Assembly (NCBI RefSeq): GCF_004803695.1
Contig: NZ_CP039393.1
Location: forward strand, 2,604,001-2,668,000
Length of the DNA: 64,000 nt
DNA from: Muribaculum gordoncarteri
Lineage (GTDB): Bacteria; Bacteroidota; Bacteroidia; Bacteroidales; Muribaculaceae
Direction of reading: 5' to 3'
The position numbers and the translations under genes were made by a program. Positions 1 to 64,000 of the stretch are shown here, one piece after another; position 1 is the first letter of the stretch, and each line of letters begins with the position of its first letter. Under the pieces are notes generated by a model, which worked only from the letters and a program-made list of their open reading frames with translations, was not told where the DNA came from and did no database searches.

Positions 1-1
1 C

Positions 2-400
2 CGCATGGAGTCGATGGGGATAATACTGCAGCTGATGTCACGATTCATGCGTCACGCACGACCTAAATACGAAGCATCGGACAAGCGCATAAAGCTCGCC
101 CTCGAATACCTCAACGAAAACATCACCGAGCCTATATCGATCGAAACACTCGCAAGCGAGGCTTGCCTGTCACGCGACCACTTCATAAAGCTGTTCAAGC
201 AGGAACTCGGATGCACCCCGGGACAGTTCATCATCGACAAGAAGCTGATAAAGGCACAGCTCATGCTCGCCACCGAAAACACCTCGATAAAGGACATTGC
301 CTATTCGCTCGGATATGACGACTACTCCTACTTTTCGCGACTGTTTCGCAAGCACACATCCATGACCCCGCAGAACTACCGCAACAGCTTCAACAACTGA
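2..400 (+). CDS. AraC-family transcriptional regulator, C-terminal part (5' end outside window)
   Basis: The reading frame is open to the window edge, so only the C-terminal part is seen and the ATG at 5 is probably internal. The visible protein is a typical AraC DNA-binding domain of about 100 residues with two helix-turn-helix units: one around [20 protein letters not shown] and one around [19 protein letters not shown], followed by the usual [13 protein letters not shown] end. The sensing domain, and hence the ligand, lies outside the window. The next gene has its own promoter, so the two are not obviously one operon. The family call is secure; the target genes are unknown. Confidence 0.88.
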
Positions 401-434
401 CCCCAAAATATCAGCTGACACAAGGGTAACATGA

Positions 435-467
435 ATTTCGCATTTAGCGTTATTATTTGTAATTTTG
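435..467 (+). promoter_or_regulatory. Bacteroidota-type promoter of the GH25 gene
   Basis: A TAATTTTG -7 box (460-467) matches TAnnTTTG, with a TTTC element 20 nt upstream as the -33 box. The first 10 and last 9 bases (ATTTCGCATT ... GTAATTTTG) are identical, at the same spacing, to the promoter before cvpA. The box ends 7 nt before the ATG at 475, so the transcript should have almost no leader. Confidence 0.65.
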
Positions 468-474
468 TGACCTG

Positions 475-1209
475 ATGAAGTCAAAGATTATAATATTGGT
501 GATTGCGCTGACCCTGATAGCCTCGGTGGGCATCATGCTCTATCTCGTGAAGATACGCGGAGTTGCCCATGCCGTCAATGTGTCACGCGACGAGTATCCC
601 ATTCTCGGAGTAGACCTGTCGTCACATAACGGCGACATCGACTTCAACAGACTGAAGGCCGATTCGGTCGACTTCGTGATGCTGAAAGCCACCGAAGGCA
701 CCACATTCAAGGACCCGAAATTCAACCGCAACTACACCGAGGCGCGCAAAGCCGGCATAAGCCACATCGGAGCCTACCACTTCTTCCGTTTCGACACCGA
801 CGGCGAGATGCAGGCGATGAACCTCATCAACAGCCTCCAGGGCAAGACCATCGACCTGCCCGTAGCCATTGACCTTGAGGAGTGGACCAATCCCAAGCAT
901 CTCGACACCGATGAAGTGGTGACACGCCTGCAGGCAATGATCGACTATCTCGAAATCAACGGCCTCACAATATTGTTTTATACCAATAAGGACGGATACC
1001 AGCGATTTGTCCGCGACCGTTTTGACGACTATCCCTTGTGGATATGCTCATTTACCGACCCTCCACTCGGCGACGACAACAACGACTGGGCCCTCTGGCA
1101 ATACAGCCACTGGGGATGGACCGAAGCCTGCGACACCGAAGTCGACCTCAACACATTCAACGGCGACCGTGAGCAATGGCTTCAATGGGTGAAATCGTCA
1201 ACATTCTGA
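475..1209 (+). CDS. Glycoside hydrolase family 25 (lysozyme-like muramidase), membrane-anchored
   Basis: The protein (244 aa) starts with one hydrophobic helix (residues about 4-25), a signal anchor or uncleaved signal, and then carries a full GH25 barrel. Visible family marks are GVDLSSHNG (Asp47), the AxxAYHFFR strand and the catalytic D-x-E pair in AIDLEEW (Asp133, Glu135). GH25 enzymes cut the beta-1,4 bond between N-acetylmuramic acid and N-acetylglucosamine. The anchor places the enzyme in the periplasm facing peptidoglycan, which suggests wall remodelling; an antibacterial role is possible but has no support in the neighbours. It is probably a single-gene unit. Confidence 0.9.
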   Translation: MKSKIIILVIALTLIASVGIMLYLVKIRGVAHAVNVSRDEYPILGVDLSSHNGDIDFNRLKADSVDFVMLKATEGTTFKDPKFNRNYTEARKAGISHIGAYHFFRFDTDGEMQAMNLINSLQGKTIDLPVAIDLEEWTNPKHLDTDEVVTRLQAMIDYLEINGLTILFYTNKDGYQRFVRDRFDDYPLWICSFTDPPLGDDNNDWALWQYSHWGWTEACDTEVDLNTFNGDREQWLQWVKSSTF

Positions 1210-1275
1210 CTACGACAATCTATAACGAAATCAATAATCCCGCAAAATGGACTACTGCATATTTCCCCCGAAGAG

Positions 1276-2505
1276 ATGCCTGAAGGCATAATCGACCTTC
1301 CGCTATCAAAGAGCATCAGCAACCGAGTGCTTATACTGAATGCGCTCACGGGCAACCGTGGCCGAATCGAGCGAACGGCCGAATGTGACGACACCGCCGT
1401 GATGCTCACGGCACTGTCGCAGACATCCGATGAAGTCAACATCGGTGCCGCAGGTACCGCCATGAGATTTCTCACCGCCTACTTCGCGATGCAACCCGGA
1501 CGCACCGTGACGATAACCGGTACGGAGCGAATGTGCAACCGTCCCATAGCGCTGCTTGTCGACGCACTCCGTCAGTGCGGAGCATCGATCGAGTATGTGG
1601 ACAAGGAAGGTTATCCTCCACTGAAAATCCACGGATGCCGACTGACGGGAGGCGACATAACGCTGCCGGCATCGGTCAGCTCGCAATATGTGTCGGCGTT
1701 GCTCATGACAGCACCGCTGATGGAACACGGCCTAAAGCTGACGCTAACCGATGGCATAGTGTCGCTACCCTATATCAAGATGACGCTCGGACTTATGAAG
1801 GAATGGGGCGTCGACAGCGACTTTACCGACAATGTGATAACGGTAGAGCCTCAACACTACACACCCGTCGACTTCAAAGTAGAGGCCGACTGGTCGGCAG
1901 CATCCTACTGGTATGAAATTGAAGCTCTCTCATCGGGCGACCTCTCGTTGAGAGGATTGTCACGCAACAGCCTGCAGGGCGACAGTCACGTTGCCGACTT
2001 CTTTACCGGACTCGGAGTCAACTCGGAGTGGGACGGTGATGTGATGGAACTTATGCCGTCGCCCGACCTCACCCCACGCATCACGCTCGACATGAGCGAG
2101 CAGCCCGACCTTGCTCAGACAGTGGTTGTGACCTGCGCGATGCTGGGACTGCCCTTCCACATCACCGGCCTGTCGACATTGAAGATAAAGGAAACCGACC
2201 GCCTCACCGCCCTGCGCGACGAGTTGCGCAAGCTGTCGTTTGTCATCGACATAGTCGACGACAACGCCCTCGAATGGGAAGGCGCGAGATGTCCTGTCGA
2301 CACATCACGCCCTGTTGTCATAGACACCTATCAGGATCATCGCATGGCTATGGCATTCGCCCCGGTGGTCCTATACATTCCCGGACTAATAATACGTAAC
2401 GCCGATGTAGTGACCAAGTCCTATCCCGAATATTGGGATCACCTGCGCAGCATCGGTTTCACAACCAAGGAGGTCGACGCCGACACCTTGCTCAACAATA
2501 TATAA
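1276..2505 (+). CDS. aroA: 3-phosphoshikimate 1-carboxyvinyltransferase (EPSP synthase)
   Basis: This is the sixth step of the shikimate pathway: shikimate 3-phosphate plus PEP gives EPSP and phosphate, in the cytosol. The sequence has LPLSKSISNR near the N terminus, the GAAGTAMRF loop, the LKIKETDR segment and the DHRMAMAFAP motif, all family hallmarks. As it stands the only ATG in frame is at 1276, giving 409 aa that begin directly at the first core strand. A second ATG at 1247 reads M-D-Y-C-I-F-P-P in another frame and would join this frame if the C run at 1265-1269 had one more C. The N terminus is therefore uncertain (see findings). It lies 2 bp before the next gene. Confidence 0.93.
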   Translation: MPEGIIDLPLSKSISNRVLILNALTGNRGRIERTAECDDTAVMLTALSQTSDEVNIGAAGTAMRFLTAYFAMQPGRTVTITGTERMCNRPIALLVDALRQCGASIEYVDKEGYPPLKIHGCRLTGGDITLPASVSSQYVSALLMTAPLMEHGLKLTLTDGIVSLPYIKMTLGLMKEWGVDSDFTDNVITVEPQHYTPVDFKVEADWSAASYWYEIEALSSGDLSLRGLSRNSLQGDSHVADFFTGLGVNSEWDGDVMELMPSPDLTPRITLDMSEQPDLAQTVVVTCAMLGLPFHITGLSTLKIKETDRLTALRDELRKLSFVIDIVDDNALEWEGARCPVDTSRPVVIDTYQDHRMAMAFAPVVLYIPGLIIRNADVVTKSYPEYWDHLRSIGFTTKEVDADTLLNNI

Positions 2506-2507
2506 TC

Positions 2508-2936
2508 ATGGAAGTAAGTCTCATAATAATAGGTGCGCTGGCCATTGTGGGAATAGCTCTCTACCTGCATGACCGATATGCACGCCGCAAGCCCTCGCAG
2601 CAGGAGGAAGAGCCGGAGCCTCAGCCTCAGGAACAAGAAGAGTGCTGTGGAATGCACATCACCTGCGAGCGCGATTCGCTCCTTGCATCGGTGAGCGAAA
2701 CAATCGAGTACTACGATGACGAGGAGCTCGACGCTTTCAAGGGACGCGACCCCGAGTCCTACACCGACGATGAAATCGAGCAGTTTCGCGATGTGCTTCT
2801 CACGTTGCTCCCTCAGGACATAGCCGGCTGGGGCCGAAGCATCCAGCTGCGCGGCATCGAACTGCCGCCAGCCGTGCGCGAAGAGCTGCTCATGATAGTG
2901 GCCGAAGCCCGTCACGATGCTGTGAATCCCAACTAA
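2508..2936 (+). CDS. Small membrane-anchored protein with a CCGMHxxC motif, unknown function
   Basis: A 142-aa protein starting 2 bp after aroA. It has one N-terminal transmembrane helix (residues about 4-22), a basic stop (HDRYARRKP), a Glu/Pro/Gln-rich linker and then EECCGMHITC, a compact Cys/His cluster that could bind a metal. The remaining 90 residues are acidic and helical. I recall similar proteins next to aroA in Bacteroidales but know no characterised member. The neighbouring gene is a zinc/manganese-type ABC permease, so a metal link is an inference from context only. Longer upstream readings overlap aroA and are not credible. Confidence 0.7.
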   Translation: MEVSLIIIGALAIVGIALYLHDRYARRKPSQQEEEPEPQPQEQEECCGMHITCERDSLLASVSETIEYYDDEELDAFKGRDPESYTDDEIEQFRDVLLTLLPQDIAGWGRSIQLRGIELPPAVREELLMIVAEARHDAVNPN

Positions 2937-2953
2937 TCCCCACGATTACCGTC

Positions 2954-3769
2954 ATGGACTATCTACAATACGCCTTCTTCAGAAACGCAGTCATAGGCAT
3001 ACTCATCATCTCGGTCGCAGCCGCCATGATAGGCACCTACATCATCACGCGACGCATGGTGTCGATAACCGGCGGCATAACCCACGCCTGCTTCGGCGGA
3101 CTCGGATTGGGATATTACCTCGGCATAAGCCCCGTGTTTATGGCTGCGGTATTTGCCGTCACATCGTCGATGGGTGTCGAGTGGATTGCGTCACGCTACA
3201 GAATACGCGAGGACTCGGCAATTGCCGTTATATGGTCGCTCGGCATGGCATTGGGTATCCTGTTTGTCTTTCTCACTCCGGGATATGTCCCCGAACTTAA
3301 CGGATTCCTGTTTGGCAACATCCTCACGATAGGTACATCCGACCTATGGGCTTTCGCAGCCTACACGGTGGTGCTCGTGACATTCTTCGCACTCTTCCGC
3401 CGCACCATAATCGCCTGTGCTTTCGACAGCGACTTCGCTCAGGTGTCGGGCCTGCCGGTGCGTTTCATCAATTACGCCATGACGGTGCTTGTGGCCGTGT
3501 GTATCGTTCTCACAATAAGGCTTGTAGGCATTATGCTGTTGCTCTCGATGGTGACAGTGCCGGTGCTTATAGCCGAAACGTGGTCACGACGCTTCATAAG
3601 CATAATGCTCGCGGCGATAGTAATCTCCATCGTCAGCAGCCTCGGAGGACTGTTGGTGGCTACAATCATCGATGTTCCATGCTCGGCAATCATCGTGCTA
3701 CTGCAGGTTGCTCTCTATTTTGTGGCACGAATCGGTAAAGACATTTCGCTTAAACGCCCCATACGCTGA
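2954..3769 (+). CDS. Metal ABC transporter permease (ZnuB/MntB, ABC-3 family)
   Basis: A 271-aa integral inner-membrane protein with about eight hydrophobic helices. It has the ABC-3 family features: a YIITRRMVSITGGITHACFGGLGLGYYLG segment early on and FDSDFAQVSGLPVR, the coupling-helix region, in the middle. Relatives move Zn, Mn or Fe together with an ATPase and a periplasmic binding protein. Neither partner is encoded nearby, which is unusual for a stand-alone permease gene. The 17-bp gap to the previous gene and 14-bp gap to porW suggest cotranscription. The metal cannot be told from sequence. Confidence 0.85.
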   Translation: MDYLQYAFFRNAVIGILIISVAAAMIGTYIITRRMVSITGGITHACFGGLGLGYYLGISPVFMAAVFAVTSSMGVEWIASRYRIREDSAIAVIWSLGMALGILFVFLTPGYVPELNGFLFGNILTIGTSDLWAFAAYTVVLVTFFALFRRTIIACAFDSDFAQVSGLPVRFINYAMTVLVAVCIVLTIRLVGIMLLLSMVTVPVLIAETWSRRFISIMLAAIVISIVSSLGGLLVATIIDVPCSAIIVLLQVALYFVARIGKDISLKRPIR

Positions 3770-3783
3770 CCTCTCTCCAGCCG

Positions 3784-6576
3784 ATGACCCGCAGCCGCCT
3801 TTACATACTCGTCATAGCCGTGACAGCAACAATGCTGTTATCGGGATGCTCAACCCGAAAAAACACTGCGGCAAGCCGCAACTATCAGGCATTCATAACG
3901 CGCTATAACGTATATTACAACGGCGACGAGCACTATAAGTCGACACTGGAGGCAATGGAGCGTGACTATGCCGACGACTATTCACGCCTGCTGCCCCTGC
4001 ATCCGGCCGATGCACGGCGCGACCCCATGTCACCCCAACCGTCGGGCGACTTCACCCGTTCAATCGAAAAAGCACAGAAAGCAATAGAGCTACGCTCGAT
4101 AAAGCGACGCCCGGCGCGAAAACCGGGACGCTCTAACGACCCGGCCTACCGTGAGTGGCTGAAACGCGAGGAGTACAACCCTTTTCTTCACAATGCGTGG
4201 ATGATGCTCGGACGCAGCCAATATGCATCGGGCGACTTCACCGGAGCGGCCGCGACATTCCGTTACATTGCGCGTCACTTTTCATGGCTGCCCGAAACTG
4301 TGACCGAAGCCAAGCTGTGGCAAGCCCGCTGTTACAGTGTGCTCGGCTGGGAATTTGAGGCCGAAAGCCTGCTGCAGGGCATCACGGCCGATGACCTCAA
4401 GTCACGGCAACTTGAAGAGTTATATGACATAGCCTGTGCGACCCGCTTCCTCGCATCAGGCAATACGGAGAAAGCCATTCCTTACATCGAGAAGGCTGTC
4501 AGCAAGGCATCGCGATGGCAGAAACCCCGCCTGTACTATCTGCTCGGGCAACTATATTCACGAGCCGGGGATAGATCGGCCGCATATAACGCATTCGGGA
4601 AATCGACCTCATCGGCAACAACCAACCGAGCACGCATCAACGCCCGTGTGCGACAAAGCGAGGTGTATACCTCCGATGACATAACGCGCGAAGTAAAGGC
4701 ACTGAAGCGCATGACACGCTTTGACAGCAACAGCGACTATCGGGGCCTTCTATATTACGCCATCGGCAATCTCTACAAGTCGCGAGGCGACACAGCGCAG
4801 GCCGTAACCAACTACATGCTTTCGCAGGAATCACAACCCGAGGGGAATACCGACAAAGGCCTCACCCTGCTGTCGCTCGGTGACATATATTTCAAGCGCA
4901 AGGAGTATGTCAAGGCACAACCATGCTACGCCGAAGCGGTGGCACTGCTACCGACTGCATATCCTGGATATGACTCAATAAGCCGACGAAGCGACATCCT
5001 TGACCGACTCGCCGTCTACATCAACAACATAAATCACAACGACTCCACACTCAATCTCGCCGACAAACCCGAGGAGGAACGCACAGCTATAATCAAGGCA
5101 TATATATCACAGCTCAAAAAGCGTGACAAGGAGCAGGCCGAAAAGGCTCGCCGAGAGGAGTATTTCGCCAATCAACAAAATGGTGACGCCACTGCATCGT
5201 CAACCGACGGAGCGGCTGCACCGACATCATTCTCACTTAACAACGATGACTCGTGGTACTTCTACAATAACGCAATACGTAACGCGGGACGCACCGAATT
5301 TCAACGCCGTTGGGGAGCTCGCCGACTTGAGGATGACTGGCGACGACGCGACAAGAGTTCGTCGACATTAGGCGTGACCTCAACCGACGAAACCGACTAC
5401 AACGATGACGATGTAACGCAAAGCGATGACGAGCGAAACGTGACATCGGAAAATCCCTACGATGTGGAGTACTACATGAAGCAGTTGCCGCTGACAGCCG
5501 AAGCCCGGCGCAGGGCCAACTACATAATTCAGGACGGGCTCTACAACGCTGCGCTGATTCTGAAGGACGATCTGCATGACTACCCTTCGGCTGCCCGTTA
5601 CTGGGAACGCCTGTTGTCACGCTATCCCGACACACCCTACTGCATCGATGTATATTATAATATGTACATGATGTATCGTCGAAACGGCGACATGACGCAA
5701 GCCGAGCGTTATCGCTCACTGTTGCTCGACCGCTTCCCCGAGTCACGTTATGCCACAGCGTTACGTAACCCCGACGGACTTGAACGGATGCGTGACATGG
5801 CCCGCCACGAAGAAGAACTTTACGACAAGGCCTACTCGGCCTATATCGGGAATCGAAATGAGGAAGTGCATGAAGCATTGCGCACGATGAAACGTGACTA
5901 CCCGCTAAGCGACCTGATGCCCAAATTTATGTTTATCGACGCGTTAAGCTATGTCACGGAAAATGACGCCGACCGATTCAAGAACACGTTGAAAGAAATT
6001 GTCGACAGCTATCCCGATGCCGATGTGACGCCTGTAGCCTCGGCCTATCTTGCCGGGCTCAATCAGGGCCGTCACATACTCAGCGGAGCGGAGAATCCAC
6101 GCGGCATTGTGTGGCGACAGGCACTCACCGTCGACTCAATCGCCGGGTCGGCCGACACGCCCGCTGAATTTGAGCTTAATCCCGACACACCGCAACTGTT
6201 TATACTCGCATACCCTGTCGACGAAGTAGAAGCCAACCAACTGCTTTACAATGTGGCACGACACAACTTCAGCTCCTTTGTCATAAAGGATTTTGACCTT
6301 GAATGTCTAAATTTCGGCAACATCGGGTTGCTGATTGTAAAAGGATTTGCTAACTTTGACGAACTTGTACACTATCGCAAAGTACTTGACGACGACACCT
6401 CGTTCATAATGCCGTCCAAAGTGACGCCGGTCATGATCAGTGTCGACGACTTCAACACTTTGCTGCGTGACGGACGGTCGATTGACGACTATTTCAAATA
6501 TGTCAACGAGCGTGCAGCCGACGAGCCGGTCACCGTCCCCGTGCCTGACAATGAAGAAAACGACAATGAGCAATAA
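3784..6576 (+). CDS. porW: PorW/SprE-like tetratricopeptide-repeat lipoprotein
   Basis: A 930-aa lipoprotein: the signal peptide ends in a lipobox LLSGC (Cys22). The start of the mature protein (TRKNTA...YQAFITRYNVYYNGDEHY) is the signature of the SprE/PorW family, essential in type IX secretion and gliding in Flavobacteriia and Porphyromonas. Several TPR-like helix pairs follow, with YWERLLSRYPDTPY-type repeats near residue 610 and a charged, Asp-rich linker around 480-560. The last 130 residues form a separate alpha/beta domain. The gene overlaps porX by 11 bp. No T9SS core genes (porK, L, M, N, sov) lie in this window, so a secretion role here is by homology only. Confidence 0.85.
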   Translation: MTRSRLYILVIAVTATMLLSGCSTRKNTAASRNYQAFITRYNVYYNGDEHYKSTLEAMERDYADDYSRLLPLHPADARRDPMSPQPSGDFTRSIEKAQKAIELRSIKRRPARKPGRSNDPAYREWLKREEYNPFLHNAWMMLGRSQYASGDFTGAAATFRYIARHFSWLPETVTEAKLWQARCYSVLGWEFEAESLLQGITADDLKSRQLEELYDIACATRFLASGNTEKAIPYIEKAVSKASRWQKPRLYYLLGQLYSRAGDRSAAYNAFGKSTSSATTNRARINARVRQSEVYTSDDITREVKALKRMTRFDSNSDYRGLLYYAIGNLYKSRGDTAQAVTNYMLSQESQPEGNTDKGLTLLSLGDIYFKRKEYVKAQPCYAEAVALLPTAYPGYDSISRRSDILDRLAVYINNINHNDSTLNLADKPEEERTAIIKAYISQLKKRDKEQAEKARREEYFANQQNGDATASSTDGAAAPTSFSLNNDDSWYFYNNAIRNAGRTEFQRRWGARRLEDDWRRRDKSSSTLGVTSTDETDYNDDDVTQSDDERNVTSENPYDVEYYMKQLPLTAEARRRANYIIQDGLYNAALILKDDLHDYPSAARYWERLLSRYPDTPYCIDVYYNMYMMYRRNGDMTQAERYRSLLLDRFPESRYATALRNPDGLERMRDMARHEEELYDKAYSAYIGNRNEEVHEALRTMKRDYPLSDLMPKFMFIDALSYVTENDADRFKNTLKEIVDSYPDADVTPVASAYLAGLNQGRHILSGAENPRGIVWRQALTVDSIAGSADTPAEFELNPDTPQLFILAYPVDEVEANQLLYNVARHNFSSFVIKDFDLECLNFGNIGLLIVKGFANFDELVHYRKVLDDDTSFIMPSKVTPVMISVDDFNTLLRDGRSIDDYFKYVNERAADEPVTVPVPDNEENDNEQ

Positions 6577-8128
6577 TCGCTACAAGATATTATGGGCCGA
6601 CGATGAAATAGACTTGCTGAAGCCCCATATCCTCTTCCTTAACGGAAAAGGATATGATGTCACGACCGCCAACAACGGTCGCGACGCGCTCGACCTCATT
6701 GCCGAAGGCGGTTACGATCTGGTAATACTCGACGAGCACATGCCCGGATTGTCGGGACTTGAAACGCTCGCCATGATAAAGCAGACATCGCCGCTCACCC
6801 CCGTCATCATGATTACAAAGAGCGAAGAGGAGAACATCATGAATCAGGCCATAGGAAGCAAGATAGCCGATTACCTGATAAAGCCGGTAAACCCCAACCA
6901 GATACTGCTGTCGCTAAAAAAAGCACTGCACTCCGACGAGCTTGTAAGCCGTCAGGCCACGAGCGACTACCGCAAGGAGTTTGGACGGCTGTCGCTCATG
7001 ATTAATGAGTGCCGTTCAATCAATGACTGGTATGCCCTCTACGACCGCATAGTGTACTGGGAGATGGAACTGTCATCGGCCGACACCGACATGAACTCCC
7101 TGCTTCTGATGCAGAAGGATGAAGCCAATGCCGCCTTCAGCAAGTTTCTGCACAAGAACTACGGCTCATGGATGGAGGGAAAAGATCGTCCGCTGATGAG
7201 CAACGATGTTTTCAAGCATCACATACTTCCGCACCTCGATTCAGGCGAGAAGGTGATGATGCTCGTCATCGACAATCTGCGCCTCGACCAATGGCGTGCG
7301 ATAAAGCCGCTGTTGGGCGACATGTTCTCGTTTGAAGAGTCGCTCTACACTTCAATCCTGCCCACGGCAACGCAATATGCACGTAACGCACTCTTCTCGG
7401 GACTGATGCCTCGCGACATAGCGTCACTGTTTCCCGACCTGTGGATGGACGAGGATGCCGCCGAGAGCAAAAACATTAACGAAGCGCCGCTCATTGCCAC
7501 ACAGCTTCAGCGATTTCGCCGCGATGTGCGATTTTCCTATCACAAAATCAACGACTCGGTTGCCGCCGAACGGCTTGTAAAGGATTTCGCCAATCTTGAG
7601 GCCAACCGACTGAATGTAGTAGTGTGCAACTTCATCGACATAATGTCGCACGCACGCACCGACTCACGGATGATGCGCGAACTTGCATCAAGCGATGCCG
7701 CCTACCGGTCGCTGACCGAGTCGTGGCTGCGTCACTCTCCTGTGCTCGACCTGCTGCGCAAGGCAGGTGCCCGAGGCCACCGCATAGTCATCACCACCGA
7801 CCACGGTTCAATAAAGGTGAACAATGCGGTCAAAGTGGTGGGTGACCGAAACACCAACACCAACCTGCGTTACAAGGTGGGAAAGAATCTCGACTACAAT
7901 CCGCGTCAGGTATATGAAATAAAACATCCCGAGCGTTACGGACTTCCGTCACCCAACGTTTCATCGACCTACATATTCGCATCGGGACGCGACTTCTTCG
8001 CCTACCCCAACAACTACAACCACTACGTGCAGTACTACGACAACACATTCCAGCACGGAGGCATATCGCTTGAAGAGATGCTCGTGCCGATTGTGACACT
8101 TACCCCGAAATCAAACGACAAAAAATAA
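6566..8128 (+). CDS. porX: PorX-like response regulator with PglZ/alkaline-phosphatase-type output domain
   Basis: A 520-aa two-domain protein. Residues 1-125 are a receiver domain with acidic pocket DD (12-13), phosphoacceptor Asp56 (VILDEHMPG) and KPVNP at the end. A helical linker follows, then a PglZ domain of the alkaline phosphatase superfamily with [38 protein letters not shown] and a C-terminal [11 protein letters not shown] metal site. This is the PorX architecture; PorX acts with PorY and SigP on T9SS genes, and its PglZ domain cleaves nucleotide oligomers. An alternative ATG at 6551 adds five residues. Overlap with porW implies translational coupling. Confidence 0.9.
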
Positions 8129-8139
8129 TAACAACACCC

Positions 8140-8577
8140 ATGACTACGAAAATATTGATTCCTTCGATTGCCGACCTCGACAAGGCGGCTCACGAATTCA
8201 TCGAACTGATGGACGATGCCACCGTATTTGCATTCTACGGAGAGATGGGAGCCGGTAAGACGACATTCATCAACGCCCTGTCGCGCGCACTCGGTGTCGA
8301 GGACGACCCCACGAGCAGCCCTTCGTTTGCAATAATCAACGAATACCGCTCCGACACCACAGCCGAGCTGATATATCACTTCGACCTCTATCGTCTTGAA
8401 AACCTTGAAGAAGCCTTTGATATAGGCGTCGAGGATTATCTCGACTCGGGTGCATTGTGCTTCATCGAATGGCCCGAACGCATCGCCGACATACTGCCCG
8501 ACGACACGGTGCGAGTAGACATCCGCGAACTTCCCGACGGAAGCCGCGAACTCACCGTAACATCACCCGAACAGTAG
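8140..8577 (+). CDS. tsaE: tRNA threonylcarbamoyladenosine biosynthesis ATPase TsaE
   Basis: A 145-aa P-loop protein with Walker A GEMGAGKT (34-41), the [11 protein letters not shown] switch segment, YHFDLYRL and the conserved FIEWPERI near residue 110. TsaE works with TsaB and TsaD to place the threonylcarbamoyl group on A37 of ANN-decoding tRNAs. Length and motif order are standard. It starts 11 bp after porX and is followed 4 bp later by a small membrane protein, so all look cotranscribed. Confidence 0.95.
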
Positions 8578-8581
8578 CATC

Positions 8582-8809
8582 ATGTCGCTCGTAACAGGCA
8601 CATTGGTGCTGATAGGCATATTCACGCTGTGTGGACTATTTTCAATCCTGGCCGGAATGGCCGGCTGGGATTGGTTTTTCACCAGCGTCAACTCACGAAT
8701 GCTCACCGGACGCATGTCGCGTAAATGGGCCAGGATATTCTACATCGTACTTGGCTTGGCGATATTGACTATGGCGACATATCTCTACATGACACTACCT
8801 GCAAAATGA
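8582..8809 (+). CDS. Two-helix membrane protein resembling the Imm17 family
   Basis: A 75-aa protein with two hydrophobic helices (about 5-28 and 50-70) joined by a WDWFFTSVNSRMLTGRMSRKWAR loop. The aromatic pair after helix 1 and the basic Arg-rich stretch before helix 2 resemble Bacteroidetes proteins filed under immunity family 17. No toxin gene is nearby, so that family name should not be read as a function. Its stop overlaps the birA start by 4 bp (ATGA), a sign of coupled translation. Confidence 0.6.
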   Translation: MSLVTGTLVLIGIFTLCGLFSILAGMAGWDWFFTSVNSRMLTGRMSRKWARIFYIVLGLAILTMATYLYMTLPAK

Positions 8810-9540
8810 AACACAACATCCTGCATCTCGATTCAGTGACATCGACCAATTCATGGCTCGCTGTCGAAGGGCGTGACATTCCTCATGCCACAGTAGTGAC
8901 TACACGTGAGCAGACGGCGGGACGAGGGCAACGAGGCAACAGCTGGGAGTCGCAACCCGGAGCCAACCTTACATTCTCCATGCTGCTGCGACCTGAATCG
9001 ATTGCGGCCCACAGCCAGTTCACCATATCGGAAGCAGTAGCGCTCGGCATCGCCGACGCGTTACGCCATTACCTCCCTGCCGACCGCGTGAAGATAAAGT
9101 GGTCCAACGACATATATGTCGACAACCGCAAGATATGCGGGATATTAATTGAAAACAGCATAACCGGCGACCGCATAGGGCGAAGCATCGCCGGAATAGG
9201 CATCAACGTAAATCAGGAGGAGTTTCACAGTGACGCTCCCAATCCAGTGTCGATGCGCAACATCACCGGCATCGAATATAATCTCGACGAGGTGCTCAAC
9301 CTTGTAATCGACTCAATTCTCTCACGACTTGACGAGGGAATCGCCGATCCGGCATCGCTACACCGGGCCTATATCGAGTCGCTGTGGGGCAAAGAGGGCC
9401 GCACCTATCGCGACACCGCCACCGGCGAGATATTCTCGGCCATAATTGAAGATGTAGCCCCCATAGGTCACATCCACCTCCGCGACACCTCCGGCCGCCT
9501 CCGCATCCAAGCCTTCAAAGAAATCGCCGTCATCCTCTGA
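8806..9540 (+). CDS. birA: Biotin--[acetyl-CoA carboxylase] ligase
   Basis: A 244-aa protein, the catalytic part of BirA without the DNA-binding domain of the E. coli enzyme. It has the biotin-loop motif GRGQRGNSW (39-47), VKIKWSNDIYV with the adenylate-binding Lys98, KICGILIEN and the small C-terminal SH3-like domain. It forms biotinyl-AMP and attaches biotin to carrier proteins. The ATG at 8806 is chosen because it overlaps the upstream stop and starts at the family's usual point (MKHNILHLDSVTSTN). The lack of an HTH means it should not act as the biotin repressor. Confidence 0.93.
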   Translation: MKHNILHLDSVTSTNSWLAVEGRDIPHATVVTTREQTAGRGQRGNSWESQPGANLTFSMLLRPESIAAHSQFTISEAVALGIADALRHYLPADRVKIKWSNDIYVDNRKICGILIENSITGDRIGRSIAGIGINVNQEEFHSDAPNPVSMRNITGIEYNLDEVLNLVIDSILSRLDEGIADPASLHRAYIESLWGKEGRTYRDTATGEIFSAIIEDVAPIGHIHLRDTSGRLRIQAFKEIAVIL

Positions 9541-9580
9541 TCACAGCGGAGGATGGACTGTGTATTTGTGGGAGCATCTT

Positions 9581-9613
9581 ATTTCGCATTCTCGCTAATT
9601 ATTAGTAATTTTG
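9581..9613 (+). promoter_or_regulatory. Bacteroidota-type promoter of cvpA
   Basis: The -7 box is TAATTTTG (9606-9613), with TTTC 20 nt upstream. It shares ATTTCGCATT at the upstream edge and GTAATTTTG at the downstream edge with the promoter at 435-467, with the same 14-nt spacer length. The cvpA start lies 21 nt past the box. Confidence 0.6.
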
Positions 9614-9634
9614 CTGCCTAAATCATAGAGTGAA

Positions 9635-10153
9635 GTGAGTGTTATCGACATAACAATACTAATAGTAGCGGGAGCTGCATTGGTTTACGGTCTTATCAAA
9701 GGCATTATCAACCAGTTGGCATCCCTGGGCGGGTTCGTTTTGGGACTTATCGCCTGCCGCATATTCGGCGACAACATGGCCGAGATAATGACCGGGATTC
9801 TCCCCGGGACATTCCACTCCCAGCAAGCCGCCTCCATTGTGGGAAATATCGTGCTTTTCCTCCTTGTCTACTTTACCGTGGCGCTTATAGCCTCGATGGC
9901 CCACAAGCTCACCCACGCAATAATGATAGGTTGGCTCGACCACCTGCTCGGAGGCATATTCTCGGTGTTCAAGTGGCTGCTCATAATGAGCATAGTGCTG
10001 AACCTGTGGCACATCATAACTCCCGACAGCCCGATATTCCACTCGTCCACGCTGATGGACGGAGAACTGTTTCCGGCACTGATGAATTTTGCGCCTAAGA
10101 TGCTCAGCGCACTCGCCGGACAGGTATCGGCCACCATTGACAATGTAAGTTAA
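9635..10153 (+). CDS. CvpA family membrane protein
   Basis: A 172-aa protein with four predicted transmembrane helices and the CvpA family pattern: an early GLIKGIINQLASLGGFVLGLIACRI segment and a later HAIMIGWLDHLLGGIFSVFKW segment. CvpA proteins are inner-membrane proteins linked to colicin V production in E. coli and to envelope integrity elsewhere; the molecular role is not settled. The start is GTG; no ATG lies suitably upstream. It has its own promoter and is followed by the suf operon after a 57-bp gap, so read-through into suf is possible. Confidence 0.85.
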   Translation: MSVIDITILIVAGAALVYGLIKGIINQLASLGGFVLGLIACRIFGDNMAEIMTGILPGTFHSQQAASIVGNIVLFLLVYFTVALIASMAHKLTHAIMIGWLDHLLGGIFSVFKWLLIMSIVLNLWHIITPDSPIFHSSTLMDGELFPALMNFAPKMLSALAGQVSATIDNVS

Positions 10154-10210
10154 CGCGGCAACAATCCATCTATGTGATTGTTAAATCTCTATATCCCCTT
10201 TTGCAACAAA

Positions 10211-11683
10211 ATGACTAAAGATAACCAAAACAATACTGCTGCCGGCCACGATGACATAATAGGCGATGTCACCAACGGCGAATACAAGTACGGATTTGTA
10301 AGCGACATCGACACCGATGTGATTCCTCGCGGACTCAACGAGGATGTAATCCGTCTTATATCGAAAAAGAAAGGCGAACCCGAGTGGTTGCTTGAATTCC
10401 GACTGAAGGCCTACCGTCACTGGCTGACGCTGAAGATGCCTACATGGGCTCATCTCGACATTCCTGAAATCGACTATCAGGCCATAAGCTATTACGCCGC
10501 GCCCAAAAAGAAAGAGGGGCCCAAGAGCCTTGATGAAGTGGATCCCGAGCTGCTTGAAACGTTCAACAAGCTCGGCATACCCCTTGAGGAACAGAAGGCA
10601 TTGTCGGGAATGGCCGTAGACGCGGTTATGGACTCGGTGTCGGTTAAGACCACCCACCGTGAGAAGCTCGCCGAGATGGGAGTGATATTCTGCTCATTCT
10701 CGGAAGCTGTGAAGGACTATCCCGACCTTGTGAAACGCTACCTCGGCACAGTGGTAAGCTACCGCGACAACTTCTTTGCCGCACTTAATTCGGCGGTATT
10801 CTCCGACGGCTCATTCGTCTACATTCCCAAAGGTGTACGCTGCCCCATGGAACTATCGACCTATTTCCGCATCAACGCTTCGGGCACCGGACAATTTGAG
10901 CGCACATTGATTGTGGCCGACGACGATGCCTACGTAAGCTATCTTGAAGGATGCACCGCGCCGATGCGTGACGAGAATCAGCTTCACGCCGCAATCGTGG
11001 AGATAATAGTCGAAGACCGCGCCGAGGTTAAATACTCGACCGTACAGAACTGGTATGCCGGCGACAAGCAGGGCAACGGAGGTGTCTACAACTTCGTAAC
11101 CAAGCGCGGACTATGCCGCGGCGACTACTCCAAGCTGTCGTGGACACAGGTTGAAACCGGTTCGGCCATAACATGGAAATATCCCGGATGCGTGCTCGCA
11201 GGCGAAGGTTCGGTGGGCGAGTTCTACTCGGTTGCCGTGACCAACAACTATCAGCAGGCCGACACAGGCACAAAGATGATTCACCTCGGACGCAACACCC
11301 GCTCGACAATCGTCAGCAAGGGTATATCGGCCGGCCACAGCCAGAACTCCTACCGCGGACTGGTAAAGGTGGCACCCAAAGCCGACGGATGCCGCAACTA
11401 CACGCAGTGCGACAGCCTTCTGCTCAGCTCACACTGCGGAGCCCACACATTCCCCTACATCGATGTGCTCAACGACACCGCCGTAGTGGAGCATGAGGCT
11501 ACGACATCAAAAATCAGCGAAGACCAGATATTCTACTGCAACCAGCGAGGCATCCCCACCGAGGAGGCAATAGGACTTATCGTCAACGGATATGCCAAGG
11601 AGGTTATGAACAAGCTCCCGATGGAATTTGCCGTCGAGGCTCAGAAACTTCTCCAAATTACTCTCGAAGGCTCGGTAGGCTAA
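10211..11683 (+). CDS. sufB: Fe-S cluster assembly scaffold protein SufB
   Basis: A 490-aa protein, the expected length for SufB. It contains the beta-helix core of the SufBD family, [38 protein letters not shown], and the C-terminal [16 protein letters not shown] pattern. SufB forms the scaffold with SufC and SufD and receives sulfur from SufS. The ATG at 10211 is preferred over a TTG 33 bp upstream because MTKDNQN follows an AT-rich leader. This is the first gene of sufBCDS; no sufE or sufA lies in this cluster. Confidence 0.96.
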
Positions 11684-11715
11684 CATTAACAATAACGCTA
11701 AAAACACATCCACCT

Positions 11716-12489
11716 ATGGACAACAAAATATTACTCGACATCCACGACTTGCACGCCTCGATCGACGGCAAGGAAATCCTCAAAGGAATAAATCTCACCG
11801 TGCGTGAGGGCGAAGTTCACGCGATAATGGGTCCCAACGGCTCAGGAAAGTCAACACTTTCGATGGTTCTCGCCGGAGCACCCGGATACTCGGTAACCGA
11901 AGGCACCGTCGACTTCCACGGCAAGGAACTTCTCGAGCTGTCGCCCGAGGACCGCAGCCACGAAGGGCTCTTCCTGTCGTTCCAATACCCGGTGGAGATT
12001 CCGGGAGTGTCGATGGTCAACTTCATGCGTGCGGCCGTAAACGAGAAGCGCAAATACTTCAACGAGGCCCCGCTGTCGGCAAGCGACTTCCTGAAGCTCA
12101 TGCGCCAGAAACGCGCAATCGTGGAGCTCGACAACAAGCTTGCGTCACGCTCGGTCAACGAAGGATTCTCGGGAGGCGAAAAGAAGCGTAACGAGATATT
12201 CCAGATGGCCGTGCTCGAGCCGCGCCTGTCGATTCTCGACGAAACCGACTCGGGTCTTGACATCGACGCACTGCGCATCGTGGCCGGCGGCGTCAACAAG
12301 CTGAAGACCGACCGTAACGCAACCATCGTCATCACCCACTACCAGCGACTGCTCGACTACATAAAGCCCGACTTCGTACACGTGCTCTACAAGGGCCGCA
12401 TCGTGCGCACCGGAGGTCCCGAACTTGCGCTCGAGCTTGAAGAGAAGGGCTACGACTGGATTAAGCAAGGCGAAAACATTCAAGATTAA
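11716..12489 (+). CDS. sufC: Fe-S cluster assembly ATPase SufC
   Basis: A 257-aa ABC-type ATPase without membrane partners. Visible are Walker A GPNGSGKST (39-47), the Q-loop FLSFQYPVEIPG typical of SufC, signature FSGGEKKR and Walker B SILDETDSGLDID. It powers conformational change in the SufBCD scaffold during cluster assembly. It lies 32 bp after sufB and 3 bp before sufD. Confidence 0.97.
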   Translation: MDNKILLDIHDLHASIDGKEILKGINLTVREGEVHAIMGPNGSGKSTLSMVLAGAPGYSVTEGTVDFHGKELLELSPEDRSHEGLFLSFQYPVEIPGVSMVNFMRAAVNEKRKYFNEAPLSASDFLKLMRQKRAIVELDNKLASRSVNEGFSGGEKKRNEIFQMAVLEPRLSILDETDSGLDIDALRIVAGGVNKLKTDRNATIVITHYQRLLDYIKPDFVHVLYKGRIVRTGGPELALELEEKGYDWIKQGENIQD

Positions 12490-12492
12490 ACC

Positions 12493-13878
12493 ATGGGCAG
12501 CATTAAACAATACACCGATATTTTCAGGCAGAACCGCGAAGCGATCGACCGCAACTCGGCCGAGGTGCTGAACAGTCGCCGACAAGCCGCGCTTGAGGCT
12601 CTCGACGACCGCGAACTGCCCGACCGTCGCGATGAGGGCTTTGAGAAGACCTCCATCGACGAGATGTTTGCCCCCGACTTCGGGCTCAACATCAACCGTG
12701 TCAACATCCCCGTCGATGTAGCATCGTCGTTCCGCTGCGATGTCCCCAACATGAGCACCGCGATAGCCTTTGTGCTGAATGACTCGTTTCACCCGTCATC
12801 GGCCCTCGCGTCGAAGCTGCCCGAAGGGGTGATATTCGACTCACTGCGCAAAGCCGCCGTCGAGCATCCCGAGCTTGTGGCAAGCCACTACGGCACACTC
12901 GCTCCGCTCGACCGCCCCGGAGTTGCGCTCAACACCCTGCTCGTGCAGGACGGCGTGTTCATCTACGTGCCTCGCGGCGTGAAGCTTTCCAAGCCGCTCC
13001 AGCTCGTAAACATATTCAGCTCCCCCGCATCGCTCATGGCCGTGCGCCGCGTGTTAATCGTCATGGACGACGACAGCGAGGCTCAGCTGCTCGTGTGTGA
13101 CCACACCCAGGATTGCGACAACAATTACCTCTCGTCGCAGATAATCGAGGTGGTGATGGGACGCGGAGCGCGATTCGACCTCTACGACATGGAGGAGTCG
13201 TCGGCCAGAACCGCACGTTACTCACAGCTCTTCGCCCGTCAGGAAGCCGGATCGTCGCTGCTCGTCAACGGCATAACGCTCACAGGCGGCATGACGCGCA
13301 ACGACTACAACATCGATGTCATGGGCGAACACAGCGAAACCCTGCTCGCCGGAATGGCCATAGGCACCGGGCACCAGCACACCGACAACAATTCAAGCGT
13401 CAACCACTTGGCCGAACGCTGTCACAGCCGTCAGCTGTTCAAGTATGTCCTCGACGAAGAGTCGACCGGAGCTTTCGAGGGCGGGATAACGGTAAATCCC
13501 TCAGCACGATTCATCGAGGCCTATCAGAGCAACAAGAACCTGCTGGCTTCGACCTCGGCGCGCATGCACACCAAGCCGCAGCTGCTCATCTACTGCGACG
13601 ACGTGAAGTGCAGCCACGGCGCGACCACCGGACAGCTCGACGCCGAAGCACTGTTCTACATGCGCTCGCGCGGCATCTCGGAAAAGGAGGCCCGCACCAT
13701 GCTCATGCAGGCGTTCATGGCCGATGTCATCGACACCGTGCGCATGGACGGACTTCGCGACCGCCTGCGTCACCTCGTCGACAAGCGTTTCCACGGACAA
13801 CGGTCGTTCTGCGGCAGTTGCGCAGCGTCATGTCACGAATCCAACAATGCAAAACCCTCAGCTCATGAACCAGCTTGA
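12493..13878 (+). CDS. sufD: Fe-S cluster assembly protein SufD
   Basis: A 461-aa SufBD-family protein, paralogous to SufB, with the core beta-helix and the conserved tail DDVKCSHGATTGQLDAEALFYMRSRGI. SufD pairs with SufB on the SufC dimer and is needed for iron acquisition by the scaffold. The last 20 residues are Cys-rich and sit in a part that overlaps sufS, so its end codes in two frames over 14 bp. Confidence 0.95.
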   Translation: MGSIKQYTDIFRQNREAIDRNSAEVLNSRRQAALEALDDRELPDRRDEGFEKTSIDEMFAPDFGLNINRVNIPVDVASSFRCDVPNMSTAIAFVLNDSFHPSSALASKLPEGVIFDSLRKAAVEHPELVASHYGTLAPLDRPGVALNTLLVQDGVFIYVPRGVKLSKPLQLVNIFSSPASLMAVRRVLIVMDDDSEAQLLVCDHTQDCDNNYLSSQIIEVVMGRGARFDLYDMEESSARTARYSQLFARQEAGSSLLVNGITLTGGMTRNDYNIDVMGEHSETLLAGMAIGTGHQHTDNNSSVNHLAERCHSRQLFKYVLDEESTGAFEGGITVNPSARFIEAYQSNKNLLASTSARMHTKPQLLIYCDDVKCSHGATTGQLDAEALFYMRSRGISEKEARTMLMQAFMADVIDTVRMDGLRDRLRHLVDKRFHGQRSFCGSCAASCHESNNAKPSAHEPA

Positions 13879-15085
13879 TGTAGCCGCTCTGCGCCGTGAC
13901 TTCCCGGTGCTCGACCGCACCATCTACGGCAAGCCGCTGATATATCTCGACAACACCGCCACATCGCAGACTCCCTCGTGTGTGGTCGACACCATACGCG
14001 ACATCTATTTCCACACCAAGGCCAATGTGCACCGAGGCGTGCACACAATGTCGCAGGAGATGACCGCCATGCAGGAGGCCACTCGCGAGCGTGTGCGCCA
14101 GATGCTCAACGCCGAGTCGACATCGGAGATCATCTTCACGCGAGGCACCACCGAGGCCATCAACCTTGTGGCCTCGTCGATGGGCGATTCGTTTGTCGAC
14201 GGCGACGAGGTGATTGTCACCGTCATGGAACATCACGCCAACATAGTGCCCTGGCAATTGCTGTCGCGCAACAAGCGCGTGACGCTGCGCGTTGTGCCCA
14301 TGGACGAGCGCGGCGTGCTCGACCTCGAAGCCTACCGCTCGCTCTTCAACAGCCACACCCGCATGGTGGCCGTAACCCACGTGAGCAACGTGCTCGGCAC
14401 CGTCAATCCAGTGAAGGAGATGATTGCCGAAGCCCATCGCCACGACGTGCCGGTGCTCGTAGACGGAGCGCAGGCCGTAGCCCACATGGCTGTAGATGTG
14501 CGTGACCTTGACTGCGACTTCTATGTCTTCTCGTCCCACAAGATGTACGGCCCCACAGGCGTGGGTGTGCTTTACGGCAAGCGCAGTCTGCTTGAGATGA
14601 TGCCTCCCTATCAGGGCGGGGGCGAGATGATAGCCAACGTGACATTCGAGCACACGACATTTGCCGAACTCCCGTTCAAGTTCGAGGCCGGAACTCCCGA
14701 CTTCGTGGGAATAGCGGCACTGCACACCGCCATCGACTACATGCAGGGTATAGGCATCGACGCTATCGCCGCCCATGAGCATGACCTGCTCCAATACACC
14801 ACCGAACGCATGGCCGACATTCCGGGGATGCGAATATTCGGCACGGCACCCGGCAAGAGTGCGGTTATATCGTTTCTTATCGGCGACGCCCATCACTACG
14901 ACACCGGCCTGCTGCTCGACAAGTTAGGAATAGCCGTGCGCACGGGCCATCATTGCGCTCAGCCGCTCATGCACGCACTCGGCATCGAGGGCACTGTGAG
15001 AGCATCGTTTGCCCTCTACAACACCCGCGAGGAGGCCGACACATTCATTGCGGCACTGAAGCGCGTTGCTGCCATGCTTCAATAA
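13865..15085 (+). CDS. sufS: SufS-type cysteine desulfurase
   Basis: With the start at 13865 the protein is 406 aa and its key residues fall at the positions known from E. coli SufS: PLP lysine Lys226 (SSHKMYGPTG) and persulfide cysteine Cys364 (RTGHHCAQPLM). It takes sulfur from cysteine and gives alanine. An ATG at 13847 would add six residues (MQNPQL) but breaks the numbering match. The start overlaps the sufD end by 14 bp. It closes the operon. No SufE or SufU gene is adjacent. Confidence 0.96.
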   Translation: MNQLDVAALRRDFPVLDRTIYGKPLIYLDNTATSQTPSCVVDTIRDIYFHTKANVHRGVHTMSQEMTAMQEATRERVRQMLNAESTSEIIFTRGTTEAINLVASSMGDSFVDGDEVIVTVMEHHANIVPWQLLSRNKRVTLRVVPMDERGVLDLEAYRSLFNSHTRMVAVTHVSNVLGTVNPVKEMIAEAHRHDVPVLVDGAQAVAHMAVDVRDLDCDFYVFSSHKMYGPTGVGVLYGKRSLLEMMPPYQGGGEMIANVTFEHTTFAELPFKFEAGTPDFVGIAALHTAIDYMQGIGIDAIAAHEHDLLQYTTERMADIPGMRIFGTAPGKSAVISFLIGDAHHYDTGLLLDKLGIAVRTGHHCAQPLMHALGIEGTVRASFALYNTREEADTFIAALKRVAAMLQ

Positions 15086-15139
15086 GAGCCGGTTTGACAA
15101 TAAAAATCGTCAAAAATCTTAAAATATAACCCGAGGCTA

Positions 15140-15170
15140 TTGCATAATCGATATAAATCGCTTAACTTTG
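15140..15170 (+). promoter_or_regulatory. Promoter of tRNA-Asp
   Basis: TAACTTTG (15163-15170) fits the TAnnTTTG -7 consensus, with TTGC 19 nt upstream. The box ends 13 nt before the mature tRNA, giving a very short 5' leader. Confidence 0.6.
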
Positions 15171-15183
15171 CCCCAACATAAAC

Positions 15184-15257
15184 GGTGCGTTAGTTCAGTT
15201 GGTTAGAATACATGCCTGTCACGCATGGGGTCACGGGTTCGAGTCCCGTACGCACCG
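15184..15257 (+). tRNA. tRNA-Asp (GTC)
   Basis: A full cloverleaf: acceptor stem GGTGCGT/ACGCACC, D arm GTTCAGTTGGTTAGAAT, anticodon stem CATGC/GCATG around loop CTGTCAC (anticodon GTC), T arm ACGGG-TTCGAGT-CCCGT and discriminator G. CCA is not encoded. Confidence 0.97.
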
Positions 15258-15265
15258 CATAAGAG

Positions 15266-15292
15266 AGAGCGACCATCACGGCCGCTCTTTTT
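15266..15292 (+). terminator. Rho-independent terminator after tRNA-Asp
   Basis: Stem AGAGCG/CGCTCT with an inner CC/GG pair across one A-C mismatch, then five T. It lies 9 nt past the tRNA end, so the tRNA is a single-gene unit. Confidence 0.75.
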
Positions 15293-15329
15293 ATTGCCCC
15301 TCGGGCATGGTTTTTATCACAAAATCTTG

Positions 15330-15337
15330 TAATTTTG
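15330..15337 (+). promoter_or_regulatory. -7 box of the GH3 glycosidase gene
   Basis: TAATTTTG, preceded by G as in the GH25 and cvpA promoters. No good -33 TTTG is seen at the usual distance. It would give a leader of about 50 nt. Confidence 0.5.
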
Positions 15338-15393
15338 CAATAGCAACACCACATTATGCTGCAATGTCGCAGCGGTTAACCAATTAATATCAC

Positions 15394-17727
15394 ATGAAAA
15401 AGATAGCTGCAATAATGTGTGCGACAGTAGCCCTGACAAGCTGCAACGACAAAGTCGCCGACATCGACACCCAAGTGAATGAACTCTATGACCGCATGTC
15501 GCAGGAGGAGCGCATAGCTCAATTGAAGAGCTGCTATATGGACGACCTCTTTGACGAAAACGGAGTGCTTGACAGCGCCAAGTGCGCCGAGATGATTCCC
15601 AACGGCATAGGTCACTTCTCGCAATATGCAAGCCAGAAGCCCACCGATGCCAACGTGCTTCGCGACCGCGTTGCGGCAATGCAGGAGTGGCTCATCAACA
15701 ATACCCCCAACGGCATTCCGGCCCTGTTTCACGAAGAGGTGCTGTCGGGCATAAACACACGTGACGCTACAATCTACCCTCAGCAGATAGGACAGGCTTG
15801 CTCGTTCAATCCCGAGCTCGCCGAGCTTAAGACCCGCCAGACGGCTACGGCATTGCGCAAGATGGGCGGACTGCTCTCGTTGTCGCCCATGGTCGACGTG
15901 TGCCGCAATCCGAGTTTCAACCGTATTGAGGAGTCCTACGGCGAGGACGGCTATCTCTCGGCCGTGATGGGTACCGCTTTTGTAAGGGGTTTGCAGCAGG
16001 GCGACCTCAAAAAGGGCGTAGGTGCATGCTCCAAGCACTACCTCGGCTACGGCGGAGGCGGTGATGCCGATGAGAAGGAGCTGATGGAAGAGATTCTCCT
16101 GCCCCACGAAACTATGATACGACTTGAGGGCAGCAAGGCACTGATGCCCGGCTACCATGCCTACAAGGGCACCAACTGCGTGGCCAACAGCGAGATTCTT
16201 CAGGACATTCTGCGCGACTACCTCGGATTTGACGGCATGGTGGTGAGCGACTACACGGCTATCGACCAGATTCCCGGACTTGAATCCCGTGCCGAGAAGG
16301 CTGCTGCGGCAATCAACGCCGGAAACGATGTCGACTTCCCCCACGGAGCCAACTACGCCTACCTGCAGGAAGCCATCGACAACGGCACCGTGAAACCTGA
16401 AACCCTGGAGCGTGCCGTGAAGAATGTGCTGCGCTATAAGTTCCTCGCAGGAATGTTTGACAAGGATCCCTACCTCTACAGCACCGAAACTATAACGCTC
16501 GACTCACCCGAGGAGCGACAGACGGCCTACGACATCGCGTCGCAGTCGGTCGTGCTGCTTGAAAACAACGGCATTCTCCCGCTGAAGGATAAGAAAAACA
16601 TTCTTGTCACCGGCCCCAACGCCAACTCAATGTGGGCCATGTGCGGCGACTATTCGTTCCCGGCCATGAGCTATTTCTGGAAAAAGGTGACCGACGACCT
16701 CGATCATCCCCATGTCGTGAAGCTTCTTGAGGGCATGGAGTCACGCAAGCCCGAGGGTGTCGACATCAGCTATTCGCGCGGCTGTGACTGGACCGAGGAT
16801 ATCGAAACGAAGTACACCGTGGGCGGCGACGAACGCGCATGGGAGTATGAAATCCTACACCGCAAGGTCGACTCGGGCGAGAAGGCCGACAAGGCCGAGG
16901 CACTGCGCATGGCTCGCAACGCCGATGTGATCATCGCAGCCGTGGGTGAGAATGTGATGCTTTGCGGCGAAAACCGCGACCGTCAGGGTCTGCGGCTCCC
17001 CGGCAAGCAGGAGCAATTTGTGAAGGAGCTGCTCGCTACAGGCAAGCCTGTGGTGCTCGTTGTGTTCGGCGGTCGCGCTCAAGTGATTTCCGACATCGCC
17101 GACCGCTGCGCTGCCGTGATTCAGGCATGGTATCCCGGCGAGGAGGGAGGCAACGCTGTCGCCGACATTCTCTACGGCAACATCTCGCCCTCGGCCAAGC
17201 TGTCGGTAAGCTACCCCAACACCGAGGTCTACGAGCCTATATGCTACAACCGCTCGACCGAGAAGGATCAGCGCGTGGCATGGGAATTCGGCCACGGATT
17301 GAGCTACACCACATTCGACTACTCCAACCTGACCGTCGACAAGAGTGCCGCAACATCGGCCGACTCGGTTGTCGTGTCGTTTGATGTCAAGAACACCGGC
17401 GCGGTCAAGGGCGACGAGATAGCACAACTCTACATTTCGCCTGTCGACGCCGACCAGAATCTGCGCCCGATTCAGCTGCAGGGATTTGCCCGCGTGTCGC
17501 TCAATCCCGGCGAAACCAAGAGAGTCACCGTGAAGCTGCATCCCGAGCAGATGGGCTACTACAGCAACGACGGCGCGCGCCGCTGGAACATCGCTCCCGG
17601 CCGCTTCCTGGTCAAGGTGGGCGCATCGTCGACCGACATCAGGCTGCAGGATGAAGTCACCCTCACCGGCGACAAGGTGAAGAAGCCCCTGCGCGAAGTC
17701 TATTTCTCTAAAAGCACGGTAAAATAG
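15394..17727 (+). CDS. Glycoside hydrolase family 3 lipoprotein (beta-glucosidase/xylosidase type)
   Basis: A 777-aa protein with a lipobox VALTSC (Cys17), so a lipoprotein of the outer or inner membrane. The GH3 N-terminal barrel holds the KHYLGYG substrate loop (about 214-220) and the nucleophile Asp286 in GFDGMVVSDY. The GH3 C-terminal domain carries GENVMLCGENRDRQGLRLPGKQ with the acid/base region, and a fibronectin-like domain ends the chain. Members release terminal beta-linked sugars from oligosaccharides. The true substrate cannot be read from sequence; beta-glucosidase and beta-xylosidase are both possible. No SusC/SusD pair is adjacent, so it is not in a visible polysaccharide locus. 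Confidence 0.92.
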   Translation: MKKIAAIMCATVALTSCNDKVADIDTQVNELYDRMSQEERIAQLKSCYMDDLFDENGVLDSAKCAEMIPNGIGHFSQYASQKPTDANVLRDRVAAMQEWLINNTPNGIPALFHEEVLSGINTRDATIYPQQIGQACSFNPELAELKTRQTATALRKMGGLLSLSPMVDVCRNPSFNRIEESYGEDGYLSAVMGTAFVRGLQQGDLKKGVGACSKHYLGYGGGGDADEKELMEEILLPHETMIRLEGSKALMPGYHAYKGTNCVANSEILQDILRDYLGFDGMVVSDYTAIDQIPGLESRAEKAAAAINAGNDVDFPHGANYAYLQEAIDNGTVKPETLERAVKNVLRYKFLAGMFDKDPYLYSTETITLDSPEERQTAYDIASQSVVLLENNGILPLKDKKNILVTGPNANSMWAMCGDYSFPAMSYFWKKVTDDLDHPHVVKLLEGMESRKPEGVDISYSRGCDWTEDIETKYTVGGDERAWEYEILHRKVDSGEKADKAEALRMARNADVIIAAVGENVMLCGENRDRQGLRLPGKQEQFVKELLATGKPVVLVVFGGRAQVISDIADRCAAVIQAWYPGEEGGNAVADILYGNISPSAKLSVSYPNTEVYEPICYNRSTEKDQRVAWEFGHGLSYTTFDYSNLTVDKSAATSADSVVVSFDVKNTGAVKGDEIAQLYISPVDADQNLRPIQLQGFARVSLNPGETKRVTVKLHPEQMGYYSNDGARRWNIAPGRFLVKVGASSTDIRLQDEVTLTGDKVKKPLREVYFSKSTVK

Positions 17728-17729
17728 TC

Positions 17730-18056
17730 ATGACACTGTCGGAATATCAGGCCGAGGCGCTGAAGACAGCCATATATCCCAAGGAGATTGGCATCATATA
17801 TTCAGCCCTCGGCATGACCGGCGAATCGGGCGAGGTGGCCGATAAGGTCAAGAAGACAATCCGCGACAATGGCGGAGTCTTTGACGAGGCCACCCGCCTG
17901 GAAATCGCCAAGGAGGTAGGCGATGTGCTGTGGTATATCGCCGCCATGAGCGACGACCTTGGCCTGTCGCTTGAAGAAATCGCCCGCATGAACCTCGACA
18001 AGCTCCGCTCCCGCGCCGCCCGCCACCGCCTCCACGGCACTGGCGACAACCGCTAA
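17730..18056 (+). CDS. MazG-like nucleoside triphosphate pyrophosphohydrolase
   Basis: A 108-aa all-helical protein with the MazG metal site: E-x-x-E in GESGEVADKVKK and E-x-x-D in KEVGDVLWYIAAM. Such single-domain MazG proteins hydrolyse non-canonical or excess NTPs or dNTPs to monophosphate and pyrophosphate. It starts 2 bp after the GH3 stop, so it is cotranscribed with a glycosidase, an odd partner with no obvious metabolic link. It is shorter than E. coli MazG, which has two such domains. Confidence 0.85.
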   Translation: MTLSEYQAEALKTAIYPKEIGIIYSALGMTGESGEVADKVKKTIRDNGGVFDEATRLEIAKEVGDVLWYIAAMSDDLGLSLEEIARMNLDKLRSRAARHRLHGTGDNR

Positions 18057-18077
18057 TCACCCCCACAAAAAGATGAA

Positions 18078-18103
18078 AAGCCGCAGTTTCACAACTACGG
18101 CTT
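18078..18103. terminator. Hairpin after the MazG-like gene
   Basis: Stem AAGCCG-c-AGTT / AACT-a-CGGCTT around a TCAC loop, 22 nt past the stop. No T run follows on the plus strand; A-rich sequence precedes it, so on the minus strand it would be followed by T-rich sequence. It could end transcription from either side. Confidence 0.45.
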
Positions 18104-18474
18104 CCCCGGAAAAATTAGTGAATGTTGATTGTGCGATATCTTTAGTTTCACTTTTCGAGAAGATTCCTAACAACTTCTCACTTTTGAAATAATATAACTC
18201 CTTTGTCGTTTTAGGCCGCTCAGACCCTTAAATTTTGGCTTTAGTCCATACACGTTGAATCACCGACCCCCGAATCGGGAGCCGGGACAACGTATTGAAT
18301 ATCATGTTTTAGCGGTTGGATTGCAATCAATCTGCAACCTTAGTTCATTCATCATAAATAATAGCAGATTCTATCTAATCATCTTATAAAACACCGGTAG
18401 CCCGAAAAAGTTCGAGCCTGATATGATTTTTTTCAAAAAATTTTACAAAATTTTTTCTTAACCCGTGACATAGC
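18104..18474. other. Non-coding stretch between convergent genes; no gene seen
   Basis: About 370 bases without a credible reading frame on either strand and without a tRNA cloverleaf. It is AT-rich at both ends but has a GC-richer core (18210-18320) with nested complementarity: GGCCGCT (18214-18220) can pair with AGCGGTT (18311-18317) using two G-T pairs, and inside it ACGTTG (18252-18257) with CAACGT (18288-18293), enclosing CCCGAATCGGG. A GAGAAG/CTTCTC hairpin lies at 18157-18179. The nested pairs would suit a structured RNA, but no known class was recognised and no clear promoter was found. Confidence 0.35.
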
Positions 18475-18508
18475 AAAAAAATCCACCGATAACCAGGTTA
18501 CCGGTGGA
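18475..18508 (-). terminator. Rho-independent terminator of tamB-tamL
   Basis: On the minus strand a 12-bp stem with one mismatch (TCCACCGGTAAC with GTTATCGGTGGA) and a 3-nt loop is followed by seven T. It begins 21 nt past the tamL stop. Confidence 0.85.
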
Positions 18509-18529
18509 GTATATATTAACCTATGCGTA

Positions 18530-20839
18530 TCAAAAAGGATAGCCTATGGCAAGGTGGAAGGCAAGCGACTTCTTGAACGACTCCATGTTGTAGTAGCCAC
18601 CATGACCGGTGTCGTAGGGCGCATGGATGCCTATGCCAAGGTCGCCGCGTATAACAAGCATGCTTATGTCGAAACGCAAACCCACTCCGGTACCCACGGC
18701 CAAATCGCGGAAGAATGTGCGCCCCTCAAGCTTTCCACCCGGACGGTTGGGGTCGTTCTTCAGCAGCCACACATTACCGGCATCAAGGAAGAAGGCGCCG
18801 TGAACGGGACCGAATATCGGGAAACGGTACTCGGCATTGCACTCAAACTTAAACGTACCGGTTTCATCGAAATTGCTGTTGACATCGTCCTTATCGGGAT
18901 GATAACTGCCCGGACCGATGCTGCGGACGGTAAACGCACGCACCGAGTTGGCACCACCCACATAGAACTGCTCGCTGTAAGGCACCTCGTGACCGTTGCC
19001 GTAGGCATGAGCCACGCCGCCAAACATTCGCGCCACAAACCAGTGCTCGCCCTTGATCCTTCGCGAGTAGACAATCTGAGCCGTGCCCTTTATGAACTGC
19101 GAGAACGGCATTCCAAACAACCGCTTCTCGCCCTTCACTCCTGCAAGCCGCCATATACCCCAGCATATATTTCCCGCCTCCTGAACCGTAGCCTGAACAT
19201 TGAGCAGGTTGTCGCGGTTCATCACGCGGTCATAGATCATGGTGAAACCCATCTGCGGAATGAACTGGTCGCGGAAGCTCACTGCAACCGCCGGATTGGC
19301 CGCCATGATTGAGTCAAACTCCGAAGTGGTGCGCAAAAGCTTCACATAGGATAGCTTGAGCGGAGTAAACGTATAGGAGAAGTATTTGCGTGTCTGCCAG
19401 TCGTAGTTCATCGACGCGCTGAACTGAGCCATGTTGAAGTAGTGCGGACGGTTGAGTAGGTCGGCGTTCAACGTGAAGCGCGTCCAGTTGAGATTGCGCC
19501 GCGACAACGGGAAGAATCTCGGAGCAAGCATGCGCGGGAACGAGAGCGAAGAGTTGATACCCACCTCGTAGCTGTTGAACACCGAGGAGCGGTCGTGTCC
19601 CGTCTGCCACTCGTAGGAACCCGTAAGGCCCACACGCAGCTGCTCGCCGCCGCCGAAGAGGTTGCGGTTGGTCACCCACAGCGACAATCCCGGGCCAAGG
19701 TAACTGTTGGACTTCGATGACACATTGGCCTCGATGCTCGCCTCAAGCGGCTTGTCGAATGTACACTGGATGACCACATCAAGGCGGGGCTCGGCGCTCG
19801 TCGTGTCGGGGAACGCATCGATGTTTATGTAGTTGAATATGCCGAGGCGCGACAGATAGGATTGCGTGCGGTTCATCTCGCTCACGGCAAATATGCGGTT
19901 TTTACGGAACGTGACGCACCCCGGAATCAACCCCTTGCGCAAGCGTGACGGCATCATCTGTATCACCGTTCCGCGCCGCGTCACCGTAGTGTCGGGAGTG
20001 CCTCCCCCGTCATTTCGGCTGATGAATACCGTCACATTGCCGGTGCGGTAACGCTGCAATGCAAACTTGGGGATGTTACGCGCCACAGTGAGGCGTAACG
20101 CTATTCGCTGAGGCGTTATGGTACTGTCGGCAAGGTACTCTATATACTCGGGACGGAAGAAATAGTAACCCTGGTCACGCAACACGTTGGTGATGCGGTT
20201 GCGCTCGATGCTCAACGAGTCGGTAGAGTAACGCATTCCCTTGCGGAAATAGGTGCTGCTCATCGCCACCGAGTCAATCTTGTGATAAAGGTGACATGTG
20301 TCGGGCAGATACTCTATCGAGTCGAGCAGATAGGCCGGGCCGGTGTGTACCGTGTATATAATCTGAGCTTTCTTCTTGTTCTTCTTGCTGTAGAGCAGCT
20401 CGTAGGAGGCGGTTCCTCGGAAATAGCCCGCGTCATCAAGATTGTTCTCGATCATCCGCGTGCGCAGGTGGGGCCTCACATCGCTTATAAGCACAGGTTC
20501 CTCGACAAGCTTCTCATAGAGCCAGTGCTTAAAACCCTTGGGCGGATTGCTCCAATTGTTATAGACCCACAATCCCAAAGGGAAAGGATAACGGTAATAG
20601 GGCGACAGCCAGCTAAGAATGTTGTTGGGCCTCACGTTAACGGCGTTTTTCACCTCTTCGGCCACACCCGACGGCACCTTCTCACCTTCCGACGGCACAA
20701 TGTCAATCTTCTTCACGCCGGTGTAGAGCACATCGTCGGCACCAAGCCTACGTGTGGTCGAGCATGATGTCACGCTCACGGCCAACGCCGCAATTACTAC
20801 CAGCCACAGATATGTAATGTCAATTCTTCTCCGCATCAT
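18530..20839 (-). CDS. tamL: TamL, BamA/TamA-family outer-membrane lipoprotein
   Basis: A 769-aa protein with a lipobox VSVTSC (Cys26), which distinguishes TamL from proteobacterial TamA. After the lipid anchor come POTRA-like segments (about 35-330) and a C-terminal 16-strand-type barrel of the D15/Omp85 family, with SVRAFTVRSIGPGSY matching the lid-lock region and a terminal aromatic strand (AIGYPF). With TamB it forms the TAM complex for outer-membrane protein insertion or lipid transport. Its start lies inside the end of tamB (20-bp overlap), so it is cotranscribed with and translationally coupled to tamB. Confidence 0.9.
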   Translation of the reverse strand: MMRRRIDITYLWLVVIAALAVSVTSCSTTRRLGADDVLYTGVKKIDIVPSEGEKVPSGVAEEVKNAVNVRPNNILSWLSPYYRYPFPLGLWVYNNWSNPPKGFKHWLYEKLVEEPVLISDVRPHLRTRMIENNLDDAGYFRGTASYELLYSKKNKKKAQIIYTVHTGPAYLLDSIEYLPDTCHLYHKIDSVAMSSTYFRKGMRYSTDSLSIERNRITNVLRDQGYYFFRPEYIEYLADSTITPQRIALRLTVARNIPKFALQRYRTGNVTVFISRNDGGGTPDTTVTRRGTVIQMMPSRLRKGLIPGCVTFRKNRIFAVSEMNRTQSYLSRLGIFNYINIDAFPDTTSAEPRLDVVIQCTFDKPLEASIEANVSSKSNSYLGPGLSLWVTNRNLFGGGEQLRVGLTGSYEWQTGHDRSSVFNSYEVGINSSLSFPRMLAPRFFPLSRRNLNWTRFTLNADLLNRPHYFNMAQFSASMNYDWQTRKYFSYTFTPLKLSYVKLLRTTSEFDSIMAANPAVAVSFRDQFIPQMGFTMIYDRVMNRDNLLNVQATVQEAGNICWGIWRLAGVKGEKRLFGMPFSQFIKGTAQIVYSRRIKGEHWFVARMFGGVAHAYGNGHEVPYSEQFYVGGANSVRAFTVRSIGPGSYHPDKDDVNSNFDETGTFKFECNAEYRFPIFGPVHGAFFLDAGNVWLLKNDPNRPGGKLEGRTFFRDLAVGTGVGLRFDISMLVIRGDLGIGIHAPYDTGHGGYYNMESFKKSLAFHLAIGYPF

Positions 20840-23800
20840 CGTTATTCTTGTTTATAGGTGATGTTCCGGCAGGCGATTCAGCCGGTTCCGGGGCTTCGGG
20901 CGACTCCTTGCGATGACCCACGAAGCGGAACAAATCCCTGAGCGAGCTTAGCTTGCGCTTGTAGACAAATCCGACACCGGTCTGTATCACCTCGCCCTCA
21001 AGCACGTTCTCGTAGCCTTCGTGCCTGAACAGTCGCAGATACATCGAGCCGCTACGGTTGAGCATGTATTCAAAGGAGATGTCGTTTATCAGGTTCTGCG
21101 ACAGATTCTCGTCATTGTCGGCATCGGTCGAGTAGTTTCCGCCGATCACAATCTTTATGCGGTCGTTAAAGAGGGTCTTGCTCACCTTGTAGCTGTAGCT
21201 TGTGGTGGTGGAAGTAGCGCCCTCGTAGGTGCGGTCATACTGGTCGACGCCAAATGTTATGTCGACACCCTTTATGTTGTTTGCCGCCCAAGTGTTGAGC
21301 TTGGATGTGAGGAACGAGAAGAGCACATTGCCCGACAGGTTGGACGACGCTCTCGTGCCCGGACCCGTGTAGATGTTGTAGAGCAACATGTTCATCGCCT
21401 GATTGGCTCGCTGCTCGGGACTCATCGTCTGCAACTCGTTCTGTATGGTGATGTCGTCATTTGTCGACAGGTCAAACGACACATCCATATTGGAAAGCGT
21501 GTTGGTGACATTCAGCGTTATTATGAAGTTGACAAGACGGGAGTTCTGCCCCTCCTCGGTCACGTTGGCCTTGAGCGTTTCAGTGGCATGGATGTTGAGA
21601 ATGGGATTCATCATGTCGCCGTTGAACGCCACATAGCTTCCGCTCTCGAAGTCAAAGAGCTTCTGGCTCATGAACGGCGGAGTGTAACGCACAAATCCCT
21701 TGTCGATGGTGTAGCGTCCGGTAATGCGCATGTCACTGAACGGCGACATAGTGAAGTTAAGGTTACCCGAACCCTGAATCTGCGCCTTGTCCTTGCCGTT
21801 TGACGATATGTCGACATTGATTGTCGAGCCTTCCGAAATGATGACCTGGGCATTCAGCATCAGTGACATGCCTGTAGACTCAAGCGAGTCGGCCTGGAGC
21901 ACAGCTGCGGTGTCGCTGAACTGGACAAACCGCACCATGTCACCCGCCCCCACGCCTTCCGACAGCTGGTCGGCGGCCATGTCGAGCACGTAGGTCACAT
22001 TGCTGCCTTCAAGCAGATTGAGCTTGGCGTTTACCGACATGAAATCCATGTTGCCCTTGACATCGGCGTCAAGGTTTATGAATCCGCGTCCGTAGACATC
22101 ATGTCCCTTTCCGCGGTCGATACCCACTATCTGCATGTCACGCGCCTTCATGTCGAGGTCGATTCGCGGCGACACAAGACTTGTCATGTCGACAGTGCCG
22201 TTGATATAGAGCGGATTGTCGTTGATGCCCTTGATGGTGTAGTTGTTGAAGCGCACGATATTGCTGTCGACCGGTATCTTCTCGTCGGAGAACTTGAACG
22301 AAGTTCCCACCATGTCGACGAGCACATCGGTGGAGTCGAAATCGAGGAATCCGTCAAACACCGGATTGGCCATCGTTCCCGTTATGTCCATCTCGCCGTT
22401 GAGCATTCCGTGAAGCTTGGCAACTCCCGGAGGCAGGAACGGATTGACTATGCGTAGCGGGAAGTGTATCATCGAGAAGTCGAGAGCAAACGGATGTGCG
22501 GCCGTGCTGTCGTTGAGCGAACCCGAAGCCGTGATGACCTTGATGCTGTCGACCATAAGCGATGTCGAAGCCTTTATGACTCCCGAAGCGGTAGTCGACA
22601 GTCCGAGGTCAAGCAGGAATGAGCCAACTCTGTCGCCGCCATAGCTCAAGTCGTCGAGCGTGGCATTTCCCGTTCCCGACAGTGACTTAGCTTCGGCATC
22701 CCAGCGGATGCGCATATCGACTCCCGCAACGCCCTTGACCGGCGGAGCGAATGGCGACAGCGCGAGCCAGTCGGCAAGCTGTATGCCCGATGCATTTACC
22801 ACCACATCCTCCTGTCCCATCACCGAGTCGTTATGTGAATGTTCGGTGAATATGCGCAGGTGGCTGTCGCCGTTCGACAAGTCGAGGTTGGCGTCAAGAT
22901 GCCTTGACCCGAAGCTGTAGCTTATGAAGTTGTCCTGATTCAACGACCATGTCTTATAGCCTATGACAGGCTTAAGCGGCACAAGTCGCATTGTAAGCAG
23001 TGAGTCGGAGCCGGTGAGGTTGACACCGATCTTGAATCCCGTGTCACCTTTTATGTTGCTCTGGTTCAGGAAGAGCGAGAAATTCTCGTTGGCAAGGAAT
23101 CCCGTAGCGTTCACATGTGCGAAATCGTCCATCGTTCCCGGGCGGTTGTCGACATTGATCTTATACACGAGGAACTTGCCGTGTTGCAGCGCATTGAATG
23201 TTATCGTGTCGAGCTGCGTGTTTCCGGCCTTGAACCTGTCGACTGCGGCATTCATGGTGATGATGGTGTCGGTGCTCATGTTGAACTTGAGCGAGTTAAA
23301 AGACATCTTGGCCGGTTCCAGAAAATCGGATATAACGCTGTTGGAGCCCGAATTCAGGTCGAGGACAAAGGGTGGTAACGCATGCTGCAACGCAATTATG
23401 TCGATGCGCTTGTCGGCCATCTGCTTTTCAAGCAGCGTCATCGTGCCGGTGACTCGCGTCATAAACGTGTCAATCGGACATTTGGCCATAAGTCCGGCCA
23501 CAAGTGACTCATTGTGAAGCGTCACCATCATCGACGAGTCGGTTGCATCGAGCGTCGTATTTATAGCCGGGGTTGCAATCTCCATGTCGGGCATCGACCA
23601 CGCAAGGTCGGTCACATTGACATTGCCGTTATAGTAGCTGCGCTTGGGGTTGAGCACAGCCTTTCCGTCGAGGCTGAACGAGCCCTTGTTTTCGGTCGGA
23701 GAAAGGTGCAATCCCTGGAGGTCAAAGTTACGCACATCGCCTTCAAACTCTACATTGATGTTGTCGCCTTCGAGCTTACCCAACATCGTCATGTCAAAGT

Positions 23801-25655
23801 TGGCGTCATGGTTCATCGACATAACGCCGGCATCGATCACGCCCGTGTCAAGCTTGGCCCATGCGCGTATATTGGAGTAAGCTATGCTGTCATATACAAA
23901 TTTGTCGATCGCCATTTCGGCATCGATAGTGGTCTTGACCGACATCGGGTCATAGCCGCGCCCCTTCACCTTCACATTGGCGGTGACATCGCCTATTCCC
24001 ATCTCGGGCATGAATGAACTTATCGGGAACTCGTCAAGGTTAAGGTCGGCGGTGTAGGACTCGGCACGGCCGTTCCAGTCGCAGTCAAGCAGCACCTCGC
24101 CTTTACCGGTAACGGCACGCAACATTCCGTTGTAGGCACCCGACTCCATTTCCACACGGCCTTCAAGCTTTATGGGCGGAATGTTGAGCTGCTTGGCAAG
24201 CTTTGCCTCAAGCACCGTGGGTTTTATGAAGTTAACGTTCTTGAGTTCGCCGTCAAGCAGTATCTCGCCGCTTATCTTATCGATGTCGAGCATGTCATAC
24301 ACCTCGCCGCGCATCTCCATGTTCATATATCCCGGCAAAGCCACATATATCTTTTCCACACGCATTGCCGACACTGTCCCTTCGGCATCGGCTTGTAGAT
24401 TTATGTCATTGTAACGCGGAATTGTCTTCAGCATCGGCACGAGCGAAGGCATCAGCATCTCCACATCATGCACCCCTATCCTTGCCGCCGCCTTAAGTCG
24501 CAGAGGCAGGTCGGGGTCGGTCGTCATGTCGCCCATTCCCATGTAGGCATTGAACTTTATCGCCGAAAACAGGGTGGTTATGTCGAAGTTGCGTGCTTCC
24601 ATTCCGGCCGTGTCCATGGCAAATGTGCCCGAAGCGTCGAGCTTTAAACCGCTGCGCTCGGTCGCCGCAAGCCGTTTAAGCGGAACCGTTATCTCAACTC
24701 CTCGGTTATAGAATGAATCGACACGTATCTCTATGTCGTCGGCTTGCAGATAATTCATGTCAAGTCCGGGCTGCGGCACGGCGCCACGCATGGCATATAC
24801 GGCACGTTGTCCGGTGAGCCTCACCGTGTCGCCGGTAATCACCCACATGCTGTCGAGCGGAGTAGGATGCTCCTCAACTGTCGTTACCGTGTCGGCAGGG
24901 TGTGCGGCAAGATACTCGGCCGAAGGCGTGAGATACATTGCGCTGACACTGTCGACGCTCAATGAACGGGCATGAATGCGCCGGGTGGCGAGGTCGAGAA
25001 ATCCGTCACGCAGCTCAGCAAGCGGAACCGTTGCCGACAACGAGTCGATAACGGGCATCATCGACATCCGGTAACTTATATTACGCAGCAACAGCGAGCC
25101 CGCCTTGATGGTCAATGGCATCGACGCCGTTGTGTCGACCGGTGTCGCAGTAGTGTCGCTACCGTTAAACAACAATAAAACATCGCCTCCGTCGAGCTCG
25201 GCATGACTCACTTCGATTAACGAATTTTTAAGGTCGTAATGCGACGGTTCAAGCTTGAAATCCTTCACATCGGCCACAAGATACATTACCGAGTCGGGAG
25301 TCCCCATCTTATAGCGCACATCGCTGATACGGCCGCTCGCATGTATGTCAAGCTTCAGCAGCGGCAGTATGTCGACATCGAGATCGGCATTTCCCACCAC
25401 AGCCATTGTGTCGCCGGGCGAAGTCATAACTCTCACTCCGTCAAGCATAACGCTCAACGGCCACTTGAGCCGAAAACGGTCAATCTCTATCGTCATCCCC
25501 GATGACTTGGCTACCTCACGCAGTGCTATATCCTTGACGAAATTCTGCACAAAGGGCACATAGAGAAGAGCAGGTATCAGTAAAATCACAATCAATACCC
25601 ACATTAATGTCTTCAGTACTCTCCTGACGATTGTATTTTTTATAAGGTGTCCCAA
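20820..25655 (-). CDS. tamB: TamB-like translocation and assembly module protein (DUF490)
   Basis: A 1611-aa protein, longer than E. coli TamB (about 1260 aa). One N-terminal transmembrane helix (residues about 12-34) anchors it in the inner membrane; the rest is a long run of beta-rich AsmA/TamB repeats expected to form a hydrophobic groove across the periplasm. The last 300 residues are the conserved TamB C-terminal domain that docks on TamL, with ITGRYTIDKGFVRYTPP, and end in a low-complexity Pro/Glu tail. It is first in a two-gene unit and faces away from lptD across 139 bp. Confidence 0.92.
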   Translation of the reverse strand: MGHLIKNTIVRRVLKTLMWVLIVILLIPALLYVPFVQNFVKDIALREVAKSSGMTIEIDRFRLKWPLSVMLDGVRVMTSPGDTMAVVGNADLDVDILPLLKLDIHASGRISDVRYKMGTPDSVMYLVADVKDFKLEPSHYDLKNSLIEVSHAELDGGDVLLLFNGSDTTATPVDTTASMPLTIKAGSLLLRNISYRMSMMPVIDSLSATVPLAELRDGFLDLATRRIHARSLSVDSVSAMYLTPSAEYLAAHPADTVTTVEEHPTPLDSMWVITGDTVRLTGQRAVYAMRGAVPQPGLDMNYLQADDIEIRVDSFYNRGVEITVPLKRLAATERSGLKLDASGTFAMDTAGMEARNFDITTLFSAIKFNAYMGMGDMTTDPDLPLRLKAAARIGVHDVEMLMPSLVPMLKTIPRYNDINLQADAEGTVSAMRVEKIYVALPGYMNMEMRGEVYDMLDIDKISGEILLDGELKNVNFIKPTVLEAKLAKQLNIPPIKLEGRVEMESGAYNGMLRAVTGKGEVLLDCDWNGRAESYTADLNLDEFPISSFMPEMGIGDVTANVKVKGRGYDPMSVKTTIDAEMAIDKFVYDSIAYSNIRAWAKLDTGVIDAGVMSMNHDANFDMTMLGKLEGDNINVEFEGDVRNFDLQGLHLSPTENKGSFSLDGKAVLNPKRSYYNGNVNVTDLAWSMPDMEIATPAINTTLDATDSSMMVTLHNESLVAGLMAKCPIDTFMTRVTGTMTLLEKQMADKRIDIIALQHALPPFVLDLNSGSNSVISDFLEPAKMSFNSLKFNMSTDTIITMNAAVDRFKAGNTQLDTITFNALQHGKFLVYKINVDNRPGTMDDFAHVNATGFLANENFSLFLNQSNIKGDTGFKIGVNLTGSDSLLTMRLVPLKPVIGYKTWSLNQDNFISYSFGSRHLDANLDLSNGDSHLRIFTEHSHNDSVMGQEDVVVNASGIQLADWLALSPFAPPVKGVAGVDMRIRWDAEAKSLSGTGNATLDDLSYGGDRVGSFLLDLGLSTTASGVIKASTSLMVDSIKVITASGSLNDSTAAHPFALDFSMIHFPLRIVNPFLPPGVAKLHGMLNGEMDITGTMANPVFDGFLDFDSTDVLVDMVGTSFKFSDEKIPVDSNIVRFNNYTIKGINDNPLYINGTVDMTSLVSPRIDLDMKARDMQIVGIDRGKGHDVYGRGFINLDADVKGNMDFMSVNAKLNLLEGSNVTYVLDMAADQLSEGVGAGDMVRFVQFSDTAAVLQADSLESTGMSLMLNAQVIISEGSTINVDISSNGKDKAQIQGSGNLNFTMSPFSDMRITGRYTIDKGFVRYTPPFMSQKLFDFESGSYVAFNGDMMNPILNIHATETLKANVTEEGQNSRLVNFIITLNVTNTLSNMDVSFDLSTNDDITIQNELQTMSPEQRANQAMNMLLYNIYTGPGTRASSNLSGNVLFSFLTSKLNTWAANNIKGVDITFGVDQYDRTYEGATSTTTSYSYKVSKTLFNDRIKIVIGGNYSTDADNDENLSQNLINDISFEYMLNRSGSMYLRLFRHEGYENVLEGEVIQTGVGFVYKRKLSSLRDLFRFVGHRKESPEAPEPAESPAGTSPINKNNDDAEKN

Positions 25656-25755
25656 AATAAATAGTCCTTTGTGATTTATAACATAAAGTTACATCTTTTG
25701 TTTTTAACATTTGCTAATCTTGGCGATATTATTTTCATAATCGCATCGCAAATAG

Positions 25756-25763
25756 TATCTTTG
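25756..25763 (+). promoter_or_regulatory. -7 box upstream of lptD
   Basis: TATCTTTG fits TAnnTTTG, with TTTTC about 20 nt upstream. The predicted transcript would have a leader of roughly 25 nt before the TTG start. Confidence 0.55.
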
Positions 25764-25794
25764 CAACGATTTTGCATTTCGACTCATCACTATT

Positions 25795-28614
25795 TTGAGA
25801 AATTCTCACCTATATATAATAATATCGGTGCTATTATGCGCAATAAGCGCCGGAGCCGCATCACTTCCCCGACGAGCCAACAGTGACCCGTTGCCCTCGC
25901 ATGTCGACTCCACTGCCGCAGCTGTCGACTCGTCATCGGTCGATACAATCCCCGATTCCTACGACCCGTTGCGCCGCACCCTCATCAGCGAGGCTGTCCC
26001 CGAATCGGTGGCGGCTTCCTCACTCCCCGTGTTCCATCCCAAGGAGGAAACCAAATCACGCATCCAGCGCCAGAAGGTCGACCTTGACAACGTTGTAACC
26101 TTCTCGGCCAAAGACTCATTGGTGCTTGTAGGCAAAAACAGCGCGTTCATGTATGGCGACAGCGAAGTAAAGTATGGCGACATGGAGCTGCAGGGCGCTG
26201 AAATAAAAATGGACATGGCCACCAACGTAGTCTATGCCGTAGGTCGTCCCGACTCGGTAGGCGAATTGCAGGGTTCGCCTGTATTCTCCGACAAGAGCGG
26301 TGAATACGAGTCTAAGACAATGAGCTACAACTTCAAGACAAAACGAGGTATGATAACCGATGTCGTCACCGAGCAGGGCGAAGGTTATCTGACCGGAGGT
26401 CGCACCAAGATGATGGAAAGCGGCGAATATTACCTTGCCGACGGAAAATACTCTACCTGCGACGATCACGACCATCCCCACTTCTACTTTCAGTTGACCA
26501 AAGCCAAGGTCATCCCCAAAAAGAATGTGGTCACCGGACCCGCCTACATGGTGCTTGCAGGACTTCCGCTCCCGCTTGCCGTACCGTTTGGATACTTCCC
26601 CTTCTCCGAGAAGTACTCTTCAGGTATAATATTCCCTTCGTTCGGCGATGACTACAACCGAGGATTCTATCTGAGCAACGGAGGCTACTACTTTGCAATA
26701 AACGACAACATCGACCTCGCGCTCACAGGCGAGATATACACCAAAGGCTCATGGGGTATAAACGCACAGTCGGCCTACGTGAAACGATACAAGTATTCGG
26801 GTAGCTTCCATTTGAGCTACATCAACACGATTTTCGGCGAAAAGGGCAATCCCGACTACTCTAAGCAGACCAACTTCCAGATTCTCTGGAACCACTCGCA
26901 GGATTCAAAGGCCAATCCCAACATGACCCTCTCGGCAAGCGTAAACTTCTCGACGAGCGGCTACACGCGCAACGACCTCAACAGCTACTACAGCAACTCG
27001 TTCACCGAGAATACCAAGAGTTCGACCATCAACATGACCTATCGAATCCCCAACTCGAAATGGTCGTTCTCAACAACTGCCAACATCGCGCAGCGTACCC
27101 AGGACTCTACACTTGCAGTGTCATTCCCCAACCTCACGGTGTCGCTGTCGCAGGTCTACCCCTTCAAGCGCAAACGCGCCGTAGGTGCCGAACGCTGGTA
27201 TGAGAAAATCAAGCTCTCCTACTCCGGTCAGTTCCAGAACTCACTGACAGCCAAGCAGGACCAGTTCTTCAAGAAGAGCCTCATAAAGGATTGGCGCAAC
27301 GGTATGCGTCACTCAATCCCCATCTCGGCGACATTCAACCTGTTCAAATATATCAACCTCACTCCGCAAATATCGCTGAACGACCGAATGTACACCTCAA
27401 AGGTGCGCCGAAGCTGGGACCCCAATGCCTCAGCCGAAGTGTGCGACACCACCTACAGCCTCTATAACGTGTGGGATTTCAATGCGTCAGTGTCGCTCGA
27501 CACCAAAATCTACGGCTTCTTCCAGCCTATGAAATTCCTCGGCGACAAAGTGAAAATGATACGCCACGTATTGACTCCGACAATATCGTTCTCGGGCGCT
27601 CCCGACTTCTCGTCGCCGTTCTTCGGTTACTACGGCAACTACTCCTATCAGGACTCCAAGGGTGAAACCGTCACCAAGAAGTACTCGCTCTTCCCCAATG
27701 CCCTTTACGGCGTGCCGGGGCAGGGACGGCAGGGAGTAGTGAGTGTTTCGCTCGCCAACAATGTCGAGATGAAGGTTAAGAGCGACAACGACAGTATAGG
27801 CGAAAAGAAAATATCGTTGATCGAGAACTTCAGCGTGTCACAAAGCTACAACTTCGCAGCAGACTCAATGAACTGGAGCAATATACAGACCTCATTGCTG
27901 CTGCGACTCGTCAAAAACTTCAACCTGAGCCTCTCGGCTACATGGGATGTCTACACCTATCAGCTCAACTCGGCAGGAAATCCAGTGCGCGTAAACGTGC
28001 CTCGATGGAAAGCCGGAAAGGGACTCGGACGACTCTCCAGCACCGGAACATCATTCTCCTACACCTTCAACAACAACACCTTCAAGCGCAAGGATAAAAA
28101 GGACGACAAGAAGAAATCGGGCAGCGTCGACGACGAGCCCGACAACTCCCACGAGCTTGAGAACACCTCGGGCGACTTCCGCAACAACCGCACCGGCAAC
28201 AGCGAAACTGCCGACAGCGGTCTGCAGCTTAACGACGACGGCTACATGGCCTGGGAGGTTCCGTGGAGTCTTACATTCAACTATTCGGTCAACTACGGCT
28301 ACGGAGCGTTCAACAAAAAGAAGATGGAGTATGACGGTAAGATAACCCAGAACCTCAGCTTCTCAGGCAACATACAGCCCACCAAAAACTGGAACTTCGG
28401 ATTCAGCGCAAGCTATAACTTCGACACCCACAAGATAGCTTACATGAACTGCAACATATCACGTGACCTCCACTGCTTCACGATGACTGCGAGCTTCATA
28501 CCCGTAGGCCCCTACAAGAGCTACAATTTCCACATCGCCGTGAAGTCGTCGCTCCTGCAGGACTTGAAGTACGACAAGCGCTCGTCGATGACCAACGGTG
28601 TGACATGGTATTAA
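25795..28614 (+). CDS. lptD: LPS-assembly protein LptD-like outer-membrane protein
   Basis: A 939-aa protein beginning at a TTG codon, chosen because it opens directly onto a signal peptide (SHLYIIISVLLCAISAGAA) and no ATG precedes the mature part. Residues about 90-250 form the OstA/LptA-like beta-taco domain (GDSEVKYGDMELQGAEIKMD). The characteristic PLAVPFGYFPFSEKYSSGIIFPSFG segment follows, then a long outer-membrane barrel rich in alternating aromatic strands. LptD with LptE inserts LPS in the outer leaflet. A Lys/Asp-rich insert (KRKDKKDDKKK, near 765) lies in a likely loop. Divergent from tamB, making this an envelope-building locus. Confidence 0.88.
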   Translation: MRNSHLYIIISVLLCAISAGAASLPRRANSDPLPSHVDSTAAAVDSSSVDTIPDSYDPLRRTLISEAVPESVAASSLPVFHPKEETKSRIQRQKVDLDNVVTFSAKDSLVLVGKNSAFMYGDSEVKYGDMELQGAEIKMDMATNVVYAVGRPDSVGELQGSPVFSDKSGEYESKTMSYNFKTKRGMITDVVTEQGEGYLTGGRTKMMESGEYYLADGKYSTCDDHDHPHFYFQLTKAKVIPKKNVVTGPAYMVLAGLPLPLAVPFGYFPFSEKYSSGIIFPSFGDDYNRGFYLSNGGYYFAINDNIDLALTGEIYTKGSWGINAQSAYVKRYKYSGSFHLSYINTIFGEKGNPDYSKQTNFQILWNHSQDSKANPNMTLSASVNFSTSGYTRNDLNSYYSNSFTENTKSSTINMTYRIPNSKWSFSTTANIAQRTQDSTLAVSFPNLTVSLSQVYPFKRKRAVGAERWYEKIKLSYSGQFQNSLTAKQDQFFKKSLIKDWRNGMRHSIPISATFNLFKYINLTPQISLNDRMYTSKVRRSWDPNASAEVCDTTYSLYNVWDFNASVSLDTKIYGFFQPMKFLGDKVKMIRHVLTPTISFSGAPDFSSPFFGYYGNYSYQDSKGETVTKKYSLFPNALYGVPGQGRQGVVSVSLANNVEMKVKSDNDSIGEKKISLIENFSVSQSYNFAADSMNWSNIQTSLLLRLVKNFNLSLSATWDVYTYQLNSAGNPVRVNVPRWKAGKGLGRLSSTGTSFSYTFNNNTFKRKDKKDDKKKSGSVDDEPDNSHELENTSGDFRNNRTGNSETADSGLQLNDDGYMAWEVPWSLTFNYSVNYGYGAFNKKKMEYDGKITQNLSFSGNIQPTKNWNFGFSASYNFDTHKIAYMNCNISRDLHCFTMTASFIPVGPYKSYNFHIAVKSSLLQDLKYDKRSSMTNGVTWY

Positions 28615-28688
28615 TCGCATAAAATACAAATTATCCGATTTTTCACACAAATTTTCGCTTTTTGTTAGCAAAATTCATTTATTTATGC

Positions 28689-28696
28689 TACTTTTG
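28689..28696 (+). promoter_or_regulatory. -7 box of the his operon leader
   Basis: TACTTTTG fits TAnnTTTG exactly. Transcription should start near 28703, about 20 nt before the leader peptide ATG. Confidence 0.6.
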
Positions 28697-28721
28697 TCGC
28701 ATAAACAACAACAGAAATAAT

Positions 28722-28781
28722 ATGTTGACAATTTTAAGCTCACGATATCATCACCATCATCATCTCCGTTACTCGCAGTGA
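28722..28781 (+). CDS. his operon leader peptide with five consecutive His codons
   Basis: A 19-residue frame, ATG to TGA, reading M-L-T-I-L-S-S-R-Y-H-H-H-H-H-L-R-Y-S-Q. Five His codons in a row (CAT CAC CAT CAT CAT) directly upstream of hisGDCB are the classic design of a his attenuator leader, where shortage of charged tRNA-His stalls the ribosome. It lies 26 nt after a good -7 box and 57 nt before the attenuator stem. Too short for routine gene finders, but position and composition make it convincing. Confidence 0.85.
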   Translation: MLTILSSRYHHHHHLRYSQ

Positions 28782-28837
28782 GGGAGCAATGAGGCGTGCA
28801 TGATGACTGACGCTTACGACAAGTCAATAAATGTATA

Positions 28838-28868
28838 GAGCCGGCTTCCCGTCACAGGAGGCCGGCTC
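28838..28868 (+). terminator. his attenuator hairpin
   Basis: A 12-bp stem GAGCCGGCTTCC / GGAGGCCGGCTC (one G-T pair) around the loop CGTCACA, ending 37 nt before hisG. The following bases (AATTATTAT) give only a weak U tract. GGGA at 28782-28785, right after the leader stop, can pair with TCCC at 28847-28850, which overlaps the stem's left arm and loop and could act as antiterminator. Confidence 0.7.
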
Positions 28869-28905
28869 AATTATTATCGTGAAATCTATAAAAACTATAC
28901 CCGAT

Positions 28906-29772
28906 ATGGACAACAAACTACGCATCGCCGTCCAGTCGAAAGGACGACTCTATGAGGAAACAATGGAGCTGCTTGCCGAGGCAGGCATCAAGCTCACGGC
29001 AGTGAAGCGCACACTGCTTGTTCCGTCACGCAACTTCCCGGTGGAACTGCTGTTTTTGCGCGATGACGACATTCCCGATTCCGTTGCCAACGGCACCGCC
29101 GACCTCGGCATCGTGGGACTGAACGAAGTTCTTGAAAAAGAAAAGGATGTCGAGGTGGTAAAGGAGCTCGGCTTCAGCAAGTGCCACCTGTCGCTCGCCA
29201 TCCCCAAGCGTGAGGACTACACCGGCTTGTCATGGTTCAACAATCGCAAGATTGCGACATCCTATCCCGTCATATTGTCACACTTCCTTGAGCGTAACGG
29301 CATCCGAGCCGACATTCACGTGATCACCGGCTCGGTGGAGATCGCTCCGGGCATAGGACTGGCCGACGCTATCTTCGACATCGTTTCATCGGGCTCGACA
29401 CTCATCAGCAACAATCTCGTCGAGGTCGAGCGTATAGTCGAGTCACAGGCCGTGCTCATCAGTCCCCGTCGCCGACACCTGTCGGAATCAAAGCGTGAGG
29501 TGCTCGACGAGCTGTTGTTCCGCTTCGATGCCGTTAAAGCAGCCGACGGGAAGAAATACATTCTCATGAATGTTCCCCGCAACAAGCTCGACGATGTGCT
29601 CATGGTGCTTCCCGGAATAAAGAGCCCAACAATATTGCCGCTGGCCAACAGCGACTGGTGTTCGGTTCACTCCGTTCTTGAAGAGAAAAAGCTGTGGGAA
29701 ATAATAGGAAAACTCAAAAATGCCGGAGCCGAGGGAATACTCGCTCTCGACATTGAAAAAATGATACTTTGA
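28906..29772 (+). CDS. hisG: ATP phosphoribosyltransferase (long form, HisG)
   Basis: A 288-aa enzyme for the first step of histidine synthesis, ATP plus PRPP. It has the N-terminal bilobal domain (AVQSKGRLYEETMELL, ADLGIVGLNEV), the PRPP loop DAIFDIVSSGSTLISNNL and a C-terminal regulatory domain (from about residue 215) that binds histidine for feedback inhibition, so no HisZ partner is needed. The ATG at 28906 is chosen over one at 28831 because the longer reading runs through the attenuator stem. First structural gene of hisGDCB. Confidence 0.96.
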   Translation: MDNKLRIAVQSKGRLYEETMELLAEAGIKLTAVKRTLLVPSRNFPVELLFLRDDDIPDSVANGTADLGIVGLNEVLEKEKDVEVVKELGFSKCHLSLAIPKREDYTGLSWFNNRKIATSYPVILSHFLERNGIRADIHVITGSVEIAPGIGLADAIFDIVSSGSTLISNNLVEVERIVESQAVLISPRRRHLSESKREVLDELLFRFDAVKAADGKKYILMNVPRNKLDDVLMVLPGIKSPTILPLANSDWCSVHSVLEEKKLWEIIGKLKNAGAEGILALDIEKMIL

Positions 29773-29779
29773 CCTCAAT

Positions 29780-31081
29780 ATGGAAATAATCAGATATCCG
29801 TCGCGCGACAGCCGAAACGCACTGCTGCAACGACCGCTTGCCGACAAGGCGCGTGAAGTCACCGATACCGTGACATCGATAATGGACGATGTGAAGCGTA
29901 ACGGCGACGAAGCGCTGATGCGTTACGAAATGAAGTTCACGGGCGCTCAACTCGACCGTCTTGAAGTGACGCCCGAGGAGATTGACGAAGCCGAGAGCCT
30001 CGTGAGCGACGAGCTGCGTGACGCAATAGCAATGGCGAGGGAAAACATCGCGGCGTTTCACCGCGCACAGGTGATGTCACAACCCGTAAAGGTGACGACA
30101 CAGCCGGGCGTGACATGCGAGCAGCGTGCTGTGCCCATTGACCGCGTGGGTCTTTACATCCCCGGAGGCAACTCACCGCTATTCTCGACCGTCCTGATGC
30201 TTGCCGTCCCGGCACGCATAGCCGGATGCCGTGACATAATCCTCTGTACTCCCGCCGGGAAGGACGGGAAAGTACATCCGGCCATACTCTATGCGGCAAA
30301 AGCAGCCGGAGTCAGCCGAATATACAAGACAGGAGGAGCGCAGGCCATAGCGGCGATGACATTCGGCACCGAGAGCATCCCCAAAGTCTACAAGATATTC
30401 GGTCCGGGCAACCGTTACGTTATGGAGGCCAAACAGCAGGCGACAATGCACGGCGTTGCCATCGACATGCCGGCTGGGCCGTCGGAGGTTCTGGTAATAG
30501 CCGACGACGAAGCCAATCCCGAATTTGTGGCGGCCGACTTCCTCTCGCAGGCCGAGCACGGCCCCGACAGCCAGTCGATTCTTCTCACCACGTCACTCCG
30601 ACTTACTGACCGGTTGCCCGAAGTGATCGAGCGATTGCTGTCGACACTACCGCGCCGTGACATGATGAACCGCTCGCTTGAACACAGCCGCATCATATTG
30701 CTCGGCGACATGGATGAAGTGATGGAGTTCAGCAACGACTATGCACCCGAACACCTCATCATAAATCATCGTGACGCACGCTCGCTTTGCAACCGCGTCA
30801 CCAATGCCGGTTCGGTGTTCATAGGCCCCTACTCTCCCGAAAGCGCAGGCGACTATGCGTCGGGCACCAACCACACCCTGCCCACATCGGGCTATGCACG
30901 CAGCTACAGCGGAGTCAACATCGACAGCTTCACAAAGAAGATTACATTCCAGGAACTGACACCTGAAGGCATCAAGTCGATTGGTCACGCGGTAGAAACG
31001 ATGTCCGAGAATGAAGATCTCATGGCTCACAAACTCGCCGTGACGCTGCGACTTAACTCAATTGAAAACAACGCTAAATAA
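29780..31081 (+). CDS. hisD: Histidinol dehydrogenase
   Basis: A 433-aa zinc enzyme that oxidises histidinol to histidine in two NAD-dependent steps. Family marks are the YIPGG start of the Rossmann-like part, PKVYKIFGPGNRYVMEAKQQ, the signature region SEVLVIADDEANPEFVAADFLSQAEHG, and the C-terminal PTSGYARSYSGVNIDSFTKK. Full length. It follows hisG by 7 bp. Confidence 0.97.
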   Translation: MEIIRYPSRDSRNALLQRPLADKAREVTDTVTSIMDDVKRNGDEALMRYEMKFTGAQLDRLEVTPEEIDEAESLVSDELRDAIAMARENIAAFHRAQVMSQPVKVTTQPGVTCEQRAVPIDRVGLYIPGGNSPLFSTVLMLAVPARIAGCRDIILCTPAGKDGKVHPAILYAAKAAGVSRIYKTGGAQAIAAMTFGTESIPKVYKIFGPGNRYVMEAKQQATMHGVAIDMPAGPSEVLVIADDEANPEFVAADFLSQAEHGPDSQSILLTTSLRLTDRLPEVIERLLSTLPRRDMMNRSLEHSRIILLGDMDEVMEFSNDYAPEHLIINHRDARSLCNRVTNAGSVFIGPYSPESAGDYASGTNHTLPTSGYARSYSGVNIDSFTKKITFQELTPEGIKSIGHAVETMSENEDLMAHKLAVTLRLNSIENNAK

Positions 31082-31087
31082 CGCAAC

Positions 31088-32125
31088 ATGACATTAGACA
31101 GCCTCGTGCGCCCCAACATACTGCGACTCACGCCCTATACATGCGCCCGCAACGAATATACCGGCGAAGCTCTCGCATGGCTCGATGCCAACGAGAACAG
31201 CCGCATCGACGGCCTTAACCGCTACCCCGACCCCCTACAACTGGAGGTGAAACGCCGCCTCGCTGAAATTCGCGGAGTTACGCCCGACCGCATATTCCTC
31301 GGAGTGGGAAGCGATGAGTGCATCGACATAACCTATCGCGTATTCTGCCGTCCCGGCATCGACAATGTAGTCGCCATCGACCCCACCTACGGAATGTATC
31401 GTGTGTGCGCCGACATAAACGATGTAGAGTATCGCACGGCAAGCCTCAACGACGACTTCACGGTTAATGAGGAGAACCTGTTCAACCTCGTCGATGAAAA
31501 CACCAAAGTGCTGTGGATGTGCTCGCCCAACAACCCCACAGGCAACGCGCTCCCCATCGACGACATGCTGCGCATAGCCCGTCGGTTCCAAGGCATAACG
31601 GTGATTGATGAAGCCTATATCGACTTCTCGGACAAAGGATCGATGGTTCAGTATCTCGACACGTTGCCGCGACTGATAGTCATGCAGACATTCTCCAAAG
31701 CCTGGGCCTCGGCTGCGATGAGGCTCGGCATAGCATACGCGTCACCTGAGATAATCGACATATTCAACAAGGTGAAATATCCCTACAACATCAACATCCT
31801 CACCCAACGCGAGGCGCTGAATGTCCTTGACCGAGCCGACAAGGTTGCCGCCGTGGCCAAGGAGCTGGTCGAGGCCCGTGACAGGCTTGCATCGCAGCTT
31901 GAATCCCTGTCGGCGGTAAAGCGGGTATATGCCTCCGACGCCAACTTCCTGCTCGTGAAAGTAGATGATGCCGATGCCCTATACGCTTGGCTGCGCGATG
32001 CAGGCGTCATAGTGCGCAACCGCTGCCGTGTACACCTTTGTGCCGGATGCCTCAGGATAACGGTAGGCAGCGACAACGAAAACCGATTGTTAATTGAAAA
32101 AATAGAGGAATATGACCGACGCTGA
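31088..32125 (+). CDS. hisC: Histidinol-phosphate aminotransferase
   Basis: A 345-aa class I/II PLP enzyme that converts imidazole acetol phosphate to histidinol phosphate with glutamate. It has LDANENSR near the N terminus, SPNNPTGN (about 146-153), IDEAYIDF with the PLP-contacting Asp, and TFSKAWASA with PLP lysine Lys204. It starts 6 bp after hisD and overlaps hisB by 14 bp. Confidence 0.96.
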
Positions 32126-33263
32126 CACCCAACGACCGCGAGTACTCTTTATCGACCGTGACGGCACACTCATAGTGGAGCCTCCAGTGGATTTTCAAGT
32201 CGACTCACTTGAAAAACTCGAATTAATGCCCGGCGCACTGCGTGCAATGCACTTCATTGCGTCACGACTGCCTTTTGAGCTTGTCATGGTCACCAACCAG
32301 GACGGACTCGGCACCGAACTCTTTCCCGAGGATACCTTCTGGCCGGCCCACAACAAGATGCTGAAAGCCTTTGCCAACGAAGGCGTGACATTTGACGACA
32401 TAATCATAGACCGCACCCTGCCCGAAGATAACGCGCCGACACGCAAACCCGGCACGGCATTGCTCGGTAAATATATGTCGGGCGATTACGATTTGTCAGG
32501 TTCGCGGGTTATAGGCGACAGGCTGACCGATGTCATGCTTGCCCGCAACCTCGGGTGCAAGGCCATACTCTTGCGTGAGCCAACTCCCGAATTGATGAAG
32601 GAGATTGCCGATGCCGGACTAAGTGACGCGGTGGAACGCGTAACGCCGTCATGGGACGATGTGACGGTCACGCTTCAAGGAGGCACGCGCCGCGCATCGG
32701 TAAGCCGCGTCACTTCCGAAACCAAAATAGAGATAACCGTCGACCTCGACGGAACCGGAAAGGGCAACATAACAACCGGAATAGGCTTCTTCGACCACAT
32801 GCTCGACCAGATAGCACGACACTCAGGCATCGATCTCGACATAACGGTGGAAGGTGACCTCCATGTCGACGAACATCACACCGTCGAAGACACCGCGATA
32901 GCTCTCGGCGAAGCGTTACGCAAGGCATTGGGCGACAAGCGCGGTATCGAGCGTTACGGATTCGTGCTGCCGATGGACGACTGCCTCTGTACGGTTGCCG
33001 TTGACTTCGGAGGGCGACCATGGCTGGTGTGGGATGCTCAATTCAAGCGCGAGCGCATAGGCGACATGCCCACCGAAATGTTCATGCACTTTTTCAAGTC
33101 GCTGAGCGACAACGCGCTGATGAATCTATTCATACGCGCAGAGGGTATCAACGAACATCACAAAATCGAAGGCATATTCAAGGGGCTGGCAAGAGCTTTG
33201 CGTCAGGCGATAAAGCGTGACCCGTTACACTTCACGTTGCCGTCGACCAAAGGCACACTGTGA
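32112..33263 (+). CDS. hisB: Bifunctional histidinol-phosphatase / imidazoleglycerol-phosphate dehydratase
   Basis: A 383-aa fusion. Residues 1-165 are a HAD-type histidinol-phosphate phosphatase with DRDGT (Asp15, Asp17) and KPGT. Residues about 190-383 are IGP dehydratase with [30 protein letters not shown] and the second ADEHH-like metal motif [20 protein letters not shown]. The fused form is known from Proteobacteria and Bacteroidetes. HisA, HisF, HisH and HisI are not in the window, so only part of the pathway is encoded here. The stop is 2 bp from a convergent gene. Confidence 0.96.
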
Positions 33264-33265
33264 CA

Positions 33266-34456
33266 TCAACCTTTGAAGTAACGCATCATGGTGCGCCTTA
33301 TCGAAATGATGTTGACAACGGTGATCAGCAGCATTATGGCTAATCCCGTGACAATAGCAGGCCATGGCGATGTCGACGACAACCCAAGCGACGATAACGC
33401 TCCGCCCCAAAGGTGACGCCCCACAAGCACTACCGCAATCGCCGCTACAAGCACAACGATGTTGATAGCCACCACCATGCGGCAATAGCGGCTCGACACC
33501 ATGCCCGGCGAATAACCGAGAAGCATCAGGTCGTGCAACTTTGTGCGATTTTTCTGCAAAAGCAGGTAGATGCTCAACATCAGGATGAAGAACGACAGCA
33601 GGCTTATTATAGCACCTACGACAATCACTACGGCCGTCACTACCGAAAGGAAGTAGGCGGCCTTTCCATTGTCGGCCTTGTCGCCTGCACTTTCGTAACC
33701 GTGGCTCTGAAGGAACTCCTTTATGACAGGGTCGCCGGGACGGCTCACTTCGATTATAAGGCGCGAAGGAGGCGACACCGGTTCTTCGGCAAACCGCTCA
33801 TTGGCCCACTCCATAAACTGTTCAGGCACGGCGATGGTATTGAGGCGTGACGAAAATCCCACGATACGCGCCGGCAACCACTGCTGCCGTCCGTTACCGC
33901 TTACCGACACCTTCAACGGCACCATCCCTATCATGGCCTCGCTCAACTGAGGCAATCCGCGTGACGATGCAAATCCAAAGTTATATAACGACAGATAGTC
34001 CTTGCTCAAGATTATGGGCACAACCGGATCGGCTGGGTCAAAATCCCACTCCGAGGGCATGACATCGAAAAACTCCGAAGGTATCGACTCGAAGAATAGA
34101 GCCGTCGACATGCCGCGTCCGCCCATCTCGACCGAGGCTGCGACATTGAATGACGAGGCGGTGAACTCACCCACCCTTCTCACCCAGGGCTGTGACTCTA
34201 TCTCGGTTATGTCGGCATCGCTGAATGTAGCGTCACTCTTTCCGGTAAGCGAGCCGAGCCCCTCCACCTTGCGTGATATAATCATGTAGTCGCGCGATAT
34301 GAATGAATCGTCATCATCCCACACGGCCGTGACATCGCGATAAAACTGAATCGCGGTGAGCACTATCGACAGTCCCACAAAATTGGCGACGGCATATCCG
34401 ATGAGTTGTCCGGCACTTATGTTACGCTTCAACAACCGCCACACTATATCCTTCAT
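33266..34456 (-). CDS. FtsX-like ABC transporter permease
   Basis: A 396-aa membrane protein with one N-terminal helix (about 18-38), a periplasmic domain of about 230 residues and three C-terminal helices (about 265-295, 315-345, 360-385). This is the FtsX/MacB-type layout, which transmits ATPase movement to the periplasm instead of moving substrate through a pore. It follows the ATPase gene by 14 bp and with it and the DUF4836 gene forms a three-gene unit. Substrate unknown; LolCE-like lipoprotein release or MacB-like extrusion would both fit the fold. Confidence 0.75.
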   Translation of the reverse strand: MKDIVWRLLKRNISAGQLIGYAVANFVGLSIVLTAIQFYRDVTAVWDDDDSFISRDYMIISRKVEGLGSLTGKSDATFSDADITEIESQPWVRRVGEFTASSFNVAASVEMGGRGMSTALFFESIPSEFFDVMPSEWDFDPADPVVPIILSKDYLSLYNFGFASSRGLPQLSEAMIGMVPLKVSVSGNGRQQWLPARIVGFSSRLNTIAVPEQFMEWANERFAEEPVSPPSRLIIEVSRPGDPVIKEFLQSHGYESAGDKADNGKAAYFLSVVTAVVIVVGAIISLLSFFILMLSIYLLLQKNRTKLHDLMLLGYSPGMVSSRYCRMVVAINIVVLVAAIAVVLVGRHLWGGALSSLGLSSTSPWPAIVTGLAIMLLITVVNIISIRRTMMRYFKG

Positions 34457-34470
34457 AACACAATCACTCT

Positions 34471-35136
34471 TTATAATGACAAAACTTTTACAGGATCAAT
34501 GTCGATGGCATATCCTACCGAGGTTGCGATGACGGCCGCACCCTGCCGGTTGACCTCATCGAGAATCAGTTGCGACACCAAGGAGTTGTTGCGGGCGTCA
34601 AGGTGACTCACCGGCTCATCGAGCAACAGGAAGTCAAACGGTTGACATAACGACCTCACGATAGCAACACGCTGTTGCTGACCGATCGACAGGCGCGCTG
34701 CCGGTTCATCGGCCTTATCGGCAATCTCCAGGCGCTCAAGCATCGCCGTTATCTCATCACGTGTCTTAAACGAGGTGAGCCGATTCTTTATCTCGATATT
34801 CTCGGTCACTGTAAGTTCGGGAAACAGCCGCATCTCCTGAGGGAGCAAGGCGATGTGGGAAACACGCATGTCACACCACTCTTTCACCGAAAACGACCTT
34901 ATGTCACGCCCGTTGAAAAGTATGCGCCCCCGATAGTCACTTCGGTTTCCGTAGATGAAACTGCACATCGACGATTTTCCGGTGCCCGACTCCGCCTCTA
35001 TGCGATATATCCCCGGACGATTGAATGTAACGCCGCACAACCACACATCGGAGTCGACGGCCGACGCATCGCCTGCCGCCGACGCGAACACATCGGGCAA
35101 AACGTTATCAAGAGCTATCGTGTCAATCCTCATCAC
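34471..35136 (-). CDS. Divergent ABC transporter ATPase subunit
   Basis: A 221-aa ABC ATPase with several departures from the norm. The P-loop reads AESGTGKS (48-55), keeping GxGKS but losing the first Gly. The signature is LSIGQ in place of LSGGQ. Walker B FLLLDEP and the Q-loop LLPQEM are intact. The switch His is absent: the strand ATSVGY carries Ser where ATHD is usual. The first 40 residues are also irregular. It may hydrolyse ATP slowly or act mainly as a binding switch. It overlaps DUF4836 by 4 bp and precedes its permease. Confidence 0.82.
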   Translation of the reverse strand: MMRIDTIALDNVLPDVFASAAGDASAVDSDVWLCGVTFNRPGIYRIEAESGTGKSSMCSFIYGNRSDYRGRILFNGRDIRSFSVKEWCDMRVSHIALLPQEMRLFPELTVTENIEIKNRLTSFKTRDEITAMLERLEIADKADEPAARLSIGQQQRVAIVRSLCQPFDFLLLDEPVSHLDARNNSLVSQLILDEVNRQGAAVIATSVGYAIDIDPVKVLSL

Positions 35137-36629
35137 TTTATAGTGTCGATGGGAGTGAAACCAAGAGAGTCGTAGTCGTCATCATCGACTACATTTACAT
35201 TTCCATCGGCCTGCATCAACATCGCAAACTGTTCAAGAATGGGAGCGTTGGATCCGTTGAAACGGAAATCGGCCTCAAAATCGTCCGACACCTCCATGTC
35301 AAGGCTGAATCCGCGACCTCCGTAGGTCACCTCACCCATCGAATCGGGGATATTGGCCCACACGGCCACCACGTTACCCTTCATGCAGTCACGTGCGGCA
35401 TCGTTGCCGAGCTGCTTCAGCGAGCGGTTGGCAAATACAAGACAATTGCCCTCGGCAGTGAGGGTTATTGCGGGAGAACCGGCCACCTGCCACACTATAG
35501 TTTTGCCGTCACGTAACGCCGACAATCCCATGGTGGAGATAAGTCCGTTTATATCGCTCATCGTCTTCTTGATGTTCTCCTTGCTCATCTCTATGGCCAC
35601 CACAAAGCTGATTTGGTTCTCAATATCTCCGGCCGACATGGTTGCATCGGCCATCGGTCCGGCAGCCACCATTATTGTACCGTCGATACGTCGCAGATAA
35701 GGGAGAATCAAGCCCATCAATGTGCGCTGCTTATAATCGAGAGGATAAACGGCCTGGACATAACCGAGAATTGCGTCCCAATCGGTGTCGGAGCGCAGTC
35801 CCATTGCAGCCACAAGCACATCGCTCGGAGCAGTGTAGTCAAGCAGTTTGCTGTTTATCTTCTGCAGGTTGGTATCCATGTCAACCTCATCGCCGTCGGC
35901 GTTAAGGTATATTGCATCGACATCGATTTCAGTAGAGTTATTGTCGAATGAAGTGTCGACACATGTCCATCCCGAGGCATTGGCCGCAGTCATGGCGACT
36001 GCTATGCGCATCACCTCATCATTGCGTTCAAGGAACTTGCCTACGCCCTTCAACGAGGCTATCGACTTGTTGGAAGCTATGGTAAGCTGCTCGGAAAGCA
36101 ACTTGGCCGACCGCTGCGGGTCGCCGTCCATAATCCAGCCCTGCTTGCCCTTCACAAATAGAGTGGTGTAATCGAGCGAATATGCATCAAAGTCACCCAC
36201 AGTCTGCCTTGCGCCGGCCTCAAGCTGCTCGGTCAACTCGGCTACGTTGTTTATCTTGAACGTAAGTATATAGACTCCGCTCTTAATCATCTCCTTCACT
36301 CCGCGAAGACCGTCCTTGTCATGAATGGCAAATGCCACCACCATATTGCGGTCAACCGCCGTCGACATCAACATGGTCTTTATCTGCTTCTTTGCTCGGT
36401 CGGTACTGTTGACAAGCAGGCGGTCAAGCGTTTCATCGGCAGTGAGCTTGCCACCGTTACGTACTCCGTCAAGTTCCTCATTCAACCTGACGGCGTTGAC
36501 AGCAACCACAGCAGCCGCATCGGCCGGCACCGTGTCGAGAAGACGGACATCGCTGTCACATCCCGACATAACTGTGGCTACGCAAACGATAAGTAATATC
36601 GCGATTTTTTTCAAGGAGTTAACTTCCAT
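35133..36629 (-). CDS. DUF4836 family lipoprotein
   Basis: A 498-aa lipoprotein with lipobox VMSGC (Cys24). The mature part opens with LLDTVPADAAAVVAVNAVRLNEELDG, typical of the Bacteroidetes DUF4836 family, whose function is unknown. The protein is alpha/beta with repeated VAAMG/VVAV-type strands and ends in an Asp-rich tail. The ATG at 36629 is chosen since it opens the signal peptide directly; a longer reading adds 12 residues that would spoil it. First gene of a unit with an ABC ATPase and an FtsX-like permease. Confidence 0.82.
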   Translation of the reverse strand: MEVNSLKKIAILLIVCVATVMSGCDSDVRLLDTVPADAAAVVAVNAVRLNEELDGVRNGGKLTADETLDRLLVNSTDRAKKQIKTMLMSTAVDRNMVVAFAIHDKDGLRGVKEMIKSGVYILTFKINNVAELTEQLEAGARQTVGDFDAYSLDYTTLFVKGKQGWIMDGDPQRSAKLLSEQLTIASNKSIASLKGVGKFLERNDEVMRIAVAMTAANASGWTCVDTSFDNNSTEIDVDAIYLNADGDEVDMDTNLQKINSKLLDYTAPSDVLVAAMGLRSDTDWDAILGYVQAVYPLDYKQRTLMGLILPYLRRIDGTIMVAAGPMADATMSAGDIENQISFVVAIEMSKENIKKTMSDINGLISTMGLSALRDGKTIVWQVAGSPAITLTAEGNCLVFANRSLKQLGNDAARDCMKGNVVAVWANIPDSMGEVTYGGRGFSLDMEVSDDFEADFRFNGSNAPILEQFAMLMQADGNVNVVDDDDYDSLGFTPIDTIK

Positions 36630-36688
36630 ATAGATTAATTTTAGTATACCTGATAATATAAACAACGATTAAATAGATTTGACAGTGA

Positions 36689-36719
36689 CAAAATTAAACA
36701 ATCTTCACCAATCTACAAC
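36689..36719 (-). promoter_or_regulatory. Promoter of the DUF4836-ABC unit
   Basis: On the minus strand TAATTTTG (36689-36696) forms the -7 box, with GTTG 19 nt upstream. The expected leader is about 50 nt. Confidence 0.55.
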
Positions 36720-36759
36720 TTTTTTCCATCGCAATTGACTGTTTGTCACCCGACATGGA

Positions 36760-36791
36760 TTTGTTATATTGATATAAAATCCCTAATTTCG
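36760..36791 (+). promoter_or_regulatory. Promoter of vsr
   Basis: TTTG (36760-36763) and TAATTTCG (36784-36791) are 20 nt apart; the -7 box differs from TAnnTTTG at one base. It is 16 nt before the ATG. Confidence 0.55.
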
Positions 36792-36807
36792 TAACAACTC
36801 AAACCCG

Positions 36808-37299
36808 ATGGATACGTTCAGTTCAAATAAGCGATCGGCGATAATGGCCGCTATACGCAGCAAGGACACGAAGCCCGAGCTGATAGTGCGCCGTTACCTG
36901 TGGAAACGCGGTTATCGTTATCGCAAAAACGTGCGCGGACTTCCCGGCACTCCCGACATAGTGCTGCGGAAGTACAGGGTAGCGATATTTGTACACGGAT
37001 GTTTCTGGCACGGCCACGGCGACACGAAGATGCCGTCGACCAATTCAGAATTCTGGCGCGATAAGATAACCCGCAACAAGGAGCGTGACAACCGCGCCAA
37101 ACAGCGTCTGAAAGAGATGGGATGGAACGTGATGACCGTGTGGGAGTGCCAGTTGCGACCCGCCAATCGTGCGGCCACACTGCTTGAAATCGAATCGCTG
37201 CTTAACCGTTCCTATCTATCGCAATACCGGCGGCCCGAACCTGAAGAGGATTATGCCGTAGCAGCCGAGCCTACGATAACTTACGGCAAGGACATTTAG
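36808..37299 (+). CDS. vsr: Very short patch repair endonuclease (Vsr)
   Basis: A 163-aa nuclease that nicks next to T:G mismatches arising from deaminated 5-methylcytosine. It opens with RSAIMAAIRSKDTKPE and has the catalytic Asp50 in GTPDIVL, VHGCFWHGH (His63, Cys65, His68) and EFW with VWEC downstream. At the place of the zinc-ligand Cys73 of E. coli Vsr the sequence reads GHGDTKMP, so one ligand appears to be missing. Vsr genes usually sit beside a cytosine methylase; none is in this window. It stands alone with its own promoter. Confidence 0.92.
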   Translation: MDTFSSNKRSAIMAAIRSKDTKPELIVRRYLWKRGYRYRKNVRGLPGTPDIVLRKYRVAIFVHGCFWHGHGDTKMPSTNSEFWRDKITRNKERDNRAKQRLKEMGWNVMTVWECQLRPANRAATLLEIESLLNRSYLSQYRRPEPEEDYAVAAEPTITYGKDI

Positions 37300-37332
37300 G
37301 CCTCACATGCACTATATTTCAGTTTTATTTTA

Positions 37333-37340
37333 TACCTTTG
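37333..37340 (+). promoter_or_regulatory. -7 box of the DUF4199 gene
   Basis: TACCTTTG fits TAnnTTTG. It ends 7 nt before the ATG at 37348, which predicts an almost leaderless mRNA, as for the GH25 gene. Confidence 0.55.
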
Positions 37341-37347
37341 TACCTGT

Positions 37348-37896
37348 ATGAACGGGACAAAGAAAATATTCCATTCACCCTATCGCCGCGGCGCCGATTA
37401 CGGCGTATGGTTCGGCCTGTATCTGACCGCACTCTTCTTTGCAACGGCCTACTCCATGTCACAACCTCCGTTGGGACTTCTCTCCTTAGTTCTGATGTCG
37501 GGTGTTCCGGCCGTCATATACATCATGTTGCGTCGCTCCTATGTATCGGACCTTGGCAAGACTCTCTTTTCATCGCTGTGGATGGAGGGCATCATGATAT
37601 TCCTGTGCGGCGGAATGATAGCCTCATTCATCGCAGTAATGTATATGCGATGGATCGAGCCGAATTTTCTTGACCATCAAGTGACGATGATGATCGACCT
37701 CTACAACTCCACCGACTGGGAGCGAGGGAAAGAGTTTGCCGAAATGCTTCAGCGCGCCCGCGACCAGCATCTCATACCACGACCAATCGAACTTGCCGTC
37801 GACATGCTGTGGCTCATAGTATTCTCAGGGTCGATACTGTCGATGCTGATGTCACTTCTCGTTCAGGCACGTTCGGTAAAACCTAAAAAAGTGTAA
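37348..37896 (+). CDS. DUF4199 family membrane protein
   Basis: A 182-aa inner-membrane protein with four hydrophobic helices (about 20-40, 45-62, 73-97 and 148-170) and the family's long amphipathic stretch between helices 3 and 4. Its function is unknown. In Bacteroidetes it commonly precedes a glycosyltransferase of the type found 14 bp downstream here, so a shared role in envelope glycan or lipid synthesis is likely but unproven. Confidence 0.8.
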   Translation: MNGTKKIFHSPYRRGADYGVWFGLYLTALFFATAYSMSQPPLGLLSLVLMSGVPAVIYIMLRRSYVSDLGKTLFSSLWMEGIMIFLCGGMIASFIAVMYMRWIEPNFLDHQVTMMIDLYNSTDWERGKEFAEMLQRARDQHLIPRPIELAVDMLWLIVFSGSILSMLMSLLVQARSVKPKKV

Positions 37897-37910
37897 CCAA
37901 ATTATCGGAA

Positions 37911-38888
37911 ATGGACATATCAGTAGTAATTCCGCTATACAACGAAGCAGAGTCGCTTCCCGAGCTTGAAGCATGGATAAGCCGCGTAATGAACCAACAC
38001 GGCTTCACCTACGAAATCCTCTTCATCAACGACGGGTCGACCGATGACTCATGGGAGGTCATAAACAAGCTTCGCGAACACAATCCCAACATACGCGGAG
38101 TCAGCTTCCGTCGCAACTATGGCAAGTCGCCGGCCTTGAACACCGGATTCAGCCGCGCCAAGGGCGATGTCGTCATAACAATGGATGCCGACCTGCAGGA
38201 CAGCCCCGACGAGATTCCCGAACTCTACCGAATGATAACCGAGGATAAATATGACCTCGTGTCGGGATGGAAGCAAAAACGCTACGACCCGCTGTCGAAG
38301 ACGATTCCCACAAAACTGTTCAACGCCACAGCTCGCAAAGTGAGCGGCATACACAACCTACATGACTTCAACTGCGGACTGAAGGCCTACCGCAACAAAG
38401 TGGTGAAACACATCGAGGTCTACGGCGACATGCACCGTTACATCCCATATCTGGCCAAAAACGCCGGATTCAACCGCATAGGTGAGAAAGTGGTGCATCA
38501 CCAGGCCAGAAAATACGGTACGACAAAATTCGGACTCGACCGATTTGTAAACGGTTACCTTGACCTCGCCACGCTGTGGTTCACCGCCAAGTTCGGAGTC
38601 AAGCCGATGCACTTCTTCGGTCTTCTCGGCAGCCTCATGTTCATCCTCGGCTTCATAGCCGTGGCCGTAGTGGGCTTCGGAAAGCTATATGACATGAATC
38701 ACGGCAACCCCTATCGCCTTGTGACCGATTCACCCTACTTCTACATGGCGCTGACGCTGATGCTGCTCGGCTCCCAACTGTTCCTTACCGGATTCATTGG
38801 CGAGCTTGTAGTGCGCAACTCCGACAGGCGCAATGAATATGAAATCGACGAGGAAATTACCACCTCGCCCGACAATAATCAAGTTTAA
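37911..38888 (+). CDS. Family 2 glycosyltransferase (GtrB/DPM1 type), membrane-bound
   Basis: A 325-aa protein. Residues 1-225 are a GT-A domain with VIPLYNEAESLPEL, the nucleotide-binding INDGSTDDS, TMDADLQDSPDEIPEL (DAD metal motif) and FNCGLKAYR. Two C-terminal helices (about 238-262 and 278-302) anchor it. The architecture matches enzymes that load a sugar on undecaprenyl phosphate (GtrB, ArnC, DPM1). The sugar donor is unknown. Confidence 0.87.
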   Translation: MDISVVIPLYNEAESLPELEAWISRVMNQHGFTYEILFINDGSTDDSWEVINKLREHNPNIRGVSFRRNYGKSPALNTGFSRAKGDVVITMDADLQDSPDEIPELYRMITEDKYDLVSGWKQKRYDPLSKTIPTKLFNATARKVSGIHNLHDFNCGLKAYRNKVVKHIEVYGDMHRYIPYLAKNAGFNRIGEKVVHHQARKYGTTKFGLDRFVNGYLDLATLWFTAKFGVKPMHFFGLLGSLMFILGFIAVAVVGFGKLYDMNHGNPYRLVTDSPYFYMALTLMLLGSQLFLTGFIGELVVRNSDRRNEYEIDEEITTSPDNNQV

Positions 38889-38908
38889 TCCACAACCGCA
38901 ACACAGAC

Positions 38909-39439
38909 ATGAACGCATATCCTGAATTTTATCATCTTGCCGCCGAACGTTACTCATGCCGCAAATACACCAACGCACCGGTGTCACGCGAACTCATAAT
39001 GGCAGTACTCGACACTGTGCGCCTCGCACCGTCGGCCTGCAACAAGCAACCCTGGAAATTCCTCGTGCTCGACACGCCCGAACTGCGTGACATAGTGATA
39101 CGCAGCTACAGCCGCGACTGGATAAAGGAGGCTCCGGTTTACATCGTGGCCCTCGGACTCCACGATGAAGCATGGCACAGAAGCTTCGACGGAAAGGATC
39201 ACACCGATGTCGATGTGTCGATAGCTGTAGAGCACCTTTGCCTCGGTGCGGCATCGCTCGGACTCGGAACGTGCTGGGTGTGCAACTTCGACCCCGCAAT
39301 AGTGCGTGAAGGACTCAACCTTCCCGACAATGTGGAACCTATAGCCATCATACCTATGGGTTATCCCGACAGCGACGGCACCGTACCCGAAAAAAAGCGC
39401 AAGCCTTTTGACGAAATTGTAAAATGGGGAAAATACTAA
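38909..39439 (+). CDS. Nitroreductase family protein
   Basis: A 176-aa FMN-dependent oxidoreductase of the short nitroreductase type. It has RYSCRKYTNAPVSRE at the N terminus, RLAPSACNKQPWKFLV for FMN contact, and GLGTCWVCNFDP near the C terminus. Natural substrates are unknown for most members. Its end overlaps the next gene by 16 bp. Confidence 0.88.
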   Translation: MNAYPEFYHLAAERYSCRKYTNAPVSRELIMAVLDTVRLAPSACNKQPWKFLVLDTPELRDIVIRSYSRDWIKEAPVYIVALGLHDEAWHRSFDGKDHTDVDVSIAVEHLCLGAASLGLGTCWVCNFDPAIVREGLNLPDNVEPIAIIPMGYPDSDGTVPEKKRKPFDEIVKWGKY

Positions 39440-39933
39440 ACGTAACAGCATCATTGCTCGCAGCGCTGAGCATAACGCTGTCAAGCTGCAATACATCAGG
39501 ATGTACCGACAACCAAAGCTCGATACCTCTTGCCGGGTTCTACTCCTACAACACCCTGCGTGAAATATCGGTCGATTCCATATCGGTAGGCGGCGTAGGT
39601 GCAATCAACGACTCGCTGCTGATAAACTCGGCATCGGCGTCGAAGGTGTACCTGCCATTCCGAGCCAATCAGGACTCGACATCATATTTCATACGTTATG
39701 AGGCCAAGAAGCTGAACTTTCCCGAACTATTCGACACAATAACGTTCAAATACAAGCGTATACCCTATTTCGCTTCGGAGGAGTGCGGAGCCATGTACCG
39801 CTACTCAATCGACAAGCTCAACTACACCACCCACCTCATCGACTCGGTGGGACTCGTTGACTCGCTGATAACGAATGCCGACATAGAAACCATACGCATA
39901 TACTTCAGAACCGAAGAAAAACCTAACGAATAA
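39424..39933 (+). CDS. DUF6452 family lipoprotein
   Basis: A 169-aa lipoprotein with lipobox TLSSC (Cys22), followed by a second Cys pair (CNTSGCTDNQ) and a beta-rich body. DUF6452 is found in Bacteroidetes next to DUF6048, exactly as here, where the next ATG directly abuts this stop. The two are probably partners in the outer membrane. No biochemical role is known. Confidence 0.75.
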   Translation: MGKILNVTASLLAALSITLSSCNTSGCTDNQSSIPLAGFYSYNTLREISVDSISVGGVGAINDSLLINSASASKVYLPFRANQDSTSYFIRYEAKKLNFPELFDTITFKYKRIPYFASEECGAMYRYSIDKLNYTTHLIDSVGLVDSLITNADIETIRIYFRTEEKPNE

Positions 39934-40812
39934 ATGATGCTGCGCCGCTGTATAATATTACTCCTAAGCCTCGTCGCCCTGACCGTAACGGCCCAGCGAC
40001 GCGTCACGCCCGTGGAGAATCCCGACAACAAGTCAAAGAATTCAAACGAGAATACAAAAGTGACCAAGCCCGGCGAGCGACCTGCAAGCGTAATAGAGAT
40101 GCAGGACATGGAGGGTCACACAATATTGGTCGACACAATACTCGGAGTCGAGTACCACGACACAATATTGACTACGGCACCCAAACTGATATATCCTAAA
40201 TTTCATGCCGTGACAGTGGGAGTGAACCTGTGGGATCCGTTGATGCGATGCTTCGGACAGCAGTATGGAGGCGTGGGATTCTGGGGCGAACTGAGCCTGC
40301 ACAACTGGATCAAGCCGGTGGTAGAAGCCGGTGTAGGCACTGCCAACTACACACCCGACGACGGCAACTACAAATACAAATCATCGATAGCACCCTTCTT
40401 CAAGATAGGTGTCAACTACAACTTCCTCTATAACTCCAATCCCGACTATTCGGTGTACGCCGGACTGCGTTACGGCATTACCAACTTCAGCTATGAGGTA
40501 ACCGATGTAATCGTCGACCAAGGCTATTGGGGCGATAACGAAGTGATAAACATACCGTCGCAACGCACCACGGCCGGTTACTTTGAGTTTATGGTGGGAA
40601 TAAGGGTGATGATCTACAAGAATTTCTCGCTCGGCTGGGATCTGCGATTCCACAAAATCGCACATCAAGGCACTCACCTCTACGGCGATCCTTGGTACAT
40701 ACCCGGTTACGGAACAAAAGGCTCAAGCTTCTCGGGCTCATTCTCGCTAAGCTACACACTGCCGCTCCGAAAGCCCGAACCGCCGGTTCTCCCTCCGGGA
40801 GCCGACGAGTGA
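39934..40812 (+). CDS. DUF6048 family outer-membrane protein
   Basis: A 292-aa protein with a signal peptide (to about residue 20, ending TAQ) and a Lys/Asn-rich start. From about residue 90 it consists of amphipathic strands with alternating aromatics (GVNLWDPLMRCFGQQYGGVGFWGE, FKIGVNYNFLYNS, FSLSYTLPL), as expected of an 8- to 10-strand barrel. It is paired with DUF6452. Convergent with trmD. Confidence 0.75.
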   Translation: MMLRRCIILLLSLVALTVTAQRRVTPVENPDNKSKNSNENTKVTKPGERPASVIEMQDMEGHTILVDTILGVEYHDTILTTAPKLIYPKFHAVTVGVNLWDPLMRCFGQQYGGVGFWGELSLHNWIKPVVEAGVGTANYTPDDGNYKYKSSIAPFFKIGVNYNFLYNSNPDYSVYAGLRYGITNFSYEVTDVIVDQGYWGDNEVINIPSQRTTAGYFEFMVGIRVMIYKNFSLGWDLRFHKIAHQGTHLYGDPWYIPGYGTKGSSFSGSFSLSYTLPLRKPEPPVLPPGADE

Positions 40813-40821
40813 CAACGACTA

Positions 40822-41499
40822 CTACTCGTCAAGAAGTCCGGGACGCAGACGACGCGTGCGCTCCACGGCTTGCTGATGGCGCCATTCGTCGATGCGCGCC
40901 TGATGCCCCGACAGCAATATATCGGGCACTTTCCACCCCTTATATTCAGCCGGACGCGTATAGATGGGCGGCGCAAGCAGATTATCCTGAAATGAATCGC
41001 TAAGCGCACTCTGCTCATCGCCTATCGCACCGGGAATAAGCCTCACAATTGCATCGGTTATTACCAATGCAGGCAACTCTCCTCCTGTAAGCACATAGTC
41101 GCCCACAGTTATTTCGCGCGTAACGAGATGCTCGCGTATGCGGTAGTCCACGCCCTTATAGTGTCCGCAAAGAATGATGATGTTTTCAAGCATCGACATG
41201 CGATTGGCCATAGGCTGACTGAACTGCTCACCGTCGGGTGATGTAAATATCACCTCATCATAGTCACGCTCGCTCTTCAAATGCGAGATGGCACGGTCCA
41301 CAGGCTCAATCTGCATCACCATTCCGGCCTCGCCGCCGAAAGGATAGTCATCGACCTTGCGGTGCTTGTTGGTGGTATAGTCACGCAGGTTGTGCACCAC
41401 AATCTGAGCCAGCCCCTTGTCCTGGGCACGCTTCAATATAGAGCAGCCAAGCGGCGACTCAAGCATCTCGGGAAGTACGGTCAAAATGTCGATACGCAT
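40822..41499 (-). CDS. trmD: tRNA (guanine37-N1)-methyltransferase
   Basis: A 225-aa SPOUT enzyme making m1G37 in tRNAs with G at 36, which prevents frameshifting. The knot region is intact: [41 protein letters not shown], and the AdoMet loop. It lies downstream of two tRNA genes on the same strand but is separated from them by a strong terminator. In many bacteria trmD sits with rpsP and rplS; here it does not. Confidence 0.96.
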
Positions 41500-41565
41500 A
41501 GGAGTGTTGTTATTATTTGTTTTCTTGATTACGTCGATTAATCAACCGAAGCCGTCCGTCATAAA

Positions 41566-41599
41566 CCAAAAAAGGTCCATCCTCGTCGGACCGACCTTT
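41566..41599 (-). terminator. Terminator of the tRNA-Tyr/tRNA-Gly unit
   Basis: On the minus strand AAAGGTC pairs with GACCTTT, with inner TCC/GGA pairs, followed by six T. It begins 5 nt past tRNA-Gly. Confidence 0.8.
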
Positions 41600-41603
41600 A
41601 ATG

Positions 41604-41676
41604 AGCGGAAGACGAGGCTCAAACTCGCGACCCTCAGCTTGGAAGGCTGATGCTCTATCAACTGAGCTACTTCCGC
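41604..41676 (-). tRNA. tRNA-Gly (TCC)
   Basis: Acceptor stem GCGGAAG/CTTCCGC, D arm GCTCAGTTGATAGAGC, anticodon stem TCAGC/GCTGA with loop CTTCCAA (anticodon TCC), T arm GCGAG-TTTGAGC-CTCGT, discriminator T. CCA is not encoded. Confidence 0.97.
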
Positions 41677-41698
41677 AATCAAAATAATAGTAGTAGCG

Positions 41699-41781
41699 TG
41701 GGCGAAGATGGATTCGAACCACCGAAGGCATAAGCCAGCAGATTTACAGTCTGCCCCATTTGGCCACTCTGGTATTCGCCC
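41699..41781 (-). tRNA. tRNA-Tyr (GTA)
   Basis: An 83-nt class II tRNA: acceptor GGGCGAA/TTCGCCC, anticodon stem GCAGA/TCTGC with loop CTGTAAA (anticodon GTA), a long variable arm (TGGCTTATGCCTTC) and T loop TTCGAAT. It lies 22 nt upstream of tRNA-Gly in one transcript. Confidence 0.97.
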
Positions 41782-41798
41782 AAAACACTAAAGCGCCA

Positions 41799-41830
41799 CA
41801 AAGGTAATCATAATTCGTTTACCTTGCAAG
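41799..41830 (-). promoter_or_regulatory. Promoter of the tRNA-Tyr/tRNA-Gly unit, overlapping the end of ribH
   Basis: On the minus strand the -7 box TACCTTTG (41799-41806) lies 18 nt before tRNA-Tyr, with CTTG 20 nt upstream inside the last codons of ribH. Confidence 0.6.
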
Positions 41831-42287
41831 TAAAATGTATCATTTTTATTGCCGCTTCGGCTGCCTCGGTACCCTTGTTACCGAGCTTTCCACCGGCACG
41901 GTCAAGCGCATCCTGCTCATTATCAACCGTCAGGACTCCGAATATAACGGGAGTGTCAAACTCGGCGTTAAGCTTCGTAATGCCCTGAGTAACACTTTGG
42001 CACACATAATCAAAATGGGGAGTGCCGCCGCGTATCACGCATCCAAACACTATTATCGCATCGTAATGAGCGAGTAACTGAGCTGCGCCATAGGTGAGTT
42101 CCACGGCTCCGGGCACATGGTAGACATCATACTCTACGTTACGGCTCTCAAGCAGATCAATCGCCCCCTTGGTGAGAGCTTCGGTTATGTGAGCATTCCA
42201 CTCGGCGGTCACGATGGCCACCTTTGAGGTTTCGGGGATAGCGGGCAGCGCACTTTCGGGCGCGCTATGCGATAGTGATGTTGACAT
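41808..42287 (-). CDS. ribH: 6,7-dimethyl-8-ribityllumazine synthase
   Basis: A 159-aa enzyme for the penultimate riboflavin step. It has [13 protein letters not shown] with the substrate-stacking Trp, [31 protein letters not shown] with the catalytic His and [27 protein letters not shown]. Standard length. Other rib genes are not nearby; it ends a minus-strand unit after a TPR gene. Confidence 0.96.
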
Positions 42288-42317
42288 GTCGTTACTATTT
42301 TATTGTTGTTAAATGCG

Positions 42318-43334
42318 TTATTTGGGGAATGCCTTGTGCCACAGGGCGAGGATGTCAAATTTTCCCGTCGTCTTCTCATCAAGCAGAGTTTCAATCTCCT
42401 TGACATACTTACCCGACTTCATCCTGACGGCCTTCTGCAACAAAGTGTTGAGCAGATGCACTCCCTTCTGGCGGGTCGAGCGGGTGTGCAACAATGCCTC
42501 GCTCAGCTTAATCGAGAGCTTCAGGTGACGCTCCGAAAATTCGGGACTGAGCTTTGACAGATACTTCAACGCGCGAGAATAGTACTGCACGGCGTCACGA
42601 TACTTCCCGAGCTGCATGAGCATCTCGCCCTCATTGGCCAACGACTCGATAAGGCGATCCATTGCGTCATGAATGCCGCTGTTGACCATTTCAAGATAGG
42701 TGGAGGTGGCCACCTGGAAGTGGGCAAGCAGATTGACCTGCTTCACCCTCGAGCGATAGACCGATGTCGATGCATTCAAAGCCATTATGTGAGCCGAGCC
42801 GTAACGGTCGGGGTTCATCTTGGCAAGGCGTTCAAAGACGCGCATCGACTTTTCAAGCGTGCGCTCGGCGGCCTTGTACTCCTTTCTTACGATATGCAGG
42901 AACGAGAGGTCGTAAAGTAACGCTCCCAACACCTGCAGGAAAGGCTCATCCTTGCGACGCGGCTCCTGCGAGAGCAGTGTCAGTGTATCGGCGGCGGTAG
43001 ACAACGCAGCCTCATAGGACTCGGTTGCGATGAACACCGCGGTAAGCACCTGCATCACGGCGGCATGAAGCACCGTGGTGTCGAGCGTTGCGTGACTTCG
43101 CTGAATAAGTTCATTGATGTGTCGACCCATCATTATGGCACAGTCGGCATCGCCTTCGGCAATAAGTTCGGCAGCGCGTCCGCGCACCACATCGTAAGCC
43201 ACATTAAACGGTGAGCTTTTGAGCTTGTGACGCAACTCGGCGTCACCTTTCTTTACAAAGAGCGATTTCAAACGCCCCACCGAGTCATCGGTTACGGTTA
43301 TGAAGTTGGATTCGAGAGAAGTAGGTCGCATCAA
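42318..43334 (-). CDS. TPR-like helical protein, unknown function
   Basis: A 338-aa protein made of helical pairs typical of tetratricopeptide repeats (for example AADTLTLLSQ...LLYDLSFLHIVRKEYKAAERTLEKSMRVFERL and NEGEMLMQLGKYRDAVQYYSRALKYL). It has no signal peptide, so it should be cytosolic. I recall similar proteins next to ribH in Bacteroidales, but no role is known. It follows the PfkB-like gene by 17 bp. Confidence 0.7.
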   Translation of the reverse strand: MMRPTSLESNFITVTDDSVGRLKSLFVKKGDAELRHKLKSSPFNVAYDVVRGRAAELIAEGDADCAIMMGRHINELIQRSHATLDTTVLHAAVMQVLTAVFIATESYEAALSTAADTLTLLSQEPRRKDEPFLQVLGALLYDLSFLHIVRKEYKAAERTLEKSMRVFERLAKMNPDRYGSAHIMALNASTSVYRSRVKQVNLLAHFQVATSTYLEMVNSGIHDAMDRLIESLANEGEMLMQLGKYRDAVQYYSRALKYLSKLSPEFSERHLKLSIKLSEALLHTRSTRQKGVHLLNTLLQKAVRMKSGKYVKEIETLLDEKTTGKFDILALWHKAFPK

Positions 43335-43351
43335 TAATGTTTTATGTCAGT

Positions 43352-44215
43352 TTATGAATTGGAGGCACGTTTCACGCCGCTCTCCACAATTCGCAGCATT
43401 GTTTCGGAGTCGATGGCATCCATGTCGGCTGTCATCACGTTGCCGTCAATCAGTCCCTCGATCACTCCGGCAAGAGCGGCGGCGCGCCATTCAAGGCTGT
43501 TGGCGGCGGGCGCCGACTCAACCGATTGCGTGAGCTGTCGATTGTAGAAGCGTATAGCTCCAGCCTTGCTGTCAATGTTTATGCAGTTGTTGCAGTAGAA
43601 GCTTATGTGATTCCGATAGGCTGCAGCATCGTCCTCATTGAATATGGCAGGCATATCGCCGTCAAATGTAACAACGAGCGATGCCACCTCAAAGTTCTCG
43701 AGTATCGAGGGCATGATGCGTGTGATGCGTGGCGCCCTGTCACGCTCAAATCCGGGCATGTAGACAATTACGGCCTTGCGCTCGGCGGCATATCTCACGA
43801 TGTCAAACAGTCGTGCCCTGACCCTCGGGTCGAGCGAATAGTAGCCGCCGAATATCACAATGTCGTCGGGATCGATGCGCGGCCACACTACATCAAAGCT
43901 CGAATCGGGATAACGGCCGTAACGCACCGTATCGACCGAGCCGTCGTCGTGCATGAAAAGCAGATTTACGGGTGTCGTTCCCTCGGTATAACGGTCGATC
44001 GACCTCACGTTCACACCGTGTGACTCAAGAAATCCTGAGACAATGTCGCCGACACGGTCACGAGCCACCTCGCTCACGTAATCGACCGTAACGCCGTCGG
44101 AGACCATACAGGCCGATGCGTTCAACAGCTCTCCCCCCGGATAGGACTTCACGGGAACTTCTCCCCGGAAAAGCACCTCAAGACAGGATTCACCTATGGA
44201 TATTATTTTTCTCAT
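43352..44215 (-). CDS. PfkB-fold sugar kinase homologue lacking the catalytic GAGD motif
   Basis: A 287-aa protein with the ribokinase/PfkB fold: ISIGESCLEVLFRG at the N terminus, SYPGGELLNASACMVSDGVTVDYVSEVARDRVGDIV, and LFMHDDGSVDTVRYGRYP on the lid. Where active members read DTxGAGD-F this one reads APAANSLEWRAAALAGVIEGL, with no catalytic Asp or anion-hole glycines. It may be a pseudokinase or regulator; a shifted active site is less likely. It sits between a sugar-phosphate isomerase and a TPR gene with gaps of 15 and 17 bp. Confidence 0.78.
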   Translation of the reverse strand: MRKIISIGESCLEVLFRGEVPVKSYPGGELLNASACMVSDGVTVDYVSEVARDRVGDIVSGFLESHGVNVRSIDRYTEGTTPVNLLFMHDDGSVDTVRYGRYPDSSFDVVWPRIDPDDIVIFGGYYSLDPRVRARLFDIVRYAAERKAVIVYMPGFERDRAPRITRIMPSILENFEVASLVVTFDGDMPAIFNEDDAAAYRNHISFYCNNCINIDSKAGAIRFYNRQLTQSVESAPAANSLEWRAAALAGVIEGLIDGNVMTADMDAIDSETMLRIVESGVKRASNS

Positions 44216-44230
44216 ATAATTAACAAGCTC

Positions 44231-44848
44231 TTAATTTTCCGAACCTCTGGATTTGCGTCCAAGATAACCTCCATGATGGCGCAAGGCATAGTCCTCACGC
44301 GTAAACCCGGTTATACGCATTACATTCACCACGAGCACATCGCCTATCACAGTCATCATGGTAGTGGAAGTAGTAGGCGTAAGGCCAAGCGGACACACCT
44401 CGGGCGAGGCTCCGGTGGCCAGTGTGACATCGGCCATCGCCGACAATTCGCTGTCGGGATTACCGGTAATGACAATCAACGGCACCTGCGGATAAAGGTT
44501 ATGTGTAAGATGCACAAGGTCTATGATTTCACAGGTCTTGCCCGAATTGGATATCAGCAACATCACATCATTGGGCTGAAGCACGCCCAAGTCGCCGTGC
44601 TGGGCCTCGGAAGGATGCAGATTCACGGCCGGAATACCGGTTGACGAGAAGGTCGTGGCTATATTCATGGCTATCTGCCCGGCCTTACCCATGCCCGAAG
44701 TAACGAGCTTGCCTCCGCGACGGTAAACGTGTTCAACGATAAGTTCAACCGCACGGTCATAGGCATCGCTGACCGGAATATTGGCGATGGCGCGACTCTC
44801 ACTTTCGAGGATTTTGCGCATTGATTGCTGAATGTCGCTCATAGACAT
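44231..44848 (-). CDS. SIS-domain sugar-phosphate isomerase (KdsD/GutQ-like) without CBS domains
   Basis: A 205-aa protein with a single SIS fold: TSGMGKAGQIAMNIATT, HPSEAQHGDLGVLQPNDVMLLISNSGKT and VCPLGLTPTTSTTMMTVIGDVL, all close to arabinose-5-phosphate isomerase (KdsD), which makes the Kdo precursor from ribulose 5-phosphate. The usual pair of C-terminal CBS domains is missing. An ATG at 44842 is the alternative start. It leads the SIS-PfkB-TPR-ribH unit. Confidence 0.85.
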   Translation of the reverse strand: MSMSDIQQSMRKILESESRAIANIPVSDAYDRAVELIVEHVYRRGGKLVTSGMGKAGQIAMNIATTFSSTGIPAVNLHPSEAQHGDLGVLQPNDVMLLISNSGKTCEIIDLVHLTHNLYPQVPLIVITGNPDSELSAMADVTLATGASPEVCPLGLTPTTSTTMMTVIGDVLVVNVMRITGFTREDYALRHHGGYLGRKSRGSEN

Positions 44849-44865
44849 ATAGATTTTTATTATTA

Positions 44866-44873
44866 CAAAGGTA
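44866..44873 (-). promoter_or_regulatory. -7 box of the SIS-PfkB-TPR-ribH unit
   Basis: TACCTTTG on the minus strand, with ATTG 20 nt upstream. Transcription would start about 10 nt before the first of the two candidate ATGs. Confidence 0.55.
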
Positions 44874-44924
44874 ATAAATTCCCGATAAATCCCCAATAAA
44901 TTCAATCGGCGCCTCCAAATAACC

Positions 44925-44962
44925 GAAGAGCGGCCTCGCGCATGATAGCGGAGCCGCTCTTC
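44925..44962 (-). terminator. Hairpin at the end of the arabinose operon
   Basis: A perfect 10-bp stem GAAGAGCGGC/GCCGCTCTTC with an 18-nt loop, 28 nt past the araB stop. The T tract on the minus strand is weak, so termination may be partial. Confidence 0.6.
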
Positions 44963-44989
44963 TATGATGAGGATTTAACAAGTAATTCG

Positions 44990-46588
44990 TTACTTCTTGT
45001 ATTCTACCGCTGCTATTTCAATACCTAAGCACTGCTTGTAGTTTTCAAGATAGGCGTTGAAACCTTCAACTTCTTCCTTGGTGGGGGTGATGCTTGTGCC
45101 GGCATCGCCTGCAAACACATCATGATCAAGGAAGTCGGCAAGGTTGCGCGAGCCGGTGTTGTTGACGAGGTAGGATCCGAGAAGAGCCATACCCCATGCA
45201 CCGCCTTCGCCGGCAGTTTCCATAACCGAGATGGGAGAATTGAGAGCTGCGGCAAGAATGCGCTGTCCCACGCCCTTGGTCTTGAACAGTCCGCCATGAC
45301 CGGTGATGCGGTCAACCTTGATTTTCTCCTCGTTGAAGAGGATGTCGTTGCCTATCTTGAGCACACTTACAGCACCGTGGAGGTGAGCGCGCATGAAGTT
45401 GGCAAGGTTGAACTTGTCATTGACCGAGCGAACAAAGAGAGGACGACCCTCGGCAAGACCCGTTACAGGCTCGCCCGAGAAGTAGTTGTAGGACACGAGG
45501 CCTCCGCAGTCGGTATCGCCCTTGAGAGCGTTGTTGTAGAGGCGGCCGTAGATTTCGTTCATGTCGACGGGAACTCCCATGAGTTCGGTGTACTCCTTGA
45601 ACAGTCCCACCCAGGCATTAAGGTCGGAAGTACAGTTGTTGCAATGCACCATTGCCACGAGGCTTCCGTCGGGGGTAGTCACCATGTCGATCATCTCGTA
45701 AGGCTTGCTGAGATCCTTCTCGAGAACGATCATTGAGAATGACGATGTTCCGGCCGATACATTACCTGTGCGCTGCTTTACAGCGTTGGTGGCAACCATT
45801 CCGGTACCGGCGTCACCTTCAGGAGGACACACGGGAACACCGGCATTCAGGTGACCCGAGATGTCAAGACGCTTGGCACCCTCCTCGGTAAGCGTTCCGG
45901 CATTCTCTCCGGCAAGGAGCACCTTGGGAAGAATGTCGATGAGCTTCCAGTCGTAGCCCTTGGGGGCAACGAGGTTGTCAAACTTCTCAACCATTGCGGC
46001 TGAATAGTTCTTGGTTTCGGGATCGATGGGCAGCATACCCGATGCGTCGCCGATACCGAGCACCTTCTCACCGGTGAGCTGCCAGTGGATGTAACCGGCA
46101 AGTGTGGTGAGGAATTTGATGTCCTTTACATGCTCCTCGCCGTTAAGGATGGCCTGATAGAGGTGTGAGATGCTCCAGCGCAAGGGGATGTTGTAGACAA
46201 AGAGTTCCGAGAGTTCAGCCGCAGCTTGTGCGGTGTTGGTGTTGCGCCACGTGCGGAAAGGCACGAGAATCTCCTGATTCTCGTCAAATGCCATGTAACC
46301 GTGCATCATAGCGCTGACTCCTATCGCAGCCAATGTTTTGATTTCAGTGTCATACTGCTCCTTGACATTTTCGCGAAGGTCACGGTAGCAATCCTGAACG
46401 CCAAACCATATAGCCTCGATGCTATAGGTCCAAAGACCGTCGACAAGCTGGTTTTCCCACTCGTGACTGCCCTGCGCTATGGGACGATTGTTTTCGTCGA
46501 TAAGGACTGCCTTGATGCGGGTAGAGCCAAACTCTATACCAAGGATGGCCTTACCCGCTTCTATGGTTGCTTTTGCTTCTGCTTTCAT
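44990..46588 (-). CDS. araB: L-ribulokinase-type FGGY kinase
   Basis: A 532-aa FGGY-family kinase, with [15 protein letters not shown] (first phosphate loop), the central [13 protein letters not shown] and the second ATPase part [24 protein letters not shown] kinases of this length next to araA and araD phosphorylate L-ribulose. It is more like the Bacteroides enzyme than E. coli AraB. Last gene of the operon, 12 bp after araA. Confidence 0.9.
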
Positions 46589-46600
46589 TGCGGTCGTTTT

Positions 46601-48142
46601 TTATACGAGAGCTTTGTTAAGCATGTAGTAGATTTCGTTGAGCTGGAGCTCCTTCTTGAATCCCTGCATGGTGGTGTCCTTGTCGATGCGAACCATCTCG
46701 ATACCGGCCATTTCGGCATAGTCTTCCCAGTATTCGGGAGTTATGTCGTAAGAGAAGCAAGAGTGGTGAGTACCGCCGGCAAGAATCCATGCGCCTGCGC
46801 CAACCTCGAAGTTGGGCATCGGAATCCAGAGAGCCGAAGCTACGGGGAGCTTGGGAAGCGGCTTTGACTTGATGCACTCTACATCGTTCACGATGAGGCG
46901 GAAGCGGTTGCCCATGTCAACGACAGTGGCAGTGATGCCGGCGCCGGGCTTTGAAGTGAACACGAGGCGTGCGGTCTGAGCCTTGCGGATACCGATTCCG
47001 AGGAAGTGTACCTCAAGACGAGGACGCTCTTCAGCGATAAGCGGGCAAACCTCAAGCATGTGAGCCTGAAGAATCGAGCTCTCGGCACCGTTGAAGTTGA
47101 GAGTGTAGTCCTCAAGGAACGAGCAACCGCCGTTAAGACCCTGGCTCATGTACCAGAGTGTGCGGTAAAGAGCAGCCGACTTCCAGTCGCCCTCAGCACC
47201 GAAACCGTAACCTTCGGCCATGAGGCGCTGCGATGCAAGACCGGGAATCTGATCGAAACCTACAAACTTGGGATCGTTGATGTCCTGAGTACCGAGGTCG
47301 TCGAAGTTGGTAGTGAAGCCCTTTGCACCCTTGGCAGTGAGGATTGAACGAAGAGCGAGCTCAGCCTTTGCAGCATTCCATACCGAGATGTAGCCTTCGG
47401 TTCCGGACTGCTCAAGCTCGGGAGCATGAGTATAAGAGTTGAAATAAACCTTTACGAGCTCGTCAACCTGAGCGTCGGTCACCTTCTTGTAGTGTTCCAT
47501 CAGCTCGCTTACGGGGCAGTAGTCAACGTGATAGCCCATGCGGAGCTCAGCGTCAACCTTGTCACCGTCGGTTACGGCTACGTTGTTCATCTGGTCGCCG
47601 AATCGCAAGATGAGCATGTCCTGAGCATCAGCCCAAGCAGCTGCAACACGTGACCATACGGCAATCTTCTTCTGAGTTGCCTCGTCCTTCCAGTAACCTA
47701 CAACAACCTTGCGGCGCAGACGCATGCGAGCGCAGATGTGACCGAATTCACGGTCGCCGTGAGCCGACTGGTTGAGGTTCATGAAGTCCATGTCCATGGT
47801 GTCCCAGGGAATTTCGGCGTTGTATTGAGTGTGGAGGTGGAGAAGGGGCTTGCGAAGCTGCTGCAATCCGTGAATCCACATCTTGGCAGGTGAGAAGGTG
47901 TGCATCCAAGTGATGATGCCGACACACTTTTCATCGTTGTTGGCTGCCTTCATTACAGCCTCAACTTCCTTTGATGAGTTGGCAGTGCCTTTATACACCA
48001 CCTTTATAGGGAGGTTGCCCGAGTTGTTCAAGCCGTCTACCATTTCTTTGGAATGAGCGTCAACTGCTACTACTGCATCTCCGCCATAGAGTAACTGTGC
48101 ACCGGTTACCCACCATACTTCTAAGTTTTCAAAAGCTTTCAT
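46601..48142 (-). CDS. araA: L-arabinose isomerase
   Basis: A 513-aa enzyme converting L-arabinose to L-ribulose with Mn2+. It has VWWVTGAQLLYG at the N terminus, WMHTFSPAKMWIHGLQQLRKPLLHLHTQ, the Glu metal ligand in AEGYGFGAEGDWKSAAL, SFLEDYTLNF and the His at ILAGGTHHSCFS. Length and motifs are standard. It precedes araB. Confidence 0.97.
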   Translation of the reverse strand: MKAFENLEVWWVTGAQLLYGGDAVVAVDAHSKEMVDGLNNSGNLPIKVVYKGTANSSKEVEAVMKAANNDEKCVGIITWMHTFSPAKMWIHGLQQLRKPLLHLHTQYNAEIPWDTMDMDFMNLNQSAHGDREFGHICARMRLRRKVVVGYWKDEATQKKIAVWSRVAAAWADAQDMLILRFGDQMNNVAVTDGDKVDAELRMGYHVDYCPVSELMEHYKKVTDAQVDELVKVYFNSYTHAPELEQSGTEGYISVWNAAKAELALRSILTAKGAKGFTTNFDDLGTQDINDPKFVGFDQIPGLASQRLMAEGYGFGAEGDWKSAALYRTLWYMSQGLNGGCSFLEDYTLNFNGAESSILQAHMLEVCPLIAEERPRLEVHFLGIGIRKAQTARLVFTSKPGAGITATVVDMGNRFRLIVNDVECIKSKPLPKLPVASALWIPMPNFEVGAGAWILAGGTHHSCFSYDITPEYWEDYAEMAGIEMVRIDKDTTMQGFKKELQLNEIYYMLNKALV

Positions 48143-48196
48143 TGTAATTTAGTTTAGGTATTTGTATTTTGTTGGTTTTATTGTTTGGGTTAATTA

Positions 48197-48889
48197 TCAA
48201 GCCTTCTTCTGACCGTAGTAGGCATTGGGACCGTGCTTGCGGTTGAAATGCTTCTCGATCAGCAGAGGATTCATTGTCAAGTTAGGATTTACCGAATAGG
48301 CTATGCTCGCCATCTTGGCCACCTGCTCCATCACAACGGCGTTATGCACAGCGTCGTGAGGATCCTTGCCCCAGGCAAAGGGACCGTGGTTCTTAACCAG
48401 GACACCGGGAGTGTGGACGGGATTCATGCCCTTGAAACGCTCGATTATCACGTTGCCTGTTTCAAGTTCATATTCGCCCTTTACCTCAGCCTCGGTCATG
48501 TCGGCAGTGCAGGGAATTGCCTGATGGAAATAATCGGCATGTGTTGTTCCGATGTTCGGAAGGTCGATGCCGGCCTGAGCCCATGCGGTAGCATAGGTTG
48601 AGTGAGTGTGAACCACACCGCCTATTTCAGGGAACGCCTTGTACAAGGCAAGGTGAGTGGGAGTATCGGACGAAGGACGAAGGTCGCCTTCAACAACATT
48701 ACCGTCGAGGTCAACGACTACCATATCCGACACTTTCATGGTGTCATAGTCGACACCGCTGGGCTTAATCACCACGAGGCCGCTTTCACGGTCGATACCC
48801 GACACATTGCCCCAGGTGAATATTACTAATCCGTGTTTCACCAGGTCGAGGTTGGCCTGAAACACTTTTTGTTTCAAATCTTCAAGCAT
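48197..48889 (-). CDS. araD: L-ribulose-5-phosphate 4-epimerase
   Basis: A 230-aa class II aldolase-family epimerase yielding D-xylulose 5-phosphate. Zinc ligands are visible as [13 protein letters not shown] and the later [24 protein letters not shown] and SDTPTH bind phosphate. It is 54 bp from araA and 9 bp from araR. Confidence 0.96.
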
Positions 48890-48898
48890 ATTTTTCTA

Positions 48899-49576
48899 TT
48901 AGATTTTAAATTTAGGGTCGCGGCGATAAGCCCTGTCATTGAACTTATAGAGCGTCGCACCACGACGCGAGCTTGTCTTGTCGATTTGGTCGGTCTTCTC
49001 TATGCAGCAATTTTCGGCTATGCGCTTGCGAAAGTTACGTTTGTCAATATTCTCGCCCAGTATCGTTTCGTAAAGCGACTGGAGCTGAGTAAGCGTAAAA
49101 AGCTTGGGCAGCAGATTGAACCCGATGGGCTCATGCGTCAGTTTACGGCGTATGAGCTCACGGGCTTTTTCAATCATGCTCGGATGGTCAAAGCCCAGTT
49201 GAGGCATTTCGTGGATACTGATCCACTGGGCATTGTGTTCCATCACGCGTATACGGTCGTATTCATCGAAATTTATCAATGCATAATATGCCACCGATAT
49301 TACACGCTCGCCCGGATCGCGGTCGACAGCGCCAAAGGCACCCACCTGTTCCATGTAGACATCGTTGAGTCCGGTCAGCTCAAGGAGCACGCGCTTGGCG
49401 GCGTCATCGACGCTCTCGCCTTCCTGCACGAAGCCACCCATAAGCGACCACTTACCCTTTTCAGGCTCAAAGTTACGCTTGGCGAGCAGAATGCTCAACT
49501 CGCCCTTGTTGAGCCCGAAAATTACACAGTCGACACCTACAAAGAATTGCGGATTGCTTTTATAGAAATCAGTCAT
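48899..49576 (-). CDS. araR: AraR, Nudix-domain transcriptional repressor of arabinose genes
   Basis: A 225-aa protein with an N-terminal Nudix fold (about 5-140) and a C-terminal winged helix (about 150-225). This is the AraR type shown in Bacteroides thetaiotaomicron to bind L-arabinose. The Nudix box reads GFVQEGESVDDAAKRVLLEL, where active enzymes need RE..EE; the catalytic Glu pair is lost, which fits a sensor and not a hydrolase. The gene lies inside the operon it should control, so autoregulation is likely. Candidate operators lie upstream of the first gene. Confidence 0.9.
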   Translation of the reverse strand: MTDFYKSNPQFFVGVDCVIFGLNKGELSILLAKRNFEPEKGKWSLMGGFVQEGESVDDAAKRVLLELTGLNDVYMEQVGAFGAVDRDPGERVISVAYYALINFDEYDRIRVMEHNAQWISIHEMPQLGFDHPSMIEKARELIRRKLTHEPIGFNLLPKLFTLTQLQSLYETILGENIDKRNFRKRIAENCCIEKTDQIDKTSSRRGATLYKFNDRAYRRDPKFKI

Positions 49577-49601
49577 GACAGATCAGCATGAAGATAGATG
49601 A

Positions 49602-51293
49602 TTACCAGAAGTACCAGTAGAATGCCACTGTGATACCAAGGATGATGACAGTGTGGATTATATCCCAATGGTTCCAGCTTTCGCGGGTTACAGCACGCTG
49701 TTCAGCGGTAGATGTGCCAAATACAAGACCTTTGATCTTTTCAGGTTCGGGAGCCTTGGTGAACAAGCTGACTACAAATACTACGAGCAAGCAGAATACA
49801 AGCATCCATCCGCAGAAGAACAACCAGTTAACATCATAGAAGAGGTACTGGAATATGTTGCTTGTATCACCGCCGGGAATTACATCGGCATTGCTGTAGT
49901 ATATTTTTGCGCAAAGACGGGTTATACCTATCACAAGACCCGCGATAAGACCCCACATACCACCTTGGGCAGTTGCACGCTTCCAGCAGATACCCATAAG
50001 GAATACAGCTGCGATACCGGGAGCAAGGACAGACTGTACATCCTGGAGATATAGATACAGCACATCACCTACCGAACGCATAACCGGAATCCAAAGTATA
50101 CCGAGAGCCACAATTACCACTGTTGCAGCCTGACCGATGCGAACGAGTTTCTTGGGGTCGGTCTTCGGACGGAAACGCTGGTAGAAGTCGATAGTGAAGA
50201 GTGCTGCCGATGAGTTGAACAGCGAAGCAAGAGATGACATGAGAGCTGCAAGGATACCGCACACGATAAGACCCTTTACTCCGGCGGGAAGCAACTTGGC
50301 CACGAGAGTCGGGAAAGCGGCATCAGAATTGGGATTGCCGTTGGCAAGCATAGGCAAGAAGTCGCCTTGAGTCTGGTGCAACGCAAATGCGATCATACCG
50401 GGAATCAAGAACAAGAACACGGGAAGGAGCTTGAGATAAGCGCCGAAGATTGTACCGCGGCGTGACTCTTTTTCATTTTTTCCCGAGAGCACACGCTGAA
50501 CGATGAACTGGTCGGTACACCAATACCAGAAACCGATAACAGCCGAACCGATCAAGGCTCCGAGCCAAGGATACTGGGGATCGCGGTTGTCGCGGATAAG
50601 ATTGGACATTGTATCGCCGTATTGGTTAACCTCAACAGCCGAACAGATTTCCATCATCTTGTCCCAGCCTCCAAGTTCACGAAGACCAAGCACAAGAATT
50701 ATCAGTGAACCGAGCAGCAATATGGGTGTTTGCAGCACCGATGTGTAGAGTACCGATTTCATACCTCCGAATATGGTGTAGAGAGCGGTGATGAGAACAA
50801 GGCCGATAGCGGCAATCCAGAAGAAATCTATGCCCCAAAGTGTATCGATACCGAACACCTGCTGGAATACAAGACCGCCGGCATAAACTGTAACGGCAAC
50901 CTTGGTGAGAACGTAGCTGATAAGAGAAATCAGCGAAAGAATGGTACGTGACTGTGAGTTATAGCGGCGTTCAAGGAACTCAGGCATGGTGATTACCATG
51001 CTTCGTGAATAGAACGGTACAAAAACCCAACCGAGAATAAGGATCATCCAACCCTGAATCTCCCAGTGAGCCATAGCCATACCACTGGATGCACCCGAGC
51101 CCGCAAGTCCGATAAGATGCTCCGATCCGATGTTTGAAGCGAAGATAGATGCACCGATGGCAATCCAGGTTGCATCCTTACCTCCGAGGAAGTAGTCCTC
51201 CGCATTGTTTTGTTTCTGGCGCATCACCCATACTATGATGCCTATGAGGGCTATACAGAATAGTCCTACGACAAGCCAGTCTAATAATGCCAT
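49602..51293 (-). CDS. araP: Sodium/sugar symporter (SSS family), probable L-arabinose transporter
   Basis: A 563-aa protein with about 14 transmembrane helices. SSS family features include AEDYFLGGKDATWIAIGASIFASNIGSEHLIGLAGSGASSGMA and RRYNSQSRTILSLISL, plus the sodium-site helix GILAALMSSLASLFNSSAALFTIDFYQR. Position in the ara operon points to L-arabinose, as for AraP in Bacteroides. It lies 52 bp after the epimerase gene and 25 bp before araR. Confidence 0.92.
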   Translation of the reverse strand: MALLDWLVVGLFCIALIGIIVWVMRQKQNNAEDYFLGGKDATWIAIGASIFASNIGSEHLIGLAGSGASSGMAMAHWEIQGWMILILGWVFVPFYSRSMVITMPEFLERRYNSQSRTILSLISLISYVLTKVAVTVYAGGLVFQQVFGIDTLWGIDFFWIAAIGLVLITALYTIFGGMKSVLYTSVLQTPILLLGSLIILVLGLRELGGWDKMMEICSAVEVNQYGDTMSNLIRDNRDPQYPWLGALIGSAVIGFWYWCTDQFIVQRVLSGKNEKESRRGTIFGAYLKLLPVFLFLIPGMIAFALHQTQGDFLPMLANGNPNSDAAFPTLVAKLLPAGVKGLIVCGILAALMSSLASLFNSSAALFTIDFYQRFRPKTDPKKLVRIGQAATVVIVALGILWIPVMRSVGDVLYLYLQDVQSVLAPGIAAVFLMGICWKRATAQGGMWGLIAGLVIGITRLCAKIYYSNADVIPGGDTSNIFQYLFYDVNWLFFCGWMLVFCLLVVFVVSLFTKAPEPEKIKGLVFGTSTAEQRAVTRESWNHWDIIHTVIILGITVAFYWYFW

Positions 51294-51345
51294 AAATAGT
51301 TACGATTTAAGTTAAGAATATACTGTTTGATTTGTTTGATAGTCA

Positions 51346-52500
51346 TTAATTTTCTACGCCAAACTTGAATACGCAGTGGCTTGAGTAGGTCTGACCGGGT
51401 TCAAGCACAACTGAAGGCCATTCTGCCTTGTTGGGGCTGTCGGGATAGTGCTGGGTTTCGAGGCAGATGCCTGAACGCTGCTTGTAAACTTTGCCTTTCT
51501 TACCGGTAACCTTGCCGTCAAGGAAGTTGCCTGAATAAACCTGGATTCCGGGCTCGTCGGTGAGTACTTCAAGTGTGATGCCGGTTGTGGGAGCAACGAG
51601 CTTTGCAGCTACCTGTGAGTCGTCGCCTGCAGTGTTGAGCACCCAGTTGTGGTCGTAACCGTTACCAAACTTAATCTGGTCGTAATCGGTATTTGCGATG
51701 TCCTGACCCACAGCCTTGGGAGTGGTGAAGTCCATAGGAGTTCCCTCTACGGGCACGATTTCGCCTGTGGTCATGTAAGTGCGGTCAACGGGAGTAAATG
51801 TGTCGGCGCATACATAGAGGATATTGTCAACAATTGAAGAATCGGGGTCGCCGTTGAGGTTGAAGTAAGAGTGATTGGTCATGTTGATCACAGTCTTCTT
51901 GTCGGTGGTAGCCTTGTAATCGATGTCGATTGCATTGTCGGCAGTAAGCGTGTAGGTAACGGTAGCTTCTACGTTTCCGGGGAAGTTGTTGTCGCCATCG
52001 GGTGAATGCATGGTGAGCACGATTGAGCTGTCGTTAACCGAAGTCACGTCATAAACCTGATACTGCCATCCTGTGGGACCGCCGTGCAGGCAATGACCGA
52101 AGTTGTTGCGGGGAAGCTGAACAGTGTCACCGTCGAGAACGATGCGTCCCTGGTTGATGCGGTTGGCGTAACGGCCGATTGCAGCACCGAAGTCGCTTGC
52201 ATTGTTCTGGGGAAGATAATCGGCGATGCTGTCAAAGCCCAGCACCACGTCATGGAACTTGCCGTCACGGTCGGGGACCATGATCGACACTAAGCGTCCG
52301 CCGAAATTGGTAACGCAAACCTCCATGCCATTGTCATTGGTAAGAGTGTAAAGACCGGTTGTCTTTCCGTTGACATCAGTCACGAAGTCATCGGGATTCA
52401 AACCTGAAGCTGTTAGTTGTGAATCGGACTGCTTGTTACCACAAGCACTCATAGCCAGAGCTATGCTCACGCATAATGCGGAAGATTTCCAGTAATTCAT
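51346..52500 (-). CDS. Aldose 1-epimerase lipoprotein (GalM family)
   Basis: A 384-aa mutarotase with a lipobox AMSAC (Cys20), so it acts outside the cytosol. It has GRYANRINQGRI, the catalytic His in NMTNHSYFNLNG and the Glu in LTDEPGIQVYSGNFLDG. It speeds interconversion of sugar anomers before uptake. First gene of the arabinose operon, matching the Bacteroides order (epimerase, symporter, regulator, catabolic genes). Confidence 0.93.
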   Translation of the reverse strand: MNYWKSSALCVSIALAMSACGNKQSDSQLTASGLNPDDFVTDVNGKTTGLYTLTNDNGMEVCVTNFGGRLVSIMVPDRDGKFHDVVLGFDSIADYLPQNNASDFGAAIGRYANRINQGRIVLDGDTVQLPRNNFGHCLHGGPTGWQYQVYDVTSVNDSSIVLTMHSPDGDNNFPGNVEATVTYTLTADNAIDIDYKATTDKKTVINMTNHSYFNLNGDPDSSIVDNILYVCADTFTPVDRTYMTTGEIVPVEGTPMDFTTPKAVGQDIANTDYDQIKFGNGYDHNWVLNTAGDDSQVAAKLVAPTTGITLEVLTDEPGIQVYSGNFLDGKVTGKKGKVYKQRSGICLETQHYPDSPNKAEWPSVVLEPGQTYSSHCVFKFGVEN

Positions 52501-52540
52501 GATAGCGTTTTTTGATTGTTAAAATGGTTGGTTTTATTTT

Positions 52541-52559
52541 GGGTGTAAAAATAACACTT
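52541..52559. promoter_or_regulatory. Candidate AraR operator, proximal site
   Basis: On the minus strand AAGTGTT-ATTTT-TACACCC, an imperfect copy of the upstream inverted repeat: one half matches at 6 of 7 bases and the other at 5 of 7. It lies 41 bp before the epimerase ATG, where a bound repressor would block transcription. Confidence 0.55.
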
Positions 52560-52603
52560 ATAATCGACATAGCTACTCCTTTTATTTATGTTTTACAACA
52601 TAA

Positions 52604-52622
52604 AAGTGTACTTTTTACACTT
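52604..52622. promoter_or_regulatory. Candidate AraR operator, distal site (perfect inverted repeat)
   Basis: AAGTGTA-CTTTT-TACACTT: two 7-bp arms that are exact reverse complements around 5 bp. Its centre is 63 bp from the centre of the proximal site, six helical turns, so both face the same side of the DNA. Confidence 0.6.
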
Positions 52623-52723
52623 ATTTGCAGTTAATCGGCCTATTTTGGTTATTTTCAACGTGCAAGTTACTCCTTTTAATCCAAAAAAGCAACTTATAGG
52701 AGAATTTTGTTGCAAGTAATAAG

Positions 52724-52731
52724 TAACTTTG
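52724..52731 (+). promoter_or_regulatory. -7 box of the cob operon
   Basis: TAACTTTG fits TAnnTTTG. No -33 TTTG at the usual distance. No cobalamin riboswitch features are seen between it and the ATG. Confidence 0.5.
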
Positions 52732-52760
52732 CATAAGAATAACCAATCATCACAAAAATC

Positions 52761-53273
52761 ATGTCACGCCGAATAATAATGGTGACCGGAGGACAACGCT
52801 CGGGCAAAAGCGAATTTGCCGAGAAAACCGCACGTGACCTTTCGGACAATCCGGTCTATTTAGCCACTTCACAGATTCTCGATGACGAGATGCGTCACAG
52901 GGTTGAAATCCACCGTTCACGACGAGGCGATGAGTGGACAACCGTCGAGGAGCCGCTGCATCTCGGAAGCATCGACATGACCAACCGAGTGGTGCTTGTG
53001 GACTGCGTAACGATGTGGGCCTCCAATATGCTTCACATTTGCGAAGGCGACGGCCAAGAAGCCTTGAAACGCATGAAAGAGGAATTTGACCGGTTTACCG
53101 CTCACGACGCAACCTACCTTATTGTAACAAATGAAATAGGACTTGGAGGCACGAGTGCCAACAAATTGCAGCGCACATTCACCGATCTGCAAGGTTCAAT
53201 CAACCGTCACATCGCATCATCGGCCGATGATGCGTACATGCTCATTTCCGGAATATCAATGAAAATAAAATAA
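52761..53273 (+). CDS. cobU: Adenosylcobinamide kinase / guanylyltransferase
   Basis: A 170-aa bifunctional enzyme that phosphorylates adenosylcobinamide and adds GMP. Walker A is GGQRSGKS (10-17), followed by VYLATSQILDDEMRHRVEIHRSRRGDEWTTVEEP with the guanylylated His. Standard CobU length. First of cobUTSC, all closely packed. Confidence 0.96.
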   Translation: MSRRIIMVTGGQRSGKSEFAEKTARDLSDNPVYLATSQILDDEMRHRVEIHRSRRGDEWTTVEEPLHLGSIDMTNRVVLVDCVTMWASNMLHICEGDGQEALKRMKEEFDRFTAHDATYLIVTNEIGLGGTSANKLQRTFTDLQGSINRHIASSADDAYMLISGISMKIK

Positions 53274-53279
53274 CACGCT

Positions 53280-54314
53280 ATGACATTTGACATAAAGCGC
53301 CCCGACGCATCGTTAAAGGAGCCGCTACAGAACCGAATTGACAACCTCACCAAGCCCAAGGGTTCACTCGGCATGCTGGAAGAGCTGGCATTGAGGATAG
53401 GACTGATACAAGGTACTTTGTCACCTGAATTGCGCAATCCCCACAACATCCTGTTTGCAGCCGACCATGGAATCATAGCCGACGGCGTGAGCGTGTCGCC
53501 CAAGGAGGTGACATGGCAGCAGCTCGGACACTTTGCCAAAGGGGGCGCGGGCATAAACTTCCTGTGCAATCAGCATGGATTCAAGCTCGTTCTTGTAGAC
53601 GCAGGCGTTGACTACGACATACCTGCCGGACACGGCATCATCGACATGAAAGTGCGTCGGTCGACCCGCAACTTCCATTACGGGCCCGCAATGACCGCCG
53701 ACGAGATGGAGCTGTGCCTGCAACGCGGCGCCGAAGTGGTGGGCGATGTTCACGCTTCAGGCTGCAATGTCGTCAGCTTCGGCGAGATGGGCAGCGGCAA
53801 CACCTCTCCGTCGTCAATGTGGATGCATCTTTTCACCGGAATACCCCTCGCCGACTGCATCGGGGCCGGGGCGGGACTCGACAATGACGGCATACGCCAC
53901 AAGTATGAAGTGCTCAAGGAGTCGCTCGACAACTATCGTGGCGACGGCAGCGTCACCGACATTATGGCATGGTTTGGCGGATATGAATTGGTAATGGCCG
54001 TGGGAGGAATGTTACGTGCCGCCGAACTCGGAATGCTCATAATCGTCGACGGCTTCATCATGACCAACTGCATCCTTGCGGCATCGAAGCTTTATCCCGA
54101 AGTACTCGACTATGCAGTGTTCGGACATCAGGGCGACGAGTCGGGACACAAACTCGTGCTACAGGCTCTCGGAGCGCACCCCATCCTACACCTAAGCCTG
54201 CGTCTTGGCGAGGGCAGCGGAGCGGTGTGCGCCTACCCTATCCTGCAATCGGCCGTAAAGATGATTAACGACATGGACACATTTGCCGATGTGGCCGTGA
54301 CAAAATACTTCTGA
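53280..54314 (+). CDS. cobT: Nicotinate-nucleotide--dimethylbenzimidazole phosphoribosyltransferase
   Basis: A 344-aa enzyme activating the lower-ligand base to its alpha-ribotide. It has [49 protein letters not shown] and the catalytic Glu in LRLGEGSGA near the C terminus. It starts 6 bp after cobU. The base actually used is unknown; no bza or bluB gene is nearby. Confidence 0.97.
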
Positions 54315-54315
54315 C

Positions 54316-55065
54316 ATGAAACGCGTGCTCGCTGCATTCATGTTCTTCACCCGGCTTCCGTTGTGGAGGATGGTCGAAGTGCCGTCACACTATTTCAAGC
54401 GTGTCGTGGAGCTGTGGCCTCTCACCGGCTGGCTGACGGGAGGCGTAATGGCGTTGACGATGTGGCTGTCGGCTCAGATTCTGCCTGCGACTGTCGCAGC
54501 ATTGATGGCGATTGCAGCGCGACTCATCCTGACGGGCGCACTTCATGATGACGGACTGGCCGACTTCTGCGACGGATTTGGCGGCGGCACATCACGCGAG
54601 CGGATACTCGCAATAATGAAGGACTCGCACATAGGCACCTACGGAGTCATATCACTCATTATATATTATACGCTTTTCGTGACGCTCATCTCGTCACTGC
54701 CGTTACATCTCGCGTGCATGACGCTTATCGCCGGCGATGTGTGGAGCAAATTCTGCGCGTCGCAGGTCATCAACCTCCTGCCATACGCACGAAAAGAGGA
54801 GGAATCAAAGGCCCGCACGATATACAACCGCATGTCACCGTTGGCATGGGTCATATCTCTGCTCATAGCCCTGCCGTCACTTCTATTGCTTCCCTATACA
54901 TATATAATAAGCGCGGTGGCACCCATCATAGCCACCCTGTTGATGGTTCTCATGATGCGACACCGCATCCAAGGCTACACCGGCGACTGCTGCGGGGCCT
55001 TGTTCCTCATAAGTGAAATGTCGTTCTATATAAGCGTGACAATAATATTCGGAATCCTGCGATGA
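54316..55065 (+). CDS. cobS: Adenosylcobinamide-GDP ribazoletransferase (cobalamin synthase)
   Basis: A 249-aa inner-membrane enzyme joining adenosylcobinamide-GDP to alpha-ribazole. It begins with the family's FFTRLPLW and has the metal motif GALHDDGLADFCDGFGGG and several hydrophobic helices. One base separates it from cobT and it overlaps cobC by 4 bp. Confidence 0.95.
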   Translation: MKRVLAAFMFFTRLPLWRMVEVPSHYFKRVVELWPLTGWLTGGVMALTMWLSAQILPATVAALMAIAARLILTGALHDDGLADFCDGFGGGTSRERILAIMKDSHIGTYGVISLIIYYTLFVTLISSLPLHLACMTLIAGDVWSKFCASQVINLLPYARKEEESKARTIYNRMSPLAWVISLLIALPSLLLLPYTYIISAVAPIIATLLMVLMMRHRIQGYTGDCCGALFLISEMSFYISVTIIFGILR

Positions 55066-55589
55066 AGCTGATAATGGTACGACACACATCGGTCGATGTA
55101 ACGCCAGGCACCTGCTACGGGCAAAGCGATGTAGGACTCCGCGAGTCATTTCCCGTCGAGGCGGCAGCCGTTGCGTCACGCATAGCCCGATACGCTCCCG
55201 ACCGCGTCTACACAAGTCCGCTGTCACGCTGCGTCAGACTCGCCGAGCATTGCGGCTACAGCAGCGCGTTACGTGACGCACGATTGATGGAGATTAATTT
55301 CGGAGAATGGGAGATGAAGCGGTTTGACGAGATAACCGATCCGAGAATCAATGAATGGTATGACGACTTTTTCAATGTGAGGGCAACGGGTGGCGAGTCA
55401 TTTGCCGACCAACAGGCAAGAGTGGCCGACTTTCTCGACGACCTGCGTGACAGCGGATGTCGATGCGTTATCGTATTCGCCCACGGAGGCACAATACTTC
55501 AAGTCATGATGCTGCAAGGTCACGCTACCAAAGAAAACGCATTTGACATGCAACCGCCCTACGGAGGCGTTATAGAGATGGACATCTGA
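55062..55589 (+). CDS. cobC: Alpha-ribazole phosphatase (histidine phosphatase family)
   Basis: A 175-aa phosphatase with the catalytic start MVRHTSVDVTPGTCYGQSDVGL, the conserved Arg cluster SPLSRCVRLAEH, the acid Glu in INFGEWEM and the second His in VFAHGGTI. Placement after cobS supports removal of phosphate from alpha-ribazole 5'-phosphate rather than a glycolytic role. Confidence 0.92.
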   Translation: MKLIMVRHTSVDVTPGTCYGQSDVGLRESFPVEAAAVASRIARYAPDRVYTSPLSRCVRLAEHCGYSSALRDARLMEINFGEWEMKRFDEITDPRINEWYDDFFNVRATGGESFADQQARVADFLDDLRDSGCRCVIVFAHGGTILQVMMLQGHATKENAFDMQPPYGGVIEMDI

Positions 55590-55604
55590 CACAGCAACCG
55601 CGTG

Positions 55605-56600
55605 TCAGCACAGCCGCATCACCTCATTGACTACCTCGGCTATCGTCGTCACCTTGCATCCATTAACCGAATAATCGTCGTCGCCTACTTCGACAACGAC
55701 ATCATCGCGGCTTTCGTCACACCCTATCCCGTTGCGCAACAAAGCTTTCCTCACCATGTTGTAACGCGCACCGCGCCCTGTCACCTTAACCGAAGCGTCG
55801 GGACGGTAGTCGATGTGGAAAACTCCTGCGTCCATGTCAAAACTAATGCCGTCACGTTCAAAGTACCGTGACATTGAGCCGTTAAGCGACAAGTCTTCGG
55901 GAGAGCCGGTAACGATGCCGAGCTTCTTGTCCATAAGCCATATACAGTCGGCTATCTGCAGGGCAAGTTCAAGGTCATGGGTTGACAGGAAAATAGTTTT
56001 GCCGCCCGACCTCGACAACGAGTGCAGCAACCTCATAATCTCAACCTTGCTCGGATAGTCAAGAAATGCCGTAGGCTCGTCAAGGAATATCACGGGAGTC
56101 TGCTGCGCAAGAGCCTTGGCTATCATCGCCTTCTGCCGCTCGCCGTCGCTTAGCGACTGCACGGCGCGATCACGCAACTCCGCAATGCCTACAAGCGTCA
56201 TAGCCTCATCGACAACCTCACGGTCATTATCACCGAGCGTACCCCAGAAACCGGTATAAGGGCTGCGGCCAAGACCCACAAGCTGAGCCACCGTCATATT
56301 GTTGGCCCCAATCTTGTCGGTAAGCACTACGCCTATCACCTTGGCCAGTTCGGTTTCGGAATAGTCATCAAGCGAGCGTCCCTCAATGGATATGTCGCCA
56401 CGCAACGGCGGCTGGAAGGCCGACAGCGTGCGCAACAGCGTAGACTTTCCGGCACCGTTGGGACCGAGCAGACAAGTCAGCTCGCCTGAGTGCAACTCCG
56501 CACTGAAAGGGCCCGACACAACCGTGTCACGACCTTGACCACGATAGCCCGTGACCAGTTGCGACACAACTACAGCGACATCCGGTTTCATATCGTCCAC
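55605..56600 (-). CDS. ABC transporter ATPase, siderophore/cobalamin (FecE/BtuD) type
   Basis: A 331-aa ATPase with Walker A GPNGAGKST, Q-loop VLTDKIG (Gln replaced), signature LSDGERQKAMIAKAL and Walker B VIFLDEPTAFLDY. Residues 1-245 form the domain; an extra C-terminal part of about 85 residues is alpha/beta and common in Bacteroidetes versions. Convergent with cobC, which hints at cobamide uptake, but no permease or binding protein is nearby and heme or siderophore is equally possible. It follows ssb by 6 bp. Confidence 0.82.
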   Translation of the reverse strand: MDDMKPDVAVVVSQLVTGYRGQGRDTVVSGPFSAELHSGELTCLLGPNGAGKSTLLRTLSAFQPPLRGDISIEGRSLDDYSETELAKVIGVVLTDKIGANNMTVAQLVGLGRSPYTGFWGTLGDNDREVVDEAMTLVGIAELRDRAVQSLSDGERQKAMIAKALAQQTPVIFLDEPTAFLDYPSKVEIMRLLHSLSRSGGKTIFLSTHDLELALQIADCIWLMDKKLGIVTGSPEDLSLNGSMSRYFERDGISFDMDAGVFHIDYRPDASVKVTGRGARYNMVRKALLRNGIGCDESRDDVVVEVGDDDYSVNGCKVTTIAEVVNEVMRLC

Positions 56601-56606
56601 TATCCT

Positions 56607-56948
56607 TTATTGAGCCGAAGGGCGGGAAAGTATATCGAAATTATCGACATATATTTCCGTTACCGAGCGTTTTATGGTATTGCGGTCCTCCCACACACGA
56701 GTGCGCAACCGCCCCTCGATATAAAGCTTGGTACCCTTGCGTATGTATTTCTCAGCGGTTTCGGCGGCACGGTCCCACATGACGATGCGGTGCCACTCGG
56801 TGCGTTCGGGAATCTGCACTCCGGCGGCGTTAGTATATGCCCGCTCGGTAGTCGCAAGCGTAAACGAAGCCACGGGACGAGTTTCGATATATCGTATCTC
56901 TGGGTCCTGCCCTACGTTACCTATCAATATGACCTTATTGACCGACAT
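56607..56948 (-). CDS. ssb: Single-stranded DNA-binding protein, short form without acidic tail
   Basis: A 113-aa OB-fold protein with NKVILIGNVGQDPEIRY, WHRIVMWDRAAETAEKYIRKGTKLYIEGRLRTRVWED and a final ILSRPSAQ. It stops at the end of the OB fold; the disordered linker and acidic DDDIPF-like tip that recruit partners in housekeeping SSB are missing. It is likely a paralogue with a special role. It sits 4 bp after proC in the arginine/proline unit. Confidence 0.9.
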   Translation of the reverse strand: MSVNKVILIGNVGQDPEIRYIETRPVASFTLATTERAYTNAAGVQIPERTEWHRIVMWDRAAETAEKYIRKGTKLYIEGRLRTRVWEDRNTIKRSVTEIYVDNFDILSRPSAQ

Positions 56949-56952
56949 ACAG

Positions 56953-57747
56953 TTATCCGTTGGATGATGCCTTCAGTCCCTCGATTACCGCCGTAGTGAA
57001 GCCGTGGGCCTCCATGGCGTTAAGTCCCTTGATGGTTATGCCTCCGGGGGTCGTGACCTTGTCGATCTCCACCTCCGGATTGTTGCCGGTAGCCTCAAGC
57101 AGCTCCACGGCACCGCGCAATGTGGCAAGGACATACTCCTTGGCCTTATGGGGATATATGCCAAGTTCGACACCTCCCTCGGTAGCCGCTCTTACGTAAC
57201 GCATTGCATAAGCGATGCCGCATGAACACAGCGCAGTAGCGGCACCCATGAGTCGCTCCTCAATCACAGCAGCCGTACCAAGCGCATCGAATATCGACTT
57301 AACCATGTCGACTTGCTGCGGCGTAGCATTGTCGCTGCACAGGAATGTCATACTGCTTCCCACGAGCATGGCCGTGTTGGGAATAGCCCTGAACAGGGTG
57401 CGTGACGAAGAGTAGCGGTGCAACATGGCATCTATATCGCTCAGCGAAACGCCGGCAGCCAACGACACGATAATCTGCTCGCGAAACGCCACCCGCGGGG
57501 CTATTTCATCAAGCACCTTGCCTATGAGCCAAGGCTTTACGGCAAGCATTATTACATCGACGCCCTGCACTACAGTGCTGTTGTCGGTCGACACCTGCAG
57601 GCCTGGGCAGTCGGCTGAAAGCGCGTCAAGCGTTACATTGCGAGGCGAGCTCACGGCAATGTCGGAGGCGGGCATAAAGCCGCTTCTTACGAGGCCGCGC
57701 GCAATGGAGCCTCCCATGTTTCCGCCACCTATTATTCCTATCTTCAT
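56953..57747 (-). CDS. proC: Pyrroline-5-carboxylate reductase
   Basis: A 264-aa enzyme for the last step of proline synthesis. It has the Rossmann motif GIIGGGNMGGSIARGL, VMLAVKPWLIGKVLDEI, RAIPNTAMLVG and the signature VTTPGGITIKGLNAMEAHGF. Its start overlaps the argD stop by 4 bp, linking proline and arginine synthesis in one unit. Confidence 0.96.
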   Translation of the reverse strand: MKIGIIGGGNMGGSIARGLVRSGFMPASDIAVSSPRNVTLDALSADCPGLQVSTDNSTVVQGVDVIMLAVKPWLIGKVLDEIAPRVAFREQIIVSLAAGVSLSDIDAMLHRYSSSRTLFRAIPNTAMLVGSSMTFLCSDNATPQQVDMVKSIFDALGTAAVIEERLMGAATALCSCGIAYAMRYVRAATEGGVELGIYPHKAKEYVLATLRGAVELLEATGNNPEVEIDKVTTPGGITIKGLNAMEAHGFTTAVIEGLKASSNG

Positions 57748-58883
57748 AGCTTACCGTTGGCTGTGAGGGCACGCTTGAAGCGCACGATAAATTCATCGGC
57801 CTCGGCTTTGGTAAGGCACAAGGGAGGAAGCAGACGGATTATATTGGTAGAGGCCGCACCTGTAAACACGTGCTCTACCTCGATGAGATGCTTGCGCAGA
57901 TCCTTTACGGGATAGTCCATCTCAATTCCTATCATAAGGCCTCGTCCGCGCACTTCCTTTATTCCGGGAATCTCCTTAAGACAATCAAGCAGATATTGAC
58001 CTACCTTAGCCGAGTTATCAACCAGATTTTCATTCTCAAACACCTCAAGGACAGCTATTGCCGTGGCGCATGCGAGATGATTTCCGCCGAAGGTAGTGCC
58101 AAGTTGTCCGTAAGCGGGCACAAACTCAGGGCTGATAATAACTCCACCCATGGGGAAACCGTTGGCTATGCCCTTGGCTACAGTGATTATGTCGGGGCGT
58201 ATTCCCGAATACTGATGGGCAAAGAAACGACCCGTGCGACCGTAACCCGACTGAATCTCATCGAGAATAAGCACAGCTCCGTAACGGTCACACTCCTCGC
58301 GAAGCACGCGCAGGAAGTCATCGTCGGGGATGCGGATTCCGCCCACACCCTGAATACCCTCAATTATCACGGCACAGACATCGCCCTTGGCGAGTTCGCG
58401 ACACACTGCGTCAATGTCATTCAACGGAAGGAATGTCACATGACCGTTGTCGTTGATCGGTGCCACGATCTTGGGATTGTCGGTAACCTCAACAGCTGCC
58501 GAAGTGCGGCCGTGGAACGACTTGCCAAATGCGATGACACGCGACTTTCCGGTGTGGAACGAAGCGAGTTTAAGAGCATTCTCGTTGGCCTCGGCACCCG
58601 AGTTGACAAGAAACAGCTGGTAGTCCTCGTAGCCCGACACCTTGCCAAGCTTCTCGGCCAAGCGGGCCTGCAGCGGATTTATAACCGAATTGGAGTAGAA
58701 CATCAGCTTTGAAGCCTGCTCGTCGATAGCCTTAACCACGACAGGATGACAGTGACCCACCGATATAACGGCATGTCCGCCGTAAAGGTCAAGGTATTCA
58801 CAGTCATTATTGTCGTAGACATGACATCCGCGTCCTGCTACTATCTCTATATCGAATAAGGGATATACATCAAAAAGTTTCAT
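57744..58883 (-). CDS. argD: Acetylornithine (or succinylornithine) aminotransferase
   Basis: A 379-aa class III aminotransferase with YLDLYGGHAVISVGHCHP, NSGAEANENALKLA, LILDEIQSGYGRTG and PLP lysine in TVAKGIANGFPMGG. It makes the N-acyl-ornithine from the semialdehyde. Bacteroides fragilis uses succinylated intermediates; the sequence does not tell which acyl group is used here. Confidence 0.93.
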   Translation of the reverse strand: MKLFDVYPLFDIEIVAGRGCHVYDNNDCEYLDLYGGHAVISVGHCHPVVVKAIDEQASKLMFYSNSVINPLQARLAEKLGKVSGYEDYQLFLVNSGAEANENALKLASFHTGKSRVIAFGKSFHGRTSAAVEVTDNPKIVAPINDNGHVTFLPLNDIDAVCRELAKGDVCAVIIEGIQGVGGIRIPDDDFLRVLREECDRYGAVLILDEIQSGYGRTGRFFAHQYSGIRPDIITVAKGIANGFPMGGVIISPEFVPAYGQLGTTFGGNHLACATAIAVLEVFENENLVDNSAKVGQYLLDCLKEIPGIKEVRGRGLMIGIEMDYPVKDLRKHLIEVEHVFTGAASTNIIRLLPPLCLTKAEADEFIVRFKRALTANGKL

Positions 58884-58908
58884 TTTTTCATTCAGTGTTA
58901 TTGGTGAA

Positions 58909-59880
58909 TCAGAATGCCGACGGCTTCAACTGAAGGCCCACACGCTCATGGAGTCCAAACAACAGGTTCATGTTGTGTACGGCCTGACCCGAAGCACCCT
59001 TGACAAGATTGTCGATCACCGATGTGATGAGCAACTTGCCGTCGACCTTCTCAAGATGCAGGATGCACTTGTTGGTGTTGACAACATCCTTCAGGTCGGG
59101 AGCCTTGTCGGTTATGAAAGTAAAGTTGTGGTCGGAATAGTAATCCTCATAGAGTGCGCGCACCTGCTCGATGTCAATCGGGCAGTCGAGATACACGATT
59201 GCCATTATGCCTCGTGCAAAGCAGCCACGCACCGGAATAAAATTAATCTCGGACTTGAAGCTCGACTGCAACTGGCTCAGCGACTGGCGTATCTCGGCAA
59301 GATGCTGATGCTTGAACGGCTTGTAGATCGACACATTGTTGTTGCGCCATGAGAAGTGACTTGTGGCCGAAGGCTTCACGCCGGCTCCGGTGCTTCCGGT
59401 TATAGCGGTGATGTGTATGTCACTGTTCAGCAACAGATTCTTGGCAAGCGGCAGCAAAGCGAGCTGAATAGCCGTGGCAAAACAACCGGGATTGGCCACA
59501 TGACGGGCTCCGCGCACAATGCGCTTGCGGTTGAGCTCGGGCAATCCGTAGACAAAGTCATGGGTGCCGTCCTCTATACGGTAATCGGTCGACAAGTCCA
59601 CCACCTTAAGCGACTCGGGCAGCTCATGCGCATCCATGAACTTACGGGTTTCGCCATGGGGAGTACAACAGAATAGCACATCTATTTTATCGAGCGGAGT
59701 ATCGGAGATGAACCTTAGGTCCATCTCTCCGATAAGTCCCTGATGTACATCGGTCACAAGATTTCCGGCGTTACTCGAACTGTTGACCCACTCTATCTCC
59801 ACATCGGGATGATTTACAAGCAGTCGAAGCAGCTCACCGGCGGTATATCCTGCGCCTCCAATGATTCCGGCCTTTATCAT
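58909..59880 (-). CDS. argC: N-acetyl-gamma-glutamyl-phosphate reductase
   Basis: A 323-aa NADP-dependent reductase with GIIGGAGYTAGELLRLLVNHP, FCCTPHGETRKFM and the catalytic Cys in ANPGCFATAIQLALLPL. It starts within the argG stop (4-bp overlap) and is followed 25 bp later by argD. Confidence 0.96.
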   Translation of the reverse strand: MIKAGIIGGAGYTAGELLRLLVNHPDVEIEWVNSSSNAGNLVTDVHQGLIGEMDLRFISDTPLDKIDVLFCCTPHGETRKFMDAHELPESLKVVDLSTDYRIEDGTHDFVYGLPELNRKRIVRGARHVANPGCFATAIQLALLPLAKNLLLNSDIHITAITGSTGAGVKPSATSHFSWRNNNVSIYKPFKHQHLAEIRQSLSQLQSSFKSEINFIPVRGCFARGIMAIVYLDCPIDIEQVRALYEDYYSDHNFTFITDKAPDLKDVVNTNKCILHLEKVDGKLLITSVIDNLVKGASGQAVHNMNLLFGLHERVGLQLKPSAF

Positions 59881-61094
59881 ACTTCACGAGTTTTATTGTT
59901 ACGCTCCTGAATCGAGTAATATATCTTCATCTGGTTGCCGAGGATGCGGGTGAATCCCTTTACATCATCGGCCGTCCAGCCCTTGCTTATTTCGCCGTAT
60001 TCGCCAAACGAGGTCTTCATCAAGTCGAAGTCGCTCTCAACACCCACAAGGATGAAACGATAGGGCTTCAAGTCGATGATGACGCGTCCGGTAACATTGC
60101 GCTGCGACGACTCAAGGAACTTCTCGATGTCACGCATCACGGGTTCAAGATACTGAGCCTCATGCAGGAACATGCCGTACCATGTGCCGAGCTGATCCTT
60201 CCAGTACTGCTGCCACTTGGTGAGAGTGTGCTTCTCAAGCATCTTGTGAGCGCCAAGGATGACCATAGGAGCACCGGCCTCAAATCCAACGCGGCCCTTT
60301 ATGCCGATGATAGTATCGCCGATGTGCATGTCACGGCCGAGAGCATAAGGTGCGACAATCTCCTCGATGTGCTGAATTGCCTTTACCTTATCGGCAAACG
60401 GCACTCCGTTCACGGCAGCGATTTCGCCCTTGTCGAAGTCGATGGTGAGTCGGCTGTCGGCGGTTGCAGTCATCTGCGTGGGATAGGCCTCCTCGGGAAG
60501 TGTTTCGTTGCTGTGGAGGGTTTCCTTTCCACCTACCGATGTTCCCCACAGTCCCTTGTTGATGGAGTATTCAAGCTTCTTGAAGTCGGCTACATAGCCA
60601 TGCTTCTTAAGATACTCTATCTCATACTCGCGGGTGAGGTTCATGTCACGCGTGGGAGTGATGATTTCGATTTCGGGAGCGAGAATCTGGAAGGTGAGGT
60701 CAAAGCGCACCTGGTCGTTACCTGCGCTTGTGCTTCCGTGGGCCACATAGTGAGCGCCTATCTTCTTTGCATACTCGATGATGGCGATAGCCTGGAATAT
60801 ACGTTCCGAGCTAACCGATATGGGATAGGTACCGTTACGAAGAACGTTACCGAATATCATGTACTTTATGCTCTTTTCGTAGTACTCCTGAGTGATGTCG
60901 AGTGTGGCATGGGCCTTGGCTCCGAGAGCAAGCGCACGCTCCTCTATCGACTTGAGTTCCTCGGGCGAGAAGCCGCCGGTGTTGGCAATGGCGGTGTACA
61001 CTTCGTATCCGCAATCCTCGCTAAGATACTTAACTGCAAATGATGTGTCAAGGCCGCCGCTGAAGGCGAGTACTACTTTCTTATTATTTTCCAT
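59877..61094 (-). CDS. argG: Argininosuccinate synthase
   Basis: A 405-aa PP-loop enzyme joining citrulline and aspartate. It has VVLAFSGGLDTSFAVKYL, VAHGSTSAGNDQVRF and SINKGLWGTSVGG. Close to the standard length. It follows the GNAT gene by 54 bp, a gap that holds an ARG-box-like site. Confidence 0.96.
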   Translation of the reverse strand: MENNKKVVLAFSGGLDTSFAVKYLSEDCGYEVYTAIANTGGFSPEELKSIEERALALGAKAHATLDITQEYYEKSIKYMIFGNVLRNGTYPISVSSERIFQAIAIIEYAKKIGAHYVAHGSTSAGNDQVRFDLTFQILAPEIEIITPTRDMNLTREYEIEYLKKHGYVADFKKLEYSINKGLWGTSVGGKETLHSNETLPEEAYPTQMTATADSRLTIDFDKGEIAAVNGVPFADKVKAIQHIEEIVAPYALGRDMHIGDTIIGIKGRVGFEAGAPMVILGAHKMLEKHTLTKWQQYWKDQLGTWYGMFLHEAQYLEPVMRDIEKFLESSQRNVTGRVIIDLKPYRFILVGVESDFDLMKTSFGEYGEISKGWTADDVKGFTRILGNQMKIYYSIQERNNKTREV

Positions 61095-61113
61095 AATTGT
61101 AAATTTCAGATGT

Positions 61114-61131
61114 TTAATTAATAACTATTCA
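61114..61131. promoter_or_regulatory. ARG-box-like site before argG
   Basis: On the minus strand TGAATAGTTATTAA differs at two of 14 bases from the E. coli ARG box core TGAATAATTATTCA. It shares TTAATTAATAA with the site before the GNAT gene. It lies 20 bp before the argG ATG. Confidence 0.45.
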
Positions 61132-61148
61132 AAACTATGATTTACGGG

Positions 61149-61727
61149 TCACTCGCCCTCGACATTGTCGTTACGATGATACTGTGTTTCCTTCGGGTCA
61201 TACAGCAGTCCGGTACACAAGCACTTGTGCCCTCCGTTACGCTGCAATATGTCGAAATTGACACAACTCTCGCATCCGCGCCAGAAAGCCGGATCGGTGG
61301 TGAGCTGGTCAAATGTAACAGGTCGATAGCCCAATTCAAAATTCATTTTCATAACTGCGGCTCCCGTAGTGAGAGAAAATATCTTGGCATCGGGGAACAT
61401 CTCTCGCGAGAGCCTGAAGATTCGTCGCTTGATGCGTGTAGCTAAACCTATTCCGCGGTATTTATCGGCAACAATCAATCCGGAATTAGCAACAAACTCC
61501 TTGTTGCTCCAGCACTCAATGTAGCTGAATCCCGCAAACTCGCCTTCGCACAAAGCAACCACAGCCTTGCGTTCAAGCATCTTTTGCTTCACGTATTCGG
61601 GAGAGCGTTTCGCGATACCGGTGCCGCGCACCTTGGCAGCGCGATTGATAGTGTCAAGAATCTCGTCGACATACTTGATGTGCTCCTCCGAAGCAACGAC
61701 TACTTCAATCTTAGATGGGTCTACCAT
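61149..61727 (-). CDS. GNAT N-acyltransferase in the arginine operon
   Basis: A 192-aa GNAT protein with the acyl-CoA loop VADKYRGIGLATRIKRRIF and a typical GNAT core. After it come about 45 extra residues with the Cys cluster CESCVNFDIL...KCLC, a likely metal site. It sits between argR and argG. That position makes it a candidate N-acetyl- or N-succinyl-glutamate synthase, since no ArgA or ArgJ gene is seen here, but no family member of known function was recognised. Confidence 0.8.
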   Translation of the reverse strand: MVDPSKIEVVVASEEHIKYVDEILDTINRAAKVRGTGIAKRSPEYVKQKMLERKAVVALCEGEFAGFSYIECWSNKEFVANSGLIVADKYRGIGLATRIKRRIFRLSREMFPDAKIFSLTTGAAVMKMNFELGYRPVTFDQLTTDPAFWRGCESCVNFDILQRNGGHKCLCTGLLYDPKETQYHRNDNVEGE

Positions 61728-61751
61728 TTCTTGCTTTAAGTATTGCTATAT

Positions 61752-61765
61752 TTATTAATTAATAA
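61752..61765. promoter_or_regulatory. ARG-box-like palindrome before the GNAT gene
   Basis: TTATTAATTAATAA is a perfect 14-bp palindrome, AT-rich like ARG boxes, located between argR and the GNAT gene. It could let ArgR control the downstream genes apart from its own. Confidence 0.45.
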
Positions 61766-61774
61766 TTAGGATAA

Positions 61775-62296
61775 TCACATAAACTGATCGCGTGCCGCAT
61801 CAATCACATCATCGGGAAGGAATCCTCGGAAATATTCAAAAATCTCACCCCTGTCAGTGCCCTCGGCAACTATCGCTATGACGGTGTCGGCCGCACCCGG
61901 TATCGTACCGAGAATAAACGGCGCGGCAAGCTGATCAATGTCATAAGCGAGGCCGCTGGCATAGCCTGTGCGTGTCTTCAGCACCACAATATTGCCGGAA
62001 ATCGCCATGGACACTACAGCCTGATGCGTTCCCGACTGAACCGTAGATGGAATGTTTTCGGTAATATCGTCTACATTGGCATGCCCCGATGCCGACGGAA
62101 CCACATAACGATAACCGCCAAGATCGGTTGCGACCTTTATTGTGCGCAATGACTTCAAATCGCGTGACAACGTGGCCTGCGTGACCATGAAGCCGCGAAG
62201 AGCCAGCATCTGCAGCAATTCATCCTGACTGCCTATGCTGTTACTTGAAAGCAACTCAAGTATAGCCTGTAAACGATTTTTCCTCTTATTCATCAT
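61775..62296 (-). CDS. argR: Arginine repressor
   Basis: A 173-aa ArgR. The N-terminal winged helix has SNSIGSQDELLQMLALRGFMVTQATLSRDLKSL; the C-terminal arginine-binding, hexamer-forming domain has LAAPFILGTIPGADTVIAIV with the typical GT-x-G-DT loop. It heads the argR-GNAT-argG-C-D-proC-ssb-ABC run and should repress it when arginine is plentiful. Two ATGs in a row start the gene. Confidence 0.94.
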   Translation of the reverse strand: MMNKRKNRLQAILELLSSNSIGSQDELLQMLALRGFMVTQATLSRDLKSLRTIKVATDLGGYRYVVPSASGHANVDDITENIPSTVQSGTHQAVVSMAISGNIVVLKTRTGYASGLAYDIDQLAAPFILGTIPGAADTVIAIVAEGTDRGEIFEYFRGFLPDDVIDAARDQFM

Positions 62297-62328
62297 CCAC
62301 TACAGTAAAATGATTTATACCAAGTGTG

Positions 62329-62336
62329 CAAATTTA
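62329..62336 (-). promoter_or_regulatory. -7 box of argR
   Basis: TAAATTTG on the minus strand fits TAnnTTTG, 32 nt before the ATG. No clear -33 TTTG. Confidence 0.5.
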
Positions 62337-62404
62337 CCAACAAAAATACATATAATCGCTATATTTTGCAGCTAAACTGCAATTAAATGCCAACATTTTA
62401 TGAC

Positions 62405-62441
62405 AAAAGACCTCGAAAAGCCTTTTTGAAGCTTTTCGAGG
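62405..62441 (-). terminator. Terminator of the Arg/Pro/Gly/Asn-rich protein gene
   Basis: A perfect 11-bp stem CCTCGAAAAGC/GCTTTTCGAGG with a 9-nt loop, followed on the minus strand by TCTTTTG. It is 30 nt past the stop. Confidence 0.75.
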
Positions 62442-62471
62442 CAAAAATCGACAATATTTAATTAACAAAAG

Positions 62472-63455
62472 TTAGAGTCCGAAGGTGAGTGTGGTGAAGT
62501 ATCGCAGTTCACCTCCCAATGAATATTGTGAACGATAATCGATAGTCACGTAACCTCGATTGGGAGCAAACCATGTGGCCGACAGTACTCCGCCAGTCCT
62601 GACAATGTTGATAGGCGGGCCGTAGGTGCGGTTAAACCTTGTGTACAATGAATTGTAACGTATGGGATCGGGGTAGCTTGTCGAATAGAGGAACTCCGAG
62701 CGGGCAAGTCCTCCTGCTCCGTAATAGAGAGTGGCATCGGGCCAGTAATATGACATCTCATTCACATCGCGGAGATACACGGCATCGTTACCATAACCGT
62801 CGATTGTATAACCGCGATTGATCAGATAGTCGAGCGACATATTGATTGCCGTTCCAAAAGTAATGCCGAGGATTGAGGCGATTACGGGAGCAGCGGGACG
62901 CGGACGCCATGACGGAGGAGGAACGGGTCGCGACCACGGGCGCATAGGCGGACGATGTGGGCGATGGGGCGGTACAATCACCGTAGGACGGTGAGGACGA
63001 TTGGGGCGATAATCGCCACTGGGACGATGGGGACGGCCGGGGTTATATCCTCCATGACCGGGACGGCCGGGGTTGTGACCGTTGTTACCGGGACGGTGAC
63101 CATTGTTATTGTTGCCTGGACGACCGGGGTTGTTGTTACCCGGGCGATGTCCGTTGTTACCGCCGTTATTGCCGGGGCGGTGACCGTTATTGTTGTTGCC
63201 CGGACGGCCAGGGTTGTTGTTACCCGGACGATGTCCGTTGCTACCGCCGTTGTTGCCGGGGCGGTGACCGTTATTGTTGTTACCGGGACGACCGGAACTG
63301 TTACTCGGACGACCGGAATTATTCGGTCGCGAGTTCTGTGTGCTGTGTGATCTTTCATTACGATTGCCTGTTGTCCTCGATTGAGCTTCAACCGGGGGCA
63401 CCATCATAGCGATACTAACCAAGGCAATGACAAAAATGCGAATTAATCTTTTCAT
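62472..63455 (-). CDS. Secreted low-complexity Arg/Pro/Gly/Asn/His-rich protein with tandem repeats
   Basis: A 327-aa protein with a signal peptide cleaved near VEA-QS (residue 24). Residues 40-185 are low complexity: units of GRPGNNNNGHRPGNN in a 28-residue tandem repeat, then GRPHRP/PPHRPHRPP runs. Residues 190-327 form an ordered domain starting with a short Gly-rich hydrophobic helix (SILGITFGTAINMSLDYLI), with an aromatic-rich end. The charged, Pro/Asn-rich part suggests an extended spacer or a peptidoglycan- or LPS-binding arm. I do not recognise the family. It has a good promoter and terminator. Confidence 0.8.
   Translation of the reverse strand: MKRLIRIFVIALVSIAMMVPPVEAQSRTTGNRNERSHSTQNSRPNNSGRPSNSSGRPGNNNNGHRPGNNGGSNGHRPGNNNPGRPGNNNNGHRPGNNGGNNGHRPGNNNPGRPGNNNNGHRPGNNGHNPGRPGHGGYNPGRPHRPSGDYRPNRPHRPTVIVPPHRPHRPPMRPWSRPVPPPSWRPRPAAPVIASILGITFGTAINMSLDYLINRGYTIDGYGNDAVYLRDVNEMSYYWPDATLYYGAGGLARSEFLYSTSYPDPIRYNSLYTRFNRTYGPPINIVRTGGVLSATWFAPNRGYVTIDYRSQYSLGGELRYFTTLTFGL
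63126..63293 (-). repeat. 84-bp coding tandem repeat, two full copies plus a partial third
   Basis: Codes for two 28-residue units, residues 55-82 and 83-110 of the low-complexity protein, which differ at one residue (Ser/Asn). A third copy continues for about 16 residues. Near identity at DNA level would allow copy-number change by slippage. Confidence 0.85.
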
Positions 63456-63554
63456 GACTTATAATCTTTTACTGGATTAGATACAAATATGCCATAAACG
63501 TTTAAATCGAGCGAGAAAATATGGCTATTTTTATTTAAAAGAAGAACTTTTGAC

Positions 63555-63562
63555 CAAATTTA
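63555..63562 (-). promoter_or_regulatory. -7 box for the low-complexity protein gene
   Basis: TAAATTTG on the minus strand fits TAnnTTTG and lies just past the metallopeptidase stop, giving a leader of about 90 nt. A weaker CATATTTG lies nearer the gene. Confidence 0.4.
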
Positions 63563-63569
63563 TCGCCAA

Positions 63570-64000
63570 TTAAAGCGAATTATAAGACATACTGAATGTA
63601 TCGCCTTGACGAAGGTCGCCTGTAGTCAATCCGCGTTTCAGCCATCGCATGCGTTGATCGGAACGACCGTGATTGAAGGCATCGGGTACTACATAACCCT
63701 GCGCCTGTTTCTGAAGATAATCGTCACCGATCTTAGAGGCGGCGTTTATAGCCTCCTCAAGGTCACCCTCTTCAAGCGACTGGAAAAGGCGATTGTCATG
63801 ATAGCCCCACACTCCGGCAAGGAAATCGGCCTGCAGCTCAATGCGCACGCTCACTTTGTTAGCGTCGGACTGGCTCATCTGCGACATCTGGGAGTGAGCA
63901 TCGTCGAGCACTCCGAGCAGGTGCTGCACATGGTGTCCCACTTCGTGGGCAATCACATAGGCATAGGCAAAGTCGCCTCCCGCACCCATTGACTGTCGCA
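63570..64000 (-). CDS. Neutral zinc metallopeptidase (YpfJ type), C-terminal part
   Basis: The frame is open to the window end, so the N terminus is missing. The visible 143 residues hold the zinc motif HEVGHH (in AYVIAHEVGHHVQHLLG), the downstream RIELQADFLAGVWGYH with the likely third ligand, and the C-terminal DAFNHGRSDQRMRWLKRGL typical of the YpfJ/KPN_02809 neutral metallopeptidases. These are membrane-anchored enzymes facing the periplasm with unknown substrates. The ATG at 63989 is internal. Confidence 0.88.
   Translation of the reverse strand, partial: RQSMGAGGDFAYAYVIAHEVGHHVQHLLGVLDDAHSQMSQMSQSDANKVSVRIELQADFLAGVWGYHDNRLFQSLEEGDLEEAINAASKIGDDYLQKQAQGYVVPDAFNHGRSDQRMRWLKRGLTTGDLRQGDTFSMSYNSL

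Follow-up and report, generated by a model that had tools for sequence, protein, structure and literature searches.

The hisGDCB operon of Muribaculum gordoncarteri raises the question whether its transcription is set by the supply of histidine, sensed by a ribosome that translates a short leader ahead of the first gene. For the window considered here, i.e., the whole stretch of 64,000 nucleotides that was analysed (contig NZ_CP039393.1 of assembly GCF_004803695.1, positions 2,604,001 to 2,668,000 of the forward strand), a sequence-only reading had claimed that a promoter, a 19-residue frame with five His codons in a row and a hairpin follow each other in the order needed for attenuation, and this order was recovered base for base. 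All features lie on the + strand. An lptD-like gene (Pfam LptD_2) ends at 28614 and is followed by the element TACTTTTG (28689-28696) of the type TAnnTTTG, which we take to be the promoter element of the Bacteroidota -7 type. The leader peptide gene of 19 codons (MLTILSSRYHHHHHLRYSQ; 28722-28781) runs from the ATG at 28722 to the TGA stop at 28779-28781 and contains the five consecutive His codons CAT CAC CAT CAT CAT (28749-28763). Downstream of it, a hairpin with a stem of 12 bp and a loop of 7 nt (28838-28868), followed by the tail AATTATTATC, precedes the genes, whose identity as hisG, hisD, hisC and hisB was borne out by Pfam: hisG, the first gene of the operon (28906-29772; HisG, HisG_C), hisD (29780-31081; Histidinol_dh), hisC (31088-32125; Aminotran_1_2) and hisB (32112-33263; IGPD and Hydrolase_like, the IGPD part being preceded by a HAD-like stretch). 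Taken from 28906, the hisG protein finds a match in 12 genomes of the same genus, and in these the alignment begins at its residue 1. The longest open reading frame of hisG begins at an in-frame ATG at 28831, just 5' of the hairpin, so that automatic calling could place the gene start within the attenuator; the relatives favour 28906.

In the window, codons for the operon's own amino acid thus stand in a row within a leader frame, and the comparison of his leaders that had been proposed as a check shows that frames with His runs are also present in relatives. Our Bacteroidales set consisted of 110 hisG loci, i.e., 80 named loci (the best 80 of 549 confirmed) and 30 more, one of them the window itself (the best 30 from a search in which 41 out of 61 genomes gave matches), and contained 103 distinct upstream regions. 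A leader was called where an ATG frame of 8-45 codons held HHH or four His in eight and its stop lay 50-260 nt 5' of hisG. This rule picked out 70 of the 103 upstream regions, of which 69, the window included, were kept; the call at L032 was excluded by eye as coding DNA. The same rule gave 2 calls in 2060 dinucleotide shuffles and none in 103 reverse complements. TAnnTTTG recurs within 75 nt upstream of the leader ATG (66 out of 69 leader loci vs. 449 out of 6900 shuffles), and a simple pattern for a Shine-Dalgarno-like motif matched at 4 of the 69 leader starts. The leader RNA of the window has a folding energy 5.5 s.d. below that of its shuffles.

The leader also reaches beyond the order. 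Of the 296 genomes of Bacteroidota searched, 252 possess hisG, and a further sample of 69 upstream regions (29 new loci returned by the search and 40 picked from its list) yielded 39 leader calls, some of them doubtful either because the hairpin was not called (L160, L161, L162, and L175) or as irregular (L176 and L179). These calls were distributed as 25 out of 42 from the same class, 14 out of 25 from the same phylum and 0 out of 2 from the same order, and the controls gave 1 call in 1380 single-base shuffles and none in 69 reverse complements. A hairpin with at least 5 T among 8 bases was found in 34 of the 39. Three loci of the same class (L116, L119, and L121) have frames that end in HHFHHSS, with the stop two codons past the His codons, and poor hairpins; their calls are doubtful, and they perhaps represent another design. 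Within Bacteroidales, a hairpin 3' of the leader was called in all 69 leader loci, and at each of them it scored above all ten shuffles of the locus, the terminator being chosen by a shuffle-controlled score that was revised once to give extra weight to T after the stem. Earlier hairpin searches, the first by stem energy alone, had misplaced stems by extending them into the U tract or the upstream sequence, and were therefore replaced by this score.

An attenuator also needs an alternative to the terminator. It had been claimed that GGGA, directly after the leader stop, can pair with TCCC in the hairpin, and both motifs are indeed read directly at 28782-28785 and 28847-28850. They form the core of the predicted helix, but the helix is longer than that: segment 2, GTGAGGGAGC (28778-28787), which is the 5' strand of the antiterminator and has supported counterparts in relatives, pairs with segment 3, GCTTCCCGTCAC (28844-28855), which comprises the 5' arm and loop of the terminator and serves as the 3' strand of the antiterminator. 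GGGA and TCCC alone contribute -4.4 kcal/mol, against -11.6 kcal/mol for GTGAGGGAGC with GGCTTCCCGTCAC; the RNAduplex optimum for the window divides the helix differently from the version with GTGAGGGAGC and GCTTCCCGTCAC. Across the loci, up to 42 nt past the last His codon was paired with the 5' arm and loop of the locus's own terminator. For the 69 Bacteroidales loci, own pairs reached a mean of -15.25 kcal/mol, compared to -12.65 when swapped between loci, -10.0 for shuffled leader segments and -9.0 for pairing to the loop and 3' arm, and none of 20000 permutations equalled the own-pair sum, with the caveat that shuffles and swaps leave some effects of relatedness. The 34 loci from the further phylum sample gave -13.35 (own) vs. 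-8.46 kcal/mol (swapped), again unmatched by any of 20000 permutations, and the outcome was the same when only the 13 same-phylum loci were taken (-14.24 vs. -10.38 kcal/mol). The covariation that had been suggested as a check is, therefore, found in both locus sets: segments 2 and 3 change together. The helix is formed by CGGTGGGC with GCTTACCG in Bacteroides fragilis (L021), by AGAGGTGAGC with GCTTACCTCT in L016 and by ATGGCGG with CCGCCAT in L098, and the pairing sequences also vary among the phylum loci (e.g., ACTCAAGCG with CGTTTGAGT in L145).

The position of this helix is informative as well. In the Bacteroidales leader loci, the distance from the last His codon to the start of the antiterminator strand averages 14.2 nt (s.d. 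4.1), and that from the stop -6.0 nt (s.d. 10.5); in 50 runs with the leader segments shuffled, the s.d. of the former distance averaged 9.6 and never fell below 8.2. Since the spread is smaller from the last His codon than from the stop, the spacing tracks the His codons more, as stalling requires. The contrast was weaker (s.d. 6.5 vs. 9.5) in the 21 loci that belong to the same class but to other orders. We also observed that the C-terminal ends PNE and PDE recur in leaders of Bacteroides (L018, L022, L025, L070, and others); what keeps them may be RNA pairing with segment 2 (e.g., CCTGACGA with TCGGTGGG) rather than the peptide.

The effect of the ribosome was simulated by folding the transcript as far as the hairpin loop while the RNA under the ribosome was masked; the footprint was set to end 13 nt from the first base of the codon in the A site. 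In the window, GTGAGGGAGC pairs with GCTTCCCGTCAC when the A site is occupied by His codon 3 or 5; a ribosome whose A site has reached the stop codon covers GTGAGGGAGC, and the antiterminator is absent. This agrees with the claim that a ribosome that finishes the leader covers GGGA. The companion claim, that a stall at the His codons leaves GGGA free, holds for His codons 3 and 5 but not for His codon 1, where a 1:2 hairpin of CTCCGTTACT with AGTGAGGGAG forms and the antiterminator does not. The mean probability that the 5' arm and loop of the terminator are paired upstream was 0.64 for stalled ribosomes vs. 0.23 at the stop over 69 loci (0.62 vs. 0.16 for the window), and it was higher for the His stalls than for the stop in 68 out of 69 loci, the exception being L105. 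In controls with shuffled spacers the means were 0.46 and 0.39, and the stalled value was the higher one in 212 out of 345, so the contrast does not merely reflect that less RNA is free when the ribosome is at the stop. Equilibrium folding of the finished RNA gave the terminator of the window a probability of 0.99 irrespective of stalling, and over the loci a mean of 0.79 for stalled ribosomes and 0.98 at the stop. Because the terminator is favoured at equilibrium even when the ribosome is stalled, the switch would be decided kinetically, during transcription. An antiterminator that excludes the terminator, is freed by the stall and is covered at the stop was accordingly recovered only by folding during transcription.

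Segment 1, CTCCGTTACT (28764-28773), can pair in ribosome-free RNA with 28777-28786 (-10.3 kcal/mol). Across 67 loci this putative 1:2 pairing, for which the segment 2 of the window was set further downstream than 28778-28787, is modestly supported by the comparison of own (-5.28 kcal/mol), shuffled (-3.75) and swapped (-4.27) segments, with 0 out of 20000 permutations, and just 14 of the 67 loci fall within the best tenth of their own shuffles.

We consider it highly probable that the supply of histidine controls transcription of hisGDCB here through a ribosome-mediated attenuator. Sequence comparison establishes the parts, their conservation, the distance between the His codons and the antiterminator, and the way in which segments 2 and 3 change together. 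The events inferred from them, i.e., termination itself, a response to His-tRNA, a contribution of segment 1 and a ribosome coupled to the polymerase, would take the following course. Transcription would begin just past TACTTTTG, and a ribosome would start on the 19-codon leader. With ample His-tRNA it would arrive at the stop codon and cover segment 2, upon which segment 3 and the 3' arm would pair, the terminator would form and RNA polymerase would leave. When charged His-tRNA is scarce, the ribosome would stall in the His codons and cover segment 1, leaving segment 2 free to capture segment 3 as it emerges; the terminator would then come too late, and the polymerase would continue into hisG. 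On a leader without a ribosome, segments 1 and 2 would pair and the terminator would be free to form. The attenuation proposed in the sequence-only reading is, apart from small corrections, well supported.

The leader is not universal. By our rule, it is absent from 33 of the 103 distinct Bacteroidales upstream regions. Among 18 leaderless upstream regions inspected by eye, L019, L056, L079, and L102 resemble degenerate leaders followed by a hairpin, and 13 others showed no visible His leader, the leader being the only feature judged. L055 has a leader-like frame whose stop is too close to hisG for the rule, and eight further upstream regions inspected by eye (L084, L085, which equals L001, L088, L090, L091, L092, L094, and L099) contained no leader. 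In the six leaderless loci examined for gene order (L001, L084, L088, L090, L091, and L092), hisD comes after hisG. At L035, within ca. 70 nt before the hisG match, we noticed a promoter-like TATACTTTTG and immediately after it a hairpin of the leader type with a T run but without a leader frame, as though only the terminator had survived a deletion of the leader. Within the genus, 13 other genomes were searched, one of which had no hisG match; the leader is present in L082, L086, L089, L093, L095, and L097 and absent at hisG in the other 6 of the 12 (L084, L085, L088, L090, L091, and L092). One genome of the genus (G008; completeness 82, contamination 6) gave two hisG matches, on contigs C24 and C182. 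A hisG tree with 38 rows requires five changes of the leader label, at least three of which are forced by well supported branches. Ten forks of this tree are open, its root is a midpoint root and two of the rows labeled as leaderless (L019 and L102) resemble degenerate leaders by eye, so gains and losses are not separable with certainty; our own reading is that the leader is old and was lost several times. The genome of M. gordoncarteri has a second his cluster (L183, C1:1256000-1268000), with two PF00977 genes and a purU-like gene, hisH and hisI named by eye. A search of 7000 nt there for a His leader found nowhere three His codons in a row, and the two halves of the pathway may thus be controlled differently.

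This patchiness bears on the strongest rival explanation, i.e., that the attenuator of the window was inherited but is leaky or decaying, so that hisGDCB is mostly read through and histidine control is weak. The U tract between the leader and hisG had rightly been judged the poor part: the longest T run in the tail of the window is 2, which ties with L030 for the lowest of the 69 loci (median 6), and the same-genus locus L082 has AATTTTTTTT at the equivalent position. Moreover, the absence of the leader from half of the other same-genus genomes with hisG suggests that such control is dispensable in this group. The leader frame, the His run, the antiterminator and the 12-bp stem are, however, all intact, and T occupies 5 of the first 9 bases of AATTATTATC. 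We regard a leaky or decaying attenuator as unlikely, although the window copy may terminate weakly. The poor U tract, together with the position of the hairpin 37 nt upstream of the hisG start, could also indicate that the hairpin affects translation of hisG or the stability of the RNA and is not a terminator at all. However, at least 5 T among the 8 bases past the stem occur in 67 of the 69 leader loci, compared to 47 out of 690 shuffled stretches, and the hairpin of the window stops short of the hisG start codon, which makes this explanation still less probable. That the His run arose by chance and the hairpin is an ordinary terminator of the lptD-like gene, which does end upstream on the same strand, is only negligibly probable: the genome contains 59 matches to CAYCAYCAYCAY, overlapping ones included, so that a His run by itself means little and its position and neighbours count, but leader, hairpin and pairing recur before hisG of relatives, the shuffle counts given above argue against chance and the promoter motif sits between lptD and the leader, and both the chance run and the hairpin as a mere lptD terminator were rejected on these grounds. 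As far as sequence comparison can tell, the histidine attenuator is real and widely shared, and it is ordinary in its mechanism.

Its closest known counterpart is the His_leader family of Rfam (RF00514), with which it shares the run of His codons, competing hairpins, a terminator and hisG as the next gene. Positions 28748-28874 of the window align to the whole of the family model (1-126); however, the score of 24.5 bits (E 0.048) falls short of the gathering cutoff of 49, and at the gathering score there was no match in the window or in 20 chosen relatives. PMC9413887 treats RF00514 as the proteobacterial type and describes RNA attenuators of his operons in Firmicutes, with leader peptides that have three to five consecutive His codons; Proteobacteria are named there too, and Bacteroidetes or Bacteroidota are not mentioned in its main text. 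The Firmicutes attenuators likewise place terminator and antiterminator hairpins before his operons, but in another phylum (PMC9413887). Closer in phylogeny, attenuation by leader peptides has been inferred, from clues before operons for amino-acid biosynthesis, in Flavobacterium psychrophilum, also a member of the Bacteroidetes; the word histidine does not appear in the main text of that paper (PMC9723704). For Bacteroides thetaiotaomicron, a passage of PMC7366714 reports leader-like short frames in long 5' UTRs and leaves histidine unnamed. We did not find a his attenuator of Bacteroidota described in the open-access literature, although an earlier prediction is possible (Lopatovskaya et al., 2010 being one likely source). 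The mechanism is classic and already known; what is new, as far as our searches showed, is its occurrence before many his operons of Bacteroidota.

Bacteroidota are said to start translation differently from E. coli. We lean towards the view that the phylum inherited His attenuation from its common ancestor and that a ribosome close behind RNA polymerase still reads it, despite the lack of Shine-Dalgarno-like leader starts. If this is true, the near-fixed spacing of 14 nt between the His codons and the antiterminator would be evidence for coupling of transcription and translation in this phylum, at least over leaders. The leader also offers a reporter with which to ask whether ribosome and polymerase are coupled in Bacteroidota, and close relatives that do and do not carry it provide a natural comparison. 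A textbook form of control, with base pairs that change together, would be extended to a phylum that is abundant in the gut and whose his leader is scored below cutoff by the existing RNA family model.
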